From Chryseobacterium binzhouense (GTDB lineage: Bacteria > Bacteroidota > Bacteroidia > Flavobacteriales > Weeksellaceae), in NCBI RefSeq assembly GCF_007474545.1, contig NZ_VKOG01000001.1, positions 806,001 through 870,000 of the forward strand: a stretch of 64,000 bases of DNA. The letters are read 5' to 3'. How positions within the stretch are numbered: position 1 is the stretch's first letter; the number at the start of each line of letters is the position of its first letter. The notes beneath the pieces are model-generated. The model searched no databases. It had not been told where the DNA came from and saw only the letters and a program-made list of their open reading frames with translations. This document shows positions 1 to 64,000 of this stretch, one piece after another. The translations under genes and the position numbers were made by a program.

Positions 1-1
1 C

Positions 2-610
2 AAAAATATCAATCCGGTAAAACTGGAATTTCCGACTTCCATTGATACTTTGGGCGGAAAGAAATTTAAAACCCATGTACTGTTTGAATCGAGTGAAAGA
101 ACTTTGCTGAAGCAGGTTCCGAACTATGTGGAGCTGAAAGAAATTGCAAGTGTAGACAGTCTTGGACAAATGGAAAAACCGAGTACGCCAAAAATTTTCG
201 CTGTTGCTCTAGAAGGAAAATTCAGTTCTGCATATGCTTCAAGAATAGAAAGAAAATCATATCCTGGCTTTAAGGCTACAAGTCCTGAAAACAAAATGAT
301 TGTCATTGCAGACGGTGATGTGGGAAGAAATAAGGTCATTAAAGGTCAGCCTTTGCCTTTGGGAGTTGATATGCTGACTGATGAGCAGTTTGGTAATGAG
401 CAATTCCTCAGAAATGCGTTAGATTATCTTCTGGATGACAGCAATATTATGGATCTCAGAAACCGGAATATTGAAGAACGTCTTTTGGATCGTCACAGAA
501 TCAGTGAAGAGCGCTCAAAATGGCAATACCTGAATTTAGTTTTACCTTTAGCGATTATTGCATTATTAGGAGGATTGTTCTTCTGGTTAAGAAAGAAAAA
601 GTTCGGATAA
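2..610 (+). CDS. gldG: GldG, gliding-motility ABC transporter auxiliary protein (5' truncated)
   Basis: The reading frame is open from base 2, so the start lies outside the window; a TTG at 50 is internal. The visible 202 residues end in a hydrophobic segment (LVLPLAIIALLGGLFFWL) followed by a basic tail RKKKFG. This is the typical C-terminal membrane anchor of GldG. GldG works with the GldA ATPase and GldF permease in a membrane transporter needed for gliding in flavobacteria. The sequence preceding the anchor (MDLRNRNIEERLLDRHRI) also fits the end of that family. A hairpin terminator follows directly. Identification rests on family resemblance of the C-terminal third only. Confidence 0.85.
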   Translation, partial: KNINPVKLEFPTSIDTLGGKKFKTHVLFESSERTLLKQVPNYVELKEIASVDSLGQMEKPSTPKIFAVALEGKFSSAYASRIERKSYPGFKATSPENKMIVIADGDVGRNKVIKGQPLPLGVDMLTDEQFGNEQFLRNALDYLLDDSNIMDLRNRNIEERLLDRHRISEERSKWQYLNLVLPLAIIALLGGLFFWLRKKKFG

Positions 611-614
611 AAAG

Positions 615-645
615 AAAAGAGAAACTGTTGAGGTTTCTCTTTTTT
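615..645 (+). terminator. Rho-independent terminator after gldG
   Basis: An 11-bp stem (AAAAGAGAAAC paired with GTTTCTCTTTT) with a 7-base loop runs into a T-rich stretch five bases after the gldG stop codon. Confidence 0.8.
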
Positions 646-798
646 ATTTTAATTCAGATGTCTAGAAAATTTATAAAATATGCTTTGTTATTATTTAAAT
701 TATTTGTTAAAATTATTCCAAAGTCAGACTGATCGTTGAGAATACTTTCTTCAAATGCAGAAATTAAGAGTTCAGGGTATTGTCTAAAGGTGTAGTTT

Positions 799-1554
799 TT
801 AGTTTTGATTTAGCCTTTTAATTTCGAAATAGCAGTTTTCACAAATTAATTTTATCTGTGCAAATTTTTCTGATTCTGCGTTCCATTCTCCGTATTTCTG
901 TCTTATTTTTTCACATTCATTGCACCAAGCTTGTAAATCTTCATCATTATCTAATTCCATACCCGGATAAGTTTCAAAAGCTTCTTCAAATCCCAGAGCA
1001 GTTTTTATGTTTAAATGCTTACATACAAAAGCTGGTCTTTGAAATCCGTGATTGTCACAGTCTAAGGTTCGTTGTTTTAACAATTTAATTTCAGGATGAT
1101 TTTGAGGTTCAATTTTTTCTGTTAACAGCAAATAATAATTAAGATTTTCAGTTTGAAGATTATAAACACCAATTCCATTTAAGAGTTTAAAACTGATTGC
1201 AAGAAATTCCCAACCATCATATTCATCACTTTGAAATGTCTCTTCAGACAATTTTTTGTACTCATTTTCAAATCCAAAATTCTTGATTTTCAGCGTTTCA
1301 GTTTTACTTTTTTCATTGAGATGGTTATTAAACCAACTCCACATCCATGTTTTTGTGTTTAAGGAAAATGTTCCGATGGGAATATATTTAAAGTAAATTT
1401 CGTCTCCTGCATCATTATATAATCTCAGAATTTCCAGATCACTATCATAAAACCAGTTTGTAAAGGAATCAATTTTATATTGTTCTTTAAATTCTTGTTG
1501 AAAAGAAATCAGATTTTTTAATTCAAATTCTGCAAATTCTCGGTAATCCTTCAT
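799..1554 (-). CDS. Hypothetical protein, DUF6882-like
   Basis: A 251-residue soluble protein with no signal peptide. The stretch IGTFSLNTKTWMWSW near residue 80 resembles DUF6882-type proteins, whose function is unknown. The C-terminal half has pairs of cysteines (C..H near FVCKHL, WCNEC, and ICENC) that could form a zinc-binding ribbon. It is the first of six minus-strand genes between gldG and the YceI gene, each separated by AT-rich spacers, which suggests accessory DNA. The family link is from memory of the motif and is only moderately sure. Confidence 0.6.
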   Translation of the reverse strand: MKDYREFAEFELKNLISFQQEFKEQYKIDSFTNWFYDSDLEILRLYNDAGDEIYFKYIPIGTFSLNTKTWMWSWFNNHLNEKSKTETLKIKNFGFENEYKKLSEETFQSDEYDGWEFLAISFKLLNGIGVYNLQTENLNYYLLLTEKIEPQNHPEIKLLKQRTLDCDNHGFQRPAFVCKHLNIKTALGFEEAFETYPGMELDNDEDLQAWCNECEKIRQKYGEWNAESEKFAQIKLICENCYFEIKRLNQN

Positions 1555-1775
1555 TTAGTTATTATTGTTTTTTGTCACATTTAATGACTTAAGCATATTT
1601 TCATGCTATCCAAATTTTATTGGATATTTTATGAAATTTCGTAATCATAATAGCAGCTATTTGTAGATGAAATTTAGTTGTATATTGCTTGGTATCGTTA
1701 TAACCACGAGCATTCAATTATCATTAATCGCCATTTTAGCAAAGCATTTTTGTGCTTTAAGCTTAATTTGTTTTT

Positions 1776-2279
1776 TTAATATTTTCTAAAAAATTTAATA
1801 GGATCTTCCAAAAAACGGTATGCATTTGAGTTCTTTATACTATTTTTGATTTCTTCAAAGTCTGGTTTCATAAGTTTTCCTTTTCTGTCAAAGAATAACC
1901 ATTCATTTTCTATAGCTAACTCTATCATATTTTTCAAAAAAAATAGTTTTTTTTCTCTTAAATCAGCTCGGAAAGAAAACTCTCTAATTGTTAAAGATTT
2001 TTCATCCAAATTCATATAGGCATCATTGTCAACATCCTCTGAGTAGGTTTTCCAATTATAGCTTGTATTGTCGTTTCCCCACTTTGCTCTTTTAACAATT
2101 AAATCAATTTTCGTAATAAAATCGTCCGCTTTCATTTCGACTTCTTCCCAGTAGATTTCAGCATCAGATTCAAAATATTTTGTTTCCATACTAACACCAA
2201 TTTGATCTGGAATAGAGCCATGCTTTTTTTTAATTCCTTGTTTTGGAACTACTCCTAAATAATATTGATATACTGCCAT
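1776..2279 (-). CDS. Hypothetical protein, 167 aa
   Basis: I do not recognise this protein. It is acidic and soluble, starts MAVYQYYLG, has no signal peptide or membrane segment, and is rich in aromatic and charged residues. Its size, composition and setting among other small hypothetical genes are like those of immunity or accessory proteins, but no motif supports a particular function. The ATG at 2279 is the only sensible start. The reading frame has normal codon use for the region, so it is probably a real gene. Confidence 0.6.
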   Translation of the reverse strand: MAVYQYYLGVVPKQGIKKKHGSIPDQIGVSMETKYFESDAEIYWEEVEMKADDFITKIDLIVKRAKWGNDNTSYNWKTYSEDVDNDAYMNLDEKSLTIREFSFRADLREKKLFFLKNMIELAIENEWLFFDRKGKLMKPDFEEIKNSIKNSNAYRFLEDPIKFFRKY

Positions 2280-2341
2280 TTTTTAGGTTTAAGCTGATGC
2301 ATTATGTTTATCGTAAAGCAAATATTAGCAAAAGTGATTTA

Positions 2342-2722
2342 TTAAGGTTTTTCTTTGCAAATTAAAGTATCAAAATCTACATATAATTGTGTTGACCCCG
2401 TATTACCCATTGGTATCCATTTGTAATTTGTAAGAACAAATGTATTTCCTTTATCAAGTTCAACCCATTCGTCAATACCTTTTGCAGCATTTTTCAAGTC
2501 ATTTTTTGCAAATAATCCTACCGGAGCGGCGTAACTTCTTCCTTTGGTTATGTATTTGCATTTTTCAGATGAAATTAAGTCTGGGATTTCACTTTGCAAA
2601 ACAAAATTTGATTTTGTGAGTGTCGGTAGAACTTTATTCATTTTGGAAGGCGTGTAAGAACCTTGACATTTAAAAAATGAGGTTGGAAAAGCTAAAAATA
2701 AAATTAAAAAAATAAATTTCAT
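2342..2722 (-). CDS. Small secreted hypothetical protein
   Basis: A 126-residue protein with an N-terminal signal peptide (MKFIFLILFLAFPTSFFKCQ), predicted to cross the inner membrane. The Cys near the end of the signal lacks a good lipobox, so signal peptidase I cleavage is more likely than lipidation. The mature part has few motifs; segments such as WVELDKGNTFVLTNYKW suggest a small beta-rich fold. I do not recognise a family. Confidence 0.6.
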   Translation of the reverse strand: MKFIFLILFLAFPTSFFKCQGSYTPSKMNKVLPTLTKSNFVLQSEIPDLISSEKCKYITKGRSYAAPVGLFAKNDLKNAAKGIDEWVELDKGNTFVLTNYKWIPMGNTGSTQLYVDFDTLICKEKP

Positions 2723-2934
2723 ATCTTCATATATTTAGTTAGATGTACGATTCTATATACTATATTTTTCAATTTTACAGTAATTTCTTTATGTAGCCAA
2801 ATTTTTTGTCTGCCAATAATATGATTTTTTCTATTTGCTGTTTCAGTATTTCACTCATTTTTGTGTTAACGTTGTAAATTTTGATGCTAATTGATGTTCT
2901 TGTTTTTATCTGATATTGCTTACTATAATTCTTA

Positions 2935-3426
2935 TCATTTTTTAGACTGATATAATGCTATTCTGTTTCCTTCTGTATCTTCAAATTCGGCAACAAGCCC
3001 AATTCCGTTATCTGTTTTGGGATATAAAATTTTTCCACCATTTGATGTAACCAATTTAAGTGTTTCATCAATATTTTTTGTATTGAAGTAAATCACAACT
3101 CCGTTTATTGTAGGTTTGTAAATTTCCCCTTTTGCTAATGCACCTGAAATGCCTGAATTTTCTTCCACCAAAGGAAATAATGCCATTTCATTATTGTCAA
3201 TATTTTCTCTCTTGAATTTGAAGCCAAATACATTCTTATAGAAGCCGATTGCTCGATCAATATCCGTCACCGGAATTTCAAAATATACAACAGGATTTGT
3301 TTTTTCTGTGATAGTTTTTTTGTCATCTTGCTGAATTGTTGTTTTTGGATTATCATTACAAGAAGTTAGCAGTTGAACTAAGACTCCAAAAGTTATGGTT
3401 GTCACTATATTTTTAGTTCTGTTCAT
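2935..3426 (-). CDS. VOC (glyoxalase/dioxygenase) superfamily lipoprotein
   Basis: I place the start at 3426, giving 163 residues, because this leaves a clean lipoprotein signal ending LLTSC (Cys23). An upstream ATG at 3480 would put a basic, non-signal extension in front. The mature part has the beta-alpha-beta pattern of the vicinal oxygen chelate fold: FEIPVTDIDRAIGFYKNVFG near the start and AEFEDTEGNRIALYQ at the end. This resembles glyoxalase/bleomycin-resistance-like proteins. The substrate is unknown. The 5' end overlaps the preceding gene by 14 bases, suggesting co-transcription. An exported lipid-anchored VOC protein is unusual, since most are cytoplasmic. Confidence 0.75.
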   Translation of the reverse strand: MNRTKNIVTTITFGVLVQLLTSCNDNPKTTIQQDDKKTITEKTNPVVYFEIPVTDIDRAIGFYKNVFGFKFKRENIDNNEMALFPLVEENSGISGALAKGEIYKPTINGVVIYFNTKNIDETLKLVTSNGGKILYPKTDNGIGLVAEFEDTEGNRIALYQSKK

Positions 3427-4060
3427 TCTTCTTATCCTGTTTTTTATAAAAATATGTTTCACCTTTTTCTTTGTCATCATAGGTAACCATTTCTTTATTC
3501 GAGGCTAAATAATTTAATAATGTAAAATCACCACTGCAAAAAATATTATGAATAAATAAAAAAATCACTGCTGTTAATTGAAATTCTACCGATAAAAACG
3601 GAAATGATATTAAAGTTCCAATTAATACTAAAGTAAAGGGTAGAATGGCTATAAATGTAAATTCAGATAAATTGGTAACAAACTTGTCTGCTATTGTGGC
3701 AAAATAGAATTTTTTAAAATTTAAAAAGAAAGAAACAGATTTAGCTCCAGTAATTTTATAAGCAAAGTAGTGTATTAACTCGTGTATAGGAATAAAGAGA
3801 ATAGAAATAATGATGCCCAGAAAAACATATATTAAAGAATTAACAATGGTTAATTCTTTAGTAATTAGATTTTTTGTAATTGTATATGAAATTATACATA
3901 AAGGACTTATCAATATAATCATATAAATATTGAAAAACCATTTTTTATTCAATTTTAGTTTTTCATTTAAGAATTTATGTAGTTCAGAGTGTTTTAGTTT
4001 GTCTTGTAAAATATAATTTTTATTACTTAATTCGGAGATTTCAATTTTCATAAATTTCAA
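3413..4060 (-). CDS. DUF3267-type membrane zincin-like protein
   Basis: A 215-residue integral membrane protein. It has hydrophobic segments near residues 44-62 and 72-92, then HELIH at residues 93-97, an HExxH zinc-protease signature, and two further membrane segments. This layout matches DUF3267 putative zincin peptidases. The start at 4060 (MKFMKIEISEL) is followed closely by an alternative Met at residue 4. The gene overlaps the downstream VOC lipoprotein gene. Proteolysis is inferred from the motif; no substrate can be named. Confidence 0.7.
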   Translation of the reverse strand: MKFMKIEISELSNKNYILQDKLKHSELHKFLNEKLKLNKKWFFNIYMIILISPLCIISYTITKNLITKELTIVNSLIYVFLGIIISILFIPIHELIHYFAYKITGAKSVSFFLNFKKFYFATIADKFVTNLSEFTFIAILPFTLVLIGTLISFPFLSVEFQLTAVIFLFIHNIFCSGDFTLLNYLASNKEMVTYDDKEKGETYFYKKQDKKNEQN

Positions 4061-4213
4061 ATTATTATTCAGTTCAATTTTTAATTAAACAAAATTCTTT
4101 TAAGGCTTTGATATGGCTTATTCTGGCAAAAAAGATCAATAGGATTGCTGCTGTTGAACTTTGTAGGGATTTCTATAACCCGTCATTTACAAACTGTTGG
4201 TATGCATAATACT

Positions 4214-4834
4214 TTAGTGTTTTAAGTCGATTACTAATTTTTCAATTTCTTTTAGAATGTCTGATTGAGATAAATTATTACCAATTCCCAACGAGTAGAT
4301 ATTGTCACAAATCTTAACAAGTCTTCCGAGTAAAGATTTCTCAGCAGGAGACCAGGTTTCACCAATTTTTAACTCACCGTTTTTGTCGGTTGTTGCAAAA
4401 TAGTATGTTATTCCGTCAAGCCCCATTGATTCATGTTCTGGCTTTTTTGTCTGTTCTTCTAATAATTGGAATAAAGCAACAATTTTAAGATACAAGTCAT
4501 TTGTTAATTCTGTCTTGTTTGAAATTAGTTTAACCTTATTTTTATTTTTTGAATACCAATAACTTTCAGACAGTTTATTACTTACTACATAATTTTTACC
4601 ATCTAATGTTTCTACCGAATAGGAGTATTCATTGGAGAAAGATGGCATTGATGTATATCTCGCAATAGGTTTTTCAGAATATCCTTTATATAATCGTAGA
4701 AAAATGTTATCATAATATTCCTTTAAAACACCTTCGTATTGTTTAAAGTCCTTTGCAGGCTCCAAATGTTGTTTTTGTCCAAAAAATAAAGATGTAGTCA
4801 TAATAAAAGCTGATATTAAAATTGTCTGTTTCAT
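4214..4834 (-). CDS. Secreted hypothetical protein, 206 aa
   Basis: The protein begins with a signal peptide (MKQTILISAFIMTTSLFFG, cleavage before QKQ), so it is exported to the periplasm or beyond. The mature part is mixed charged and aromatic, with no cysteine pairs or known catalytic motif. I do not recognise a family. It is the most upstream of the six minus-strand accessory genes. Confidence 0.6.
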   Translation of the reverse strand: MKQTILISAFIMTTSLFFGQKQHLEPAKDFKQYEGVLKEYYDNIFLRLYKGYSEKPIARYTSMPSFSNEYSYSVETLDGKNYVVSNKLSESYWYSKNKNKVKLISNKTELTNDLYLKIVALFQLLEEQTKKPEHESMGLDGITYYFATTDKNGELKIGETWSPAEKSLLGRLVKICDNIYSLGIGNNLSQSDILKEIEKLVIDLKH

Positions 4835-5060
4835 TGTCGTTTTACTATTATATACACCTTTAATTCACGCATTGTCTTCCAGTTTATGGATGTTAGCAAG
4901 TTTTTATTCATCAATCAAATATAAATAAATTAGCTGCTCACAAATAAAATTATTTACGTTTTCTTATCCTATGTTAATGATTTCAATCATAATTTTTACG
5001 AGGTTTGCAAAGTCAAATATTAACAAGAAAAAGATTCAACAATAATTAAAACTTAAAGAA

Positions 5061-5738
5061 ATGAAAAAATTTGGTGTAATTGCTTTGGCTGGATTAGGAT
5101 TGCTTTTAGCATCTTGCGGTGATAAAAAAGCTGATAATGCTGCAACTTCTCAGGAGCAAACCGTAGCTGAAAAAAACGGTGATGTTTTCGCAGTAGATAC
5201 AGCGGCTTCAAAAGTAAACTGGAAAGCTTTCCACAAAGGAGGTTTTGCTCCACGTTGGGGAACTCTTAATGTAAGTACAGGTGAGCTTACCGTAGCTGAA
5301 AACAATCTTGCTTCAGGGGAATTTGTGATTGATATGAAATCTCTGAAAGTAGATCCTGCTTCGGTAACGGAAAAAGATAAAAAATATACGGATCTTGAAG
5401 GGCACCTTAAAAATGCAGATTTCTTTGATGTAGAAAAATTCCCTACCGCAGATTTTAAAATTACTAAAGTGGAAGAACTGGCTGCAGGTGCAACCAACGC
5501 TATTGAAGGAGCTAATAAAACCATCAGCGGAAATCTTACACTTTTGGGTAAAACTATGAATGTAACTTTCCCTGCTAAAGTAGAAGTAATGGAAAACTCT
5601 GCCGCTATCAAGGCGATGTTTACTGTAAACCGTGCAGATTGGGGAATCAAATTCGGAACGGATGAAACAGATCCTGCAGAATGGATGATCAGCAAAGATA
5701 TTGAGATCAATATTGATGTAAAAGCTGATAAAAAATAA
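5061..5738 (+). CDS. YceI family lipoprotein
   Basis: A 225-residue lipoprotein: the signal ends LLASC with Cys19 as the lipid site. The rest is the YceI lipocalin-like domain, seen in VDTAASKVNWKAFHKGG near the start, EGHLKNADFFDVEKFP in the middle and VNRADWGIKFG near the end. YceI proteins bind long isoprenoid or other amphipathic lipids in a beta-barrel; in this organism the role is unknown, possibly envelope stress. It is transcribed alone, opposite to both neighbours, with a hairpin terminator just behind. Confidence 0.9.
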   Translation: MKKFGVIALAGLGLLLASCGDKKADNAATSQEQTVAEKNGDVFAVDTAASKVNWKAFHKGGFAPRWGTLNVSTGELTVAENNLASGEFVIDMKSLKVDPASVTEKDKKYTDLEGHLKNADFFDVEKFPTADFKITKVEELAAGATNAIEGANKTISGNLTLLGKTMNVTFPAKVEVMENSAAIKAMFTVNRADWGIKFGTDETDPAEWMISKDIEINIDVKADKK

Positions 5739-5755
5739 ATTTTTTCTTCAAATAT

Positions 5756-5788
5756 AAAAAAGACATTCGTTTTTGCGGATGTCTTTTT
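5756..5788. terminator. Bidirectional terminator between yceI-like gene and TPR protein gene
   Basis: A stem built on AAAAAGACAT pairing with ATGTCTTTTT, extended by TCG/CGG, is flanked by A-run and T-run. It lies between convergent genes and can serve both. Confidence 0.8.
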
Positions 5789-5812
5789 CATTATTCAAAA
5801 AATGTAAAAATG

Positions 5813-6730
5813 TTATAAATTTTCAAGATCTGAAAGCAGATTTCTAGGATCGTACTCATAATCTTTCGGCAATTCCGTACCATACATGAGATGCTCAAAA
5901 TAGAGTGGTGGCAAACCTACTAATTTTCTTCTTTTATCAAGATTTTGAATATCTATATAATGATTAGATCCAACACTTCCCAACCCACCGATAGTATAAA
6001 TTGCGCCTTTGTTTGATTTATTTGGCAAATTTTCTGTTGCATTATCAAATTCTTCAAATTCTACAAAGAAATCTTTATTTACATTATCTTTTTCAATCTC
6101 TTTTTTGATGAAAGGTATAAAAAAATTCCAAACAAATTCATTGTCTTGTGAACGACCTCTATGATGCCAAAGTAACAGCCATGCCCGATCTTCCCAACCG
6201 TATTTTCCGGTAAGCTCAATCAATCTTGTAATGTTTGCAGAATCAATTTTTTTAGCTAATTCACCGAAAACTTTATTTTCCTGTCTTATTAACTGGTCTT
6301 TCGCAATAAGCCTCTGAATTTCCATATAAGCAGCCGGATTTTTAAGTTCTCTATAGTATTGGTTTTCTAAAGAATCGTAATCTGACAATACATCTTTCAT
6401 TTCTTTAAAATCTTTGAAAGGCTGAAGACTTTTAAAATCCCGGATAAAATCTAAAGGAGCCAGTTGTTTAGTGATACTTTTGGTAATAAGCTCTTTGGCA
6501 GTTTCGTTTTTCTTAAGTTTAAATGCAAGAGAAGCCGCTTTAAGATAATCGTAGCTATTGGTCTTAGGATTAAGATGTACTGCTTCAAGATAATAATCAA
6601 GGGCTTTTTGATCATTTTTTAGATGAATGTAATATTCGGCTAAATAAATTTTCTTTTGAGATTTGAATACATTTTGACAAAATATGCACTGAGAAATGAA
6701 TAGGTAAAAAATCAAAATTATTTTTTTCAT
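5813..6730 (-). CDS. Secreted tetratricopeptide-like protein
   Basis: A 305-residue exported protein with signal MKKIILIFYLFISQCIFC. Residues 25-90 contain one clear TPR-like hairpin (AEYYIHLKNDQKALDYYLEAVHLNP) and a weaker second one. The central and C-terminal part (TGKYGWEDRAWLLLWHHRG, then LPPLYFEHLMYGTELP) resembles flavobacterial proteins of the DUF6624 type, with a histidine pair in HHRG. The function is unknown; TPR units usually mediate protein contacts. Confidence 0.7.
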   Translation of the reverse strand: MKKIILIFYLFISQCIFCQNVFKSQKKIYLAEYYIHLKNDQKALDYYLEAVHLNPKTNSYDYLKAASLAFKLKKNETAKELITKSITKQLAPLDFIRDFKSLQPFKDFKEMKDVLSDYDSLENQYYRELKNPAAYMEIQRLIAKDQLIRQENKVFGELAKKIDSANITRLIELTGKYGWEDRAWLLLWHHRGRSQDNEFVWNFFIPFIKKEIEKDNVNKDFFVEFEEFDNATENLPNKSNKGAIYTIGGLGSVGSNHYIDIQNLDKRRKLVGLPPLYFEHLMYGTELPKDYEYDPRNLLSDLENL

Positions 6731-6953
6731 TGTGTTTTATTTTGGATTTTATAAATAGTTTCTTTTGAATCTTACACGAATGTTGCAAGCTTTACGGTAA
6801 ATATTTTGATACTTAAGAGTTTAGCTAAGCATCAGGGACGAATTTTATTTTTCTTCAAAAATAGCATTTTTACTTTCCGATAAATAAAAACGGGAAGTTT
6901 AAAAAAAATTAATTCAAATAAAATTTCTGCTATTATTTCGAGAATCATATTAT

Positions 6954-7382
6954 TTATACATCTTTTATAAAATCCTCATACTCATAGTAAAATCTTTCAA
7001 AGCCATCCATTTTTTCAATAAAAAATTCAAAAATTTCCTGCCATGTATTTTTATTAAAGACAGAGACATTGTGCTTTTCAACCCAGATTCTACTTATTAT
7101 TTTTCCGTTTTCGAGCGTGTAATATTCGTCTTTTGAGAATTCACCCACAAAATCTTTCAGAATATCTTCCAGAGACCAGATTTTTTCGTAATACGCATTC
7201 CGGAAAATTTCATCCTTCATTTCAATGTCTATAGAAACTTCGGCTTTCTTTTTATCTGCGTAAAATTTGAACGAAAAATCTTTTATTTTCGTATCATATA
7301 AAATCCATTTTCTCGGAAATGATTTTCCAAAGGCGATCCAGAATTCTTTTTTTAATTGTTGGGCTTCCTGTTTGCTAAACAT
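6954..7382 (-). CDS. DUF4268 domain protein
   Basis: A 142-residue cytoplasmic protein. It begins MFSKQEAQQLKKEFW and carries the DUF4268 pattern: KKEFWIAFGKSFP, then KVSIDIEMKD-like and FFIEKMDGFE segments. In other bacteria this domain occurs alone or next to nuclease-like proteins. It has a fold reminiscent of PD-(D/E)xK enzymes, but its activity is not established. It is a single gene divergent from the Rrf2 regulator. The first Met is well placed. Confidence 0.8.
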   Translation of the reverse strand: MFSKQEAQQLKKEFWIAFGKSFPRKWILYDTKIKDFSFKFYADKKKAEVSIDIEMKDEIFRNAYYEKIWSLEDILKDFVGEFSKDEYYTLENGKIISRIWVEKHNVSVFNKNTWQEIFEFFIEKMDGFERFYYEYEDFIKDV

Positions 7383-7470
7383 GATACAAAGATAAGTTTT
7401 TTGATTTATAGCATTGGATATAAAACATCACCCATCATCATTATCTATCCTTTATATCCCAACTTTTTAT

Positions 7471-7478
7471 TATTTTTG
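7471..7478 (+). promoter_or_regulatory. -7 box of the rrf2-type gene
   Basis: TATTTTTG matches the Bacteroidota -7 consensus TAnnTTTG and ends only five bases before the ATG at 7484. If used, the mRNA would be leaderless or nearly so. No clear -33 TTG is present at the usual distance. Confidence 0.45.
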
Positions 7479-7483
7479 CTGTA

Positions 7484-7891
7484 ATGCTTTCAAAAAAATC
7501 ACAATACGCATTCAAAGCCCTTTCATATCTTGTAGAAAAGAGAAATGAAGGTCCCATTCTTATTTCTGAAATAGCTGATGCCAAAAAAATTCCGCTTAAG
7601 TTTTTAGAAAACATCCTTCTTCAGCTGAAAAAAGCAGATATCCTGGAAAGCAAAAAAGGAAAAGGCGGCGGTTATTTCTTCAGGGAAGATCCTGAGAAAG
7701 TGAATCTCGCAAGAATCATCAGACTGGTGAACGGACCTATAGCGTTACTGCCCTGTGTAAGTCTTAATTTTTACGAAAAGTGTGAAAATTGTACCGAAGA
7801 TCACTGCGGTCTTCATGATGTTTTAATTGAAGTAAGAGATGCTTCGCTAAAAATTTTAGAAGAAAAGACACTTCTGGATTTGGTTGATTAG
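7484..7891 (+). CDS. Rrf2 family transcriptional regulator
   Basis: A 135-residue winged-helix regulator. The N-terminus (MLSKKSQYAFKALSYLVEK) and the wing (KADILESKKGKGGGYFF) are classic Rrf2. The C-terminal part holds four cysteines in the pattern C-x8-C-x2-C-x4-C (residues about 87-104), suggesting that it binds an iron-sulphur cluster like IscR or NsrR. Such proteins sense iron-sulphur status, NO or redox state. Its target cannot be seen here. It converges on the sigma factor gene, and their stop codons overlap by four bases. Confidence 0.9.
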   Translation: MLSKKSQYAFKALSYLVEKRNEGPILISEIADAKKIPLKFLENILLQLKKADILESKKGKGGGYFFREDPEKVNLARIIRLVNGPIALLPCVSLNFYEKCENCTEDHCGLHDVLIEVRDASLKILEEKTLLDLVD

Positions 7892-8451
7892 CTGTGATCT
7901 CCCAATCCGTTATTTTTCAGAAGTTCTGCAAGTACTTTTTTGGCGCGCATCACACGGACTTTTGTATTAGCAACCGAAATGCCGAGTTCTTCAGCAATTT
8001 CTTTAATGCTTTTTTCCTCGAAAAATCTCAGCCGGATGATGTCCTGATAATTGGCGTCCAGAGATTCTATGGTTTTGATGATTTTCTTTTGTTCTTCTTC
8101 TGAAATCATCAGTTCTTCAGGAGATTTTGCAAACTGATTTTTTACTTCTTCGAGATTTTCCGTAGGATCCTGATTTTCTCTTGATTTTTTTCTCCAGAAA
8201 TCAATAATCGTGTTTTGTGCAATGGTTAAGATCCATGTTTTAAACTGAAAATTAGGATCATACATATCCAGTTTTGATAAGACCTTAGAAAAAACATTCA
8301 CCGTAATTTCATCAGCGTCATTTTCGTCCTGCACTTTTTTCATTACAAAAGAAAAAACATCCACCCAAAATATATTAATGAGCTGTGTCTGTGCTTTCTG
8401 ATCCTTATCTATTGCTTTTTGGATGAGCGGAAATAGCTGTTCGTTTTTCAT
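7888..8451 (-). CDS. RNA polymerase ECF sigma factor
   Basis: A 187-residue sigma-70 family factor. Region 2 appears as DADEITVNVFSKVLSKLDMYDP and FKTWILTIAQNTIIDFWRKK; region 4 as LDANYQDIIRLRFFEEKSIKEIAEELGIS. Only these two regions are present, as in the extracytoplasmic function group. No anti-sigma gene lies beside it. It would direct RNA polymerase to an unknown set of promoters. Its own -7-like box lies directly in front of the ATG. Confidence 0.92.
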   Translation of the reverse strand: MKNEQLFPLIQKAIDKDQKAQTQLINIFWVDVFSFVMKKVQDENDADEITVNVFSKVLSKLDMYDPNFQFKTWILTIAQNTIIDFWRKKSRENQDPTENLEEVKNQFAKSPEELMISEEEQKKIIKTIESLDANYQDIIRLRFFEEKSIKEIAEELGISVANTKVRVMRAKKVLAELLKNNGLGDHS

Positions 8452-8458
8452 AAGTAAG

Positions 8459-8466
8459 CAAATATA
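8459..8466 (-). promoter_or_regulatory. -7 box of the ECF sigma factor gene
   Basis: On the minus strand the sequence reads TATATTTG, a match to TAnnTTTG, ending eight bases before the start codon at 8451. Use of this box would give an almost leaderless mRNA. Confidence 0.45.
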
Positions 8467-8502
8467 GCAATATTTATTCCTGTTGCTGTCTCTTCAAAAA
8501 AA

Positions 8503-8527
8503 GAAAAAAACGGACAAAAGCCCGTTT
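8503..8527 (-). terminator. Terminator after pheT
   Basis: This site lies downstream of pheT on the minus strand. An AAACGG/CCGTTT stem is followed on the minus strand by a run of T. Confidence 0.7.
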
Positions 8528-8550
8528 CTGTATCATCAAGATGTATTGTT

Positions 8551-10950
8551 TTATCTTAATTCAGCATTGAATTCTTTCTTGAATGTTTTGATCAGAGAAT
8601 CCATTACCTGAGTGATTTCTTTTTCTTCCAAAGTTTTTTCTTCATTTAAAAGTTCAAAGCTCATAGCGTATGATTTTTTGCCTTCGGGAAGATTTTTTCC
8701 TTCATATACATCAAAAAGATTGATGTTTTTGATGAAAGGAGATTTGTTTTTTCTTGCAGACTGATACAATTCCTGATATGTAATGTTCTTATCAATCAGC
8801 AATGCCAAATCTCTTCTGATCTTGTTGAATTTTGGAATGTCATAAAATTTAAGCTGATTGGCAGCACGCAGCTTTTGAGCCAGTTCAAGTTCAATTTCTG
8901 CGTAGAAACAGTTCTGGTCAATATCTGCATCTTTCATCAACTGTGGCGCTACTTTTCCGATTCTTACCAACGTTTTACCGTCAGCTTCATAAGCAATAGC
9001 ATCAGAAAATCTGTCGTCCGCTAAAGCAACCTCCTGATAATTGATTGCAAGTCTCTCCAAAAGAACTTTTACAAAAGATTTCAGATTATAAAAATCGGTA
9101 GCAGATTTTGGCTGCAGCCAGTTTTCGGCAACATTTCTTCCGGAAACTAAGATAGCAAGCTGCTTTCTTTCTTCGTACTTTTCTTTTTTGTGATAAATTT
9201 TTCCGAACTCAAAAAACTTGATGTCCTGATTTTTTCTGTTGATGTTGTACACCGCATTCTGCAAAAGACCCTCCAGTAAAGATTTTCTCATAAAAGCCAA
9301 ATCTCCGCTTAAAGGATTCAGGAGTTTTACTGCATCCGTTTCATCTTTTACGGAAGTAAGAGAATTATTCATCACTTCATTGAAGCCTAAGCTCTGCAAT
9401 GTTCTCGCCCAGGAGTTTTCCAGTTCATCCTGATCATTGGCGCTCAGTTTTACAGGAGTGAAGGAGATTTTCTGAGGCGCATCAATTTTATTGTATCCGT
9501 AAATTCTTAGAATTTCCTCAATCACATCTATTTCTCTTGTCACATCTGCTCTGTATGCAGGAACCGAAATTTCAAAACCATTCTGAATTTCGTTCAATAC
9601 CTGAATTTCCAGAGCCTTCAGAATTTCTTTTACTTTTTCCCTGTGAATCTTTGTTCCTAAAATCTGTTCAATTTTAGAAAATCTTAAAATAATATACTGA
9701 TCTTCAATTTTCTTAGGATATTCTTCAAGCAATTCTCCCGTAAGTTTCCCTTCTGCAAGATCTTCAATCATTTTAATAGCATGAGTAACGGCGGTTCTTG
9801 TGATATTCGGATCCACACCTCTTTCAAATCTGAAAGAAGCATCAGTATTTAGACCATGAAATTTTGCCGCTTTTCTTACTGCAACAGGATTAAAATATGC
9901 GCTTTCCAGGAAAATATTTTTTGTCTCAGAAGAAACTCCTGAATGAAGCCCTCCAAAGACTCCTGCAATGCACATTGGGTTGTCTTTACCGTCTTTAATG
10001 ATGATTTCGGAACCGTTTAATGTTCTTTCTACACCATCTAAAGTGGTAAATTTTGTTCCTTCTGCCACAGTTCCCACTTTTACTTTCTGATCTGCAATTT
10101 TATCTGCATCAAAAGCGTGAAGCGGCTGTCCGTAGCCGTGAAGGATATAATTGGTAATATCTACAATATTATTGATGGGGCTTAGTCCGATCGCTTTCAG
10201 CCTGTTTTTCAGCCAGTCGGGAGAATCTGTAACTTTTACATTACTGATAACGGCTCCGATGTATCTTGGGGTAAGCTCGCTGTCTTCTACCTCAAGCTTG
10301 AAATTGTGCGAACCCTCATTATTTAAAGCAACACTTGAAATTTTTTCAAATTCAGATTTTTGCTGATTCGTAGACAGATAAGCATGAAGATCTCTTGCTA
10401 CGCCGTAATGCGACATCGCATCTGTTCTGTTGGGTGTTAAACCAATTTCAAAAACTTCGTCATTCGTCAGTTCAAAATAATCGGCAAAATTCTTCCCGAT
10501 TTCATATTGAGTTTCGTCCAGAACCATAATTCCGCCGTGATCATCGCTCAATCCCAGTTCGTCTTCTGCACAAATCATTCCCTGAGAAACTTCACCTCTT
10601 ATTTTGGCTTCTTTAATTTCAAAAAAACTTCCGTCTTTTGCATATATTTTAGTTCCTACAACGGCTACAGGAACCGTTTGTCCGGCAGCAACATTGGGAG
10701 CTCCGCAAACGATGTTCAGGATTTTTCCGTTTCCGATATCTACGGTAGTCTTATTCAGCTTATCTGCATTCGGATGCTTTTCGCAGGTCAGAACTTTTCC
10801 TACAACAATACCTTCCAGACTTCCTTTTACACTTTCAAATGCTTCAATTCCTTCTACTTCAAGACCTATATCTGTAAGAAATTCTCCGATTTTTTCGGTT
10901 TTTAAATCTGTTTTGATGTAGTCTTTCAGCCAGTTACCTGATATTTTCAT
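8551..10950 (-). CDS. pheT: Phenylalanine--tRNA ligase beta subunit
   Basis: At 799 residues this is full length for the bacterial beta subunit. The order is: tRNA-binding OB domain (about residues 40-150, with GKVLTCEKHPNADKL), B3/B4 editing domain (ELTPRYIGAVISNV to GVFGGLHSGVS), B5 domain with IGYNKI-like turns, the catalytic-like core (SLTSVKDETDAVKLLNPLS) and a C-terminal FDX-ACB anticodon-binding domain (FYDIPKFNKIRRDLALLID). Together with PheS, not in this window, it charges tRNA-Phe; this subunit clears mis-activated tyrosine. It stands alone as a transcription unit. Confidence 0.97.
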   Translation of the reverse strand: MKISGNWLKDYIKTDLKTEKIGEFLTDIGLEVEGIEAFESVKGSLEGIVVGKVLTCEKHPNADKLNKTTVDIGNGKILNIVCGAPNVAAGQTVPVAVVGTKIYAKDGSFFEIKEAKIRGEVSQGMICAEDELGLSDDHGGIMVLDETQYEIGKNFADYFELTNDEVFEIGLTPNRTDAMSHYGVARDLHAYLSTNQQKSEFEKISSVALNNEGSHNFKLEVEDSELTPRYIGAVISNVKVTDSPDWLKNRLKAIGLSPINNIVDITNYILHGYGQPLHAFDADKIADQKVKVGTVAEGTKFTTLDGVERTLNGSEIIIKDGKDNPMCIAGVFGGLHSGVSSETKNIFLESAYFNPVAVRKAAKFHGLNTDASFRFERGVDPNITRTAVTHAIKMIEDLAEGKLTGELLEEYPKKIEDQYIILRFSKIEQILGTKIHREKVKEILKALEIQVLNEIQNGFEISVPAYRADVTREIDVIEEILRIYGYNKIDAPQKISFTPVKLSANDQDELENSWARTLQSLGFNEVMNNSLTSVKDETDAVKLLNPLSGDLAFMRKSLLEGLLQNAVYNINRKNQDIKFFEFGKIYHKKEKYEERKQLAILVSGRNVAENWLQPKSATDFYNLKSFVKVLLERLAINYQEVALADDRFSDAIAYEADGKTLVRIGKVAPQLMKDADIDQNCFYAEIELELAQKLRAANQLKFYDIPKFNKIRRDLALLIDKNITYQELYQSARKNKSPFIKNINLFDVYEGKNLPEGKKSYAMSFELLNEEKTLEEKEITQVMDSLIKTFKKEFNAELR

Positions 10951-11176
10951 TGGTAAAATTTTAAAAATTTAATCTTCAGAGGGTATATTCATTACTTTTT
11001 ATAACACTGCATACCTCTGAATTTTGCGTGTACAAATGTCGTGTTTTTTTAAGAAATACCGAAATCGACTGTAGCTAAAATTATATTTAAATCAGTAATG
11101 ATGATTTAAAAGTCTATCATCAAAAGCAGATATAATTTATCGCGGAATTATATCCTCGTATTTTTATTTTGAATAA

Positions 11177-11806
11177 TCACTTTCCTACTGCATCACTTTT
11201 CTTAAAAGCATCAACTTTATAGTATTCATCACCCGATTCTTTTTTCTTTTTATCTGAAATTAAAATTCCGAAAAGATGGTCGATTTCATGCTGAAAAATA
11301 ACTGCCGTAAAACCTTCAACAATTTCGGTATATTTTTGTCCTTTTAAATCCACATATTCCAGCTGAATGGCTTTACTTCTATAAAACTGATCCCTGAATT
11401 CAGGAATAGACAAATCTCCTTCCGGACCGAGATTCTGAAGTTCAGACTTCCAGGTAATGACTGGGTTTATAAAATATTCAAGTGGCTCGTTTGGTTTATC
11501 AAAACGCTTTACCCAGATAATTTTTCTGTTGATTCCTACTTGCGGTGCTGCAATTCCTACACCGCCATCTGTAGACAGCAGAGATTTTTTCATTCTCTTA
11601 ACTAAAGTTGCAGTATTTTTATCAAGCGGATCAATCTCTTGCGAAACAGCCAGTAAAGTATTGTGCTGCTGTTTATCCGTTGTCTTATAAATTGGCAAAG
11701 CTGAATTAATATCACCCTGATTGATGAGCGCAATTTCAGGTTCTGAAAGTTTTTGCGCATTGATAATGCCGATGAACAGAACTAAAAATAGAGAAAGTTT
11801 TTTCAT
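11177..11806 (-). CDS. Exported peptide deformylase homolog with altered metal site
   Basis: A 209-residue deformylase-fold protein. Motif 1 is GVGIAAPQ (residues 82-89) and motif 3 is HEIDH (173-177), both intact. Motif 2, normally EGCLS, reads EGDLS (129-133), so the metal-binding Cys is replaced by Asp131. The codon is GAT, two changes away from a Cys codon. The first 18 residues (MKKLSLFLVLFIGIINAQ) form a signal peptide, so the protein should leave the cytoplasm, where normal deformylase acts on new proteins. It begins five bases after chaN ends and is surely co-transcribed. It may be a paralog with a new peptide or metal-binding role. Confidence 0.88.
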   Translation of the reverse strand: MKKLSLFLVLFIGIINAQKLSEPEIALINQGDINSALPIYKTTDKQQHNTLLAVSQEIDPLDKNTATLVKRMKKSLLSTDGGVGIAAPQVGINRKIIWVKRFDKPNEPLEYFINPVITWKSELQNLGPEGDLSIPEFRDQFYRSKAIQLEYVDLKGQKYTEIVEGFTAVIFQHEIDHLFGILISDKKKKESGDEYYKVDAFKKSDAVGK

Positions 11807-11810
11807 TTTT

Positions 11811-12683
11811 TTAATATGTTTTGGTCATATCGCTCGGAATAATCAGATTATAATCTGTAGGAAAGTAATCTTTTTCAGGAATTTTCAATTCGGAATCTTC
11901 AGTTTCAAAAACCGAAATGACCGCCATTTTCAAATTGGGATTTTTCTTTTTCAGATACCAGTAAATTCCGCCAAATTCTTTGGTGTGAAAATTTCCGTTG
12001 TAGTGTATGAATGTTTTTCCGGGCTGTAGATTTCTCAAAATAGATTCTGCCATTGTAGCATCTTTTATTGCCTGTGCAGAAATAAAATTCATCACTTTGG
12101 TGCCTTCCGCATGGTCGCCCATCATTTTTTTCATTTCCGGATAACCTGGAGTGTCCAGTGTAACTTCTATAGGCAATTCTGCGATATAAGATTTTTCTTT
12201 TTCTGAAATTTTACTGAGAGATTCAATACCTTCTTTTGCTGTTTGTGAAGCATATTTTCTCGGAACATTGGTAGCAATGAAATTCAGGTTTTTATCTTTC
12301 GCAAAATCAAGTAATGGCTGGTAATCTGTTGTGTAGTTATTCCACAAACGAACAGAATCTTTCAGGCTTTTGGCGTCAATTTTTCCGGCTAAATACTGAT
12401 TCAGCTGCGGCTGATTGTCTCTTTCAAACATTTCTGCGCCTAAAGTAATTTCTTTGTTCTTTTTTTCATACAAGGCTGCAGTTACTTTAAGCTGAAGCCA
12501 GTGAATGATAGAGTTATTGTGAAATTCCCCAAAAAACACAACATCATAATCTGCCAAATCTTTGATCATTTTTTCTGTTTTTACGGCTTTTCCTTTTTTG
12601 TCGTAAAACTGATACGGCTTGAAATTTTGTGATTTTAGAAGAGAAAATCCTAATACAAAGACAGCAACAAGAATATTTTTCAT
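11811..12683 (-). CDS. chaN: ChaN family heme-binding protein
   Basis: I place the start at 12683 (MKNILVAVFVLGFSLLKSQ), which gives a clean signal peptide; the ATG at 12734 would add 17 polar residues in front. The mature protein has the ChaN signature DVVFFGEFHNNSIIHWLQL near its start, GAEMFERDNQPQL, and a later HYNGNFHTKEFGG. ChaN dimers in other bacteria bind two stacked hemes and help iron uptake. The position directly downstream of the heme operon supports a heme role. It forms a two-gene unit with the deformylase homolog. Confidence 0.88.
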   Translation of the reverse strand: MKNILVAVFVLGFSLLKSQNFKPYQFYDKKGKAVKTEKMIKDLADYDVVFFGEFHNNSIIHWLQLKVTAALYEKKNKEITLGAEMFERDNQPQLNQYLAGKIDAKSLKDSVRLWNNYTTDYQPLLDFAKDKNLNFIATNVPRKYASQTAKEGIESLSKISEKEKSYIAELPIEVTLDTPGYPEMKKMMGDHAEGTKVMNFISAQAIKDATMAESILRNLQPGKTFIHYNGNFHTKEFGGIYWYLKKKNPNLKMAVISVFETEDSELKIPEKDYFPTDYNLIIPSDMTKTY

Positions 12684-12918
12684 TGAATATTTTGATTGTT
12701 TAATGGTTGTAAAGTTCGTGAAGTTTTTTTTCAATCCGAAGATTTTTTAGTTGAAATTCTTTTAATGTTAATTTAATTGAAGTTTGCCGGGTATTTAATA
12801 GTAACCAATCAAAGGCAAGCTGAAAAATTAAAGCTAAATATCATTTAAAATTTGTAAAATAAATTAAATTGAATCTCCGTTACTTTAATTATGGTATTAC
12901 GGATAATCAGTCAAAATA

Positions 12919-12953
12919 AAAGACCGCTTTGCATTACTTACAAAACGGTCTTT
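12919..12953 (-). terminator. Terminator of the heme operon
   Basis: AAAGACCG pairs with CGGTCTTT across a 19-base loop, followed on the minus strand by TTTATTTTG. It lies between hmuS and chaN, so chaN probably has its own promoter. Confidence 0.65.
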
Positions 12954-12968
12954 GCACAATATTTAATC

Positions 12969-13997
12969 TTATTTTTCTAATGCTGCTACAAGATCTTTCC
13001 ATTCCTGAAGCTCCGGAATTCCGGGTTTTCTTTTTCCGAAAAACTGTACGATAAATTCGCCGTCTTTGTTGAATACTTCAATGGCAGTTACTTCGCCGTC
13101 TTCGGTAGGCTTTTTTACAATCCACGATTCTGCAATTTTTGTAACGTCAAGATGAAGATTGAAATCAGGATCCATTACATTAAACCATTGCTGATGCCAC
13201 AATGTCTTTTTTACATTTCCTGTATGAATCTGAATAATTCCTCTGTTTCCGACAAAAATCATGATCGGGATCTGTTTTTCAGAAGCATCTTCCAATACAT
13301 TTACGACTTTAGATGGGTCAATCTTTTTGGCAAAACCTTCAGGAGCAAGCCTCAAAGCCTGTGTTCTGCTTACTCCGAATTTTCTGGTCATCATAAAGAA
13401 ATCGTGGGTGTCTTTCAGATCAGTCCATGCTTTTTTGAATCCTTCCACATCAATATCTTCATCCGGTTTTTCGGCTGCTTTTGGAGCAGTATTTTCAAAA
13501 TCAGGTGCTGCATCCTGATCTTCGGCAGCAAATTTCTCAACCAAATGATCAAATGCTTCCGGATTGCTGTCTTTTGTAAGATAAATTTTGTGTAAAGCCA
13601 AACCGTCTTTTCCGAAGAACTGAAAGCTCTTTTTATCTCCTTCTACAACTGCAAAAGCAAATTTCCAATGATTAAGAAAAATTCTAAGGTCAATATCTTC
13701 ACCTACGAAAAGCTGTGCATGCGGACTGCTGAAGTCACCGTTTTGGTAAATACCTTTGCGCTCATGTACACATTCGTCATTTCTGGTAAGAGCCATTACT
13801 TTTCCCAGTTTTTCAACTTCGGAAAGAATGTTGGAGAAATCGGTTTTTAAAATAGTAACTCCTTCATTAACATTGGTCAAAAGCAATTCTGCCTCACTTA
13901 CTCCAAGCTGATGAGCTGCATTGCGTATTCTTATGTGTGGATTTTCTGTCTGCAGAGCTTCCCATTTTTCTTTTAGGCCGTTGATTAGTGTATTCAT
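12969..13997 (-). CDS. hmuS: Hemin-degrading factor HmuS/ChuS family
   Basis: A 342-residue cytoplasmic heme-handling protein made of two related halves (about residues 1-165 and 170-342). Each half has an LGVSEAEL-like or FGVSRTQAL-like helix and a matching beta sheet. HERKGIYQNG and NVKKTLWHQQWFNVMDPDFNLHL fit the ChuS/HmuS family, which binds and may degrade heme after import. It starts two bases after the methyltransferase gene and is the last gene of the heme operon. Confidence 0.92.
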   Translation of the reverse strand: MNTLINGLKEKWEALQTENPHIRIRNAAHQLGVSEAELLLTNVNEGVTILKTDFSNILSEVEKLGKVMALTRNDECVHERKGIYQNGDFSSPHAQLFVGEDIDLRIFLNHWKFAFAVVEGDKKSFQFFGKDGLALHKIYLTKDSNPEAFDHLVEKFAAEDQDAAPDFENTAPKAAEKPDEDIDVEGFKKAWTDLKDTHDFFMMTRKFGVSRTQALRLAPEGFAKKIDPSKVVNVLEDASEKQIPIMIFVGNRGIIQIHTGNVKKTLWHQQWFNVMDPDFNLHLDVTKIAESWIVKKPTEDGEVTAIEVFNKDGEFIVQFFGKRKPGIPELQEWKDLVAALEK

Positions 13998-13999
13998 TT

Positions 14000-14650
14000 T
14001 TATTTTTTTATGGTTAAAACTGTATATGTTCTTTTAATTAATCCGTTTCCGGTTTTGCTTTTTATTTCTTCTTGTTTTTCAGATATTTTCATCCGTTTAA
14101 AATGGCTTTTAGAAACCAGTTCTGCTAAATCTTCGTTGCTGTAGAGCGTAAAATGATAAGCCGTGAAAGGCAGATTTTTCATAAACTCTTTTTGCCCGAA
14201 AGTGAGAACAAAGATTCCGTTATCTTTCAGGACTCTGTAGATTTCATTGAGGTAATCAACAGGATTTTCCCAGAAATAAACCGTATTAACAGTAAATATT
14301 TTGTCGAAAACCGTATCCTCGAAAGGCAGCTTTTTTCCTTCGTACAAAATAAATTCAGTCTGATCCGAAAATTCAGCATTTATTTTTCTGGCTTCTTTAT
14401 TCATCGTTTCAGAAATGTCGATTCCGGTATATTTTACTTTCTTAGCTCTATTTAAAATATTTTGAAGATGTCCTGCATTTCCATGACCAATTTCTAAAAT
14501 CGAATCATGATCTTCTATAACGAGAGCTTTAATACTTTCCAGGGTCATTCCGATATTGGTTGCATTCATCATTCCGCCAATCTCAATTCCTTTTTCTCCT
14601 TGCGGATTGGCAAGGTTTAGGGCTAATATTTTTAATTCATTCTCTTCCAT
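14000..14650 (-). CDS. Class I SAM-dependent methyltransferase in the heme operon
   Basis: I place the start at 14650 (MEENELKILAL); its ATG overlaps the hmuV stop by one base (TAATG), which indicates translational coupling and argues against the longer frame from 14704. The 216-residue protein has the Rossmann SAM motif ILEIGHGNAGHL, the acidic GIDIS strand end, and a later VLKDNGIFVLTFG strand. The substrate is unknown. Its fixed place between hmuV and hmuS suggests action on heme, a heme breakdown product or an iron ligand. Confidence 0.88.
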   Translation of the reverse strand: MEENELKILALNLANPQGEKGIEIGGMMNATNIGMTLESIKALVIEDHDSILEIGHGNAGHLQNILNRAKKVKYTGIDISETMNKEARKINAEFSDQTEFILYEGKKLPFEDTVFDKIFTVNTVYFWENPVDYLNEIYRVLKDNGIFVLTFGQKEFMKNLPFTAYHFTLYSNEDLAELVSKSHFKRMKISEKQEEIKSKTGNGLIKRTYTVLTIKK

Positions 14651-15423
14651 TATCCAAAAATAATCATCGGGTTTGCATTGACAGGGTGCGAACATATAGT
14701 ACATGGAAAATTATAGGCATAGGAAATATTTTCCGAGGTGAAAACTTCTTTGGGAGTTCCGTATTTTGCTACTTTTCCGGATTTCATCAGTAAAATTTTG
14801 TCAGCAAACTGAGCGGCAAGATTCAGATCGTGAAGAACAACAATGGCTGAATTGGCTTTTTGCGTAAATTTTTTAATGATTTCCAAAGTTTTATACTGAT
14901 ATTTAATATCCAGATTATTAAGTGGCTCATCCAAAAAAACCAGTTTATGTTTAATCTCGTTTTTGAGCTGTGCCATAACCCTGGAAATATGTACTCTCTG
15001 CTTTTCGCCTCCTGAAAGAGAATTGTAATCTCTTTCCTGAAGGTGAGAAATTTCTGTTTCCTGCATCAATAGTTTTGTCGCTTCAAAATCTTCCTGATGT
15101 GGCTGTGCATCGAAGTAGGGATATCTTCCCATCATCACTATATCTTTTACCGGCAAAGGAATCTCTACGGCATTGTGCTGTGAAAATTTAGATTTATGTT
15201 TAGAAAGTTCCCTTACATTCCAATCTGAAATTGGTTTGTTTTTAAACAGAATTTTTTCTTTTTCAGTTTTTACTTCATTAGCCAGAATGCTCAACAAGCT
15301 TGATTTTCCTGCACCATTCGGTCCCACTATAGCTAAGAACTCGCCATATTCTACAGACACATTTACTGCATCCAGAATATGAAAATCTTTAAATTTATAA
15401 TTAATGTGATGTGCTTTAATCAT
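14650..15423 (-). CDS. hmuV: Heme ABC transporter ATP-binding protein
   Basis: A 257-residue ATPase of the FecE/HmuV type. It has Walker A GPNGAGKSS, the signature LSGGEKQRVHISRVMAQL, Walker B LVFLDEP and the switch His in VVLHDLNLAAQ. It drives transport of heme through HmuU into the cytoplasm. Its start codon shares one base with the hmuU stop, and its stop shares one base with the methyltransferase start. Confidence 0.95.
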   Translation of the reverse strand: MIKAHHINYKFKDFHILDAVNVSVEYGEFLAIVGPNGAGKSSLLSILANEVKTEKEKILFKNKPISDWNVRELSKHKSKFSQHNAVEIPLPVKDIVMMGRYPYFDAQPHQEDFEATKLLMQETEISHLQERDYNSLSGGEKQRVHISRVMAQLKNEIKHKLVFLDEPLNNLDIKYQYKTLEIIKKFTQKANSAIVVLHDLNLAAQFADKILLMKSGKVAKYGTPKEVFTSENISYAYNFPCTICSHPVNANPMIIFG

Positions 15424-16463
15424 TAGAGTGTCTTTTTGAATTTAACTAAAATGGCAATGAAGACAGGACCTCCCATCAATGCAGTTAAAATCCCGATAGG
15501 TAATTCCGACGGAGCTACAACGCTTCTGCTGATGGTATCTGCGGATAAAAGAAGTATGCTTCCCATCACCGCAGACAGCGGAAGAATAAAAACGTAATTG
15601 GATTTGAATAATAGTCTTAATATATAAGGAACAATTAATCCCACAAATCCTATTGTACCGGAAAAAGCAACGCAGGTTCCTATCATGAGTGCGGTGGTGA
15701 TAACAATTTGCTTCTTCAGCTTTTCTACATTGATTCCCAAATGTTCTGCATCTTTTTCGCCCAGCATCATGGCATTCAGAGCTTTGCCTTTTGGTAGCAA
15801 AATGGAGTAGGAGATGATTAAAACAACAGTCAGAATCAGATTTTTGGTCCAGGTTGCTGCGGCAAGACTCCCCATATTCCAGAAAGTTAGATCTCTGAGC
15901 TGCTCATCTTTAGAAATATAAATTAAAAACCCGGTGATGGAAAACCCGATAGCAGTTATGGCAACTCCACTCAACAGCATCATCACGACATTTGTCTTTC
16001 CGCTGCTTGTGGATATTCTGTAGACCAAAATCATGGCTAATAAAGCTCCGATAAAAGCGGAAATTCCAACCAATGAAAACTGAATGGCTTCCGGAAGGTA
16101 TTCTTTAAAATATCCTCCCAAAACAATCGCAATGGCAGCCAGTAAAGTTGCACCTGACGTTAGCCCGATAAGATCGCCTGTTGCCAGAGGATTTTTGAAC
16201 ATTCCCTGAAGACTCGTTCCTGAAACAGCAAGCAGGCTTCCCACCAAAATTGCCATTATGATCCTTGCACTTCTCACTTCCCAAATCACATAACGATCGC
16301 TGAGAGAAACCTCGGAATTGCCAAGAATTATATCTTTCAGAATGATGAATGGTGAATTTCCGCCGAAGTCATAAACTCCGACATGAAGTGACCCGATTGC
16401 CAGTACAACCAGCAAAAGGGCACTTATAAAAATGTGAATATATAATTTATTTTGTGTTTTCAA
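15423..16463 (-). CDS. hmuU: Heme ABC transporter permease, FecCD family
   Basis: A 346-residue membrane protein with about ten hydrophobic helices. Family features include GTSLQGMFKNPLATGDLIGLTSGA and the ATPase-coupling loop ending in GTIGFVGLIVPYILRLL. It forms the inner membrane channel for heme together with HmuV and receives cargo from HmuT. It overlaps hmuT by 17 bases. Confidence 0.95.
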   Translation of the reverse strand: MKTQNKLYIHIFISALLLVVLAIGSLHVGVYDFGGNSPFIILKDIILGNSEVSLSDRYVIWEVRSARIIMAILVGSLLAVSGTSLQGMFKNPLATGDLIGLTSGATLLAAIAIVLGGYFKEYLPEAIQFSLVGISAFIGALLAMILVYRISTSSGKTNVVMMLLSGVAITAIGFSITGFLIYISKDEQLRDLTFWNMGSLAAATWTKNLILTVVLIISYSILLPKGKALNAMMLGEKDAEHLGINVEKLKKQIVITTALMIGTCVAFSGTIGFVGLIVPYILRLLFKSNYVFILPLSAVMGSILLLSADTISRSVVAPSELPIGILTALMGGPVFIAILVKFKKTL

Positions 16464-17325
16464 CTAAAAGTTTATTTAATGCAACAGCTGCTTCTCCTAA
16501 TCTTGGTCCGAAAGAAGATACCAAGCCTCCTTCCATTGCGATAATTTTTTTGTTTTTGCCTGCATTGGTCTGCGAAACTCCCGGCATTTTCAGCACTCCT
16601 TCATTTCCACCTGCTCCCTGCAGACCGGATGAAAAGAAGAATAATACATCTGGATTGGCTTTTACTACACCTTCAGGAGTCAGAGGCTTGAAATCTTCAA
16701 AATCGGTCACGGCATTTTCTCCGCCTGCAATTTCAATCAGAGAAGCCATTGGTGTATTTTTACCGGAAACCATCATCATATTTCCTCTTGCGTAGATGAA
16801 TAATACTTTAGGTTTTTTAGCAATCGGCTGAATCTGCTGTAAGTCTGCATCAATTTTATCATTAAGTTTCTGATAGTCAGAATTTCCTAAAGCTTTTGCA
16901 ACCTGCTCAATCAGTTTTTTGGTTCCGTTTACAGAATATTCCTGACTGAAAAGCTCTGTTTTTATTCCTGAAGATTTTATTTTTCCTAAAAGTTCGGGAT
17001 TGATATCTTTATCTGAGGCTAAAATCAAAGTGGGATTTACTGCCATTATAGGCTCAATGGTCATTGATCTTACATGACCTAAATCTTTTGCTGTTGATTT
17101 AAGCGTTTCAGGGTATGTACTTGTTACATCTGTGCCTACAATTTCGTTTTCATGACCAAGAGCGCTTACAATTTCTGTAATTCCACCGCTTAGAGAAACA
17201 ATTTTCTGATTGGATTTCGGTGTTTCGGAAGAAACAGAAATTTCGTTTTCTACAGGTTTCTGAACTTCTTTTTTGCATGAATATACCATTGCAAGAAAAG
17301 ATACCGTAAGAATAAGTTTTTTCAT
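16447..17325 (-). CDS. hmuT: Heme ABC transporter substrate-binding lipoprotein
   Basis: A 292-residue periplasmic binding protein, probably lipid-anchored at Cys17 (signal MKKLILTVSFLAMVYSC). The two lobes of the class III fold are seen as IVSLSGGITEIVSALGHENEIVGTD at the start and FGPRLGEAAVALNKLL at the end. It is similar to HmuT/ChuT hemin-binding proteins. It begins 12 bases after hmuY ends. Confidence 0.93.
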   Translation of the reverse strand: MKKLILTVSFLAMVYSCKKEVQKPVENEISVSSETPKSNQKIVSLSGGITEIVSALGHENEIVGTDVTSTYPETLKSTAKDLGHVRSMTIEPIMAVNPTLILASDKDINPELLGKIKSSGIKTELFSQEYSVNGTKKLIEQVAKALGNSDYQKLNDKIDADLQQIQPIAKKPKVLFIYARGNMMMVSGKNTPMASLIEIAGGENAVTDFEDFKPLTPEGVVKANPDVLFFFSSGLQGAGGNEGVLKMPGVSQTNAGKNKKIIAMEGGLVSSFGPRLGEAAVALNKLLVENTK

Positions 17326-17337
17326 TTTATATTATTT

Positions 17338-18423
17338 TTATAAAGGTTTGTATTCAAATTGAGGAAAACCGCGTTCTCCCGAAGTATTGGTAAGACGGGT
17401 AAATTTCAGTTTGAAGTAATATCCGTCTGCATCTTTAATGATGTAAAAACGATCGCCATAGACTTCAAGACCGTTGGTTCCTACGGGATTTCTCCAGTTT
17501 CCGCCAATAATGCGGTGGTCATTATACACTAGTTTTGAAGGGTCGATATTTTCAGATTTGAAATTATTATACGCTTCGGTTCCCGAAGTCTGTGCAGGAA
17601 CTTTTACTTCATAAGCGCCAACACCTCCTACATTATTATTGAGGACAAAATCTGCGAAAACATAACTCCCTGCTCCGGTAATGGTATTGGTAAATACGGT
17701 GAAACACAGATCCCAGTCTTTTTTTTCAGGCTGTATATAAACTTCTTTTCCCTGCGTAAGACTGACGAAATTATAGTTGTAGGCAGTATTTTTTTCTATA
17801 ACTAATTCTCTATGGGAAGTTTCGTTAATCTTTGCATATTTAATTTTATAACCTGATGAATTTCTGGTTACCTGAATTTTCATCCAGCCTCTTAAGTCTC
17901 CACCGGTTGCAACCGAACCTACAGCAACATTTCCGCTGTAGATTTCTCTTCCCATATTGACAAGATAAACAGCATTTTGAGAATCATTTTCTTTTACCGA
18001 TTCTATTGCGGTATATCCTGAAGGAAAATTTCCGTTCACATCATCAATATATGCTTCATTATCTGGTGTAAAAGTTCCTACCTGAACCAGATTCATCAGT
18101 CCGGCAACATCAGATTGGGTAACCAGGTCAATATTAACTGCATTAGGAATTTTTGCAGCAGCCATCATGATAGAAGAATTTAAAATAACCTTAAATTCAT
18201 TTCCTGTATACAATGCAATATCCCAATTGGTACGTTTTGTATACACTTCTTTTCCTTTGCTTAAATCAAACCAAACCTGATTGGGCTGTGTAGCTCCGCC
18301 TACATTTGGGTTTACAATAGATCCCTGAATAGGTGCTACTGCTACCGGATCTTCATTGTCATTAATGCATGACTGCGTGATAAATGCGCTGCTGAAAATG
18401 AAAGCGATAAGTATTTTTTTCAT
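17338..18423 (-). CDS. hmuY: HmuY family heme-binding lipoprotein
   Basis: A 361-residue lipoprotein (signal ends ITQSC, Cys19). It contains two copies of the HmuY-type strand pattern: WFDLSKGKEVYTKRTNWDIALYTG near the start and NFVSLTQGKEVYIQPEKKDWDLCF in the middle. HmuY proteins pick up heme outside the cell and pass it to the HmuR receptor. At 361 residues it is longer than the classic single-domain HmuY, consistent with a duplicated domain. It sits 23 bases after hmuR. Confidence 0.88.
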   Translation of the reverse strand: MKKILIAFIFSSAFITQSCINDNEDPVAVAPIQGSIVNPNVGGATQPNQVWFDLSKGKEVYTKRTNWDIALYTGNEFKVILNSSIMMAAAKIPNAVNIDLVTQSDVAGLMNLVQVGTFTPDNEAYIDDVNGNFPSGYTAIESVKENDSQNAVYLVNMGREIYSGNVAVGSVATGGDLRGWMKIQVTRNSSGYKIKYAKINETSHRELVIEKNTAYNYNFVSLTQGKEVYIQPEKKDWDLCFTVFTNTITGAGSYVFADFVLNNNVGGVGAYEVKVPAQTSGTEAYNNFKSENIDPSKLVYNDHRIIGGNWRNPVGTNGLEVYGDRFYIIKDADGYYFKLKFTRLTNTSGERGFPQFEYKPL

Positions 18424-18446
18424 GTGCTGATATTTTTATTCAAATA

Positions 18447-20582
18447 TTAAAACTGATAATTGAGTCTGGCGAAATAGCTTCTTCCGTAGAATAAATTCTG
18501 AGAACCTGCAGCTGAATTGTGAGCACCGCCCGATAGTACGGTATTTCTTACATCGGAAACGTCAAAAATATTCTTTACACCCAGACTGATCTCCAGATGA
18601 TTGTTGAAAAAGGGCTGACTTACAGTAAAATTCATCATATTGAATGCGCTGATTTCTCCTAAAACATATTGCGGATTTTCACCCGGATTCTGGGATGCTT
18701 TCTGTGTGAATCTTTTTTGCAGTCCGGTGTATTTATAATATAATGCAAAAAGAGTGTTCAGTTTCGGAAGGGTATAGTTTGCTGCAAAATTGGCTTCTGC
18801 ATTGAAATTGTAATCGTCAGGAGAAGTCAGATTTCCGGTGTTTAGATTTTGTGAAATTCCCAGCACCGAAACACCGCCGTTGAATGAAATATTTTCTTTT
18901 TTCAGGCTGAAACCTCCTCCAAAAAGCAGAGATTTATAGCTGTCTACATTCAGAAAGGTGTATTTCAAAGGACTGTTGCTTACAATTATGCTTTCTATTC
19001 TGTCTTTTACATCAAGGTACATTGCAGAAAAACTGAGATTCATTTTCCATAAATTATTCTGCGAGTTGGTAAAATCATAAGACAATCCTAAAAAATAACC
19101 TGTTTCGGGATTGAGATTTTCGTTTCCTCTGATGTCATGGTTGTTATCAACAACGAAAGTGTAAAGCTCTTCGTAAGTTGGAAATCTGTTAGATGATCCA
19201 AAAACGGCTCTGAAATCTGATTTTTCTGTAGGATTGAACCTTGCCGTGAAAGAATAATTATACTGAGAATCGAACCTGTCGCTCAAAGCAAGTCTTACAC
19301 CGGGACGAAAAGATAATTGACTGTTGATTTTCCATTCAGCAGACAGAAAGTTGGCATAATTGAAAATTGATCTGCTGATGTTGATTCCGTTGTTATTAAA
19401 TTCAAAAGTTTCTGATCCTGCAAAACCGCTGGTGCGGTCTAATTCGTATCCTAGCTGAAAGTTAATTTTGTCACTATCCAGAAAGTTGCTGAACATCCCT
19501 CTTGAATAAAAAACTTTAGATTCATAAAAAGATTTTTTTTCATTTTCTGTAAGCTTTTTTCTGTTGGGAATATCATAAGTAACATCCTGCGATTTCCTAT
19601 CCTGTGCCTGGTAAGAAAAATCTCCGAGATAGTTGATTCTTGATCCTATTTTTGTCTGAATATTAAACTGATGGATCCATCGTGTGGTAAAATAGTTTCT
19701 GTCGTTTCCGATGTAGGTGCGGTTTCCGTTTCCTAAAGGAAGATCTTCTATAACCGGATTGTAGAAATTAACAGTTTCGGTCAGAAAATTAGATTTAAAG
19801 AATAAAGACGTATTGTTTTTTGCATATCGTAAGGCAGCATTAGCAGTGATCTGATCTTTCGGAAGCCAGTCGTAACCTCTTTTTTTATCATTATTTTCAT
19901 TGAAATATTTGTAACCTTCCAGATTGCCTTTATATCCCTGAAAATCATTGCGGTTAAAATCAGCTGTTATATTCCAGTTTTCTGAAATTTTATATCCTAG
20001 ATTCAGGTTCTGCACATGGCGTCCGTTTCCTTTTTTGTACCAGTCGTAATCTTTTCCGACTGTTTCTTCCTGTAATGACAATAATGCCGTTAATTTTTTA
20101 GCATAATTTTTTTTAGTAATGATATTAATGACTCCCGCAACCGCATTATTTCCGTATTCAACGCCCATAGCACCTTTTACGATTTCTATTCTTTCAATAT
20201 TATTAACATTGATTTTGCTTAAATCTACCTGATTCCCCATTCCCTGATCACTTACAACAGGAATATTATCAATTAGAATTTTGGTGTAAGCGCCTCCCAA
20301 TCCCATAATTCTGACATTAGAATCGCCGTTTCCGCTATTTGGCTCAATTAATATGTTCAGGTTCTGATTCAAAACTTCCGAAGCTGTAGTTGCTGCCATG
20401 TTTTTAATCTGCTGTGCATCAATTATCTCAACTTTATAGATTGACTTATTGATCGACTGCTGTTTGTACTGACCGGTAATTACCACCTCGTCAATTTTTG
20501 ATAATTGTAAAGAGTCTTGAGTCTGTGCATTAGCCCAAATTACAGCTGATAAAAGACCGACAGATAAAACCTTCTTGTTCAT
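18447..20582 (-). CDS. hmuR: TonB-dependent heme receptor HmuR type
   Basis: I choose the ATG at 20582, which gives a regular signal peptide (MNKKVLSVGLLSAVIWANAQ) and 711 residues. The plug domain has IDEVVITGQYKQQSI, ASEVLNQN and NIERIEIVKGAMGVEYGNNAVAGVINIITKK; a 22-strand barrel follows, ending in the aromatic FARLNYQF. It imports heme across the outer membrane using TonB energy. It leads the operon hmuR-hmuY-hmuT-hmuU-hmuV-methyltransferase-hmuS and faces the divergent T9SS HmuY-like gene. Confidence 0.95.
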   Translation of the reverse strand: MNKKVLSVGLLSAVIWANAQTQDSLQLSKIDEVVITGQYKQQSINKSIYKVEIIDAQQIKNMAATTASEVLNQNLNILIEPNSGNGDSNVRIMGLGGAYTKILIDNIPVVSDQGMGNQVDLSKINVNNIERIEIVKGAMGVEYGNNAVAGVINIITKKNYAKKLTALLSLQEETVGKDYDWYKKGNGRHVQNLNLGYKISENWNITADFNRNDFQGYKGNLEGYKYFNENNDKKRGYDWLPKDQITANAALRYAKNNTSLFFKSNFLTETVNFYNPVIEDLPLGNGNRTYIGNDRNYFTTRWIHQFNIQTKIGSRINYLGDFSYQAQDRKSQDVTYDIPNRKKLTENEKKSFYESKVFYSRGMFSNFLDSDKINFQLGYELDRTSGFAGSETFEFNNNGINISRSIFNYANFLSAEWKINSQLSFRPGVRLALSDRFDSQYNYSFTARFNPTEKSDFRAVFGSSNRFPTYEELYTFVVDNNHDIRGNENLNPETGYFLGLSYDFTNSQNNLWKMNLSFSAMYLDVKDRIESIIVSNSPLKYTFLNVDSYKSLLFGGGFSLKKENISFNGGVSVLGISQNLNTGNLTSPDDYNFNAEANFAANYTLPKLNTLFALYYKYTGLQKRFTQKASQNPGENPQYVLGEISAFNMMNFTVSQPFFNNHLEISLGVKNIFDVSDVRNTVLSGGAHNSAAGSQNLFYGRSYFARLNYQF

Positions 20583-20600
20583 TACTCCAATAATTTTCAG

Positions 20601-20608
20601 CAAATATA
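20601..20608 (-). promoter_or_regulatory. -7 box in front of hmuR
   Basis: On the minus strand TATATTTG matches TAnnTTTG, 18 bases before the hmuR ATG, giving a short leader. No convincing -33 element was found. Confidence 0.4.
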
Positions 20609-20613
20609 TAATT

Positions 20614-20667
20614 TTATTTAGAATGAATAAAAATTAATTATTAATTTTGTGGAATAATTCTAAATAA
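20614..20667. promoter_or_regulatory. Inverted repeat in the hmuR / T9SS-HmuY divergent promoter region
   Basis: TTATTTAGAAT at 20614-20624 and ATTCTAAATAA at 20657-20667 are perfect 11-bp inverted copies, 32 bases apart. The -7 box of the plus-strand gene lies between them. This could be a double operator for an iron or heme regulator acting on both genes. The assignment is inferred from position only. Confidence 0.5.
20642..20649 (+). promoter_or_regulatory. -7 box of the T9SS HmuY-like gene
   Basis: TAATTTTG fits TAnnTTTG and lies 41 bases before the ATG, inside the inverted repeat. Confidence 0.5.
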
Positions 20668-20690
20668 TAAATTTTAAACAATAAAAAATT

Positions 20691-21989
20691 ATGAAAGCAA
20701 AGCTACTTTTAGCCTCAATGATCAGTTTAGGAATTCAGCAAATGAATTTTGCCCAGGTAGATTCTAATGGATACACAACCGTAAATATGTCGATGGGAAA
20801 TTCTTATCAGAACAGAGTTTTTTTTGATTTTTCTTCCAATACCAGTATTTCGCAGGCAGCAGATACGTGGGATATTGCTTTTTACAGAAACAGCGCAATG
20901 GATAAAGGTATCAAGGTAAATGATGCTAAAAATATTACTGTTTACCAGATTTCAGCTAATCCTTCAGATTTTGATGCCGTGCTTCCTTCTCAGAAAGCGA
21001 CATGGGGAAATCCGATTTATAATCCAGATCAGACAACGAGAATTCAGGACGGAGCCTTCGATTCTGCAACTTTACTTCCTTCTGGTCCGTTTAATTTCGG
21101 ATGGGGTAATTACAATATTGCCACTCATAAAGTACAGGGGCAGGTAGTTTTTGTTCTTGATTATGGCAATGATAATTATTATAAATTTTTTATCAACGAA
21201 TTTTCTGCAGGTTACAGCTTCAAATATGCTCAATGGAACGGAACCTCCTGGAATCCTACTCAGTCTAAAATTTTGACCAACGGATCTGATGACGCATTTT
21301 TTAACTATTTTTCTTTCACAACAGGCGAAAAAGTAAATAATATGGAACCGTCTAAAGCCAATTGGGATCTGATGTTTACCAGATATTACACTAATTATGT
21401 GTATCCTGGAGGCGCTATGATGTATAAAATGGCAGGTGTCATTCAAAATCCGAATGTTACCGTTGCAAGAGTACAGCCAGAAACACAGGCGACATCCACG
21501 GTAAATCTGCCGGCTTCATCAGCTTTTTCCAGCACCATTACAGCAGTAGGTCATTCCTGGAAGCCAACGTCTGGAGCTCCTTTGGCAGATGTAGTATATT
21601 ATGTGAAGCAGGGATCAGATTATTACAGAATGTATTTTATTACCAATGAAGGAACTTCTACAGGAAATATGTATTTTAAATATAAGAATATTACTTCGAC
21701 TTTAGGAGTGAAAGAAATTGGTAAAAAAGCAGCGTTCGGGATTTATCCTAATCCTACTACAGCAGATAAAAAAGTGACTGTTTTATTTGATGTGAAAGAA
21801 AAAGCTGAAAATAAAGGTAGTGTTGAGGTTTTTGATATCTCGGGTAAAAGGGTATATCAATCTGAACTTACAAATCGGGAAGGGTTTTATAAGCAGGATT
21901 TAAACTTATCTCATCTTGCAACAGGAAATTACCTTGTAAAAATTACTTACGGCGGACAGACTGAAACCAAAAAACTGATCGTAAAATAA
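20691..21989 (+). CDS. HmuY-like protein with type IX secretion sorting domain
   Basis: A 432-residue secreted protein. After the signal peptide (MKAKLLLASMISLGIQQMNFAQ) come two HmuY-like segments (VFFDFSSNTSISQAADTWDIAFY near residue 44, and FSFTTGEKVNNMEPSKANWDLMF near residue 204). The last 80 residues, beginning FGIYPNPTTADKK and ending TKKLIVK, form a type A T9SS sorting domain, so the protein should pass the outer membrane and be released or attached to surface polysaccharide. It is divergent from hmuR, which suggests shared control and a role as surface or secreted heme scavenger. Heme binding is inferred from family. Confidence 0.88.
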   Translation: MKAKLLLASMISLGIQQMNFAQVDSNGYTTVNMSMGNSYQNRVFFDFSSNTSISQAADTWDIAFYRNSAMDKGIKVNDAKNITVYQISANPSDFDAVLPSQKATWGNPIYNPDQTTRIQDGAFDSATLLPSGPFNFGWGNYNIATHKVQGQVVFVLDYGNDNYYKFFINEFSAGYSFKYAQWNGTSWNPTQSKILTNGSDDAFFNYFSFTTGEKVNNMEPSKANWDLMFTRYYTNYVYPGGAMMYKMAGVIQNPNVTVARVQPETQATSTVNLPASSAFSSTITAVGHSWKPTSGAPLADVVYYVKQGSDYYRMYFITNEGTSTGNMYFKYKNITSTLGVKEIGKKAAFGIYPNPTTADKKVTVLFDVKEKAENKGSVEVFDISGKRVYQSELTNREGFYKQDLNLSHLATGNYLVKITYGGQTETKKLIVK

Positions 21990-22030
21990 TCTGCTATTCC
22001 AGAAAATTTTAATACTTTCTATTTTTTCTA

Positions 22031-22064
22031 AAGACAGGATCGTTAATTCGGTTCTGTCTTTTTT
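22031..22064 (+). terminator. Terminator after the T9SS HmuY-like gene
   Basis: AAGACAGGA pairs with TTCTGTCTT (one G-T pair) around a short loop, followed by TTTT. The rest of the 21990-22257 spacer is AT-rich, and I see nothing else in it. Confidence 0.75.
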
Positions 22065-22257
22065 GTTCAAAATATCTTCATGAATAAGTATTAAAAGTTA
22101 TAGATATAGTTTTATATGAATTAATTTTAATGTATTTGTTTTAAATGTCTTAATAAATTTAATTATATTTATAAATATTTATTTATTGCTATTAATTAAT
22201 GTGGTATTTAGCTTTATTTAACCTATTCACAATATTTTAATTTTAAAAATGATTTTT

Positions 22258-23172
22258 ATGAAAAAAAAATTACTTTTTCTAAATGCAGTTTTTCTGCTGA
22301 GCTCATCTTTATACAACGCACAGATCAACAGAATTTCTTTTGAGACCTCAGAAGGATATACTGTAGGAAATCTTGGCAGTCAACAAGGCTGGACTTATTG
22401 GGGTGGAATACCGCCTGCAAATGCACAGATCGTTAATAATAATGCAACGCACGGGGTAAATTCTCTGAATGTAATCAGTAACGAAGATGTACTTGATATG
22501 TGCGGAATCGAAAAAAACATTGCTTCTTTGGTAACCAGTAATGATATTGAAATTTCTTTTGATTATCGTTTTAGTGGTCTCGACGGATCCGATTATGAAA
22601 TGGCAGTGTATAATGATGGTACAAATTATTATTATACCGCAGCTTTTAAGATCAATTATCTTACGGGAGCATTAAGCTACAGAACATCAACCGGATTTGT
22701 GTCAGGTCCTGTTTTAGCCCCTAATCAATGGCATAATCTGAAAATTGTCATTAAAAAATCTGATGATACATTACAATACTTTGCCAATGGAAGTCAAATT
22801 TATACCGGCGCACTGGGAACATATAAGAATTCACAGATTATAGATTTTGTTTACGATGATTATGGTACAGGTTTCAGGGTAGATAATATCAGTATTAATA
22901 ATCTTTCCGTACTTTCTACTCAGGATATTTCAAAGAAAGAGAGGGTTAATGTTTTTCCAAATCCGGCTACAGAAAAAATAAGCATTGAAACCGAGAGTAA
23001 AATTGAAACGATTGCCATTTATGATGCTCAGGGAAAAATGATGAGAAATTACGCTGAAAATGGAATTTCGAACGGTAAAATTATTGATGTTTCAGATTTT
23101 GCATCAGGAATGTATCTGGTGAAAGTGAAAACCAAAACGTCTGAATTTACCAAAAAAATCATTAAGAAATAA
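22258..23172 (+). CDS. Secreted protein with ConA-like domain and T9SS sorting tail
   Basis: I favour the ATG at 22258 (MKKKLLFLNAVFLLSSSLYNAQ); an in-frame ATG at 22249 would only add three residues. The 304-residue product has a beta-sandwich, laminin-G or lectin/glucanase-like middle part (ISFDYRFSGLDGSDYEMAVY, then NQWHNLKIVIKKSDDTLQYF). The C-terminal type A sorting domain starts at VNVFPNPATEKI and ends EFTKKIIKK. It is an exported surface or secreted protein; ligand unknown. It follows the heme-related gene in the same direction but is separated by a terminator. Confidence 0.8.
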   Translation: MKKKLLFLNAVFLLSSSLYNAQINRISFETSEGYTVGNLGSQQGWTYWGGIPPANAQIVNNNATHGVNSLNVISNEDVLDMCGIEKNIASLVTSNDIEISFDYRFSGLDGSDYEMAVYNDGTNYYYTAAFKINYLTGALSYRTSTGFVSGPVLAPNQWHNLKIVIKKSDDTLQYFANGSQIYTGALGTYKNSQIIDFVYDDYGTGFRVDNISINNLSVLSTQDISKKERVNVFPNPATEKISIETESKIETIAIYDAQGKMMRNYAENGISNGKIIDVSDFASGMYLVKVKTKTSEFTKKIIKK

Positions 23173-23292
23173 TATTGGTAAACTGTAATCAGCTGTCTTT
23201 TAAAAGCTCATAGTTTTAATTATGATAAAATAATTTTTAAACAATTTGTTTGAAGGCTTTTTATTAAATTAGCACCAATAAAATTTTATTAT

Positions 23293-24489
23293 ATGATTTC
23301 CGGAAAATATCTAGAAAACCTACAGAACGAGTTGAAAAATATTGAGAATGACGGTCTTTATAAAAGAGAAAGGATCATCACATCTCAGCAAAGTGCCGAA
23401 ATTGAAGCTAATGGAAAAAAACTGCTGAACTTTTGTGCCAATAATTATTTGGGACTTTCCAATCATCCGGAAGTAATGAAGGCTTCACAGGATATGATTG
23501 CTTCTCATGGTTACGGGATGTCTTCTGTACGTTTTATTTGCGGAACTCAGGATATTCATAAGCAGCTTGAAGAGAAAATTTCTACTTTTCTTGGTTTGGA
23601 AGATACTATTTTATATGCTGCTTGTTTTGATGCTAATGGTGGTGTATTTGAACCTTTATTTACAGAAGAAGATGCGATTATTTCAGATGAACTGAATCAT
23701 GCTTCAATTATTGACGGAGTTCGTCTTTGCAAAGCGGCAAGATACCGTTATAAAAACAACAATATGGAAGATCTGGAAGCGCAGCTGATTGCAGCTTCTG
23801 AGAAAAATCACAGATTTAAAATCATTGTTACGGACGGCGTTTTTTCTATGGACGGAATTGTTGCTGATCTGAAAGGAGTGTGTGATTTAGCAGATAAATA
23901 TGATGCTTTGGTAATGGTAGATGATTCTCACGCTACAGGTTTCATAGGGAAAACAGGGCGCGGAACTCATGAAGCTAATGAAGTAATGGGTAGGGTAGAT
24001 ATTATTACCTCTACTTTAGGAAAAGCTTTGGGAGGTGCTTTGGGCGGATTTACTTCTGGTAAAAAAGAGATCATTGATATGCTTAGACAGCGTTCCAGAC
24101 CTTATCTTTTTTCAAATTCTCTGGCTCCGGGTATAGTTGGTGCAGCAATGAAAGTTTTGGATATGATTTCCGATGATACAAGCCTTAGAGACAAAGTGAT
24201 GGAGAATGCAGAATATTTCAGAACAGAAATGAAAGCAAAAGGTTTTGATATTCCTGATGGTGATGCAGCTATTGTTCCTGTAATGCTTTACGATGCTCCT
24301 TTATCGCAAAAAATGGCAGAAAAACTGATGGATGAAGGTATTTATGTTATCGGATTCTTTTACCCTGTTGTTCCGAAAGGAAAGGCAAGAATCAGAGTTC
24401 AGCTTTCAGCGGCTCATACACGAGAGCATCTTGATAAAGCAATAGCAGCTTTTGAGAAAGTGGGTAAAGAATTGGGTGTCATTTCATAA
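23293..24489 (+). CDS. kbl: Glycine C-acetyltransferase (2-amino-3-ketobutyrate CoA ligase)
   Basis: A 398-residue PLP enzyme of the alpha-oxoamine synthase family. Typical features are [16 protein letters not shown] near residue 45, [10 protein letters not shown], the DDSHATG turn and the PLP-lysine region [14 protein letters not shown]. The close match to Kbl throughout ([11 protein letters not shown]) favours threonine breakdown (2-amino-3-ketobutyrate plus CoA to glycine plus acetyl-CoA) over serine palmitoyltransferase. The gene is alone; no threonine dehydrogenase lies next to it. Confidence 0.93.
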
Positions 24490-24547
24490 CAAATTGCAGC
24501 GTATCTAATATTTGAGAATAATAATATCAAAGATTATATTGAAACAA

Positions 24548-24583
24548 TAAAGCCAAAGCTGAATTTCAGCTTTGGCTTTATTT
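24548..24583. terminator. Bidirectional terminator between kbl and mdh
   Basis: TAAAGCCAAAGCTGAA and its exact complement face each other across one base, giving a very long perfect stem between two convergent genes, with A and T runs at the edges. Confidence 0.9.
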
Positions 24584-24603
24584 ATATTGTAATATTTTTT
24601 AAA

Positions 24604-25530
24604 CTAGAATTTCAAATCTCCGTTTACTTCTCTTACCGCTTTTGCAGCTTCAGCAAACTTCGCTTTTTCTTCTTCTGTTAAAGTAATGTTTACGATTTTT
24701 TCTACTCCGTTTGCACCGATGATTGCCGGAACTCCAAGGCAGATATCGCTTTCTCCGTATTCTCCGTCAAGCATCAGTGAGCAAGGGATCATTTTTTTCT
24801 GATCACAAGCAATTGCCTGAACCATTACAGAAACTGCCGCACCGGGCGCATACCATGCTGAAGTGCCTAGAAGTTTTGTTAAAGTAGCCCCGCCTACTTT
24901 AGTTTCTTCAATAACATATTTCTGCTTTTCATCATCAAGAAATTCTGTTACCGGAACACCATTTCTTGTAGCTTTGCTTAATAATGGTAACATTCCTGTA
25001 TCACTGTGAGCAGCGATTACCATCCCGTCTACATCAGAAATCGGAGCTTCAAGAGCTTCTGCCAATCTGTATTTGAATCTGGCAGAATCTAATGCACCAC
25101 CCATACCAATGATCTTATGCTTAGGAAGACCGGAAGTTTTGTGTACAAGATAAGTCATAGTATCCATTGGGTTAGATACCACAATAATGATTACTTCAGG
25201 AGAATTTTTTACTAAGTTTTCTGTAACTTCTTTTACAATTCCTGCGTTGATACCAATTAATTCTTCTCTTGTCATTCCTGGTTTTCTTGGGATACCAGAA
25301 GTGATTACTGCTACATGAGAACCTGCTGTTTTGCTGTAGTCTCCTGTTGTACCTGTAATTTTTGTATCAAATCCGTTCAAAGATGCAGTCTGCATCAAAT
25401 CCATTGCTTTTCCTTCTGCGAATCCTTCTTTAATGTCTACTAAAACTACCTCTGAACAGAAGTCTTTCATTGCGATGTATTCTGCACAACTTGCTCCTAC
25501 CGCGCCTGCACCTACTACAGTTACTTTCAT
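24604..25530 (-). CDS. mdh: Malate dehydrogenase
   Basis: A 308-residue NAD-dependent enzyme of the LDH-like MDH group. Visible motifs are VTVVGAGAVGASCAEYIA (nucleotide fold), ITSGIPRKPGMTREEL (active-site loop with substrate-specifying Arg), VVSNPMDTMTYL and the catalytic His in VIAAHSDTGMLPL. It converts malate to oxaloacetate in the TCA cycle. Confidence 0.96.
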   Translation of the reverse strand: MKVTVVGAGAVGASCAEYIAMKDFCSEVVLVDIKEGFAEGKAMDLMQTASLNGFDTKITGTTGDYSKTAGSHVAVITSGIPRKPGMTREELIGINAGIVKEVTENLVKNSPEVIIIVVSNPMDTMTYLVHKTSGLPKHKIIGMGGALDSARFKYRLAEALEAPISDVDGMVIAAHSDTGMLPLLSKATRNGVPVTEFLDDEKQKYVIEETKVGGATLTKLLGTSAWYAPGAAVSVMVQAIACDQKKMIPCSLMLDGEYGESDICLGVPAIIGANGVEKIVNITLTEEEKAKFAEAAKAVREVNGDLKF

Positions 25531-25587
25531 AATGTGTACTTTTTAATTATTTATTTTTGTTTAGTCTTTCTTTTTATTTGAACTTCC

Positions 25588-25618
25588 CAAATGTACAAAT
25601 TCCCGAAAAATTGAGCAA
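25588..25618 (-). promoter_or_regulatory. Promoter of mdh
   Basis: On the minus strand TTG, 20 bases, then TACATTTG fits the Bacteroidota pattern TTG-N17-23-TAnnTTTG. It gives a leader of about 50 bases before the ATG at 25530. Confidence 0.65.
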
Positions 25619-25649
25619 TTTTTCAGGAATTTTAATTTTTATTTAAGAT

Positions 25650-26198
25650 CTAACCGATGTTGATAAGAAATTCATACATTTTCTTTGCTCCGGACAAGAC
25701 CTTATTATGGTTTTCTTCTTTTATCTGATTATCCAGAACTTCTTTAAAGCTTTTCCACATCGTTCCGGTCTTTTCCTGATAACATCCAAAAAAATAAAAG
25801 CTTATATCTTCAAATCCTTCAGTCTTAGAAAGCTGTTTAGCAATAACATTTCCACCCAAAGTAGATCCTTCAATTACATATAGAGCTCCTAAAGCTTCAG
25901 ATTCATTAGAAATATCAAACGAAAATGTTGAATCATTTTTCAGCTGAAGGGTTAAAAAATCCTTTTCGATAAGATGAAATTTTTTTCTGTTTTCCAGCTG
26001 AAGCTTTTCGCTGTATGTTTCATTTAAAAGATTAAAGATTTTTTCTTCACTGTGAAGAAGCATCAGGTAATTGTTGTAAATGATTTTTTTGTAATCGTTT
26101 AATGTGAAAGTTTTGGTGAATATTTTATGCGATTGAAAAAGTTTTTCGGCAGTATCGTGATATTCGGCAGTATTTTTTTTAAGATATTCAGAGAGCAT
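25650..26198 (-). CDS. bphO: Heme oxygenase, phytochrome-associated (BphO type)
   Basis: I place the start at 26198 (MLSEYLKKNTAEYHDTAEKL), which overlaps the bphP 3' end by 11 bases; the frame open from 26273 would read through phytochrome coding sequence. The 182-residue product is a compact helical heme oxygenase. His14 in the HDTAE motif is the likely heme iron ligand, and ALGALYVIEGSTLGGNVIAKQL is the distal helix. It opens heme to biliverdin IX-alpha, CO and iron. The overlap with bphP indicates that the product is the chromophore for that sensor. Confidence 0.9.
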   Translation of the reverse strand: MLSEYLKKNTAEYHDTAEKLFQSHKIFTKTFTLNDYKKIIYNNYLMLLHSEEKIFNLLNETYSEKLQLENRKKFHLIEKDFLTLQLKNDSTFSFDISNESEALGALYVIEGSTLGGNVIAKQLSKTEGFEDISFYFFGCYQEKTGTMWKSFKEVLDNQIKEENHNKVLSGAKKMYEFLINIG

Positions 26199-28407
26199 TA
26201 TTAACTTCGTTTTTGATGATGGAAGGTTTTTGAAAAGTAAGTATAAAACAGGTTCCGTTTTTATTGCTTTCATAATCTACACTTCCTCCCAGTCTCATCA
26301 TGATTCTGTGCACGATAGATAATCCTACACCATTTCCTTTAAATTGTTTGGCATTATCCATCCTGTTGAAAATCTTAAACATTTTGTGTTTGTTTTCTTC
26401 AGGTATTCCGATCCCGTTATCTTTTATTCGGTAGATAATTTTATCACCTTCATCAGTTCCTTCAATCTGCACGACCGGCTTTTCCTGATTTGATGAATAT
26501 TTTATTGCATTGTTAATAATATTTAAAAATACCTGATGCAGCATGGTTTTATCTGCGAGAACTTCAGGACATTCTTTTATAACGATCAGACTCTTCGGAC
26601 TACCAAAAGTGATTTTGGCGTTTTCGGTTATTTTTTGAATGGTAGCATTCGTCTCAATTGTTTCCAGCTTAATCTCAATATGTTTTGCTCGGCTTAGCTG
26701 AAGGACATTCTGCATCATTTCCGCCATACTGTCAATTTCTTCTATGATCGAATTGATTTTGTTTTTCTCGGCAGTTTCGCCAAGAGATTTTAAAAGCATC
26801 TGTGCATTAAGTTTCATTACCGTAAGCGGAGTTCCCAGATCATGCGAAATGGTGTACGAAAAACTGTCGAGTTCTTCGTTTACCCTTTTGAGCTGATCAT
26901 TAAGTTTTTTTATGGTAATGTATTGCTTGTGCGAAGTCTCCAGAATTACGTCCCTGATCAGACTAACAGAAATAATGTTGTTTGAACTCCATTTTTTGGA
27001 GCTTCCTTTAATGTTTTCAGTAAATACTTCAAAAGATTTTCTTGGTGAAACGGTATGTTTTTCTATACCGTTATCCAGAAAAACATCAATTTCTTTCTTT
27101 GGATTTCCTGCCCAGTTAATATGTTCGTCAAATTCTTTTCTGAACCAGATCATCATTTCGCGTTTTGTTCTTTCTACAAAATAAATGATGATACCTGCTG
27201 TTTTATAATCTAATCCTAGCTCTTCTCCGTGATTCTTCAGAAAACTGTTGCTGCTGAAAATATTATCTGTGGTATTTTCGTAAGCCCATTCTATAATTGA
27301 GAATATTTTTTTCTTATCAGGAGTAATTCCTTCAAGTACTATATCCTGATCCGAAACAATGGCGAGTCCGTCTGCTTTAGGGATTTTTCTTAGCTCTGCT
27401 TTGTTGGCATCAAGAGCTTCAAACAAAGTTCCGTGCTTCAAAAATTCAGATTTAAGAAAGTTTAGTTTTTCGTTTAAATTAATCCTGTATTCCAATTCTC
27501 TTTTAGATTTAAAAGAAGAATAGGCATTAGAAGCTAAAACGGTAAAAATTCCGGCCTGCACTCGATCTTCAAGATCAATATGTTTTGGATCTTTGTTTTG
27601 GCAGGTTACCAATCCCCAAAGCTGATCTTCTATAATAATAGAAATGCTAAAACTGGATGAAGATCCTGAATTTTTGATATATTGCCCATGAATAGGTGCC
27701 ATGGCTCTTGTTGCGGCGAAAGTAAGATCAATATCTTTTTTGGTATGGCTTAATATTTTTACCGGTTCGGAATAGACATTAGAAAAAATTCTTTTTCTCT
27801 TTTTTTTGTACAATTCTCTGGCTTGTCTAGGGATGTCATATTCGGGATAATTCAGCCCCAGATAACTTTCGAGGTTGCCGTTGTTTTTTTCAGCAACAAC
27901 TCTTCCGGAACCGTCTTCCATAAACTGATAAACCATCATCCTGTCATAATTTATGATCTTCGAGATGGTTGTAAGAAGCTGATCCCAGATTTCCTGTTCA
28001 GTGTCAATTATATAAAAATTATCATATTTGCTGGTAATTCTTTTATTTCTGTTTTCAATAACCGCTTCGAACTCTAAAAATATATATTGATTGGATCTGA
28101 ATACAGAAAAATGATAAATTTTCTCATTAATGGTAATTTTGTCAAAATAAGTTTCGTTTTCTCTTCTTGAAAGAAAATCTGCATTTTCAAATATATCTGA
28201 TGCCAAAACTGTCTGAAAAGTTTCAGGGAAATCTGAAATTTTTTTACCTAAGAGAGAAGATGTGTTTTCAATTTTGAAAACATCTTTAATATTTTCGCTA
28301 AAAAAAGAAATGGTATGATAAGCTGTGTCAACGCCAATCAGATAACCAAAACTTTGGATGTAACCCGGTGTATGTATGGGTTCATCGTGGCATTCCACAA
28401 AATTCAT
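26188..28407 (-). CDS. bphP: Bacteriophytochrome histidine kinase
   Basis: A 739-residue red/far-red light sensor. Cys6 (FVECHDEPIHTPGYIQ) is the expected biliverdin attachment site. Then come PAS, GAF (with the DIP motif in YPEYDIPRQARELY), and PHY with the tongue motif PRKSFEVF. A histidine kinase follows: H-box TISHDLGTPL, N-box NIINNAIKYS, G boxes DNGIGIPEEN and GNGVGLSIV. The protein is therefore a canonical PAS-GAF-PHY-HisKA-HATPase. The expected partner response regulator is not in the window. Downstream is the overlapping heme oxygenase. Confidence 0.95.
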   Translation of the reverse strand: MNFVECHDEPIHTPGYIQSFGYLIGVDTAYHTISFFSENIKDVFKIENTSSLLGKKISDFPETFQTVLASDIFENADFLSRRENETYFDKITINEKIYHFSVFRSNQYIFLEFEAVIENRNKRITSKYDNFYIIDTEQEIWDQLLTTISKIINYDRMMVYQFMEDGSGRVVAEKNNGNLESYLGLNYPEYDIPRQARELYKKKRKRIFSNVYSEPVKILSHTKKDIDLTFAATRAMAPIHGQYIKNSGSSSSFSISIIIEDQLWGLVTCQNKDPKHIDLEDRVQAGIFTVLASNAYSSFKSKRELEYRINLNEKLNFLKSEFLKHGTLFEALDANKAELRKIPKADGLAIVSDQDIVLEGITPDKKKIFSIIEWAYENTTDNIFSSNSFLKNHGEELGLDYKTAGIIIYFVERTKREMMIWFRKEFDEHINWAGNPKKEIDVFLDNGIEKHTVSPRKSFEVFTENIKGSSKKWSSNNIISVSLIRDVILETSHKQYITIKKLNDQLKRVNEELDSFSYTISHDLGTPLTVMKLNAQMLLKSLGETAEKNKINSIIEEIDSMAEMMQNVLQLSRAKHIEIKLETIETNATIQKITENAKITFGSPKSLIVIKECPEVLADKTMLHQVFLNIINNAIKYSSNQEKPVVQIEGTDEGDKIIYRIKDNGIGIPEENKHKMFKIFNRMDNAKQFKGNGVGLSIVHRIMMRLGGSVDYESNKNGTCFILTFQKPSIIKNEVNNAL

Positions 28408-28424
28408 ATTAATATAATAATTAC

Positions 28425-28432
28425 CAAAGATA
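28425..28432 (-). promoter_or_regulatory. -7 box of bphP
   Basis: TATCTTTG on the minus strand fits TAnnTTTG and lies 17 bases before the bphP ATG. The remaining 28408-28717 spacer is very AT-rich; a second minus-strand match (TAACTTTG at 28562-28569) and one plus-strand match (TATTTTTG at 28518-28525) are present, and no other feature was seen. Confidence 0.4.
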
Positions 28433-28717
28433 AAAAAATATTATGCAAAATGACATATGGATAGTATGTAATATTAGATCTTTAATAATAATTAACAAAA
28501 ATTAAAATTTATAAATATATTTTTGGTGGTTGAATTAGATTTATTATACATATTCTTTTATCAAAGTTAATTATTTATAAAAATAGATAAAAGAATGCTC
28601 TTAATAATTCATTAAAAATATTTAAAAGCTACAATATTTGCCTGCAATATCATAAAAGGCTATTTTAGTCTAAAATTTTTCAAAACATTTTTTTAAGAAA
28701 AATAAATCAAATTTAAA

Positions 28718-29287
28718 ATGAAAATTTATACTAAAACAGGAGATAAAGGCGAAACAGCTTTGTACGGAGGAACAAGAGTTTCCAAAGCCAGTGCAAGAGT
28801 GGAAAGTTATGGTACTATTGATGAACTCAATTCTTTTATAGGAATTGCCAAGAGTCATATTGACGATGAGGAGGTTTTGAAGCAGCTTAAAAAAATTCAG
28901 TTTGATCTATTTACTGTGGGCTCTGAAGCCGCAACGCCCGTTGATAAACTTTTTTTGGCAAATGGAAAATCAAGGCTGACACTTGTTATTTCGGATAAAG
29001 AAATAGAAGAACTTGAAAACTGGATGGATGTTTTTGATGATAAGCTTGAACCTCTACAGTATTTTATTCTTCCGGGAGGCGGTAAATCTGCAACTTTTTT
29101 GCATGCAGCACGAACGATTTGCAGAAGAGCGGAGCGGTCTTTAGTTTTCTTAAATGAGTCTGAAGAAGTACGTCCTGAATTGATTAAGTATCTCAATCGT
29201 CTTTCAGATTATCTTTTTGTTTTGGCGAGATATATATCAAAATTAAACAACGAACCGGAAGAATACTGGAATCCGAATGAAAGATAA
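28718..29287 (+). CDS. Cob(I)alamin adenosyltransferase, PduO type
   Basis: A 189-residue enzyme with the N-terminal ATP-binding motif YTKTGDKGETALYGGTRVSK and the helical signature AARTICRRAERSL, followed by LNRLSDYLFVLARY. It moves the 5'-deoxyadenosyl group of ATP onto reduced cobalamin to make coenzyme B12. It overlaps the next gene by 11 bases, so the two are co-translated. Confidence 0.94.
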   Translation: MKIYTKTGDKGETALYGGTRVSKASARVESYGTIDELNSFIGIAKSHIDDEEVLKQLKKIQFDLFTVGSEAATPVDKLFLANGKSRLTLVISDKEIEELENWMDVFDDKLEPLQYFILPGGGKSATFLHAARTICRRAERSLVFLNESEEVRPELIKYLNRLSDYLFVLARYISKLNNEPEEYWNPNER

Positions 29288-29906
29288 AGCATTACTTTTC
29301 ATTAACGGAGAAGCTCCCAAATCTCTTCCGGATTTAGAGGACTATTCTTTTATCGCCTGTACAGACGGGGCTTTTCATTATTTGAAGCGATTAGGTTTTC
29401 CTTTAGACGAGCTAGACTTTATCTCCGGTGATTTTGACTCGCATTCCGGAGCAGACGAAAATGTATATGAAGATAAATTTATTTATACTCCCGATCAGAA
29501 CAAAACAGATTTTCAGAAGGCTTTAGAAATTATTTCAGAAAAAGGCTTTAAAAATATTGATGTTTTGGGCGGAAGCGGCGGTGAGCAGGATCATTTTTTG
29601 GGAAATCTCACAGTTGCTTTTTCTTTTAAAGAAAATTTAAACATAAAGTTTTACGACGAGTTTTCTGAATATTTTTTTATTCCCGATAATTTTGTGTTGG
29701 AAAATGTAAAAGATAAAATGATATCTCTTTACCCTTTTCCCTATGTTGAAAAGATTTCTACGTCCGGACTTAACTGGGTTTTAGATAACGAAAACCTGAG
29801 CATGACCTCAAAAATCGGAAACCGTAATTTTGCGGTAGAGAATGAGGTGAGCATTAATTATGAAAAAGGAAACCTGCTTGTTTTTATAGGAAAAAAGTAT
29901 GTGTAG
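29277..29906 (+). CDS. Thiamine diphosphokinase
   Basis: A 209-residue enzyme that transfers pyrophosphate from ATP to thiamine. Motifs include ACTDGAFHYL, the acidic FISGDFDSHSG and TPDQNKTDFQKALE, typical of the catalytic domain, followed by a C-terminal thiamine-binding beta domain (LYPFPYVEKISTSGLNWVL). Its start lies inside the end of the adenosyltransferase gene. Confidence 0.9.
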   Translation: MKDKALLFINGEAPKSLPDLEDYSFIACTDGAFHYLKRLGFPLDELDFISGDFDSHSGADENVYEDKFIYTPDQNKTDFQKALEIISEKGFKNIDVLGGSGGEQDHFLGNLTVAFSFKENLNIKFYDEFSEYFFIPDNFVLENVKDKMISLYPFPYVEKISTSGLNWVLDNENLSMTSKIGNRNFAVENEVSINYEKGNLLVFIGKKYV

Positions 29907-30011
29907 ATGCTGCAATTACAGTATTTTATTTTTTGAAAATTTTAATAGAATTTAAAACCCAAAAACCAAACTTTTTTAGCAATTTTGCATTCTTAATTTA
30001 CTCGTTCAAAA

Positions 30012-31403
30012 ATGAAGATAAAATACTCGGAACTTATTGATCAGACCTTATATTTTCCAACGGAAGAATTTAATGTTTCTGAGAACAATTTGTTGTTTCA
30101 TGATATTCCGCTGATGGATGTCGTTGAAAAGTTTGGAACGCCTCTAAAGGTAAGTTACCTCCCGAAAATTTCTCAGAATATCCAGAAAGCAAAAGGCTGG
30201 TTTAAAGAAGCTTTCGAGAAAATTGATTATAAGAAAGAATACAGATACTGCTATTGTACCAAATCCAGCCACTTCAAGTTTGTAATTGAAGAAGCGCTAA
30301 AAAATGATATTTCTATAGAAACTTCATCGGCTTATGATATGGATATTGTAAAGTCGCTTTATAATGAAGGAAAGGTTTCTAAGGATATTGAGGTAATCTG
30401 CAATGGTTTCAAAACGGATGATTATCTGGCGAAAATTTCAGACATGATCAACAGCGGTTTTGAAAATATTACCCCGATTCTTGACAATTACCGTGAGCTT
30501 GATAAACTTACGGAAAGTATTGATACTACTTTTGATATCGGAATCAGAATAGCTTCTGAGGAAGAACCGAAATTTGAATTTTATACTTCCAGATTAGGAA
30601 TCGGATACAAAGACATTATCCCATACTATAGCCAGAAAATTGCGGAGCATCCTAATGCAAGACTGAAAATGCTTCACTTTTTCATCAATACCGGGATAAA
30701 AGATACAGCTTATTACTGGAACGAATTATATAAGTGTCTTCGTGTATATGCGCGTCTGAAGAAAATTGCACCGGAAGTAAATTCTCTGAATATCGGAGGT
30801 GGTTTTCCAATCAAAACTTCTCTCAACTTTGATTATGACTACCAGTATATGGTGGAAGAAATTGCTTCCCAGATCAAAAAATTCTGCGAAGAGGAAGGAG
30901 TGGAAGAACCTAATATTTATACAGAATTCGGAAGTTTTACGGTAGGAGAGAGTGGTGCTAATTTATACAAAATTATTTCTCAGAAACGCCAGAATGACAG
31001 AGAAAAATGGAACATGATTGATTCTTCTTTCATGACTACACTTCCCGATACATGGGCAATTTCGAGACACTTTATCATGCTTCCTTTAAATCGTTGGGAA
31101 GATTCTTATGAAAGGGTTTTTCTCGGTGGATTAACTTGTGATTCAGACGATTATTATAATTCTGAGCAGCATACCAATGCTATTTACCTTCCTGTTTTCA
31201 GCGATACTAAACCTCTTTATATTGGCTTTTTCCATACCGGAGCTTATCAGGAAACGATAGGAGGTTATGGAGGTGTGCATCATTGTCTGATGCCACAGCC
31301 AAGACATATTCTGATCCAGAAAGATGAAAACGGTGAGTTTCAGTATGAAATTTTCAGAGAAAAACAGGAGCCGGAAGATGTTTTAAAATTATTGGGATAT
31401 TAA
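30012..31403 (+). CDS. Arginine decarboxylase, fold III PLP type
   Basis: A 463-residue protein of the alanine-racemase-fold decarboxylases. The PLP lysine lies in YRYCYCTKSSHFKFV, with glycine-rich phosphate binding in SLNIGGGFPIKT and a C-terminal catalytic Cys region LGGLTCDSDDYY. It resembles the short SpeA-like arginine decarboxylases of flavobacteria, which start polyamine synthesis. The exact substrate (arginine versus a related basic or carboxylated polyamine) cannot be fixed from sequence alone. Confidence 0.85.
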   Translation: MKIKYSELIDQTLYFPTEEFNVSENNLLFHDIPLMDVVEKFGTPLKVSYLPKISQNIQKAKGWFKEAFEKIDYKKEYRYCYCTKSSHFKFVIEEALKNDISIETSSAYDMDIVKSLYNEGKVSKDIEVICNGFKTDDYLAKISDMINSGFENITPILDNYRELDKLTESIDTTFDIGIRIASEEEPKFEFYTSRLGIGYKDIIPYYSQKIAEHPNARLKMLHFFINTGIKDTAYYWNELYKCLRVYARLKKIAPEVNSLNIGGGFPIKTSLNFDYDYQYMVEEIASQIKKFCEEEGVEEPNIYTEFGSFTVGESGANLYKIISQKRQNDREKWNMIDSSFMTTLPDTWAISRHFIMLPLNRWEDSYERVFLGGLTCDSDDYYNSEQHTNAIYLPVFSDTKPLYIGFFHTGAYQETIGGYGGVHHCLMPQPRHILIQKDENGEFQYEIFREKQEPEDVLKLLGY

Positions 31404-31440
31404 ACAATCTTCTCAACTACATAGTTTCTAAAAGGAATTT

Positions 31441-31493
31441 ATAAACAGCCTTTATCATCAATAAAATTAAATTATCAGGTTTAGGCTGTTTAT
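31441..31493. terminator. Hairpin between convergent decarboxylase and cdd genes
   Basis: ATAAACAGCC and GGCTGTTTAT are perfect 10-bp inverted repeats 33 bases apart, lying between two converging genes. No strong T-run follows, so termination is a guess. Confidence 0.4.
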
Positions 31494-31551
31494 GAATAAT
31501 ACTTTAAAAAGGATTTTCTATCCTAAGTAATGTCTTTTGCAAAGCTGCAGT

Positions 31552-32034
31552 TTATAAAAAAGTAGAATCAAAATAAAACGGAAGCAAATCTTTTATAGAT
31601 GAAACTTTGATGATATCATCATTCAGATTCGCAAAATACAGTTCAATATTTTCATTCTGTTTGGTTTCATATTCCATAATGCTCTGTCTGCAAGCACCAC
31701 AGGGAGGAATCGGTGGATTTTTTTCTGAAAATTCTTTCGGTCCGCCCACAATAAATATTTTCTTAATTTTTTGATCCGGATAATTAGCTCCAATCCAGAA
31801 AAGTGCTGTTCGTTCTGCACATAACCCGGAAGGAAAAGCTGCATTTTCCTGATTGTTGCCGGAAAAAATCTCACCATTCTCCAAAAGAACTGCACAACCG
31901 ACAAAAAACTCAGAATAGGGAGCGTAAGCATTTTTTCGTGCGATTTTTGCCTGCTCGAAAAGTTTTTGTTCTATTTCTGTCAGTTCAGTTTTGCTTTTAA
32001 AATGATTGTACTTTATTGCTATGTTTTTTTCCAT
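31552..32034 (-). CDS. cdd: Cytidine deaminase
   Basis: A 160-residue zinc deaminase. The active site is seen as CAERTALFW (zinc Cys and catalytic Glu) and PPCGACRQSIMEY (two zinc Cys). It turns cytidine and deoxycytidine into uridine forms for pyrimidine salvage. It is a single gene on the minus strand. Confidence 0.94.
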   Translation of the reverse strand: MEKNIAIKYNHFKSKTELTEIEQKLFEQAKIARKNAYAPYSEFFVGCAVLLENGEIFSGNNQENAAFPSGLCAERTALFWIGANYPDQKIKKIFIVGGPKEFSEKNPPIPPCGACRQSIMEYETKQNENIELYFANLNDDIIKVSSIKDLLPFYFDSTFL

Positions 32035-32140
32035 AATGTATTTAAAAAGGGGGCGTAAATGTAAACTATTTTAATGACTTGGGCAATAAACCTTTCTCAA
32101 TCTATTTTTTGTATTTTTAGTGCATTAAAAATTAAGCTTA

Positions 32141-33190
32141 ATGTTATATTCTCCAATAAAATTCAGAAATGTAGAACTTAAAAACCGATGGGTAATGTCG
32201 CCTATGTGTATGTATTCTTGTGAAAACGGACTTGCAAATGATTTTCATTTTGTACACTACGGCAGCAGGGCTCAAGGCGGAACAGGACTTTTGATCGTTG
32301 AAGCAGCTGGTGTAGAACCGAAAGGAAGGATTACGAACCACTGCATGGGAATCTGGAATGACGAACAGGCTGAAGAATTAAAAAAAATTGTACAGTTTGT
32401 ACATCAGCATTCAGAGAGTAAAATAGGTATTCAACTCGCTCATGCGGGAAGAAAGGCTTCAACGTGGAACAATGTTCAGACTTCGTTGGAAGATGGCTGG
32501 GAAACTCTAGCTCCGAGTGCAATTCCTTATCAGCAAGGAGAAAGAGTACCTCATGTATTGACTCTGGAAGAAATAAAAGAACAAGTTCAAAATTTTAAAG
32601 AAGCTGCAAGAAGATCTGTAAAAGCAGGATTTGATGTGATTGAAATTCATGGTGCGCACGGCTATCTTATACATCAGTTTTTATCACCATTATCCAATAT
32701 CAGAAATGATGAATATGGCGGGAGTTTTGAAAACAGAATCAGATTTCTGATTGAAATTGTGGATGCCGTGAACGAAGAGTTAAATGAAAATGTTGCGCTT
32801 TTTGTAAGAATTTCGGGTACAGAATATGCCGAAAACGGTTGGAGTATTGATGACAGCGTGAAACTTGCGCAGGTTTTAAAGAATCATGGAGTAGATTTGA
32901 TAGATGTTTCCAGCGGAGGAAATATCCACGGAGCTAAAATCTCTGTATTTGACGGTTATCAGGTGCCTTTTTCTTCAGCAGTAAAAAATCAGGCAAATGT
33001 ACAGACAGGAGCAGTAGGATTGATCACTACAAGTCAGCAGGCAGAAGAAATTCTTCAGAATGGTGAGGCAGATCTTATTTTTGTAGCAAGAGAGATCCTA
33101 AGAAATCCTTATCTTGCTGTTCAAGGCTCATTTGAAATGAAAGAAGATTGTTTTTTTCCTCATCAGTATTTGAGAGCAAAAATTTCTTAG
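32141..33190 (+). CDS. namA: NADPH dehydrogenase NamA, Old Yellow Enzyme family
   Basis: A 349-residue FMN TIM-barrel. Clear YqjM/NamA features: LKNRWVMSPMCMYS with the redox-tuning Cys, QLAHAGRKAS, the active-site HGAHGYLIHQFLSPLSN, and DLIFVAREILRNPYL binding flavin phosphate. It reduces activated C=C bonds of enones and related xenobiotics with NADPH. Confidence 0.93.
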   Translation: MLYSPIKFRNVELKNRWVMSPMCMYSCENGLANDFHFVHYGSRAQGGTGLLIVEAAGVEPKGRITNHCMGIWNDEQAEELKKIVQFVHQHSESKIGIQLAHAGRKASTWNNVQTSLEDGWETLAPSAIPYQQGERVPHVLTLEEIKEQVQNFKEAARRSVKAGFDVIEIHGAHGYLIHQFLSPLSNIRNDEYGGSFENRIRFLIEIVDAVNEELNENVALFVRISGTEYAENGWSIDDSVKLAQVLKNHGVDLIDVSSGGNIHGAKISVFDGYQVPFSSAVKNQANVQTGAVGLITTSQQAEEILQNGEADLIFVAREILRNPYLAVQGSFEMKEDCFFPHQYLRAKIS

Positions 33191-33216
33191 ATTTGTGAAA
33201 TAATAATTAACAGACG

Positions 33217-33504
33217 ATGCACATAGAAGATTTTATGCTTCCGTGTCCCAGCAAAAAGTTTTTGGGAATAGAATGTTTTGGCTGTGGAACGCAGAGGGCA
33301 ATTGTTTTGGTATTTCAGGGGAAGTTCTCAGAAGCATTTCAGATGTATCCTGCGGTGTACACTCTTCTGATGTTTTTTGGCTTTGTAATACTCAATTTTT
33401 TAGACAAGAAAAGAAATTACGGTCAGATATTGATATTTTTAGCCATAATTAATGCAGTCATTATGGTTTTTTCTTATTTTTATAAACATTTTTCAGCTTT
33501 TTAA
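33217..33504 (+). CDS. DUF2752 membrane protein
   Basis: A 95-residue protein with the DUF2752 pattern CPSKKFLGIECFGCGTQRA: two cysteine-containing turns around GCGTQR, then two or three hydrophobic helices. The function of this family is unknown. It starts 26 bases after namA and precedes another small membrane protein. Confidence 0.85.
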   Translation: MHIEDFMLPCPSKKFLGIECFGCGTQRAIVLVFQGKFSEAFQMYPAVYTLLMFFGFVILNFLDKKRNYGQILIFLAIINAVIMVFSYFYKHFSAF

Positions 33505-33526
33505 ACTAAACATTAAAAATTATATT

Positions 33527-33859
33527 ATGAATCAACAAAAATTACCCAATGCTACAGCTGTTCTTGTTTTAGGAATTGTTTCCATTGTGGGGTGCTGCTG
33601 TTACGGAGTTTTAGGGCTTATTGCAGGTATTGTAGGACTTGTGCTTTACAAGAAAGATATTGCACTTTACAATGCCAATCCGTCTCTTTATTCTGATTAC
33701 AGCAATCTGAATACGGGTAGAATCTTATGTATCATCGGTTTGATATTAAGTGCTCTTTACTTAGTAATTAATATCATTTTCATTGCGGTGTTTGGTCTTG
33801 AAGCAATTTCTGATCAGGAATTGATGCAGGAAAAAATGAGAGAGCTTTTAGGGCAATAA
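33527..33859 (+). CDS. CCC motif membrane protein
   Basis: The start at 33527 (MNQQKLPNATAVLVLG) follows the DUF2752 stop by 22 bases; the longer frame from 33452 runs through that gene and is unlikely. The 110-residue protein has two hydrophobic segments and a GCCCYGV triple Cys that names this flavobacterial family. Pairing with a DUF2752 protein is common; the function is unknown. Confidence 0.85.
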   Translation: MNQQKLPNATAVLVLGIVSIVGCCCYGVLGLIAGIVGLVLYKKDIALYNANPSLYSDYSNLNTGRILCIIGLILSALYLVINIIFIAVFGLEAISDQELMQEKMRELLGQ

Positions 33860-33887
33860 GATATTATAGATAGATATAATGGCTGTT

Positions 33888-33926
33888 TTATTCTAAATAA
33901 AGCAGCCATTTTTTTTGAGTAATCAG
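33888..33926 (+). terminator. Terminator after the CCC motif gene
   Basis: AATGGCTG pairs with CAGCCATT around an A/T-rich inner stem, followed by eight T. Confidence 0.85.
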
Positions 33927-34012
33927 CCATTTTATTTAGTTGTTAATACATTGAATTTATACTTGTTTTTCTTTTTGGAATAATTATTGGCTTTTTATCA
34001 AAAAATTATTTT

Positions 34013-34396
34013 ATGAATTCAGACACTATTAAAACAATCGCGAAATACGGATTAGGAGCAATGTTGATTACCGCAGGAATCGGACATCTGACCTTTGCAA
34101 GAAAAGAGTTCCAGGCGCAAGTTCCGGAATGGGTTCCGCTCGAAAAAGATGATACTGTTGTTTATTCGGGAATTGTAGAAATTGCGATGGGAACCGCCAT
34201 TATTGCAGCACCCAAAAAATATGAATCTTTTGTAGGAAAACTTGCCGCAGGATTATTCACCGCTGTTTTTCCGGGAAACTATACCCAATACAAAGAAAGA
34301 AGAGATGCTTTCGGACTTGATTCTGATAACAAAAGATTAGCCAGACTTTTTATGCAGCCACTTCTTTTGCTTTGGGCGGTTAAATCTACGGATTAA
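34013..34396 (+). CDS. DoxX-like membrane protein
   Basis: A 127-residue protein with four hydrophobic segments and the DoxX-like feature ITAGIGHLTFARKEFQAQVP. This family includes putative quinone-linked or carotenoid-associated membrane proteins; its role is not known. A terminator follows at once, so the gene stands alone. Confidence 0.8.
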   Translation: MNSDTIKTIAKYGLGAMLITAGIGHLTFARKEFQAQVPEWVPLEKDDTVVYSGIVEIAMGTAIIAAPKKYESFVGKLAAGLFTAVFPGNYTQYKERRDAFGLDSDNKRLARLFMQPLLLLWAVKSTD

Positions 34397-34419
34397 TCAA
34401 TTAATGTTTTAATATATTG

Positions 34420-34443
34420 ACCTGTTTTACAACAGGTTTTTTT
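34420..34443 (+). terminator. Terminator after the DoxX-like gene
   Basis: ACCTGTT pairs with AACAGGT over a short loop, followed by seven T. Confidence 0.85.
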
Positions 34444-34465
34444 ATGATTGATATATAATATTGAT

Positions 34466-34473
34466 TATATTTG
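34466..34473 (+). promoter_or_regulatory. -7 box of the antitoxin-toxin pair
   Basis: TATATTTG matches TAnnTTTG and lies 32 bases before the antitoxin ATG at 34506. Confidence 0.5.
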
Positions 34474-34505
34474 TATCAGTATTAGACATTAAAATAAATA
34501 AGATT

Positions 34506-34838
34506 ATGATAGCTGAAATTGAAAAATTTATTGAAATACAAAATAATATAGATGAGATTTTAAAAAAATCTCCTTTTAAAATGTCTTATATCATTGAAAA
34601 ATCAGGAATTAAAAAACCAACATTTTTTAAAAAGCTAAAAGAGAAAAGATTTACTCCTGAAGAGCTTTTAAGAATTTCAAAAACTATTGAGCCCATTTGG
34701 AAAAATGAAACTAAAGAAGAGATTCTTGAATCACTAAAAAAAAGTGAAGAAGATTTTCGAAATGGTAGAGTTCATGATTACAAAGAGGTAATGAAAATGA
34801 CAAGATTACGTTTGGAAAACTATAAACATGGAAATTAA
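34506..34838 (+). CDS. Antitoxin-like helix-turn-helix protein
   Basis: A 110-residue protein; I use the ATG at 34506 (MIAEIEKFIEI), since the frame from 34461 would begin inside the promoter. Residues about 22-58 form a Cro/Xre-like helix-turn-helix (MSYIIEKSGIKKPTFFKKLKEK). The C-terminal part is a long charged helix suited to binding a partner. Its last 11 bases overlap the start of a RelE/ParE-like reading frame, the usual arrangement of a type II antitoxin and toxin. Here it would be the antitoxin and operon repressor. Confidence 0.75.
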   Translation: MIAEIEKFIEIQNNIDEILKKSPFKMSYIIEKSGIKKPTFFKKLKEKRFTPEELLRISKTIEPIWKNETKEEILESLKKSEEDFRNGRVHDYKEVMKMTRLRLENYKHGN

Positions 34839-35126
34839 TTTTTCTGACGAATCACTTTCTGATTTAAAAAATATTGAAGAATACCTTCTCAAAAAATGGA
34901 ATATCAGCGTTTTTGAAACTTTCTAATAAAATTAGATGAAGTTATTGATATTATTACTGAAGGTAATGTAGTTTTCCAAAATTACGAAAGTACTAAAGAC
35001 CATAAAATTTTAATTACGAAACATAATACTTTGATCTATATTGTTGAAGACAATGTTTTAAAAATAATCAAAACTCTCCAAAATTATCAGAATCCATCAG
35101 AAAACTATAAATCCATTAAAGATTAA
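34828..35126 (+). pseudogene. RelE/ParE-like toxin, frameshifted
   Basis: Translation from the ATG at 34828 gives MEINFSDESLSDLKNIEEYL and reaches a TAA at 34924 after 32 codons. One base out of phase, the frame continues from about 34919 with LIKLDEVIDIITEGNVVFQN and ends at 35126 with a plausible toxin C-terminus (TLIYIVEDNVLKIIKTLQNY). Joining the two parts gives about 99 residues, normal for a RelE/ParE toxin. A single lost T in the ACTTTC stretch explains it. The toxin is therefore probably dead unless this is a base-call error or recoding. Confidence 0.8.
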
Positions 35127-35140
35127 AAACTTTATTAACC

Positions 35141-36148
35141 GTGAACTTAAAATTTAAACCGATTATTTTTATTTTTCTTTTTGTACTGATGGGATTTTAT
35201 GGTATTCAGGATATGAAGTTAATGTATCCATCATATTTCCCCAAACCTGTTTATAATTTCAGGAAAAATCCGCTCAAGAGTTCTACGGTAGAACTGGGAA
35301 GAAAGCTTTTTTATGATCCGATTTTATCCCGGAATAATACCATTTCCTGTTCATCCTGTCACAATTCTAATCAGGCATTTTCCCACGCAGGAAATCATTT
35401 AAGCAAAGGAATTGAAGAAGGAATCGGAGAACGAAATTCACCGGCGATCTTTAATCTGGCGTGGCAAAAAACTTTTATGTGGGATGGAGTGGTGACTAAT
35501 ATTGATGTGCAGGCTTTAGCTCCGATCAATCATCCTAAAGAAATGGGAGAAGACATTAATGCGGTAGTAAGAAGACTGAATAAATCAAAAGAATATAAAA
35601 CGCTTTTTTACAGAAGCTTCGGTGACAGCATTGCAACGGCAGAACGAGCCATGAAAGCACTTTCGCAGTTTCAGCTCACGTTTATTTCAGCTGGCTCAAA
35701 ATATGATAAAATAAAGCAGAAAAAAGCCCAGTTTAACCAATCTGAGCAGGCTGGTTACGAGCTTTATAAAGCAAATTGCAGCTCATGTCATGCAGAGCCG
35801 CTTTTCTCAACCTATGATTTTGCCAATAATGGACTTCCTATTGATCCCACACTTAATGATTACGGAAGATGGAATAAAACGATGGAACCGAAATATAAAC
35901 AGATGTTTAAAATTCCGAGCCTTAGAAATCTGGCATTTACTTATCCTTACATGCATGATGGAAGGTTTCAAACTTTGGACGAAGTTTTGGATCATTACGA
36001 AAAAGGAATTGAAAAATCTTCCACTTTAGCAAGCCAGCTTCAAAAGCCAATTATTTTTAGTGCAAAGCAAAGGGCTGATCTTCTGCAATTTTTGGCAGCT
36101 TTGAATGATTCTGCATTTATTTCTAATCCTGCATTTCAAAAAAAATAG
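35141..36148 (+). CDS. Di-heme cytochrome c peroxidase
   Basis: A 335-residue exported protein starting at a GTG, with an N-terminal hydrophobic signal (FKPIIFIFLFVLMGF). Two heme c sites, CSSCH at residues 70-74 and 213-217, define the di-heme CcpA/MauG superfamily. Further family marks are LGRKLFYDPILSRNNTISC, ALAPINHPKEMG and PYMHDGRFQTLDEVLDHY. It reduces hydrogen peroxide in the periplasm using electrons from cytochromes; a MauG-like modifying role is an alternative. Confidence 0.92.
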   Translation: MNLKFKPIIFIFLFVLMGFYGIQDMKLMYPSYFPKPVYNFRKNPLKSSTVELGRKLFYDPILSRNNTISCSSCHNSNQAFSHAGNHLSKGIEEGIGERNSPAIFNLAWQKTFMWDGVVTNIDVQALAPINHPKEMGEDINAVVRRLNKSKEYKTLFYRSFGDSIATAERAMKALSQFQLTFISAGSKYDKIKQKKAQFNQSEQAGYELYKANCSSCHAEPLFSTYDFANNGLPIDPTLNDYGRWNKTMEPKYKQMFKIPSLRNLAFTYPYMHDGRFQTLDEVLDHYEKGIEKSSTLASQLQKPIIFSAKQRADLLQFLAALNDSAFISNPAFQKK

Positions 36149-36167
36149 ATACATCAGTTAAAGAAGA

Positions 36168-37475
36168 TCAGTAAGCGATCTCCATTTTTACCTTTTTATT
36201 TTTCAGTCTTTCAGAGCTTAGTTTTTTGAGTAGTGCATTGACTTTGCTTCTGGAAACGGCAACATAAGAAGTCGTGTCTTTTACTTCAATCAATCCTACA
36301 TCATCTTTTTGGAGTTCACCTTTTTTCATCAGAAATCCTACAATATCTACTTTGTTAACTTTATCTTTTTTTCCTGCGCTGATGTATATCGTCTGAAACG
36401 AAGTTTTTTCCGGAACTTTGGTGAATTCTTTTACGTCTTCAACCGGAACATCGTTTTTGATGAAAGGAAAATTTTCCTCTTCCGTCATAATGAGATATAC
36501 AAAACCTTTGGCATTCATTCTTGCAGTTCTTCCGTTTCTGTGAATAAAAGCATCTTCTTTGGGCGGAAGCTGATAATGAACAATCGATTCCACTTCAGGA
36601 ACATCCAGTCCTCTTGCTGCAAGATCGGTTGTAATTAAAACTCTCGCAGAATCGTTCCTGAATTTCAGCAGAGCACGCTCTCTTTCATCCTGTTCCATTC
36701 CGCCATGAAAAGTTTCACGGTCTATACCTTTATCTTTTAAAAGCTCAGAAATACGGTCAACAGCTTCTCTGTGATTGCAGAAAATAAGCGTTCTTTTGTT
36801 TCCTATTTTGCAGATGAGGTGAAATAAAGTATCCAGTTTCTCTTCTGAAATGGTCATTACTTTTCTCAGCTGAATATCAGGTTTGTTTTCTCCCAGTTTC
36901 AGGAAATCAATTATTTTTTCATTCTGAAGTCCTGTAAATTTTGGGATTTCGTTCATTGCTGTGGCAGAAGTCAGGATTCTTTGGGATAAACCTTTTAAAT
37001 TTCCGATAATATATTCCATATCTTCCTGAAAGCCCAATTCCAAAGCCTTGTCAAATTCATCCAGAACTAAAGATTTAATGGTGGAAGCATCAAAGTTTCT
37101 GTTTTGAAGATGATATTTAATTCTTCCCGGCGTTCCTATCAGTACAGCAGGAGCTTCAGTCAGATTATTGATTTCAATTTTTTTATCGTGTCCTCCGTAG
37201 CAGACGGAAACTTTGAAATCTGTTCCCATTGCTTTAAAAACCTGTTCAATCTGTAGTGCGAGTTCTCTTGCAGGAACCAATATCAAAGTCTGAACTCCAG
37301 ATATGTTTTTTTTAAGATTTCTGAGAACCGGAAACAAAAACGCCAGTGTTTTTCCCGAACCTGTCGGAGACAATAAAATAACGTCCGTATTGTTTTCTGT
37401 TGCTTTGAATGCAGATTTCTGCATCTGATTCATCTCCTGAATTTTAAGACTCTGATAAATTGACTGTAATTCCAT
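36168..37475 (-). CDS. DEAD-box RNA helicase with DbpA-type RNA-binding domain
   Basis: A 435-residue helicase. Motif I is SPTGSGKTLAF, motif II reads DEFD rather than DEAD (SLVLDEFDKALELGF), motif III SAT, and the second domain has AARGLDVPEVESIVHYQLP and HRNGRTARM. The last 70 residues (VDIVGFLMKKGELQKDDVGLIEV and SRSKVNALLKKL) form a DbpA-type RNA-binding domain, which in other bacteria targets 23S rRNA during ribosome assembly. It converges with the peroxidase gene. Confidence 0.9.
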   Translation of the reverse strand: MELQSIYQSLKIQEMNQMQKSAFKATENNTDVILLSPTGSGKTLAFLFPVLRNLKKNISGVQTLILVPARELALQIEQVFKAMGTDFKVSVCYGGHDKKIEINNLTEAPAVLIGTPGRIKYHLQNRNFDASTIKSLVLDEFDKALELGFQEDMEYIIGNLKGLSQRILTSATAMNEIPKFTGLQNEKIIDFLKLGENKPDIQLRKVMTISEEKLDTLFHLICKIGNKRTLIFCNHREAVDRISELLKDKGIDRETFHGGMEQDERERALLKFRNDSARVLITTDLAARGLDVPEVESIVHYQLPPKEDAFIHRNGRTARMNAKGFVYLIMTEEENFPFIKNDVPVEDVKEFTKVPEKTSFQTIYISAGKKDKVNKVDIVGFLMKKGELQKDDVGLIEVKDTTSYVAVSRSKVNALLKKLSSERLKNKKVKMEIAY

Positions 37476-37552
37476 GCTGCAAAGGTAAGCGAAAGATTTT
37501 TACTGTAAATTGAATAAATTTAAAGAAATTTGCTAAACCTTAAACCTTAAAA

Positions 37553-37975
37553 ATGTCTCCCGAAAAAAGAAAGCTCATTACCGACAGTTTCAACCGTTCC
37601 GAAACCTTAAAATTCTACAAAGCAGAATTACTGGAAGCTGAAACCGATTTTATTTCCATTAAAATTCCGAAAATGGAACTCATGACCAGAAAGGCAGGAA
37701 TGTTTAACGGAGCTATGATTGCTTCTTTAGTTGATGTTTCTTCCGGTTATGCAGCAGTAAGTCATTACGAAGAAGATTGCTACGTTGTGACGGTTGAGCT
37801 TAAAGTTAATTATCTGCGTCCTGCGATTGGTGATGCGTTGGTTTCAAAATCTTATGTTGTAAAAGGAGGTTCTAAAATTAGTGTGATCAGAACTGAAATT
37901 TATATCGTCAACGATAATAATGACCATGAAAGTCATGTGGCTACTTCTCTGGTAACGATGATGAAAATCAAATAA
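37553..37975 (+). CDS. PaaI-type thioesterase
   Basis: A 140-residue hotdog-fold protein. The segment MTRKAGMFNGAMIASLVDVSSGYAA matches the central helix and acidic active site of PaaI-like acyl-CoA thioesterases, followed by TVELKVNYLRPAIGD. Its acyl-CoA substrate is unknown. Confidence 0.82.
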   Translation: MSPEKRKLITDSFNRSETLKFYKAELLEAETDFISIKIPKMELMTRKAGMFNGAMIASLVDVSSGYAAVSHYEEDCYVVTVELKVNYLRPAIGDALVSKSYVVKGGSKISVIRTEIYIVNDNNDHESHVATSLVTMMKIK

Positions 37976-38025
37976 CCGCCGTAATTAAAAAGTTTTTTAT
38001 AATTTTAATAAATAAATTTCAATAT

Positions 38026-38367
38026 ATGAATCTGATTATCCGTTTGCTTATTACTGCAATAGTTGCATTTTTTCTCACAAAACTTTTGCCAGGTGTTCAC
38101 TTTCAGAGCTTTTCAGCGGCAGTTATTTTTGCAATTGTGCTGGGAATTTTAAATCTTATTGTAAAACCGGTTCTGAGCCTTTTCAGTCTTCCGCTTACGA
38201 TCATTACATTAGGTTTTTTTGCATTGGTTATTAATGCCGTTATTGTTCTTATCGCAGATTACTTTATAGACAGCATGAATGTTGACGGATTCTGGTGGGC
38301 TTTTATATTCAGTATTGTTTTGTCATTTATTACTTCTCTGGCAAATTCCATGTTTTCAAAAGATTAA
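38026..38367 (+). CDS. Phage holin family / YvlD-like membrane protein
   Basis: A 113-residue protein with four hydrophobic helices and the family pattern FLTKLLPGVHFQSF plus GILNLIVKPVLSLFSLPLTIITLG. Despite its name, this DUF family is chromosomal and widespread; its role is not established. No phage genes are nearby. Confidence 0.88.
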   Translation: MNLIIRLLITAIVAFFLTKLLPGVHFQSFSAAVIFAIVLGILNLIVKPVLSLFSLPLTIITLGFFALVINAVIVLIADYFIDSMNVDGFWWAFIFSIVLSFITSLANSMFSKD

Positions 38368-38394
38368 TGGTAATTTTCTTCAAAGTTAAAAATA

Positions 38395-38424
38395 AAAAGT
38401 TCGGCAATTTTGCCGAACTTTTCT
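38395..38424. terminator. Bidirectional terminator between the holin-like gene and icd
   Basis: AAAAGTTCGGCA and TGCCGAACTTTT form a 12-bp perfect stem with A and T runs on both sides, between convergent genes. Confidence 0.92.
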
Positions 38425-38442
38425 TTTTATATGTAACAGGAA

Positions 38443-40674
<2,232 letters not shown>

Positions 40675-40698
40675 TTATTGTTTGAAATTTAAGATTCA

Positions 40699-40706
40699 CA
40701 AATTTA
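40699..40706 (-). promoter_or_regulatory. -7 box of icd
   Basis: TAAATTTG on the minus strand fits TAnnTTTG, 36 bases before the icd start. Confidence 0.45.
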
Positions 40707-40802
40707 GTTAAATTTTAAATTCTTTAATTTAATTATCAAGGAGATTTTCCAATTTAAGATTAATTTAACCTTTATACCATAGGAAAAATTTTCTTTTATG
40801 AC

Positions 40803-40810
40803 TAAATTTG
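40803..40810 (+). promoter_or_regulatory. -7 box of tpx
   Basis: TAAATTTG fits TAnnTTTG and lies 21 bases before the tpx ATG. Confidence 0.5.
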
Positions 40811-40831
40811 AAAAACTTTAAAAAATAAATT

Positions 40832-41329
40832 ATGTCAAAAATTACCCTGAAAGGAAACGAAGTAAATACTATAGGAAATCTTCCTGAAGTTGGTTTTACA
40901 ATCAGAGATTTTGCTTTAGTAGATGCAGGTCTGAATGTAAAAACTCTTGAAAATTTTGAAGGAAAGAAAAAAGTATTCAATATTTTCCCAAGTATTGATA
41001 CGCCTACTTGCGCATCTTCTGCAAGAAAGTTCAATGAGCAGGCTTCTGCATTAGACAATACGGTAGTTATTAATGTTTCTAGAGATTTGCCTTTTGCATT
41101 AGGAAGATTTTGTGCTGCCGAAGGTTTGAATAATGTAGAAACTTTGTCAGATTTCAGAAGCAGTTTCGGAGATGATTATGAAGTAACAATCACCGATTCT
41201 CCAATGAAAGGACTTCTAAGCCGTGCCGTGATCGTGACGGATGAAAATAATAAAGTAGTCTATACTGAGCAGGTTTCGGAAATTGCTGACGAACCAAATT
41301 ATGATGCAGCTTTAGCATCATTAAAATAA
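40832..41329 (+). CDS. tpx: Thiol peroxidase
   Basis: A 165-residue atypical two-Cys peroxiredoxin. The peroxidatic Cys lies in FPSIDTPTCASSARKFNE and the resolving Cys in FALGRFCAAEGLNNVETLSDF. It reduces hydrogen and lipid peroxides with electrons from thioredoxin. It is monocistronic and divergent from icd. Confidence 0.96.
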   Translation: MSKITLKGNEVNTIGNLPEVGFTIRDFALVDAGLNVKTLENFEGKKKVFNIFPSIDTPTCASSARKFNEQASALDNTVVINVSRDLPFALGRFCAAEGLNNVETLSDFRSSFGDDYEVTITDSPMKGLLSRAVIVTDENNKVVYTEQVSEIADEPNYDAALASLK

Positions 41330-41398
41330 AAACTTAAAATAGAAAGCCTTATGAATAGATTCGTAAGGCTTTAATTTCCATAATCAAAAATCTAGACA

Positions 41399-42610
41399 GT
41401 GAAACGCTCCGGAACCGCTACATTACCTCTTCACTACGGCAAAGTACCACCTTGGCTGTATGAGCGTATGTCGATTCTCGGGCTTTCAATTGTAGAAGTC
41501 ATTCTTGCAGATTACGGAAAAAACGAAGTTCTCAAAAGGCTCGCAGATCCGTTTTGGTTTCAGAGTTTTGGTGCGGTGATGGGCATGGATTGGCATTCCT
41601 CAGGAATTACAACGTCTGTGATGGGCGCTTTGAAACGAAGCATCAATCCTCATTCTAAACAGCTTGGCATTTATATATGTGGTGGTAAAGGAAGGTTTTC
41701 AAAAGAAACACCCAACGAATTGTTGGTGATTGCAGACAAAACCGGACTCAATGGAAATGAGTTGATTAGAGCAAGTAAGCTTTCTGCAAAAGTTGATAAC
41801 ACAGCAATTCAAGATGGTTATCAGCTGTATCTTCATAATTTCATTTTGTCGGATGAAGGGAGCTGGTCGGTTGTTCAGCAGGGAATGAATGACTCCGACG
41901 GAACAGCAAGACGTTATCATTGGCATTCAGAAAATATGGAATCTTTTGTTGAAGAGCCTCATAAAGGAATTCAGGGAATCAATCGTGGAAATATTCTGAA
42001 TCTCACAGCCAGTAAAGCTCAAGAAAACCGCAAAGGTATTCTGGAGATTTCGCACACCAACTCAGAGAAAATCATGCAGGATTTTGCAAATCTGATTCTG
42101 CCTGCTCATCACGATGTACGTGCTTCGGATGTAGATCTGAAAAAACTGGGAACACTTCTTTATATGACCAGAGAAAATCAGCCCGAAAATTTCGAAGAAT
42201 TGCTGCTGTTGAAAGGCGTTGGTCCCAGAACTTTACAAAGTCTTGCTTTGGTAAGTGAAGTTATTCATGGTGCTCCTTCAAGGTTCAGAGATCCGGCGAG
42301 ATTTTCTTTTGCACATGGCGGAAAGGATGGTCATCCGTTCCCGGTTCCTATTAATGTGTATGACGAAACAATTTCAATTTTACAAAAGGGAATTGAAAAA
42401 TCAAAGTTGGGAAATTCAGATAAATTAAAGTCTGTCAATCATTTACATAAGATAATTTCTGATGCTGAGAAAAATTTCACTCCGGATTTTGATATTAATG
42501 ATGTAATTGAAGAAGAAAGGCAAAACTCATGGCGTTTCGGAGGGAAAACCGTTTTTGGTGATGCTAAAAAACCTGCCGACACAAAATCTATTCAGCTTTC
42601 TCTGTTTTAG
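41399..42610 (+). CDS. DUF763 domain protein
   Basis: A 403-residue protein starting at GTG with MKRSGTATLPLHYGKVPPWL, the characteristic DUF763 opening. DUF763 covers almost all of it, including LGIYICGGKGRFSKETPNEL and NDSDGTARRYHWHS. Near residues 269-285, LLLKGVGPRTLQSLALVSEV is a helix-hairpin-helix of the DNA-binding kind. The family occurs in archaea and bacteria and has no agreed function; the HhH and conserved His/Asp residues hint at nucleic-acid processing. It ends with QLSLF, resembling a clamp-binding peptide. Confidence 0.88.
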   Translation: MKRSGTATLPLHYGKVPPWLYERMSILGLSIVEVILADYGKNEVLKRLADPFWFQSFGAVMGMDWHSSGITTSVMGALKRSINPHSKQLGIYICGGKGRFSKETPNELLVIADKTGLNGNELIRASKLSAKVDNTAIQDGYQLYLHNFILSDEGSWSVVQQGMNDSDGTARRYHWHSENMESFVEEPHKGIQGINRGNILNLTASKAQENRKGILEISHTNSEKIMQDFANLILPAHHDVRASDVDLKKLGTLLYMTRENQPENFEELLLLKGVGPRTLQSLALVSEVIHGAPSRFRDPARFSFAHGGKDGHPFPVPINVYDETISILQKGIEKSKLGNSDKLKSVNHLHKIISDAEKNFTPDFDINDVIEEERQNSWRFGGKTVFGDAKKPADTKSIQLSLF

Positions 42611-42763
42611 TTACGCCTTTGCTGAATTTATGTCTATTTTAAATTGAAAAACATCTATGTTTTTGGAGAATTTATAGTTTTTCGATAAAATTAAATCCGA
42701 CGGTAAAATATTTCACGCTCTATTCCAATAAAAATTTTAATTTTAAGACTCAAAAAACTAATT

Positions 42764-43354
42764 GTGAGTAATAAAGCTTTAGAAATATGTTATGATTTCC
42801 CGTTTTTCTTAGAAGAAGAGCTTGAAGAGATTTTTCAGGCACATCAAAGAGTATGCTTTCAGAAAGGAGACTTTATTTTACAGGAAGGAAAAACAGCCAA
42901 CGAGTATTATATTTTGGAGAAAGGTTTAGCTCGTTCTTTTGTAAATGATTTCAACGGAAATGATGTAACAATCAGCTTTTTTACAGAAAATGAAATTATT
43001 ATTGAGGTCTCATCACTTTTTCAGAGGATTCCGACTCAGGAAAATATTGTCTGCATTACAGACTGTGAATGTTGGAAATTTAGTTTTGACAGTTTTCAGG
43101 AGCTTTTTCATAAAATTCCTAATCTCAGAGAATGGGGAAGAGCATGGATGTCGCAGCAGCTTTTCATCGGAAAACAGCGTTCCGTTGAAATATTTACGCG
43201 TTCAGCTACCCAACGTTATCTTAATCTTTTAGAGCAAAAACCTCATGTCATCCAGTTTGCACCTCTTAAGCAGATCGCCTCTTATCTTGGCATTACAGAT
43301 ACCTCATTAAGCAGGATCCGAAAAGAATTGGTTTCTCATCCCACAAAAAATTAA
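42764..43354 (+). CDS. Crp/Fnr family regulator
   Basis: A 196-residue regulator starting at GTG (MSNKALEICYDFP). An N-terminal cyclic-nucleotide-type beta-roll (GDFILQEGKTANEYYILEKGLAR) is followed by a C-terminal winged helix (PLKQIASYLGITDTSLSRIRKEL). The cAMP-binding Arg and Ser are not clearly conserved, as in most flavobacterial members, so the effector is unknown. It is the first of a dozen small same-strand stress-type genes and may control them. Confidence 0.88.
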   Translation: MSNKALEICYDFPFFLEEELEEIFQAHQRVCFQKGDFILQEGKTANEYYILEKGLARSFVNDFNGNDVTISFFTENEIIIEVSSLFQRIPTQENIVCITDCECWKFSFDSFQELFHKIPNLREWGRAWMSQQLFIGKQRSVEIFTRSATQRYLNLLEQKPHVIQFAPLKQIASYLGITDTSLSRIRKELVSHPTKN

Positions 43355-43456
43355 AACTTGTCTTATGGCAAGTTATTTTTTTGGATTAAACTCTAAATTT
43401 GAATTAATAAAATACAGTATATCATATAATTTTTATCAATTAAAATTTATATAACC

Positions 43457-43828
43457 ATGAAAATAATTAAAACAATAGTATTCGCCATTTTCGCTTTGAT
43501 GTTTATCAATGCTGGCTTAGATAAATTTTTACATTATATGCCTGTTCCGCCAATGCCGGAAGCGCTTCAGAAAGTGAATGAAGCAATAATGTCTCTCCAT
43601 TGGCTTATTCCGTTAGTCGGTTTTATAGAACTGCTCAGCGGAATTCTGATTCTGATTCCTAAAACAAGAGCATTGGGTGCTGTTATGGTTTTTCCGGTAA
43701 TGGTAGGGATTATTTGCCACAATGCGACTTTTATGCCTGAAGGATTGATGATTTCAGGAATTTTCTTTATCATTAATCTATGGATTCTTTTTGATAATAA
43801 AGAAAAAATTAAAATGCTGATCAATTAA
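43457..43828 (+). CDS. DoxX family membrane protein
   Basis: A 123-residue four-helix membrane protein with the family pattern FINAGLDKFLHYMPVPPMP and GFIELLSGILILIPKTRALGA. Role unknown. It lies 11 bases before the DinB gene and is probably co-transcribed with it. Confidence 0.85.
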   Translation: MKIIKTIVFAIFALMFINAGLDKFLHYMPVPPMPEALQKVNEAIMSLHWLIPLVGFIELLSGILILIPKTRALGAVMVFPVMVGIICHNATFMPEGLMISGIFFIINLWILFDNKEKIKMLIN

Positions 43829-43839
43829 CTGTTAATTCT

Positions 43840-44364
43840 ATGGATACACCACAATCAACAAAATTAGACATTATCATTCCTGCATTTCGTGGTCACAGCC
43901 AAAATTTTCTGATGGCTCTGGATCAAATTTCTGAGGGAGACGCTTTAAAAAGAATAGAAGGAAAAACCAATCACATCATTTGGATGGCTGGGAATTTTCT
44001 TGACATGCGCTATGCCATGGGAAATGTTTTAGGGCTTAATGAGGAGTTTGAATTTAAAGATTATTTCTTTCAGGGAAAAACTCTGGATGAAAATTTAGAT
44101 TACCCAACCTTGAAACAGCTTAAGGAAAGTTTTCATAAGATTTCTCCTTTGGTATACAGGAAATTATTGGAAGTTTCGGATGAATATTTAGATAAAGCTT
44201 TTCCGATGGGAATGAATATTGATTTTTTTCCGGAAACTGTGCTGAATTTCGTTGGAATGTGCATTGGAAGAGAAGATTATTTGTGCGGACAAATAGGATT
44301 GATGCGCAAAATCTTAGGATATGAAGGCATGAAATATGATTTTGACGAAAATATGAAATATTAA
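43840..44364 (+). CDS. DinB family protein
   Basis: A 174-residue four-helix-bundle protein of the DinB/YfiT type. Features are IEGKTNHIIWMAGNFLDMRY (first metal-ligand His) and CIGREDYLCGQIGLMRK. The usual third His of the metal site is not obvious, since the last motif reads EDYLCGQ where many have HxxxH. Members of this family are thiol-dependent transferases or stress proteins; substrate unknown. Confidence 0.75.
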   Translation: MDTPQSTKLDIIIPAFRGHSQNFLMALDQISEGDALKRIEGKTNHIIWMAGNFLDMRYAMGNVLGLNEEFEFKDYFFQGKTLDENLDYPTLKQLKESFHKISPLVYRKLLEVSDEYLDKAFPMGMNIDFFPETVLNFVGMCIGREDYLCGQIGLMRKILGYEGMKYDFDENMKY

Positions 44365-44380
44365 CATTTAAAATAATATC

Positions 44381-44812
44381 ATGGCTAAATTAAACCCTTA
44401 TTTAAATTTTGATGGAAAAGCAGAAGAAGCCTTCCGTTTTTACAAATCTGTTTTTGGAGGCGAGTTTGTGGGAGAAATTCATAAGATGGGAAATGCTCCG
44501 GGAACTGAAAATCTATCAGATGAAGAGAAAAACAGAGTAATGCACATTGCCCTTCCAATCGGGAATGATCTGTTGATGGGATCGGATATTATTCCGGGTT
44601 TCGGACAAACACTGAATATTGGAAACAATAATTATGTTTCGGTTTTCCCGGAATCCAGAGAAGAAGCAGAGTTGCTTTTTAAAGGACTTTCTGAAGGAGG
44701 AAATATAGAAATGCCTTTAGAAGATCAGTTTTGGGGAGATTATTTTGGAAGTTTTCAGGATAAATACGGAATTTATTGGATGATTAATTATAACGAAGAA
44801 TACACAAAATAA
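44381..44812 (+). CDS. PhnB-like VOC family protein
   Basis: A 143-residue single-domain VOC protein: LNPYLNFDGKAEEAFRFYKSVFGG at the start, then NNYVSVFPESREEAELLFKGL and DYFGSFQDKYGIYWMINY. This is the PhnB/3-demethylubiquinone-methyltransferase-like group, of unknown activity. It follows the DinB gene by 16 bases. Confidence 0.9.
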   Translation: MAKLNPYLNFDGKAEEAFRFYKSVFGGEFVGEIHKMGNAPGTENLSDEEKNRVMHIALPIGNDLLMGSDIIPGFGQTLNIGNNNYVSVFPESREEAELLFKGLSEGGNIEMPLEDQFWGDYFGSFQDKYGIYWMINYNEEYTK

Positions 44813-44875
44813 CCCTATATTTAAAACTAAATGATAAGAATTGTACAGAAATAAAAATCAATTTAAAATAATATT

Positions 44876-45289
44876 ATGGAACCTATAAAAATAGATATTA
44901 CCATTTTGGCTCCCGTGGAAAAAGTATGGAATTATTATAATGATCCGCAGCATATCACCCAATGGAATTTTGCTCATGAATCATGGGAATGTCCACACTC
45001 GGAAAACGATCTTCGGGTAGGTGGAAAGTTTAAAAACAGAATGGAAGCAAAAGATAAAAGTTTCGGATTTGATTTTGAAGGAACTTATGACGAAGTAAGT
45101 CCTTATCAGAGAATTAAATATCATCTGGACGATGGAAGAAAGGTTGATATTGTTTTTGATGAGCTTGATGCCAATACAACAAATATTGAAATAACTTTTG
45201 ATCCCGAAAATCAAAATTCTCCGGAAATGCAGCGTGAAGGCTGGTATGCCATATTGGATAATTTTCACAAGCATGTAGAAAACAATTAG
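44876..45289 (+). CDS. SRPBCC (AHSA1-like) protein
   Basis: A 137-residue START-like protein: ITILAPVEKVWNYYNDPQHITQWN, then GGKFKNRMEAKDKSFGFDFEGTYDEV, ending with a long helix GWYAILDNFHKHVEN. The fold encloses a hydrophobic pocket for a small ligand; ligand unknown. It is one of three such proteins in this cluster. Confidence 0.9.
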   Translation: MEPIKIDITILAPVEKVWNYYNDPQHITQWNFAHESWECPHSENDLRVGGKFKNRMEAKDKSFGFDFEGTYDEVSPYQRIKYHLDDGRKVDIVFDELDANTTNIEITFDPENQNSPEMQREGWYAILDNFHKHVENN

Positions 45290-45320
45290 CATTTCTTACC
45301 ACATGATCAATTTAGTAATC

Positions 45321-45557
45321 ATGGCAAAAAGTTTACGTTTGTTTTCACAGGCGGAGCAAGAGCAATATGGTTTGTTTTTAGAAGGACTTATTGCGGCGCC
45401 GGCAAGGCGTGCATTGGCAAATGAGAAAATAGATTCATGGGAGAAACTTGCAAAATATTCAGAAAAAGAAATTATGCAGCTTCATGGATTTGGGAAGAAT
45501 ACGATGAAAAAACTCAAGATTTATATGCAGGAGAATCAAATTTCCTTTAATAACTAA
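45321..45557 (+). CDS. Small RNA polymerase alpha-CTD-like HhH protein
   Basis: A 78-residue protein; I use the ATG at 45321 (MAKSLRLFSQAEQ), although an ATG at 45303 would add six residues. Residues about 25-70 (APARRALANEKIDSWEKLAK, then LHGFGKNTMKKLKIYM) closely resemble the C-terminal domain of RNA polymerase alpha, which contacts UP-element DNA and activators. It lacks the rest of alpha. It sits between an SRPBCC and a VOC gene. Confidence 0.8.
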   Translation: MAKSLRLFSQAEQEQYGLFLEGLIAAPARRALANEKIDSWEKLAKYSEKEIMQLHGFGKNTMKKLKIYMQENQISFNN

Positions 45558-45618
45558 TACTGTTAGTTAATGTCGAAATACTATTTAAATAAACGATACT
45601 AAATTCAAACTAAGCAAT

Positions 45619-46485
45619 ATGAACAACAATATTTTCCCTTGTCTGTGGTATGATGGGGATGCAAAAGAGTCAGCAGACTTTTACTGTAAAGTATTTAACG
45701 GGAAAATTACTGCAGATACACCTATGGTAGTCAATATAGAAATCTTCGGTCAAAAGTTAATGTTGTTGAATGGAGGACCGCATTTTACAAAAAATGCGTC
45801 AGTTTCGTTCATGGTTATTTGCGAAACGGAAGATGAGGTACAGAAATACTGGGATCAGCTGACAGATGGGGGAATAACTTTGATGGAGCTTGGTGAATAC
45901 CCCTGGAGTAAAAAGTATGGTTGGGTTCGCGATAAATTCGGTGTTACTTGGCAGGTTTATCTCACCGGAAACAATGATGTGGAACAGAAAATAATCCCAA
46001 CCTTGATGTTTATTCATCAGAACAACGGTAAAGCGATGAAAGCGATGGCGTTTTACACGAATATTTTTCCTGATTCCAAAATTGGAAATATTCTGAGATA
46101 CGGAGACGGAGTAGGAAACGAAACTCATGAAATTCCTGAAAATATACAGCATGCCCATTTTGAGATCAATGGATATTCATTCTTTTGTATGGATAATTCT
46201 TACGATCATCAGTTTGATTTTAATGAGGGAATTTCTATGGTTGTGATGACAGATAATCAGGAGCAGACAAATCATTACTGGAACAATTTAATAAGCGGCG
46301 GTGGGAGAGAAAGTATGTGCGGATGGCTGAAAGATCAGTTCGGATTCAGCTGGCAGATTGTTCCTAAAATATTGATAGAGTTAATGAACGCTTCAGATCA
46401 GGAAAAAGCACACAAAGTAGTAATGTCAATGATGAAAATGCAGAAAATTATCGTTCAGGATTTGGAAAACGCTTACAATTCTTAA
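45619..46485 (+). CDS. Two-domain PhnB-like VOC protein
   Basis: A 288-residue protein with two successive VOC units: residues 1-125 (FPCLWYDGDAKESADFYCKVF to DKFGVTWQVYL) and 130-270 (IPTLMFIHQNNGKAMKAMAFY to DQFGFSWQIVP). Tandem PhnB proteins of this kind are common in soil bacteria, but the activity is unknown. It probably arose by duplication of the single-domain type found upstream. Confidence 0.9.
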   Translation: MNNNIFPCLWYDGDAKESADFYCKVFNGKITADTPMVVNIEIFGQKLMLLNGGPHFTKNASVSFMVICETEDEVQKYWDQLTDGGITLMELGEYPWSKKYGWVRDKFGVTWQVYLTGNNDVEQKIIPTLMFIHQNNGKAMKAMAFYTNIFPDSKIGNILRYGDGVGNETHEIPENIQHAHFEINGYSFFCMDNSYDHQFDFNEGISMVVMTDNQEQTNHYWNNLISGGGRESMCGWLKDQFGFSWQIVPKILIELMNASDQEKAHKVVMSMMKMQKIIVQDLENAYNS

Positions 46486-46621
46486 ATATTTGGCTGAAAG
46501 CTTGATTTTGGAGGTCGGAATTAACATTAAGTCTGAAAATAACTTCCAACATCCAGCTTCAATCATCCGACTTTTTTCTCTTCGGCTTGCTGTTTGATAG
46601 CATTCATGAAAAGATTTGCTT

Positions 46622-47455
46622 ATGAAAACACAGAACAAGTCAGACGCTAAGTCAGAAGTTCCGCAGGAAGGTCTGTTTCCTGAAATTATTCGAGAAAATT
46701 ACAGAGGAAGCGATAAATTACTCAACAAAAAAGCCCTGATTTCCGGTGGAGACAGCGGAATCGGACAGGCGGTTGCAGTACATTTTGCAAGAGAAGGAGC
46801 TGATGTTGCCATTATCTATAAAGAAAGCGATGACGATGCTAAAGAAACCCAGAAACTGGTAGAAAAAGAAGGTAAAAAATGTCTCTTGCTTAAAGGAGAT
46901 ATTTCCAAAAAAGCTTTTAGGAATAAGTGTCTGGATAAAATTAAAAATGAATGGGAAACATTGGATATTCTCGTCAATAATGCTGCAATTCAGTTTCCGA
47001 AAAGTGATGTTGATCAAATTACTGATGAGCAGATTAAAGAAACTTTTGATGTCAATATACTTTCAATGATTTCTTTTACCCGCGATTCTTTAGCATTGAT
47101 GAAAAAAGGCGGAAGAATTATCTGTACAACTTCTGTTACAGCGTATAGGGGAAGCGATCATTTAATTGATTATTCTTCTACCAAAGGTGCAATTGCAACT
47201 TTCGTACGTTCTTTAGCAACAAGCATTGCAGAAAAAGGAATTCTGGTGAATGGAATTGCTCCCGGACCAATCTGGACACCCCTTGTGAAAGAAACTTTTG
47301 ATGATTTGTCAACTTTTGGAAAAGACAATCCGTTAAAAAGAGCAGGACAGCCTTCTGAAGTTGCTCCGGCTTATGTTTTTCTCGCTTCGGAAGATTCAAG
47401 TTTTATTACAGGAGAAATTATTCATATCAATGGAGGAGATTTCGTAGGAGGATAA
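46622..47455 (+). CDS. Short-chain dehydrogenase/reductase, YghA-like
   Basis: The start is the ATG at 46622; a TTG six bases earlier is less likely. The 277-residue product has the cofactor motif ISGGDSGIGQAVAVHFAREG, the NNAA motif in DILVNNAAIQFP, catalytic Ser in TTSVTAYRG and the YSSTK active-site pair. The N-terminal 40-residue extension (LFPEIIRENYRGSDKL) is typical of the YghA/YhdF group. It uses NAD(P)H on an unknown carbonyl or alcohol. Confidence 0.92.
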   Translation: MKTQNKSDAKSEVPQEGLFPEIIRENYRGSDKLLNKKALISGGDSGIGQAVAVHFAREGADVAIIYKESDDDAKETQKLVEKEGKKCLLLKGDISKKAFRNKCLDKIKNEWETLDILVNNAAIQFPKSDVDQITDEQIKETFDVNILSMISFTRDSLALMKKGGRIICTTSVTAYRGSDHLIDYSSTKGAIATFVRSLATSIAEKGILVNGIAPGPIWTPLVKETFDDLSTFGKDNPLKRAGQPSEVAPAYVFLASEDSSFITGEIIHINGGDFVGG

Positions 47456-47484
47456 ATTAGTTTGTAGTAACCAAATATTATTAA

Positions 47485-47913
47485 ATGAAAAAATTACATT
47501 ACGAAATAAAAATAAATGCCGAACCGGAAAAAGTGTGGACTACACTTTGGGAAGATATGCATTACAGGCAATGGAGTTCTGCTTTTTGTAAAGGATCATT
47601 TTATCAGGGAACTTTGGATGAAGGGTCAACCGTAAAGTTTTTTGACCCTGAAAATAATGGAATGTTTAGCAGAGTGATAAAAAATATTCCCAATCAGGAA
47701 ATGGTTTTTCTTCATCAGGGTGAAATTCATGATGGGATTGAAATTCCTCAGGATTGGGAAAACGCTACGGAATCTTATATTCTGGAAGAAACTGAGAACG
47801 AAACAGTTTTGAAGGTTGAAGTAAATTCTTCCGAAGAATTTGAGAGTTTTTTTGAGGAAGCGTTTCCAAGAGCATTGCAAAATGTGAAAAACCTTGCAGA
47901 AAACCAGCTTTAA
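47485..47913 (+). CDS. SRPBCC family protein
   Basis: A 142-residue START-like protein: LHYEIKINAEPEKVWTTLWE at the start, a central sheet (TVKFFDPENNGMFSRVIKN), and a closing helix (FFEEAFPRALQNVKNLAEN). It is a close relative of the next gene (both share the KVW-T/D-LW pattern), suggesting tandem duplication. Ligand unknown. Confidence 0.88.
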   Translation: MKKLHYEIKINAEPEKVWTTLWEDMHYRQWSSAFCKGSFYQGTLDEGSTVKFFDPENNGMFSRVIKNIPNQEMVFLHQGEIHDGIEIPQDWENATESYILEETENETVLKVEVNSSEEFESFFEEAFPRALQNVKNLAENQL

Positions 47914-47938
47914 TTTACAATATCTAAAACAAATAATT

Positions 47939-48382
47939 ATGGAAACTCTATCGTACGAAATTATTATCAACGCTTCTAAAGAGAAAGTATGGGATGTTCT
48001 TTGGAGCGGAAATACCTATGCTGAATGGACTCAGTTTTTTGGCGCAGGTTCCCAAATGAGAACGGATTGGAAAGTAGGAGGAAAGACCTATTTTGTGAAT
48101 GCTGAAGGTGAAGGAATGGTTTCTACCATTGATAGTCTCGAAAAACCTGATCAGATTATTTTTAAGCATTTGGGAATGGTTGATAAAGAAGGAAATGAAG
48201 ATACTCAAAGCAAAGAAATTATGGAATGGAGCGGATGTTTTGAAAAATATATCCTGATTGATTATGAAGGAAAAACAAAACTTCATGCCGAGGTACAGAC
48301 GCATAAACAATGGGAAGATCACATGAATTCGGGATTTACACAAGGTTTAGAAGTCGTAAAAAGACTTGCAGAGTCAAACTAA
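47939..48382 (+). CDS. SRPBCC family protein (tandem paralog)
   Basis: A 147-residue START-like protein; the ATG at 47939 (METLSYEIIINASKEKVWDVL) is preferred over the frame from 47894, which overlaps the previous gene. It is similar in layout to its neighbour, with YAEWTQFFGAGSQ and HMNSGFTQGLEVVKRLAES. Ligand unknown. A terminator closes the cluster after it. Confidence 0.88.
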   Translation: METLSYEIIINASKEKVWDVLWSGNTYAEWTQFFGAGSQMRTDWKVGGKTYFVNAEGEGMVSTIDSLEKPDQIIFKHLGMVDKEGNEDTQSKEIMEWSGCFEKYILIDYEGKTKLHAEVQTHKQWEDHMNSGFTQGLEVVKRLAESN

Positions 48383-48403
48383 TATGGCTTGAATATTTTA
48401 TAT

Positions 48404-48434
48404 AAAGAGGTTTTCCCGAAAAGCCTCTTTTTTT
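48404..48434 (+). terminator. Terminator after the SRPBCC pair
   Basis: AAAGAGG pairs with CCTCTTT around a 13-base loop, followed by a T run. Confidence 0.85.
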
Positions 48435-48489
48435 ATTTATCTTTAAAAAATATTGTCGTATAGATGATGATTATCAAAATTATAAAATC

Positions 48490-48945
48490 ATGAAATTGTT
48501 ACTCATTCTTTTCATCACCTTTATTGCCGCACTTTTAGGAACCAAAATTTTTCAGGATAACTGGGATTTTCTCTTTTCAGGAAACCTGGGCATGGCAGTT
48601 TTCATCATTTTCACAGGATTATCTCACTTTAAATTTCAAAAAGGAATGGCAATGATGATACCTGATTTTATTTCGGCAAAGATGTTTTGGGTTTATTTTA
48701 CAGGAATTCTGGAAATAGCAGCGGGAATAGGATTAATGATCCCTTCTTTAAGAATGATGACGGCAATATTTTTGATTATTTTTTTGATATTGGTATTTGT
48801 TGCAAATATTAATTCTTCTCAAAAAAACATCAATATTTTCAAAGCAGATTTTTCAGGACCTGGTATGAATTATTTATACAGAGAACGCATCCCTATGCAG
48901 ATTATCCTTATTTTGTGGACTTGGTTTTTTGGAATTTATCTGTAA
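48490..48945 (+). CDS. DoxX-like membrane protein
   Basis: A 151-residue protein with four hydrophobic helices: MKLLLILFITFIAALLGTKI, VFIIFTGLSHFKFQKGMAMM, YFTGILEIAAGIGLMIPS and a C-terminal LILWTWFFGIYL. The arrangement is that of DoxX/YphA-like proteins. Role unknown. Confidence 0.78.
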   Translation: MKLLLILFITFIAALLGTKIFQDNWDFLFSGNLGMAVFIIFTGLSHFKFQKGMAMMIPDFISAKMFWVYFTGILEIAAGIGLMIPSLRMMTAIFLIIFLILVFVANINSSQKNINIFKADFSGPGMNYLYRERIPMQIILILWTWFFGIYL

Positions 48946-48974
48946 TTAATGATAATAATCATAAATAGCCTTGC

Positions 48975-49006
48975 CCGATTTTAATAAGGTTGAAATCGGT
49001 TTTTTT
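48975..49006 (+). terminator. Terminator upstream of purB
   Basis: CCGATTT pairs with AAATCGG across an 11-base loop, followed by seven T. It ends the DoxX-like unit. Confidence 0.8.
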
Positions 49007-49033
49007 CAATTTTCAACTCTCGCAGAAATTCTT

Positions 49034-49041
49034 TATTTTTG
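49034..49041 (+). promoter_or_regulatory. -7 box of purB
   Basis: TATTTTTG fits TAnnTTTG and lies 26 bases before the purB ATG. Confidence 0.5.
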
Positions 49042-49067
49042 CATATCTAAAAAAGTAAAAGTAAAGA

Positions 49068-50495
49068 ATGAATTCCTACAAAAATCCATTGGAAGAACGC
49101 TACTCCAGTGAAGAAATGTTATTTAACTTCTCACATAACAACAAATTCCAAAATTGGAGAAAGCTTTGGATTGCTCTTGCTGAAATCGAAAAAGACCTTG
49201 GTCTTGACATTACAGATGAGCAAATCGCCGAATTGAAAGCCAATGCAGAAAATATCGATTACGAAAAAGCGGCAGAATATGAGAAGAAATTCCGTCATGA
49301 TGTAATGGCTCATGTTCACGCTTATGGTGACGTAGCACCTTCTGCAAAAGGAATTATTCACTTGGGAGCAACTTCCGCATTTGTAGGAGATAATACCGAT
49401 TTAATTCAGATCCGTGACGGACTTTTAATCTTAAAGAAAAAGTTGGTGAACGTAATGAAAAATCTTTCAGATTTTGCCATTCAATATAAAGATTTACCAA
49501 CTTTAGGATTTACACACTTTCAGCCGGCTCAGTTAACGACTGTCGGAAAAAGAGCAACACTTTGGTTGCAGAGTTTGGTTCTTGATATAGAGGAACTTGA
49601 TTTCTTTTTAGAAACTCTGCGTTTCAGAGGTGTGAAGGGAACAACGGGAACAGCAGCAAGCTTCTTGGAGCTTTTTAACGGAGATTATTCTAAAGTTAAA
49701 CATTTAGATAAAGAGTTGTCTAAAAGATTTGGTTTCGAGAAAGTTTTCGGAGTTTCCGGACAGACTTACGACAGAAAAATTGATGCAAAAGTTGTGGCTT
49801 TATTGGGAAATATCGCTCAGTCGGCTCATAAATTCACCAACGATTTACGTCTTCTTCAAAATCTGAAAGAAATTGAAGAACCTTTCGAGAAAAACCAGAT
49901 CGGTTCATCGGCAATGGCTTACAAGCGTAATCCGATGAGAAGCGAAAGAATCGGAGCATTGGCAAAATATGTAATGTCTTTAACGACAAGTTCTGCAATG
50001 GTCGCTTCAACTCAGTGGTTCGAAAGAACTTTAGATGATTCTGCAAATAAGAGATTGACGATTCCTCAGGCATTTTTAGCGGTTGATGCGATTCTATTAA
50101 TCTGGAACAACGTCATGAACGGAATTGTGGTGTATCCAAACAGAATCAACAAACATATTATGGAAGAATTGCCGTTTATGGCGACAGAATACATCATTAT
50201 GGAAGAAGTGAAAGCCGGTGGTGACCGTCAGGAAATCCATGAAGTAATCAGGGTTCATTCTATGGAAGCGTCCAAAAAAGTAAAAGAAGAAGGGAAAGAA
50301 AATGACCTTATTGAAAGAATCTTAAATGATGATTCTTTAAAATTAGATAAATCAAAATTAAAAGAAGTGCTTGATCCTAAAAACTTCATCGGTTTTGCAC
50401 CCATTCAGACGGAAGAATTCATTGCCAATGAAGTTCAGCCGATTATTGATGCCAACAAAGATTTGATAGGATTGGAAGCTGATCTTAAAGTATAA
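49068..50495 (+). CDS. purB: Adenylosuccinate lyase
   Basis: A 475-residue fumarase-superfamily enzyme. The signature loop is GSSAMAYKRNPMRSER near residue 284. The catalytic His lies in HDVMAHVHAYGD, with TSAFVGDNTDL and TLGFTHFQPAQ forming the other active-site walls. It acts twice in purine synthesis (SAICAR to AICAR, adenylosuccinate to AMP). purL lies 1 kb further on, with a mobile insertion between. Confidence 0.97.
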   Translation: MNSYKNPLEERYSSEEMLFNFSHNNKFQNWRKLWIALAEIEKDLGLDITDEQIAELKANAENIDYEKAAEYEKKFRHDVMAHVHAYGDVAPSAKGIIHLGATSAFVGDNTDLIQIRDGLLILKKKLVNVMKNLSDFAIQYKDLPTLGFTHFQPAQLTTVGKRATLWLQSLVLDIEELDFFLETLRFRGVKGTTGTAASFLELFNGDYSKVKHLDKELSKRFGFEKVFGVSGQTYDRKIDAKVVALLGNIAQSAHKFTNDLRLLQNLKEIEEPFEKNQIGSSAMAYKRNPMRSERIGALAKYVMSLTTSSAMVASTQWFERTLDDSANKRLTIPQAFLAVDAILLIWNNVMNGIVVYPNRINKHIMEELPFMATEYIIMEEVKAGGDRQEIHEVIRVHSMEASKKVKEEGKENDLIERILNDDSLKLDKSKLKEVLDPKNFIGFAPIQTEEFIANEVQPIIDANKDLIGLEADLKV

Positions 50496-50552
50496 TTTAA
50501 TATGCAGTCTTTTTGGCTGCATATTTTATTTAATTTTTGACTTACGATTTAA

Positions 50553-50571
50553 TTTATTCCGTAGGAATAAA
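50553..50571 (+). repeat. REP-like palindrome 1
   Basis: TTTATTCCGTAGGAATAAA, arms around the fixed centre CCGTAGG, followed by the tail ATCTGTGTAG. Confidence 0.85.
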
Positions 50572-50603
50572 ATCTGTGTAGAAAGTTAGTTGCTGTGAGG
50601 GCG

Positions 50604-50620
50604 GCATTCCGTAGGAATGC
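50604..50620 (+). repeat. REP-like palindrome 2
   Basis: GCATTCCGTAGGAATGC, followed by TATCTTTGTA; same centre and orientation as copy 1, 33 bases upstream of the transposase gene. Confidence 0.85.
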
Positions 50621-50652
50621 TATCTTTGTAAAGATGATGAAAATAAAATTTT

Positions 50653-51126
50653 ATGCCCAACACCTATACACAAATTTACATTCAGGTTGTTTTTGCTACA
50701 AAAGGACGTGTTATTAAAATTAAATCAGAGGTACGAGATGAAATTGAGAAATATATTTGTGGAATATTTCACAATAAGAAACAAAAGGTATTAGCAATTT
50801 ATGCAAATCCTGATCATTTACATATCTTTTTCAGTTATAAAAATTTGCAGATTACAATTCCTGAATTGATAAAAACGGTTAAGATTGAGTCGACAAATTT
50901 TATAAATGAGAAAAAACTTTGTTTAGGCAAATTTTCCTGGCAGGAAGGTTACGGTGCTTTTTCTTATGCAAAGAGTCAGAAGGAAAAAGTTATCAATTAT
51001 GTTATGAATCAGGAAAAGCATCATTTAAAAAAGAGTTTTAAAGAAGAATATCTTGAAATGTTGAATGCTTTTGAAATTGAATTTAAGAACGAATATTTGT
51101 TTGAATTCTATGATGCTGGAGAATGA
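50653..51126 (+). CDS. IS200-like / REP-associated tyrosine transposase
   Basis: A 157-residue single-domain Y1 transposase. The metal-binding HUH motif is His55-Leu-His57 (NPDHLHIFFSY). The family motif SWQEGYGAFSY spans residues 95-105, and the likely catalytic Tyr is Tyr116 in INYVMNQEKHH. All key residues are present, so the enzyme could be active. Related enzymes cut single-stranded DNA next to hairpins. Seven palindromes sharing one centre surround the gene, as expected of a REP-type system. No accessory tnpB is present. Confidence 0.93.
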   Translation: MPNTYTQIYIQVVFATKGRVIKIKSEVRDEIEKYICGIFHNKKQKVLAIYANPDHLHIFFSYKNLQITIPELIKTVKIESTNFINEKKLCLGKFSWQEGYGAFSYAKSQKEKVINYVMNQEKHHLKKSFKEEYLEMLNAFEIEFKNEYLFEFYDAGE

Positions 51127-51151
51127 TTTGTAAGATGAAAAGAAAAAAATA

Positions 51152-51168
51152 GCAGTCCTACGGACTGC
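51152..51168 (-). repeat. REP-like palindrome 3
   Basis: GCAGTCCTACGGACTGC, the inverted orientation (centre CCTACGG), so its tail reads to the left on the minus strand. It starts 26 bases after the transposase gene. Confidence 0.85.
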
Positions 51169-51202
51169 CTCATCCTTACAAACGGGATTTCTACACAGAT
51201 AT

Positions 51203-51218
51203 GATTCCTACCGGAATC
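51203..51218 (-). repeat. REP-like palindrome 4
   Basis: GATTCCTACCGGAATC, inverted orientation, with the conserved tail seen as CTACACAGATAT on its left (minus-strand ATATCTGTGTAG). Confidence 0.8.
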
Positions 51219-51245
51219 AGCTTGCGGCAATCGTAGTAAAAGAAA

Positions 51246-51260
51246 CATTCCGTAGGAAGG
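51246..51260 (+). repeat. REP-like palindrome 5 (imperfect)
   Basis: CATTCCGTAGGAAGG with one outer mismatch, followed by TTATGTGTGTAGCAA, a variant of the shared tail. Confidence 0.75.
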
Positions 51261-51296
51261 TTATGTGTGTAGCAAGAAATGAATAGGATCAGATTT

Positions 51297-51313
51297 GCAG
51301 TCCGTAGGACTGT
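51297..51313 (+). repeat. REP-like palindrome 6
   Basis: GCAGTCCGTAGGACTGT, followed by TATCTGTGTAGCAAA. Confidence 0.85.
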
Positions 51314-51348
51314 TATCTGTGTAGCAAACAATAAGTATCAATGAATTT

Positions 51349-51365
51349 GCAGTCCGTAGGACTGC
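51349..51365 (+). repeat. REP-like palindrome 7
   Basis: GCAGTCCGTAGGACTGC, perfect arms, followed by TATTTAATC. The 51127-51457 spacer otherwise holds only AT-rich DNA leading to purL. Confidence 0.85.
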
Positions 51366-51457
51366 TATTTAATCAATGGTTTAATGATTTTAAATCAATG
51401 TCAATTAAATTTGACAAAAAAATAATTAAAATAAATCTAATAAATATCTGACATCTA

Positions 51458-54400
51458 ATGTCTCAAAACAAAAGAATTTTCGTAGAAAAAAGAGGAATTT
51501 TCGATGTAGAAAGTCCAAAAATTTTTGATGAAGTAAAAGCGGTTATTCCGTCCATCCAAAAAGTAAAAGTATACAACGTGTACGATATTTTCGGATTAAA
51601 TGACGGTGAATTCGAAAAGGTAGTCAACAGCACTTTCGTAGATCCGGTTACTGATATTTTAATCGAAGAAAATCCTGCACAGGGAATTTATTTCGCATTG
51701 GAATTTTTGCCGGGACAGTACGATCAGCGTGCAGATTCCGCGCAACAGTGCATCGCTTTATTGACTGGAAATGAGAAATCTAAAGTAAGAAGCGGAAAAC
51801 TGATCGAGTTCGAAGGAGTTTCCGAATCTGATTTAGCAAAAATCAAAGACCTTTTAATCAATAAAGTGGAATCTCAGGAAAAAGATTTAACCATTTTAGA
51901 TATTCCTGCGGAAGAAACGCCGTCAAAAGTGATTGTTCACGAAGGTTTTATCAGTTTTGATGATGCTCAGTTAGAGGAATTTTTTAACAATCACGGTTTT
52001 GCATTAGGTTTAGACGATTTGAAATTCATTCAGGAATATTTTAAATCTGAACAAAGAAATCCAACAGAAACTGAACTTAAAGTTTTAGACACCTACTGGA
52101 GCGACCATTGTCGTCACACAACATTTGAAACAGAGTTGTCAAATATTGAATTTGAGGGACAGTTTAAACATACATTAGAGACCATTTTCAATGATTATAT
52201 TGAGAAAAGAAAATTCTTAGGACGTGAATTGAAACCTATTTCCTTAATGGATCTGGCGACCGTTTGCGGAAGATATTTCCATAAAACAGGTCAGTTGGAG
52301 AACTTGGTGGTTTCTGACGAGATCAACGCCTGTACAATCCAGATTGAAGCGGAATACGACGGTAAAAAAGAACCTTGGTATTTATTATTCAAAAATGAAA
52401 CACACAATCACCCGACAGAAATTGAACCTTTTGGGGGTGCTTCAACTTGCTTAGGGGGTGCAATCAGAGATCCTTTGTCCGGACGTTCTTTCGTTTTCCA
52501 AGCGATGAGATTAACCGGTGCTGCAGATGTCTTGGAACCGGTTGACAAAACTTTGCCGGGTAAATTGCCTCAAAAAACAATCACAAAACAGGCTGCAAAT
52601 GGCTATTCTTCTTACGGTAACCAAATCGGTTTGGCGACTACAATGGTTTCTGAAATTTATGATGAAGGCTACAAAGCGAAAAGAATGGAAGTTGGTTTCG
52701 TTGCCGGAGCCGTTCCTGTAGACTGGGTAAGACGTGAAAAACCTGCAAATGGTGATTCCATCATTATTTTAGGAGGAGCGACTGGTCGTGACGGTGTTGG
52801 TGGAGCAAGCGGAAGTTCGAAAGAACAGGACGAAACTTCGATTCACACGATGAGTTCTGAAGTTCAGAAAGGAAATGCCGTTGAAGAGCGTAAAATCCAG
52901 AGATTATTCAGAAATCCTGAAGTGACGAGATTGATTAAAAAGTCTAATGACTTCGGAGCGGGAGGTGTTTCTGTAGCTATCGGTGAAATTGCTGATTCTT
53001 TGGAAGTTAATTTGGATGTTTTACCTTTAAAATATGAAGGTTTGAACGGAACCGAGCTTGCTATTTCTGAATCTCAGGAAAGAATGGCAGTTGTGGTTGA
53101 ACCAAAAGATAAAGAACAGTTCATCAAGTTCTGTGAAGCTGAAAATATTGTGGCTGTTGAGGTTGCAAAAGTGACAGATTCCGGAAGGATGCAGATGTTC
53201 TGGAAAGGTGATAAAATTGTTGATCTTTCGAGAGCGTTTTTAGATACGAACGGTTGTTCAAAAAGTCAGGAAGTTAAGATTACTCACTTGAATGAAGTAA
53301 AAGAAGAAACTCTTGCATTCAATGAAGAGAATTTTTTAAAAGTATTAAGCGATAAAAATGTTGCTTCTCAAAAAGGATTGCTGGAAATGTTCGATTCATC
53401 AATCGGTGCAACTACAGTTGCGATGCCTTTAGGTGGAAAATATCAGCAGACTTTGATGGAAGGAAGTGTTCAGACATTGCCGATTATCGGAGCAAAAGAC
53501 ATCGAAACCGTTTCTTTAGCGAGTTGGGGATTTGATGCCGAAATTTCTAAGCAGAATTCTTTACTGGGAGCTTCTTATGCCGTGGTTGAAAGTGTGGCGA
53601 AAATCGTTGCGATGGGTGGTGATTATAAAAATATAAGATTCAGTTTTCAGGAATATTTTGAAAAGTTAGGTCAGAATCCTGAAAAGTGGGGGAAACCTTT
53701 AGCGTCTCTTTTGGGTGCTTATGATGCTCAGATTAATTTTGGTTTAGCGGCAATTGGAGGTAAAGATTCAATGAGTGGAACGTACCAGGATTTGAATGTT
53801 CCGCCAACCTTGATTTCATTTGCTTGTGCCAATGGAGAAAAGAAAAATATCATCTCTCCGGAATTTAAACAGGCAGGTAATAAACTGTATTTCTTCAATC
53901 ATATTCCGCAGGAAAACGGACTGCCAAACTATAATAAACTGAAAGCAGTTTACGAGTTAATTTTCGAAAATATCAAAGCTGGAAAAATCGTTTCTGTGAA
54001 AACTGTAAAAGATGGTGGAGTTGCAGTTGCTTTGGCAAAGATGAGTTTTGGAAACAGATTGGGAGCTGACATAAATATTGCTGATGAAAACATTTTACTA
54101 GCTAAAAATATTGGTAGTTTAATTATAGAATCGACTGAAGAATTAAGTTCTTTTGAACTTCAATTAATTGGTGAAGTTAAAAATTCAAATATCCTAAAAA
54201 TCAGTAATTTTAGTTTTGAAATCGAAAAATTACTTGAAGCAAATGTAGTTACTTTTGAAAACCTATTTCCAACCGTTGAAAAAGAAAAAATTACGGTTAA
54301 AATTGATGAGAAATTAAACTCGATCAATCCAAGAAATATCATTATCAAGAAACACGGATTGGCGAAGCCGAGAGTTTTCGCACCTGTGTTTCCGGGAACA

Positions 54401-55156
54401 AACTGTGAGTATGATACATTGAATGCCTTTGCAAAAGAAGGGGCAATTGTCAACAGTTTACCATTGAAAAATATCAATCATCAGCTGCTTGATGAAAGTA
54501 TTGATGCATGGATTAAAAAAATTAAACAGTCACAAATCTTAGCATTCTCCGGAGGGTTTTCTGCGGGTGACGAACCGGACGGTTCTGCGAAGTTTATCGT
54601 GAATGTTTTGAAGAATGAAAAGATGAGAAATGCCGTTCACGAATTGCTTGACAGGGACGGAATGATTGTCGGAATCTGCAACGGTTTTCAGGCATTGGTG
54701 AAATCAGGATTGCTGCCTTATGGAAGAATTAAGGATTTGGATGAAAATTCTCCGACTTTAGCTCACAATGCTATCAGAAGACATATTTCTCAGATGGTGA
54801 ATGTGAAAGTATTGAATGACGAATCGCCTTGGCTGAAAGGAATGAAAGATCAGGTATATACAATTCCTATTTCTCACGGTGAAGGGCGTTTTATAGCTTC
54901 GGAAGCGGAAATTCAGAAGTTGTATGAGAACGGACAGATTGCCACGCAATATTTGGATTTAGAAGGAAATATTGCTCACGGAATGCCGTTTAATCCAAAT
55001 AATTCCTTATTCGGGATTGAAGGAATAACATCTCCTTGCGGAAAGATATTTGGCAGAATGGGTCATCCAGAACGTTTTGCAGAGGGACTGATGAAAAACA
55101 TTCCAACTGTGAATTATCACAATATCTTTAAAAATGGGGTGGAGTATTTTCAGTAA
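51458..55156 (+). CDS. purL: Phosphoribosylformylglycinamidine synthase, long single chain
   Basis: A 1232-residue enzyme combining the synthetase and glutaminase parts. The N-terminal PurS-like domain is followed by the linker (DTYWSDHCRHTTFETEL), two ATP-binding AIRS-like halves (NETHNHPTEIEPFGGAST; GGKDSMSGTYQDLNVP), and a C-terminal class I glutaminase with nucleophile Cys1074 (GICNGFQALV) and SHGEGRF, MGHPERF motifs. It turns FGAR, ATP and glutamine into FGAM in purine synthesis. Confidence 0.97.
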   Translation: MSQNKRIFVEKRGIFDVESPKIFDEVKAVIPSIQKVKVYNVYDIFGLNDGEFEKVVNSTFVDPVTDILIEENPAQGIYFALEFLPGQYDQRADSAQQCIALLTGNEKSKVRSGKLIEFEGVSESDLAKIKDLLINKVESQEKDLTILDIPAEETPSKVIVHEGFISFDDAQLEEFFNNHGFALGLDDLKFIQEYFKSEQRNPTETELKVLDTYWSDHCRHTTFETELSNIEFEGQFKHTLETIFNDYIEKRKFLGRELKPISLMDLATVCGRYFHKTGQLENLVVSDEINACTIQIEAEYDGKKEPWYLLFKNETHNHPTEIEPFGGASTCLGGAIRDPLSGRSFVFQAMRLTGAADVLEPVDKTLPGKLPQKTITKQAANGYSSYGNQIGLATTMVSEIYDEGYKAKRMEVGFVAGAVPVDWVRREKPANGDSIIILGGATGRDGVGGASGSSKEQDETSIHTMSSEVQKGNAVEERKIQRLFRNPEVTRLIKKSNDFGAGGVSVAIGEIADSLEVNLDVLPLKYEGLNGTELAISESQERMAVVVEPKDKEQFIKFCEAENIVAVEVAKVTDSGRMQMFWKGDKIVDLSRAFLDTNGCSKSQEVKITHLNEVKEETLAFNEENFLKVLSDKNVASQKGLLEMFDSSIGATTVAMPLGGKYQQTLMEGSVQTLPIIGAKDIETVSLASWGFDAEISKQNSLLGASYAVVESVAKIVAMGGDYKNIRFSFQEYFEKLGQNPEKWGKPLASLLGAYDAQINFGLAAIGGKDSMSGTYQDLNVPPTLISFACANGEKKNIISPEFKQAGNKLYFFNHIPQENGLPNYNKLKAVYELIFENIKAGKIVSVKTVKDGGVAVALAKMSFGNRLGADINIADENILLAKNIGSLIIESTEELSSFELQLIGEVKNSNILKISNFSFEIEKLLEANVVTFENLFPTVEKEKITVKIDEKLNSINPRNIIIKKHGLAKPRVFAPVFPGTNCEYDTLNAFAKEGAIVNSLPLKNINHQLLDESIDAWIKKIKQSQILAFSGGFSAGDEPDGSAKFIVNVLKNEKMRNAVHELLDRDGMIVGICNGFQALVKSGLLPYGRIKDLDENSPTLAHNAIRRHISQMVNVKVLNDESPWLKGMKDQVYTIPISHGEGRFIASEAEIQKLYENGQIATQYLDLEGNIAHGMPFNPNNSLFGIEGITSPCGKIFGRMGHPERFAEGLMKNIPTVNYHNIFKNGVEYFQ

Positions 55157-55182
55157 GAACTAGCCTTAAAATTATAGTTTTT

Positions 55183-55212
55183 ATCCTAACGGGTTCAAAA
55201 ATCCGTTAGGAT
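55183..55212. terminator. Hairpin between purL and dgkA
   Basis: ATCCTAACGG and CCGTTAGGAT form a perfect 10-bp stem between the two convergent genes. The T-runs are weak, so efficiency is uncertain. Confidence 0.5.
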
Positions 55213-55578
55213 TTAAAACAGATTCGCAAAGACATATTTCCAATAAACTATCATTCCAACAGCTACAGAAAGTACTGCTGTCAAAATAACTGCTCCTGCT
55301 GAAATATCTTTGATAAAACCAATTCTTTTATCAAATTCCGGCTGAATAAAATCGCAGATTTTTTCTATGGCTGTATTGAATATTTCTGCCGCCAAAACGG
55401 CAAAAGAAACAATGAGAATGAAAATTGCATCAGTTTTGGATAATTGAAGGTAAATAATGAGAAAAATATTAGCAGCAAATGCCAACAGTTCAAGCTGAAA
55501 ATTTCTCTCGGATCTGATCATTAAAAAAAGACCACGAAAAGCATTCAGAAAACTTTTATGAAGAGGCGGTTTGCGCAT
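55213..55578 (-). CDS. dgkA: Diacylglycerol kinase, DgkA type
   Basis: A 121-residue membrane protein with three hydrophobic helices. The family signature is AAEIFNTAIEKICDFIQPEF followed by DISAGAVILTAVLSVAVG. In Gram-positives and many Bacteroidota, this type phosphorylates undecaprenol or diacylglycerol to recycle lipid carriers. It lies opposite to purL and dnaN. Confidence 0.93.
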   Translation of the reverse strand: MRKPPLHKSFLNAFRGLFLMIRSERNFQLELLAFAANIFLIIYLQLSKTDAIFILIVSFAVLAAEIFNTAIEKICDFIQPEFDKRIGFIKDISAGAVILTAVLSVAVGMIVYWKYVFANLF

Positions 55579-55718
55579 TTTTGTTATAAAATAAGTCTTT
55601 TTAAAGGGTTTTTAGATATCATTCTTCTATCTTGCAATATTCTGCATCAAAGATAAACTTATTTTGATGTTTGTTAATAACTCGTTATATTATTTTTCTT
55701 TATCTGTTTTCTATTTGT

Positions 55719-55726
55719 TATATTTG
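55719..55726 (+). promoter_or_regulatory. -7 box of dnaN
   Basis: TATATTTG fits TAnnTTTG, 20 bases before the dnaN ATG. Confidence 0.5.
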
Positions 55727-55746
55727 TAAAAACTTATTTTAAATCT

Positions 55747-56877
55747 ATGAAATTTATTGTTTCAAGTGGTGAACTGCAGAAGGCTTTACAAACTGTAAGT
55801 GGTGTAATATCAAGTTCTCAGTCGAGACCGATTTTAGAGAATTACCTTTTTGAACTTAACGAAAACAACCTTACCATTACTGCATCTGATGGCGAAACAA
55901 CCTTAATTACTTCTTTAGAAGTAAAGTCTGATGATTCGGGTAAATTTGCTGTTCCTGCGAAAATTTTTCAGGATTTTATAAAAACTTATGGCGAACAGCC
56001 TCTTACTTTGGCGGTAAAAGACAACGCTGAAGGAACTGGAAGCCAGCTTGAAATTTTAGACGAAAAAGATAACTTTGCTGTTGCTCTGGATAACGCAGAT
56101 GATTATCCTGATATTCCTGAATTTGACGCTTCACAAAGTGTTACGATGGCTGCAGGAATTTTGTCTGAAGCTTTAACCAATACTCTTTTTGCAACCAGTA
56201 ACGATTCTCTTCGTCCTGTGATGACTGGAGTTTTGTTTCAGTTTGGTGAAAATGAGACCAATTTTGTGTCTACAGATTCCCACAGATTGGTGGTGTATAA
56301 AAGAACGGATCTGATGAATGCCGAACCAATGGAATTTATCATGCCTAAAAAACCATTGAATATTTTTAAAAATATATTGGCTTCTTCCAACGAAGATGTG
56401 ACGATAGATTTTAACGAAAATATGGCTAAGTTTACTTTTGGTCAGCACATCTGGATTTGCCGTCTTATTGATGGAAAATACCCGAATTATACTGCGGTAA
56501 TCCCGAAAGAAAATCCTAATGTATTAACAATTAACAGAAACCTTTTATTGAGTGCGATCAGAAGGGCTTCTATCATGTCTAATAAATCTACCAATCAGGT
56601 GAGATTTAAGCTTTCAGGAAATATTCTTCACCTTCATGCAGAAGATACGGAATACGCAAACAAAGCAGATATGCAGATTCCTTGCGATTATAACGGTGAA
56701 GATATCAATATTGGTTTCAGTTCTAAGTTTCTGACAGAAATGTTGGGGATTTTAGGAGCAGACGATATTACGATGAAAATGTCTCAACCAAACAGACCTG
56801 GAATTATTGAGCCGCTTGACGGGCTTGAAGAAAACGAAAATATCTTAATGCTTTCAATGCCTGTAATCGGATTGTAA
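55747..56877 (+). CDS. dnaN: DNA polymerase III beta sliding clamp
   Basis: A 376-residue clamp, three related domains (about 1-120, 130-250, 255-376). Typical pieces are VSGVISSSQSRPILENYLFE, SLRPVMTGVLFQF, VSTDSHRLV and KYPNYTAVIPK, with the C-terminal MLSMPVIGL (commonly MPMRL). Rings of two subunits hold polymerase on DNA. The gene is alone here, not beside dnaA. Confidence 0.97.
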   Translation: MKFIVSSGELQKALQTVSGVISSSQSRPILENYLFELNENNLTITASDGETTLITSLEVKSDDSGKFAVPAKIFQDFIKTYGEQPLTLAVKDNAEGTGSQLEILDEKDNFAVALDNADDYPDIPEFDASQSVTMAAGILSEALTNTLFATSNDSLRPVMTGVLFQFGENETNFVSTDSHRLVVYKRTDLMNAEPMEFIMPKKPLNIFKNILASSNEDVTIDFNENMAKFTFGQHIWICRLIDGKYPNYTAVIPKENPNVLTINRNLLLSAIRRASIMSNKSTNQVRFKLSGNILHLHAEDTEYANKADMQIPCDYNGEDINIGFSSKFLTEMLGILGADDITMKMSQPNRPGIIEPLDGLEENENILMLSMPVIGL

Positions 56878-56897
56878 GATTAATAAAACAATATAAT

Positions 56898-56932
56898 AAA
56901 AAAAGGATTTCAAATTTGGAATCCTTTTTTTA
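56898..56932 (+). terminator. Terminator after dnaN
   Basis: AAAAGGATT pairs with AATCCTTTT around a small inner loop, followed by a T run. Confidence 0.85.
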
Positions 56933-57040
56933 TTTTAATGATTGTTTGTCATATCTAAAGCTTAATTTTAGTATGATTATTACAAAACAAAAATCCGTTT
57001 CAATAAATTTGAAGCGGATTTCATTATATTTTATTAAAGT

Positions 57041-58378
57041 TTATTTCGTTAAATCAAGTCCTCCGAAATTTCCGGAACTCATCATCATATAAACTCCCTG
57101 CGTTTTGTCTAAAGTGTTCCAGTACTGATGTAATTCTTCCGCATTGGTAAATACGGTGAGATTTTCATTTTTAAATTTCTCTTTGATCAAATCGGGAGAA
57201 ATAGGTTCCATTCGCTTAATTTTAAGCGCATCTTCAGAATAGAATACGATAGCATGTTCTAATCCGTCCATAGCATGGTCATACTGCTCAAGAAAAACAG
57301 GATTGAGGCTTGAATAGGTGTGAAGTTCAAGGAAGCCATATTTTTGCTCATCTTTAAATTGTTCACAAAAAGCTTTCACTGCAGCTTTTACTTTACTTGG
57401 AGCGTGCGCAAAATCTTTATATAAAATGCCTTTATCGTCTCTTTCTACTTTTTCCAGACGTTTTGATGCTCCTTTAAAGCTCATAATTGCCTCATAAAAT
57501 TCTTCGTCCATAATCCCTAAAGTCTGACAAATATGTCTCGCTCCCTCAAGATTCAGCAAATTATGGGCTCCGAAAACAGAAAGCGGAATGTCTCCCATTT
57601 CAGTTTTCAGTAAAACTTTTCCGTTGGCAATCTCATATTCCGGGGTCTTGTAGGGCATTTTTCTGAAATAATTTTCAGCATTTTCTACTACTTTCACAAC
57701 CTCAGGATCTTCTTCGTTATAGACTAAAACACCACCCGGCGTAATACTGGCAACAAATTTTCTGAATTGTTCCACATAATCATCAAAAGTTTTAAAAACA
57801 TTGATATGATCCCATGCAATCCCGCTCAGCAAAGCAATATTTGGCTGATATAATAGAAATTTGGAACGCAGATCAATAGGAGAAGACAGATATTCATCAC
57901 CTTCCAGAACCATAAAATCATTATCCTCCGTCAATTTTACCATACAGTCAAAACCTTCAAGCTGTGCACCTACCATAAAGTCGACTTCTTTCTCATGAAA
58001 ATTCAGAACGTGAAGAATCATAGAAGTAATGGTGGTTTTACCGTGTGATCCGGCAATTACAACTCTTGTTTTGGTTTTTGACTGTTCGTAAAGAAACTCA
58101 GGGTATGAATAAATTTTCAGACCTAATTCTTTTGCTCTTGCCAGTTCGGGATTATCCTGATGAGCATGCATCCCCAAAATAACAGCATTAATATCTGAAG
58201 TGATTTTTTCTGGAAACCAGCCCAATTCTTCGGGTAAGATTCCCTTTTTATCCAGTCTGGATTTTGAAGGTTCAAAAATAGCATCGTCTGAACCTGTTAC
58301 ATGATATCCTTTGTCTTTCAGAGCAATGGCAAGATTGTGCATGGCGCTTCCGCCAATAGCGATGAAATGAGTTCTCAA
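57041..58378 (-). CDS. mpl: Mpl-type murein peptide ligase (Mur ligase family)
   Basis: A 445-residue Mur ligase. The N-terminal Rossmann part begins with HFIAIGGSAMHNLAIAL, the ATP loop is GSHGKTT at residues 110-116, and later parts include LSGIAWDHINVF and DFAHAPSKVKAAV. This fits Mpl, which joins recycled L-Ala-gamma-D-Glu-meso-DAP tripeptide to UDP-MurNAc, more than MurC (shorter start, no murG neighbour). The distinction from a MurC-like paralog is by overall resemblance. Confidence 0.88.
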   Translation of the reverse strand: MRTHFIAIGGSAMHNLAIALKDKGYHVTGSDDAIFEPSKSRLDKKGILPEELGWFPEKITSDINAVILGMHAHQDNPELARAKELGLKIYSYPEFLYEQSKTKTRVVIAGSHGKTTITSMILHVLNFHEKEVDFMVGAQLEGFDCMVKLTEDNDFMVLEGDEYLSSPIDLRSKFLLYQPNIALLSGIAWDHINVFKTFDDYVEQFRKFVASITPGGVLVYNEEDPEVVKVVENAENYFRKMPYKTPEYEIANGKVLLKTEMGDIPLSVFGAHNLLNLEGARHICQTLGIMDEEFYEAIMSFKGASKRLEKVERDDKGILYKDFAHAPSKVKAAVKAFCEQFKDEQKYGFLELHTYSSLNPVFLEQYDHAMDGLEHAIVFYSEDALKIKRMEPISPDLIKEKFKNENLTVFTNAEELHQYWNTLDKTQGVYMMMSSGNFGGLDLTK

Positions 58379-58385
58379 ATTTGTG

Positions 58386-58820
58386 TTAATTTTTGATTTT
58401 TTTATTGATAATTTTCTGGAAAGCTGTTACAATATTTCTCCAGTTAGTTTCATAATTCGGCATTATTGCACTTCCGTCATTTTTGCTACCTTCATTTGCT
58501 CCTTTCTTTATATTGATAGACGTGGTGATATTATCATACATTTTTTTATGATCTTCCTGAATCTGTCTGAAATTATTTTTAGACAAAACTTCATTAAGAT
58601 TTTTAATTTCTGAATCTGAAACTTTAAACGTCTTCTTTACCTTTTTTTCCTGTCCTTCAAAAGAATAAAAAGCTTTGTTGTTTTTAATCAAAAGATTTTC
58701 GTAGGTAGGAGCAAAGCCGCCGCTACGGGAGAAACTGATGTCGTAATCCGAGTAAATTTTCTGGTTATTACAGGAAACTGCGAATAATATTACTAAAATA
58801 ATTCCTAAAATCTTTTTCAT
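58386..58820 (-). CDS. Small hypothetical lipoprotein
   Basis: A 144-residue protein with a lipoprotein signal MKKILGIILVILFAVSC (Cys17). The mature part (YSDYDISFSRSGGFAPTYENL and KTFKVSDSEIKNLNEVLSKN) resembles short flavobacterial proteins of unknown function with one globular domain. It lies between the acyltransferase and mpl genes with only small gaps, so the three may form an operon. Confidence 0.75.
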   Translation of the reverse strand: MKKILGIILVILFAVSCNNQKIYSDYDISFSRSGGFAPTYENLLIKNNKAFYSFEGQEKKVKKTFKVSDSEIKNLNEVLSKNNFRQIQEDHKKMYDNITTSINIKKGANEGSKNDGSAIMPNYETNWRNIVTAFQKIINKKIKN

Positions 58821-58826
58821 CGATCT

Positions 58827-59633
58827 TTAGTTTTGAGATTTATTCTGTTCAGATTTTTTAGCTTTAATCTCTTCATCATAAGTGTGAAGCACATTGAAGT
58901 CTTCCGTCTGCTCAATAGCAGTCATGATTTTGTGAAGGATTTCCTGTGCATTTTCGTTGTCATAATCAATGTCTAATGGTTTTTTAAATTCCATTGTTGG
59001 TTTTACACCGGTTACTTTTACACGGAGTCCTTTTTTATCGAATGCTCTTCTGAATCCGTTTATTTTAATCGGAATAACGATCGGTCTCTGGTTTTTGACT
59101 AGCTTTGCGGTTCCCTTTCTGCCTTGTGCAAAAGCAGCAGTGGTTCCCTGAGGAAAAGTGGCAACCCAGCCATTATCCAAAGCTTTCATGATATTGTCAA
59201 TTTCATTAAGGTCAACCATTCTGTTGACATTTTTGCCTTCTGCTCTCCAGGTTCTTTTTACCGTTACTGCGCCTGCAATTTTAAAAATTTTAGGAAGAAT
59301 GCCCTTATTCATGGTTTCTTCCGCTGCAACGTAATAAAAATCGACTCTGGGATTCAGCAGATAAATAGGATTTTTAATCGTATTGAGATATCCGTTGTTT
59401 ACGGCACAAAATGCATGATACATTGCCGCCACATCTGCAAAGTAAGTCTGGTGGTTGGAAACAAAAAGCACATTGGAATCGGGAAGATCTACCAAATTTT
59501 CTGTACCTGTGATTTTAAGTTTGTTGAAACCATTAAATCTTCTGTAAGAAATAATTCCCAGAATAAAAATGATTAATCTTTTTAAAAAATAAGGTGTTCC
59601 GAATGAATCGGTGAAAATGTTTTTCTTCGCCAT
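58827..59633 (-). CDS. 1-acyl-glycerol-3-phosphate acyltransferase-like protein
   Basis: A 268-residue PlsC-type protein with one N-terminal hydrophobic segment (LKRLIIFILGIISY). Motif I reads NHQTYFAD (His61 to Asp67, five residues between instead of the usual four), and motif III reads FPQGTT instead of FPEGTR. The glycerolipid acyltransferase fold is otherwise apparent (RPIVIPIKINGFRRAF). It probably adds an acyl group to lysophosphatidic acid or another acceptor lipid, but the altered motifs leave the substrate open. Confidence 0.85.
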   Translation of the reverse strand: MAKKNIFTDSFGTPYFLKRLIIFILGIISYRRFNGFNKLKITGTENLVDLPDSNVLFVSNHQTYFADVAAMYHAFCAVNNGYLNTIKNPIYLLNPRVDFYYVAAEETMNKGILPKIFKIAGAVTVKRTWRAEGKNVNRMVDLNEIDNIMKALDNGWVATFPQGTTAAFAQGRKGTAKLVKNQRPIVIPIKINGFRRAFDKKGLRVKVTGVKPTMEFKKPLDIDYDNENAQEILHKIMTAIEQTEDFNVLHTYDEEIKAKKSEQNKSQN

Positions 59634-59661
59634 ATTTCAATTAAACATAATATTTGCAAAG

Positions 59662-60291
59662 TTACATTTTTTTAATCAACTGGCTGAATTCACTTAGAAT
59701 CATTGCTGTTGCTCCCCAAATGATGTATCCGTTGAAATTAATTACCGGAACCTCGTGTCCTCCTGCTCCCGGAAGTGCCATTATTTGAGGTGTATCAGAA
59801 AGATTCAGAAACGATGTTATAGGAAACTCAATAACTTCAACTGCTTCAGATTCCTGCAAAATAAATTCAGGATTTCTTTTGGTGTAAGAAATATAAGGAT
59901 AAACGTAAAAATTACTCGGTGGAATATAGATAGGTGACAAATCGCGGATGATCTTCACATAAGGTTTTTCAATACCGATTTCTTCGGAAGTTTCTCTGAT
60001 GGCAGTTTCAGCAAAATCCTGATCCATTTCTTCTCGTTTTCCTCCGGGAAGAGAAATTTGTCCGCTGTGTCTGTCATGCTGATTCACAGATCTTACAATT
60101 AGAGGAAAATGCCATTCATTATTTTTAAGGTATAAAACAATATTTACTGCTGCAAATTTTGGATTTTTTTCTAAAATCTGCTCATGACTGAACAATGGTC
60201 TGTAAGGCGGAGAGAAAATTCCGTGTGCATTCTGACCTTCAAGAGAAGCATTTTTTATTTTTTGTAATAAATCTTTTCCAAAACTTTCCAT
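59662..60291 (-). CDS. CoA pyrophosphatase-type NUDIX hydrolase
   Basis: The start is the ATG at 60291 (MESFGKDLLQKIKNASLEG); the TTG at 60297 would add two residues. The 209-residue product carries the CoAse pre-motif LIVRSVNQHDRHSGQISLPGG and the NUDIX box GGKREEMDQ to AIRETSEEIGI. The fixed HSGQ-LPGG element is the UPF0035 mark of enzymes that split CoA into 4'-phosphopantetheine and ADP. Single gene. Confidence 0.92.
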   Translation of the reverse strand: MESFGKDLLQKIKNASLEGQNAHGIFSPPYRPLFSHEQILEKNPKFAAVNIVLYLKNNEWHFPLIVRSVNQHDRHSGQISLPGGKREEMDQDFAETAIRETSEEIGIEKPYVKIIRDLSPIYIPPSNFYVYPYISYTKRNPEFILQESEAVEVIEFPITSFLNLSDTPQIMALPGAGGHEVPVINFNGYIIWGATAMILSEFSQLIKKM

Positions 60292-60475
60292 ATTCAAATT
60301 TACTAATATATCCTGATAAATAGGGAAAAACTGTGGCTGACTAATTTAAAATTTTAGAAACTACCGGCCATAGTGTTTTCACGGTATATTTTGTAACTGT
60401 AATATGGTATAAAGGATTTCTGTAAATGGTTACAAATAGCATGGTAATTGGTGATTTTGTTAATTTACAAGATTT

Positions 60476-60493
60476 ACATGATTTTTGTCATGT
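60476..60493 (+). promoter_or_regulatory. Inverted repeat in the curli promoter
   Basis: ACATGA and TCATGT, six bases apart, overlap the presumed -33 region of the csg promoter. This may be a regulator site; evidence is positional only. Confidence 0.35.
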
Positions 60494-60511
60494 TTTATAG
60501 TTCTAGCTTTG
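60484..60511 (+). promoter_or_regulatory. Promoter of the curli-type operon
   Basis: TTTG at 60484-60487, 16 bases, then TAGCTTTG at 60504-60511 resemble the -33 and -7 elements (TTTG, TAnnTTTG). The gap is one or two bases shorter than usual. The leader would be about 22 bases. The 60298-60538 spacer shows nothing else clear. Confidence 0.55.
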
Positions 60512-60538
60512 TATCACTAACCAACAAAAAATTTCACC

Positions 60539-61798
60539 ATGAAAAAATTAGTTACCGGAGCTTTCGCTTTATTATCAGCCAGCTTCATCTATGCACAAAG
60601 TACTAATAGTTCAAACACGGTTTCCCAAGACGGAAACAATAATTCAGCTACAGTCTCGCAGAAAGGTCTCGAACAAATTAACGAATCTACACAGACCGGA
60701 ACTCTCAATTCTGTAAATGTAACCCAAAAACATCAGTATAATGAAGCTGCGACTGTACAAAACGGACTAGGAAACAACGCGACTGTTGTACAGGGAATTG
60801 CCTGGGCAAACAAAAACTATGTAACGCAAAATCAGGATGGTATTTTGAATAATGCTAGTGCTACTCAGGACAAAACCTACATGAATGAGATCAATCAGGA
60901 GCAAGACGGAATGCTAAATGAAGCTACAGCTTCACAAAGCGAAGGTTCTAGAATGTATATTGACCAAATTCAAAACGGAATGGGCAACTCGGCTACTGCT
61001 TCGCAGGTCGGAGATTCAAGCCCGGCAAGCTTAAGTGCAGATGCTAATGATATTTATCAATGGCAGGATGGTCTTTTCAATTCTGCATCTGCTACACAAT
61101 CCGGATGGAAAAATGATCTGGATCAGATTCAGGATGGAAATTTTAACTCTGCAAACTCAAGCCAGACTGGTTATTTTAATATCGCCAACCAATCTCAGAC
61201 CGGAAATTTGAATGACGCTGATGTAATGCAGGAAGGAGATGAGAACTCTTCTATGCAGACTCAGGCGGGAAATAATAATGATGCTGAAGTTCTTCAGGAT
61301 GGTAACAATAACATGGCAACACAAACTCAGACAGGAAACGGAAATGATGCTTATCTTTCTCAGGTGGGAGATATGAATTCCGGCACACAAATTCAGAGTG
61401 GGAATAATAATGATGCTACCGGCGAACAGCAAGGTAATTCAAATATGTTATCTTCTACACAAACAGGAAATGGCAATGCAGCGTATGCTTCCCAAGTTGG
61501 AAACTCAAATTCAGCAATGCAAATTCAGACAGGAAATAACAATAACGCATCCGGCTATCAGTTAGGAAACGGAAACTCATTATCATCTTCACAGATCGGA
61601 AATGGTAATATGGCTTACGTTTCTCAGGATGGTGATTCCAACCAGTCTTCTTCTGTACAGACAGGAAATAATAATGACGCTTGGGCTTATCAGACAGGAC
61701 TTTCTAACCAGTCTACTCTTATCCAGACAGGTAACGGAAATTATCACATGGGCACACAAACAGGTAATGGAAATTCTATCACAGTAACACAAAACTAG
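60539..61798 (+). CDS. Curlin repeat protein, major amyloid subunit (CsgA type)
   Basis: A 419-residue secreted protein. After the signal peptide (MKKLVTGAFALLSASFIYAQ) almost everything is curlin-type repeats of 11 residues, QxGxxNxAxxx, with Gln, Gly, Asn and Ala at fixed places. From residue 220 to 395 they form four units of 44 residues with higher mutual similarity. Such chains stack into beta-solenoid amyloid fibres. The protein is larger than classic CsgA (about 150 residues). Downstream csgE, csgF and csgG homologs support secretion by the curli route. Confidence 0.92.
   Translation: MKKLVTGAFALLSASFIYAQSTNSSNTVSQDGNNNSATVSQKGLEQINESTQTGTLNSVNVTQKHQYNEAATVQNGLGNNATVVQGIAWANKNYVTQNQDGILNNASATQDKTYMNEINQEQDGMLNEATASQSEGSRMYIDQIQNGMGNSATASQVGDSSPASLSADANDIYQWQDGLFNSASATQSGWKNDLDQIQDGNFNSANSSQTGYFNIANQSQTGNLNDADVMQEGDENSSMQTQAGNNNDAEVLQDGNNNMATQTQTGNGNDAYLSQVGDMNSGTQIQSGNNNDATGEQQGNSNMLSSTQTGNGNAAYASQVGNSNSAMQIQTGNNNNASGYQLGNGNSLSSSQIGNGNMAYVSQDGDSNQSSSVQTGNNNDAWAYQTGLSNQSTLIQTGNGNYHMGTQTGNGNSITVTQN
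61196..61723 (+). repeat. Four tandem 132-bp units in the curlin gene
   Basis: In-frame units of 44 codons starting at 61196, 61328, 61460 and 61592, each made of four 11-residue sub-repeats beginning QTG.LN/QTGNGN, Q.G, Q.GNNN and Q.GN.N. A partial fifth unit ends the gene. Confidence 0.8.
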
Positions 61799-61810
61799 AG
61801 TTTCTTTCAA

Positions 61811-61838
61811 ATGTATAGGAGAGCAATCTCCTATACAT
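61811..61838 (+). promoter_or_regulatory. Perfect 12-bp hairpin with GCAA loop between the curlin genes
   Basis: ATGTATAGGAGA and TCTCCTATACAT pair fully across a GCAA tetraloop, 12 bases after the first curlin stop. No T-run follows, so it is not a classic terminator. It could protect the upstream mRNA or lower expression of the downstream genes. Confidence 0.75.
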
Positions 61839-61855
61839 TATACCAAAAAAAGGCT

Positions 61856-62248
61856 ATGAAATCAATTGTCATCATATTATTGCTATGTTTTCCGATGGTG
61901 TTTTTTGCACAGCAGAATATTTCTTTCGAGAAAATCAACAGCCAGAATATTCTTCACTTATATAGTGAAGGAAAGATAATTGATAACTCCGTTAATACAG
62001 TTGTGCAGATCGGAAATTACAATGATGTGAAAGTTTATGATAAAAATCCTAAAGAGCTTACGATTGTTCAGCAGGGAGATTATAATACAACACTTTACAT
62101 CAATGCAGGAAATAATCCGACAAAAGCATCTGTAAGCACAAGAGGAGACAATAATTATATTGATATTACGGGAAGCAACAGTATTTCCGAAAAGATGAAA
62201 ATCAATATCAATAACAGTAACATGACCATTTTTGTAAGAAATTACTAG
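61856..62248 (+). CDS. Minor curlin / nucleator-like protein (CsgB type)
   Basis: A 130-residue secreted protein; I use the ATG at 61856 (MKSIVIILLLCFPMVFFAQ), because the ATG at 61811 lies inside the hairpin and breaks the signal peptide. The mature part has only a few curlin-like units (VVQIGNYNDVKVYD, IVQQGDYNTTLYI) and less regular beta strands. This fits a surface nucleator or cap subunit. The call rests on position and weak repeats. Confidence 0.75.
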   Translation: MKSIVIILLLCFPMVFFAQQNISFEKINSQNILHLYSEGKIIDNSVNTVVQIGNYNDVKVYDKNPKELTIVQQGDYNTTLYINAGNNPTKASVSTRGDNNYIDITGSNSISEKMKININNSNMTIFVRNY

Positions 62249-62250
62249 CC

Positions 62251-62982
62251 ATGAAAATTCGTTTTTACTTTTTCGTTTTGTTTTTGCTTAGTATGAGCAG
62301 CATTTCTGCACAATACGAGAATCTGAGCGGAAAAATGAAAGCGAGAATCATTTCTGAAAACGCAGATGGTCTGTATAATTTTGCGGCAACAGCCGAAAAC
62401 AATTCGGAAATCCATTACCCAATCAAATACATTCTTTTAGCTTTAAAAAAAAGCAGTACCGGAAATACATCTACTAACAAACAGGAAGGCAAATATGTGG
62501 TGAAGCCCGGCGAAACCCTTAAGCTTTCTGAAATAAAAACCAATCTTGATAAAAATGATGCATTGAAGGTATACCTTTTTATAAAAGATGAAGAAAACGA
62601 CAAAGTTATTTCTAAAGACAGCATTGAAATTAATCCTGAAAAATTAGCAGCTAAAAAACCTCAGTATATTCCTGAAAATGATATAGAATTAGTAGGTCTT
62701 ACGATAGATGAAACCCGTACCAAAATAGGGAAACATTATTACGATCAGTTTTTTATGTATTATCTTCAGAACGACAGAAAATTTCCGGGAACCGTAAAAA
62801 TTGTAGAAATTCCGGGACTGGCAAGAAGTACAAGAATATCAGTTTTTTATAACGATCAGGAAATTTACAATTTCAATACAACTCCGGATGAGGAGACTAC
62901 AGAAAACGAAGCCAGAAATACTTTGGAAATTTTAAAAAGAATCACATTACCTAAAAACGAATTGTTAAAAAGTTCAACTTAA
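62251..62982 (+). CDS. CsgE-like curli assembly protein with extra N-terminal domain
   Basis: A 243-residue periplasmic protein with signal MKIRFYFFVLFLLSMSSISA. Residues about 145-235 resemble CsgE (LVGLTIDETRTKIGKHYYDQFF, then IVEIPGLARSTRISVFYND), the cap that brings subunits to the CsgG pore. Residues 21-130 form an additional beta-rich domain (YPIKYILLALKKSSTGNTST, VVKPGETLKLSEIKTNL) like the small CsgC/CsgH inhibitors. The start lies two bases after the previous stop. Confidence 0.85.
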   Translation: MKIRFYFFVLFLLSMSSISAQYENLSGKMKARIISENADGLYNFAATAENNSEIHYPIKYILLALKKSSTGNTSTNKQEGKYVVKPGETLKLSEIKTNLDKNDALKVYLFIKDEENDKVISKDSIEINPEKLAAKKPQYIPENDIELVGLTIDETRTKIGKHYYDQFFMYYLQNDRKFPGTVKIVEIPGLARSTRISVFYNDQEIYNFNTTPDEETTENEARNTLEILKRITLPKNELLKSST

Positions 62983-62993
62983 AAACTTTAATC

Positions 62994-63407
62994 ATGAAAC
63001 TCTTTTTTAGCGGATTACTATTTCTTGTTACCACAAGCAGTATATTTTCCCAGCAACTGGTTTATACACCAGTCAATCCGGCATTCGGAGGCAATACATT
63101 CAATTATCAGTGGCTGCTCAGTTCGGCTACTGCCCAAAATCAGTTTGATAACGATAAAGGGAATCTCTTTTCTAATCAAAGTTCATTAAGCAGTTTTACT
63201 GAGAGTTTAAACAGACAGCTTCTCAGTCAGCTTTCCACAAAATTATTCGGTGAGCAGTTTGGCGACGGAGATCTTAAACCGGGAACGTACGTTTTTGGTT
63301 CTATGTATCTTGAAGTTATCCAAACCAGCAGCGGAATGATGATCAAAATTCTAAACACCAGTACCGGTGAACAATCTGAAATTGTAATTCCCGGTGCTAA
63401 CAAATAA
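62994..63407 (+). CDS. csgF: Curli assembly factor CsgF
   Basis: A 137-residue secreted protein with signal MKLFFSGLLFLVTTSSIFSQ and the CsgF hallmark LVYTPVNPAFGGNTFNYQWLL directly after it; this segment inserts into the CsgG pore. The C-terminal part (PGTYVFGSMYLEVIQTS) anchors the nucleator at the surface in other systems. It follows csgE by 11 bases. Confidence 0.94.
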   Translation: MKLFFSGLLFLVTTSSIFSQQLVYTPVNPAFGGNTFNYQWLLSSATAQNQFDNDKGNLFSNQSSLSSFTESLNRQLLSQLSTKLFGEQFGDGDLKPGTYVFGSMYLEVIQTSSGMMIKILNTSTGEQSEIVIPGANK

Positions 63408-63415
63408 TTTATACC

Positions 63416-64000
63416 ATGAAAAATCTAGTTCAATATCCAAAATTTTGGGTAACGATACTGTTGATTTTTTTGGTGTTAAACAGTTGCAGTACATTATTTA
63501 ATTTACCAACAGACAGCGAAAGATCAACTTTAGGAGAAGTTACTCAGTACACATCCAAGATTAAAAATCTTCCATTACCAAACGAAAAAATAGTTGTAGG
63601 GGTGTACAAATTCAGAGACCAGACTGGTCAGTACAAGCCATCAGAAACAGGAGCCAACTGGAGTACCGCAATTCCTCAGGGAACAACCACAATACTTCTG
63701 AAAGCTCTTGAAGACAGCAAATGGTTTACACCCATTGAGAGAGAAAATATAGGAAATCTTCTCAACGAAAGACAAATCATCCGTACCACACGAAAAGAAT
63801 ATATGCCGAACCAGAGTAATGAATCTGGCAATCTTCCTCCGCTTTTATATGCAGGAATTATTCTTGAAGGCGGCGTTATTTCTTATGATACCAACATTAT
63901 GACGGGTGGAGTGGGAGCAAGATACTTCGGCATCGGAGCGTCAACGCAATACCGTCAGGACCGTATTACTGTTTATCTTCGTGCGGTTTCTACTCAAAGC
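63416..64000 (+). CDS. csgG: Curli secretion channel CsgG (3' truncated)
   Basis: The frame opens at the ATG at 63416 and continues to the end of the window (195 codons). The N-terminus is a lipoprotein signal ending VLNSC (Cys24). The following domain fits CsgG: VVGVYKFRDQTGQYKPS, ALEDSKWFTPIERENIGNLL and LYAGIILEGGVISYD. Nine such subunits form the outer membrane pore for curlin export. The last part, including further pore strands, is cut off. Confidence 0.95.
   Translation, partial: MKNLVQYPKFWVTILLIFLVLNSCSTLFNLPTDSERSTLGEVTQYTSKIKNLPLPNEKIVVGVYKFRDQTGQYKPSETGANWSTAIPQGTTTILLKALEDSKWFTPIERENIGNLLNERQIIRTTRKEYMPNQSNESGNLPPLLYAGIILEGGVISYDTNIMTGGVGARYFGIGASTQYRQDRITVYLRAVSTQS

Follow-up and report, generated by a model that had tools for sequence, protein, structure and literature searches.

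A complete Y1 transposase of 157 residues, encoded between purB and purL in Chryseobacterium binzhouense and surrounded by short palindromes, raises the question of whether Bacteroidota possess a counterpart of the gammaproteobacterial REP/RAYT systems, as the original prediction for this locus proposed. Analysis of the 64,000-nucleotide stretch of DNA that holds it (hereinafter the window), together with related genomes, bore this out as to a comparable transposase-hairpin system, though not one that is RAYT/REP proper. The locus is probably a REPtron-like unit, namely a domesticated low-copy HuH/Y1 TnpA with the motifs of TnpA-Y1 subclass 1.2, set among inverted doublets of its cognate hairpins.

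Both the completeness of the transposase gene and its position were confirmed: the intact open reading frame (Table 1) encodes a protein matching the Pfam Y1_Tnp model (E 2.8e-19), and NCBIfam models identify its neighbors as purB and purL. The protein displays the residues H55-L-H57, W96-Q97 and Y116-VMNQEKHH. Its best NCBIfam model is IS200, at 51.7 bits slightly under the cut-off of 55, while REP_Tyr_transpos reaches 22.1 bits, below its cut-off of 80; the nearest solved chain is 2xm3 (E 0.0064), which we take to be an ISDra2-type TnpA. The C. binzhouense assembly (G000) holds three Y1 genes and no near-identical copies of the window tnpA, since the other two are only 56% and 41% identical to it. 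Among pairs with dS of 0.05-2 (the remainder falling outside that range), the median pairwise dN/dS is 0.064 for the A-type genes at purB-purL (37 of 55 pairs), 0.051 for the A-type genes at a second site (20 of 21) and 0.108 for the B-type genes (55 of 55), these types being distinguished below. The gene is under purifying selection, and the protein is maintained.

Table 1. Coordinates of tnpA and the surrounding hairpins in the window.
Feature	Position	Strand	Remarks
Core unit H1>H2>tnpA<H2<H1	50553..51219		DNA homology to the L053 unit, 50556-51221
Hairpin H1, upstream doublet	50553..50571	+	8-bp stem, GTA loop
H1 tail ATCTGTGTAG	50572..50581	+	conserved in relatives
Hairpin H2, upstream doublet	50604..50620	+	TATCT next
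tnpA, Y1/HuH transposase, 157 aa	50653..51126	+	intact ORF; H55-L-H57, W96-Q97, Y116, Q120, H123-H124
Hairpin H2, downstream inverted doublet	51152..51168	-	
H1 tail TATCTGTGTAG	51191..51201	-	minus-strand reading
Hairpin H1, downstream inverted doublet	51202..51219	-	4-nt loop, center CCGGTAGG
Imperfect hairpin, first of tandem triplet	51244..51262	+	tail ATGTGTGTAG
Hairpin H1	51297..51313	+	tail TATCTGTGTAG at 51314-51324
Hairpin H2	51349..51365	+	tail TATTT

The palindromes had been described as seven copies sharing the center CCGTAGG and, in most cases, a common tail, with two in plus orientation upstream of the gene and two inverted and three plus copies downstream. We recovered seven hairpins in precisely this order (+ + [gene] - - + + +); CCGTAGG is the center of six of them and CCGGTAGG that of the seventh, and the tail motif GTGTAG directly follows four of the seven. 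When folded as single-stranded DNA, all seven do better than the mean of their dinucleotide shuffles (z from -2.38 to -4.81), including the one at 51244-51262, which has a mismatch in its stem (-3.6 kcal/mol). CCGTAGG occurs eight times in the window versus 1.18 expected, a count reached by 0 of 100 shuffles, and six of these eight copies are at the tnpA locus.

Across the genus, the hairpins at the A-type loci (n=20) form head-to-tail doublets of an H1 with the tail ATCTGTGTAG followed by an H2 with the tail TATCT or TATT, beyond which the sequence diverges. Of the 36 neighboring same-orientation pairs, 26 have starts 49-51 nt apart. Inverted repeats of the same family flank the gene in the window and in most of the 20 loci, with exceptions: exactly one plus doublet stands upstream in 11, an inverted doublet comes first downstream in 13, both are seen in eight, and the upstream side is rearranged in two (L084 and L091). 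The hairpin arms covary. In 55 distinct hairpins, which were taken by core and tail only, with the outer four pairs not used in selection, those four pairs are paired in 91% of cells versus a maximum of 72% in 2000 column shuffles, a comparison that cannot be read as a probability because the hairpin sequences are related. The earlier observation that the arms vary while retaining their pairing needs correcting for the hairpin at 51244-51262, which is imperfect. In a set of 88 hairpins selected by an [AT]AT[CT] tail, GT[AG]G stands at the 5' foot in a single case, and GTAG falls within the 14-nt 3' stretch in 42, a figure that is not independent because of that selection. No conserved 5' guide of the kind expected of IS200/IS605 ends, and no conserved 5' flank, was seen beside the hairpins. 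The stems of the B and A2 hairpins usually stand between GA/AA (5') and GA/GG (3'), a bracketing that could allow sheared G-A pairs.

A genome-wide count of CCGTAGG-type palindromes, which the original prediction had suggested as a check, showed that they are not restricted to the locus. The pattern TCCGTAGGA occurs 47 times in the C. binzhouense genome versus 11 for the reversed pattern; 25 of these sites extend into stems of 5 bp or longer, and all but one of these 25 avoid open frames (≥90 aa), within which 19 of the 22 sites with shorter stems are found. The genome therefore holds a dispersed, mostly extragenic hairpin family. Its 25 exact-core copies stay below the more than 100 that mark high abundance, and among the matches listed for 174 genomes no genome exceeds 24 strict motif matches, though copy counts from exact patterns are undercounts. 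Two tail types occur on the common core, namely A (ATCTGTGTAG) and B (ACTGTTAATAG): the second tnpA of this genome (L046, G000:C12:46054-46506; 56% identical) is flanked by B-type hairpins, and a different hairpin, GAACCCGAAGGGTTC, adjoins the third Y1 gene (L047, G000:C1:1212158-1212625; 41% identical). In the third Y1 type more generally (L047 and L069), the flanks display these different hairpins, GAACCCGAAGGGTTC, along with a GCCGTAGGT stretch.

Tail type and protein clade go together. In a tree comprising 49 TnpA proteins (out of 52 extracted from 54 loci; L089 and L093 have no intact ORF, and three incomplete proteins were omitted), the clades A (18 proteins), B (11), A2 (5) and A3 (2) are each monophyletic. 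A scan of 36 loci for the four tails, carried out blind to clade, found the A tail in 18 of 18 A loci, the B tail in 11 of 11, the A2 tail in five of five and the A3 tail in two of two, with no cross between tail type and clade. The match rests on this unfiltered scan because our other set of hairpins had been filtered by a tail pattern for each clade.

Tail and gene are also associated in their presence across the genus. Among the matches listed, the A pattern has 321 matches in 45 of the 174 genomes (its reversed control has 0 in every one), and it is found in all 25 genomes with an A-type tnpA (at least 75% identity, fragments included) versus 20 of the 149 others, a comparison in which shuffles and p-values overstate independence owing to relatedness among the genomes and sequences. 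For the B pattern there are 57 matches, spread over 54 genomes, and 47 have a listed tnpA of 49-60% identity no more than 200 bp away; the A2 pattern has 14 matches in 10 genomes, seven of them near a tnpA. Accordingly, repeat type varies in step with both the protein itself and its presence, as in REP/RAYT systems, save for the 20 of 149 genomes. These bear on a caveat raised from the outset, that the link would fail if the palindromes were common in genomes lacking the transposase, which applies in part: among the matches listed, seven genomes without an A-type tnpA carry at least five A matches (G026, 19; G021, 15; G108, 11; G013, 9; G073, 8; G166, 8; G154, 5). The assemblies of G166 and G021 are 73% and 90% complete, respectively; at purB-purL, G026 has another ORF and G108 a 79% identical stretch in place of the gene. 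Gene loss is plausible in G026, because several of its element sites (see below) recur in G097 or G088, two genomes that carry the gene. The B-type tnpA, as judged from its flanking sequence, looks to have stayed in position, and a genome mostly has a single exact match to the motif. For example, in L059 (genome G005) it lies between genes that we read as hydroxyacyl-CoA-dehydrogenase-like and thiolase-like; several other B loci have flanks that are similar by eye, L059 and L046 being examples of the type.

The A-type gene occupies the purB-purL site in one clade and a second site, upstream of a gene that we read as methyltransferase-like, in another. The DNA homology between the window and the second-site unit L053 spans outer H1 to outer H1 (Table 1), and in G154, which has no A-type tnpA among the matches listed, the second site holds a lone H1 with its tail. 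The purB-purL gap (50496-51457 in the window) is variable in the genus, containing the tnpA unit, a short gap or other ORFs depending on the species. tnpA lies upstream of purL in 12 of the 30 loci around this gene; in the 23 with both purB and purL in reach, seven have tnpA, six only a gap of 218-243 bp and 10 other DNA, while five of the seven without purB in reach have tnpA. The proposed comparison of empty sites thus yielded short gaps in six of 23 loci, and neither the purB-purL loci nor the compared element loci provided a clean empty site or a target signature. BLAST matches, among those listed, at G190:C1:843140-845316 point to tnpA units with internal deletions, arrayed in tandem next to the full unit.

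Besides the gene-bearing units, a four-hairpin element of the form H1>H2><H2<H1 recurs in G097, G026, G088 and G108, and the C. binzhouense assembly has relatives of it at C9:18979, C9:173196 and C1:1074858. These copies are non-autonomous and dispersed in the relatives. In an alignment of 39 copies, which come from 36 of the 39 regions retrieved with a single motif variant, the best conserved parts of the consensus are the hairpins and their tails. The outer inverted ends of the element are GAAGTTGTTTAAAGTAAAA; next to 18 A-type genes, nothing closer to them than three mismatches in 16 was found. Among four element loci compared between genomes, the element at the first is present in G026, G088, G108 and G097 and absent in G000; at the second it is present in G097, G026 and G108 and absent in G088, and both loci have messy borders, with other DNA gained or lost. 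At the third the difference is nested DNA, and for the fourth no left flank could be located in the other genomes compared; L026 and L029 had no usable orthologue among the matches listed. In L121 (G026), as compared to L118 (G097), the four-hairpin copy breaks off abruptly within the inverted H2 region (border AGATAG|CGTTCC), which resembles a cut at the tail. REPINs, as Bertels and Rainey are said to have reported in 2011, are likewise non-autonomous inverted pairs of repeat units dispersed in a genome. Unlike in REPINs, each half is here a two-hairpin doublet, giving four hairpins in all, and extra outer inverted ends are present.

How far the resemblance to REP/RAYT goes was assessed against criteria from PMC2817692 and PMC8266576. 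As in the REP/RAYT systems (class 2 REPtrons of gammaproteobacteria), a low-copy HuH/Y1 protein is encoded between inverted hairpins, the repeats are mostly extragenic, repeat and protein co-vary and the motif correlates with the gene. The likeness posited by the original prediction therefore stands as regards genomic copies, inverted flanks, arm covariation, tail type by clade and motif-gene correlation. The identity does not: the tyrosine motif is here of the class-1 form YxxNQxxHH, in contrast to the YxxNP of RAYTs; the conserved motif is 3' of the hairpin, whereas REPs have GT[AG]G at the 5' foot; the hairpins stand in direct doublets about 50 nt apart; and exact patterns recover tens of copies at most, rather than hundreds as for REPs. 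Given Y116-VMNQEKHH without Y-NP, a GT[AG]G 5' foot in one of 88 hairpins and fewer than 100 copies by exact patterns, defining features of a RAYT are lacking, and the system is not a RAYT. By the criteria of Nunvar (2010), RAYTs were found in gammaproteobacteria alone. The canonical REPs of Quentin (2018; PMC6006769) have their GT[AG]G foot at the 5' side, and a search for such REPs would presumably miss 3' tails. Among titles and abstract openings, a corpus with subscription journals largely outside its scope, we found no published report of such a TnpA-hairpin association.

The protein itself resembles TnpA-Y1 subclass 1.2, for which the same study gives the signature DH[IV]H / WQ / YIKNQKEHH and which it describes as a close IS200 relative without IS properties, with no REP listed. 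The WQ and Y---Q--HH motifs, the length of about 150 aa, the low copy number and the Bacteroidetes host all agree with this subclass, whose hosts are Bacteroidetes or Cyanobacteria, a placement made by motif rather than by the HMMs of that study; the window protein has DHLH where the subclass table has DH[IV]H, and many of its relatives have DHIH or DHVH. The difference lies in the flanking REP-like hairpins, usual here and absent from the published listing. Because the subclass was described without IS properties and without REPs, it has been left without a known substrate; with cognate hairpins assigned to it, its function can be tested directly. Here, moreover, a domesticated single-strand transposase that is not a RAYT appears to co-evolve with palindromes in the genome, and since each of four protein clades in the genus has its own tail type, with two of these types in the C. 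binzhouense genome, specificity becomes testable by hairpin swaps in vitro.

Three other accounts were weighed against the REPtron-like one, whose own weak points are the low copy number, the orphan palindromes and the want of a clean empty site. The unit could be an ordinary IS200-type insertion sequence with MITEs, still transposing selfishly, of which our hairpins would be the subterminal LE/RE hairpins. The catalytic family is indeed identical to that of IS200/IS605 elements (IS608, ISDra2), which have subterminal hairpins recognized on single-stranded DNA; moreover, the IS200 model scores best, the whole unit is found at two unrelated sites and G190 seems to hold internally deleted units in tandem (BLAST places, among the matches listed). 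However, the several near-identical copies per genome typical of IS200/IS605 (subclass 1.1) are missing, as the divergence of the other two Y1 genes attests, and the gene keeps its site across species under purifying selection; its neighbors are purB and purL rather than tnpB, and several hairpins rather than one per end stand on each side. We consider a selfish insertion sequence quite unlikely. That the hairpins are transcription terminators or RNA-stability elements lying beside tnpA by chance, with no action of TnpA on them, appears highly improbable: they are short and stable and nearly all avoid open frames, and one examined element directly follows a terminator-like hairpin, yet their conserved tail is GTGTAG and not a T run, its type tracks the TnpA clade, their orientation tends toward mirror symmetry about the gene, and no Rfam family reaches its gathering score within 50000-51900.

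The remaining account concerns the four-hairpin elements, which might derive, as MITEs, from a DDE transposon unrelated to this system, the hairpins having been captured by it, in which case their spread would be uninformative on TnpA. Their extra outer ends, GAAGTTGTTTAAAGTAAAA, are not found beside A-type genes, and among the matches listed the motif abounds in G026 and G108, neither of which has the cognate TnpA. Against this, conservation is highest in the hairpins and tails rather than at the outer ends; G097 and G088 hold both element and gene (among the matches listed), and several G026 copies share their site with one or the other of them, making gene loss possible there. We regard a DDE origin as unlikely.

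TnpA of IS200/IS605 elements acts as a dimer. On the REPtron-like reading, a TnpA dimer would bind the hairpins on a single strand (on the lagging strand or during repair), cut near the conserved 3' tail via Y116 and H55/H57, and join the ends, such that hairpin units would be copied, moved or deleted; either of the inverted halves would be actively oriented on one of the strands. We infer both this cleavage and mobilization of the hairpins by TnpA and the location of the cut, the latter because ATCT|GTGTAG holds a CT 3' of the hairpin, the dinucleotide cut by E. coli TnpAREP. Corneloup (2021) describes cleavage at CT on either side of the REP (5' or 3') and ascribes to the 5' GTAG the role of a guide.

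Beyond the genus, relatives at E ≤1e-20 are found in at least 191 of 395 Bacteroidia genomes and at least 113 of 196 genera. In 20 of 26 such loci (six were too short, and all derive from the best-scoring matches), hairpins within about 200 nt of the gene number 2.9 per locus versus 0.28 in control windows of the same loci, which are largely coding; at least two hairpins are present in 17 of the 20 and both sides have them in eight. When only non-coding DNA is counted, the class loci have 7.7 hairpins per kb near the gene versus 3.9 elsewhere, roughly twofold, while the four genus groups have 10.2, 14.5, 15.5 and 9.1 per kb within 300 nt versus 2.8, 0, 0 and 1.1 elsewhere in the loci. Many of the hairpins of distant members have a form close to hairpin-GACCTGTTTRTAGAAA, and they occur as doublets. 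In two distant gene-bearing genomes (400 and 200 kb sampled), high copy number was not seen, and a loose hairpin+TAGA motif is rarer than its reversed control. There is about an even chance, in our estimate, that these proteins represent a class-wide Bacteroidota kind of REPtron built on IS200-like subclass 1.2 transposases independently of the RAYTs, with tandem double hairpins and a 3' motif, and either ancestral to the 5'-GTAG REPs or a parallel domestication; we lowered this estimate because the enrichment in the non-coding control is only twofold outside the genus.

The strict A motif with exact core was also sought in 84,980 species genomes, which gave 101 stretches, 80 of them listed. 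Nine of the listed stretches are in a single Candidatus Poribacteria MAG (L337, L355, L363, L367, L379, L380, L381, L390 and L400) and were not counted, as they belong to a near-identical repeat, longer than 140 nt, whose palindrome has 5 bp, and none of the nine loci contains a TnpA relative; a single match in Butyrivibrio looks like chance. Chryseobacterium, Kaistella, Epilithonimonas, Halpernia or Cloacibacterium account for 67 of the 80, and the others are in two Weeksellaceae MAGs and one Bacteroidetes MAG with tandem hairpins.
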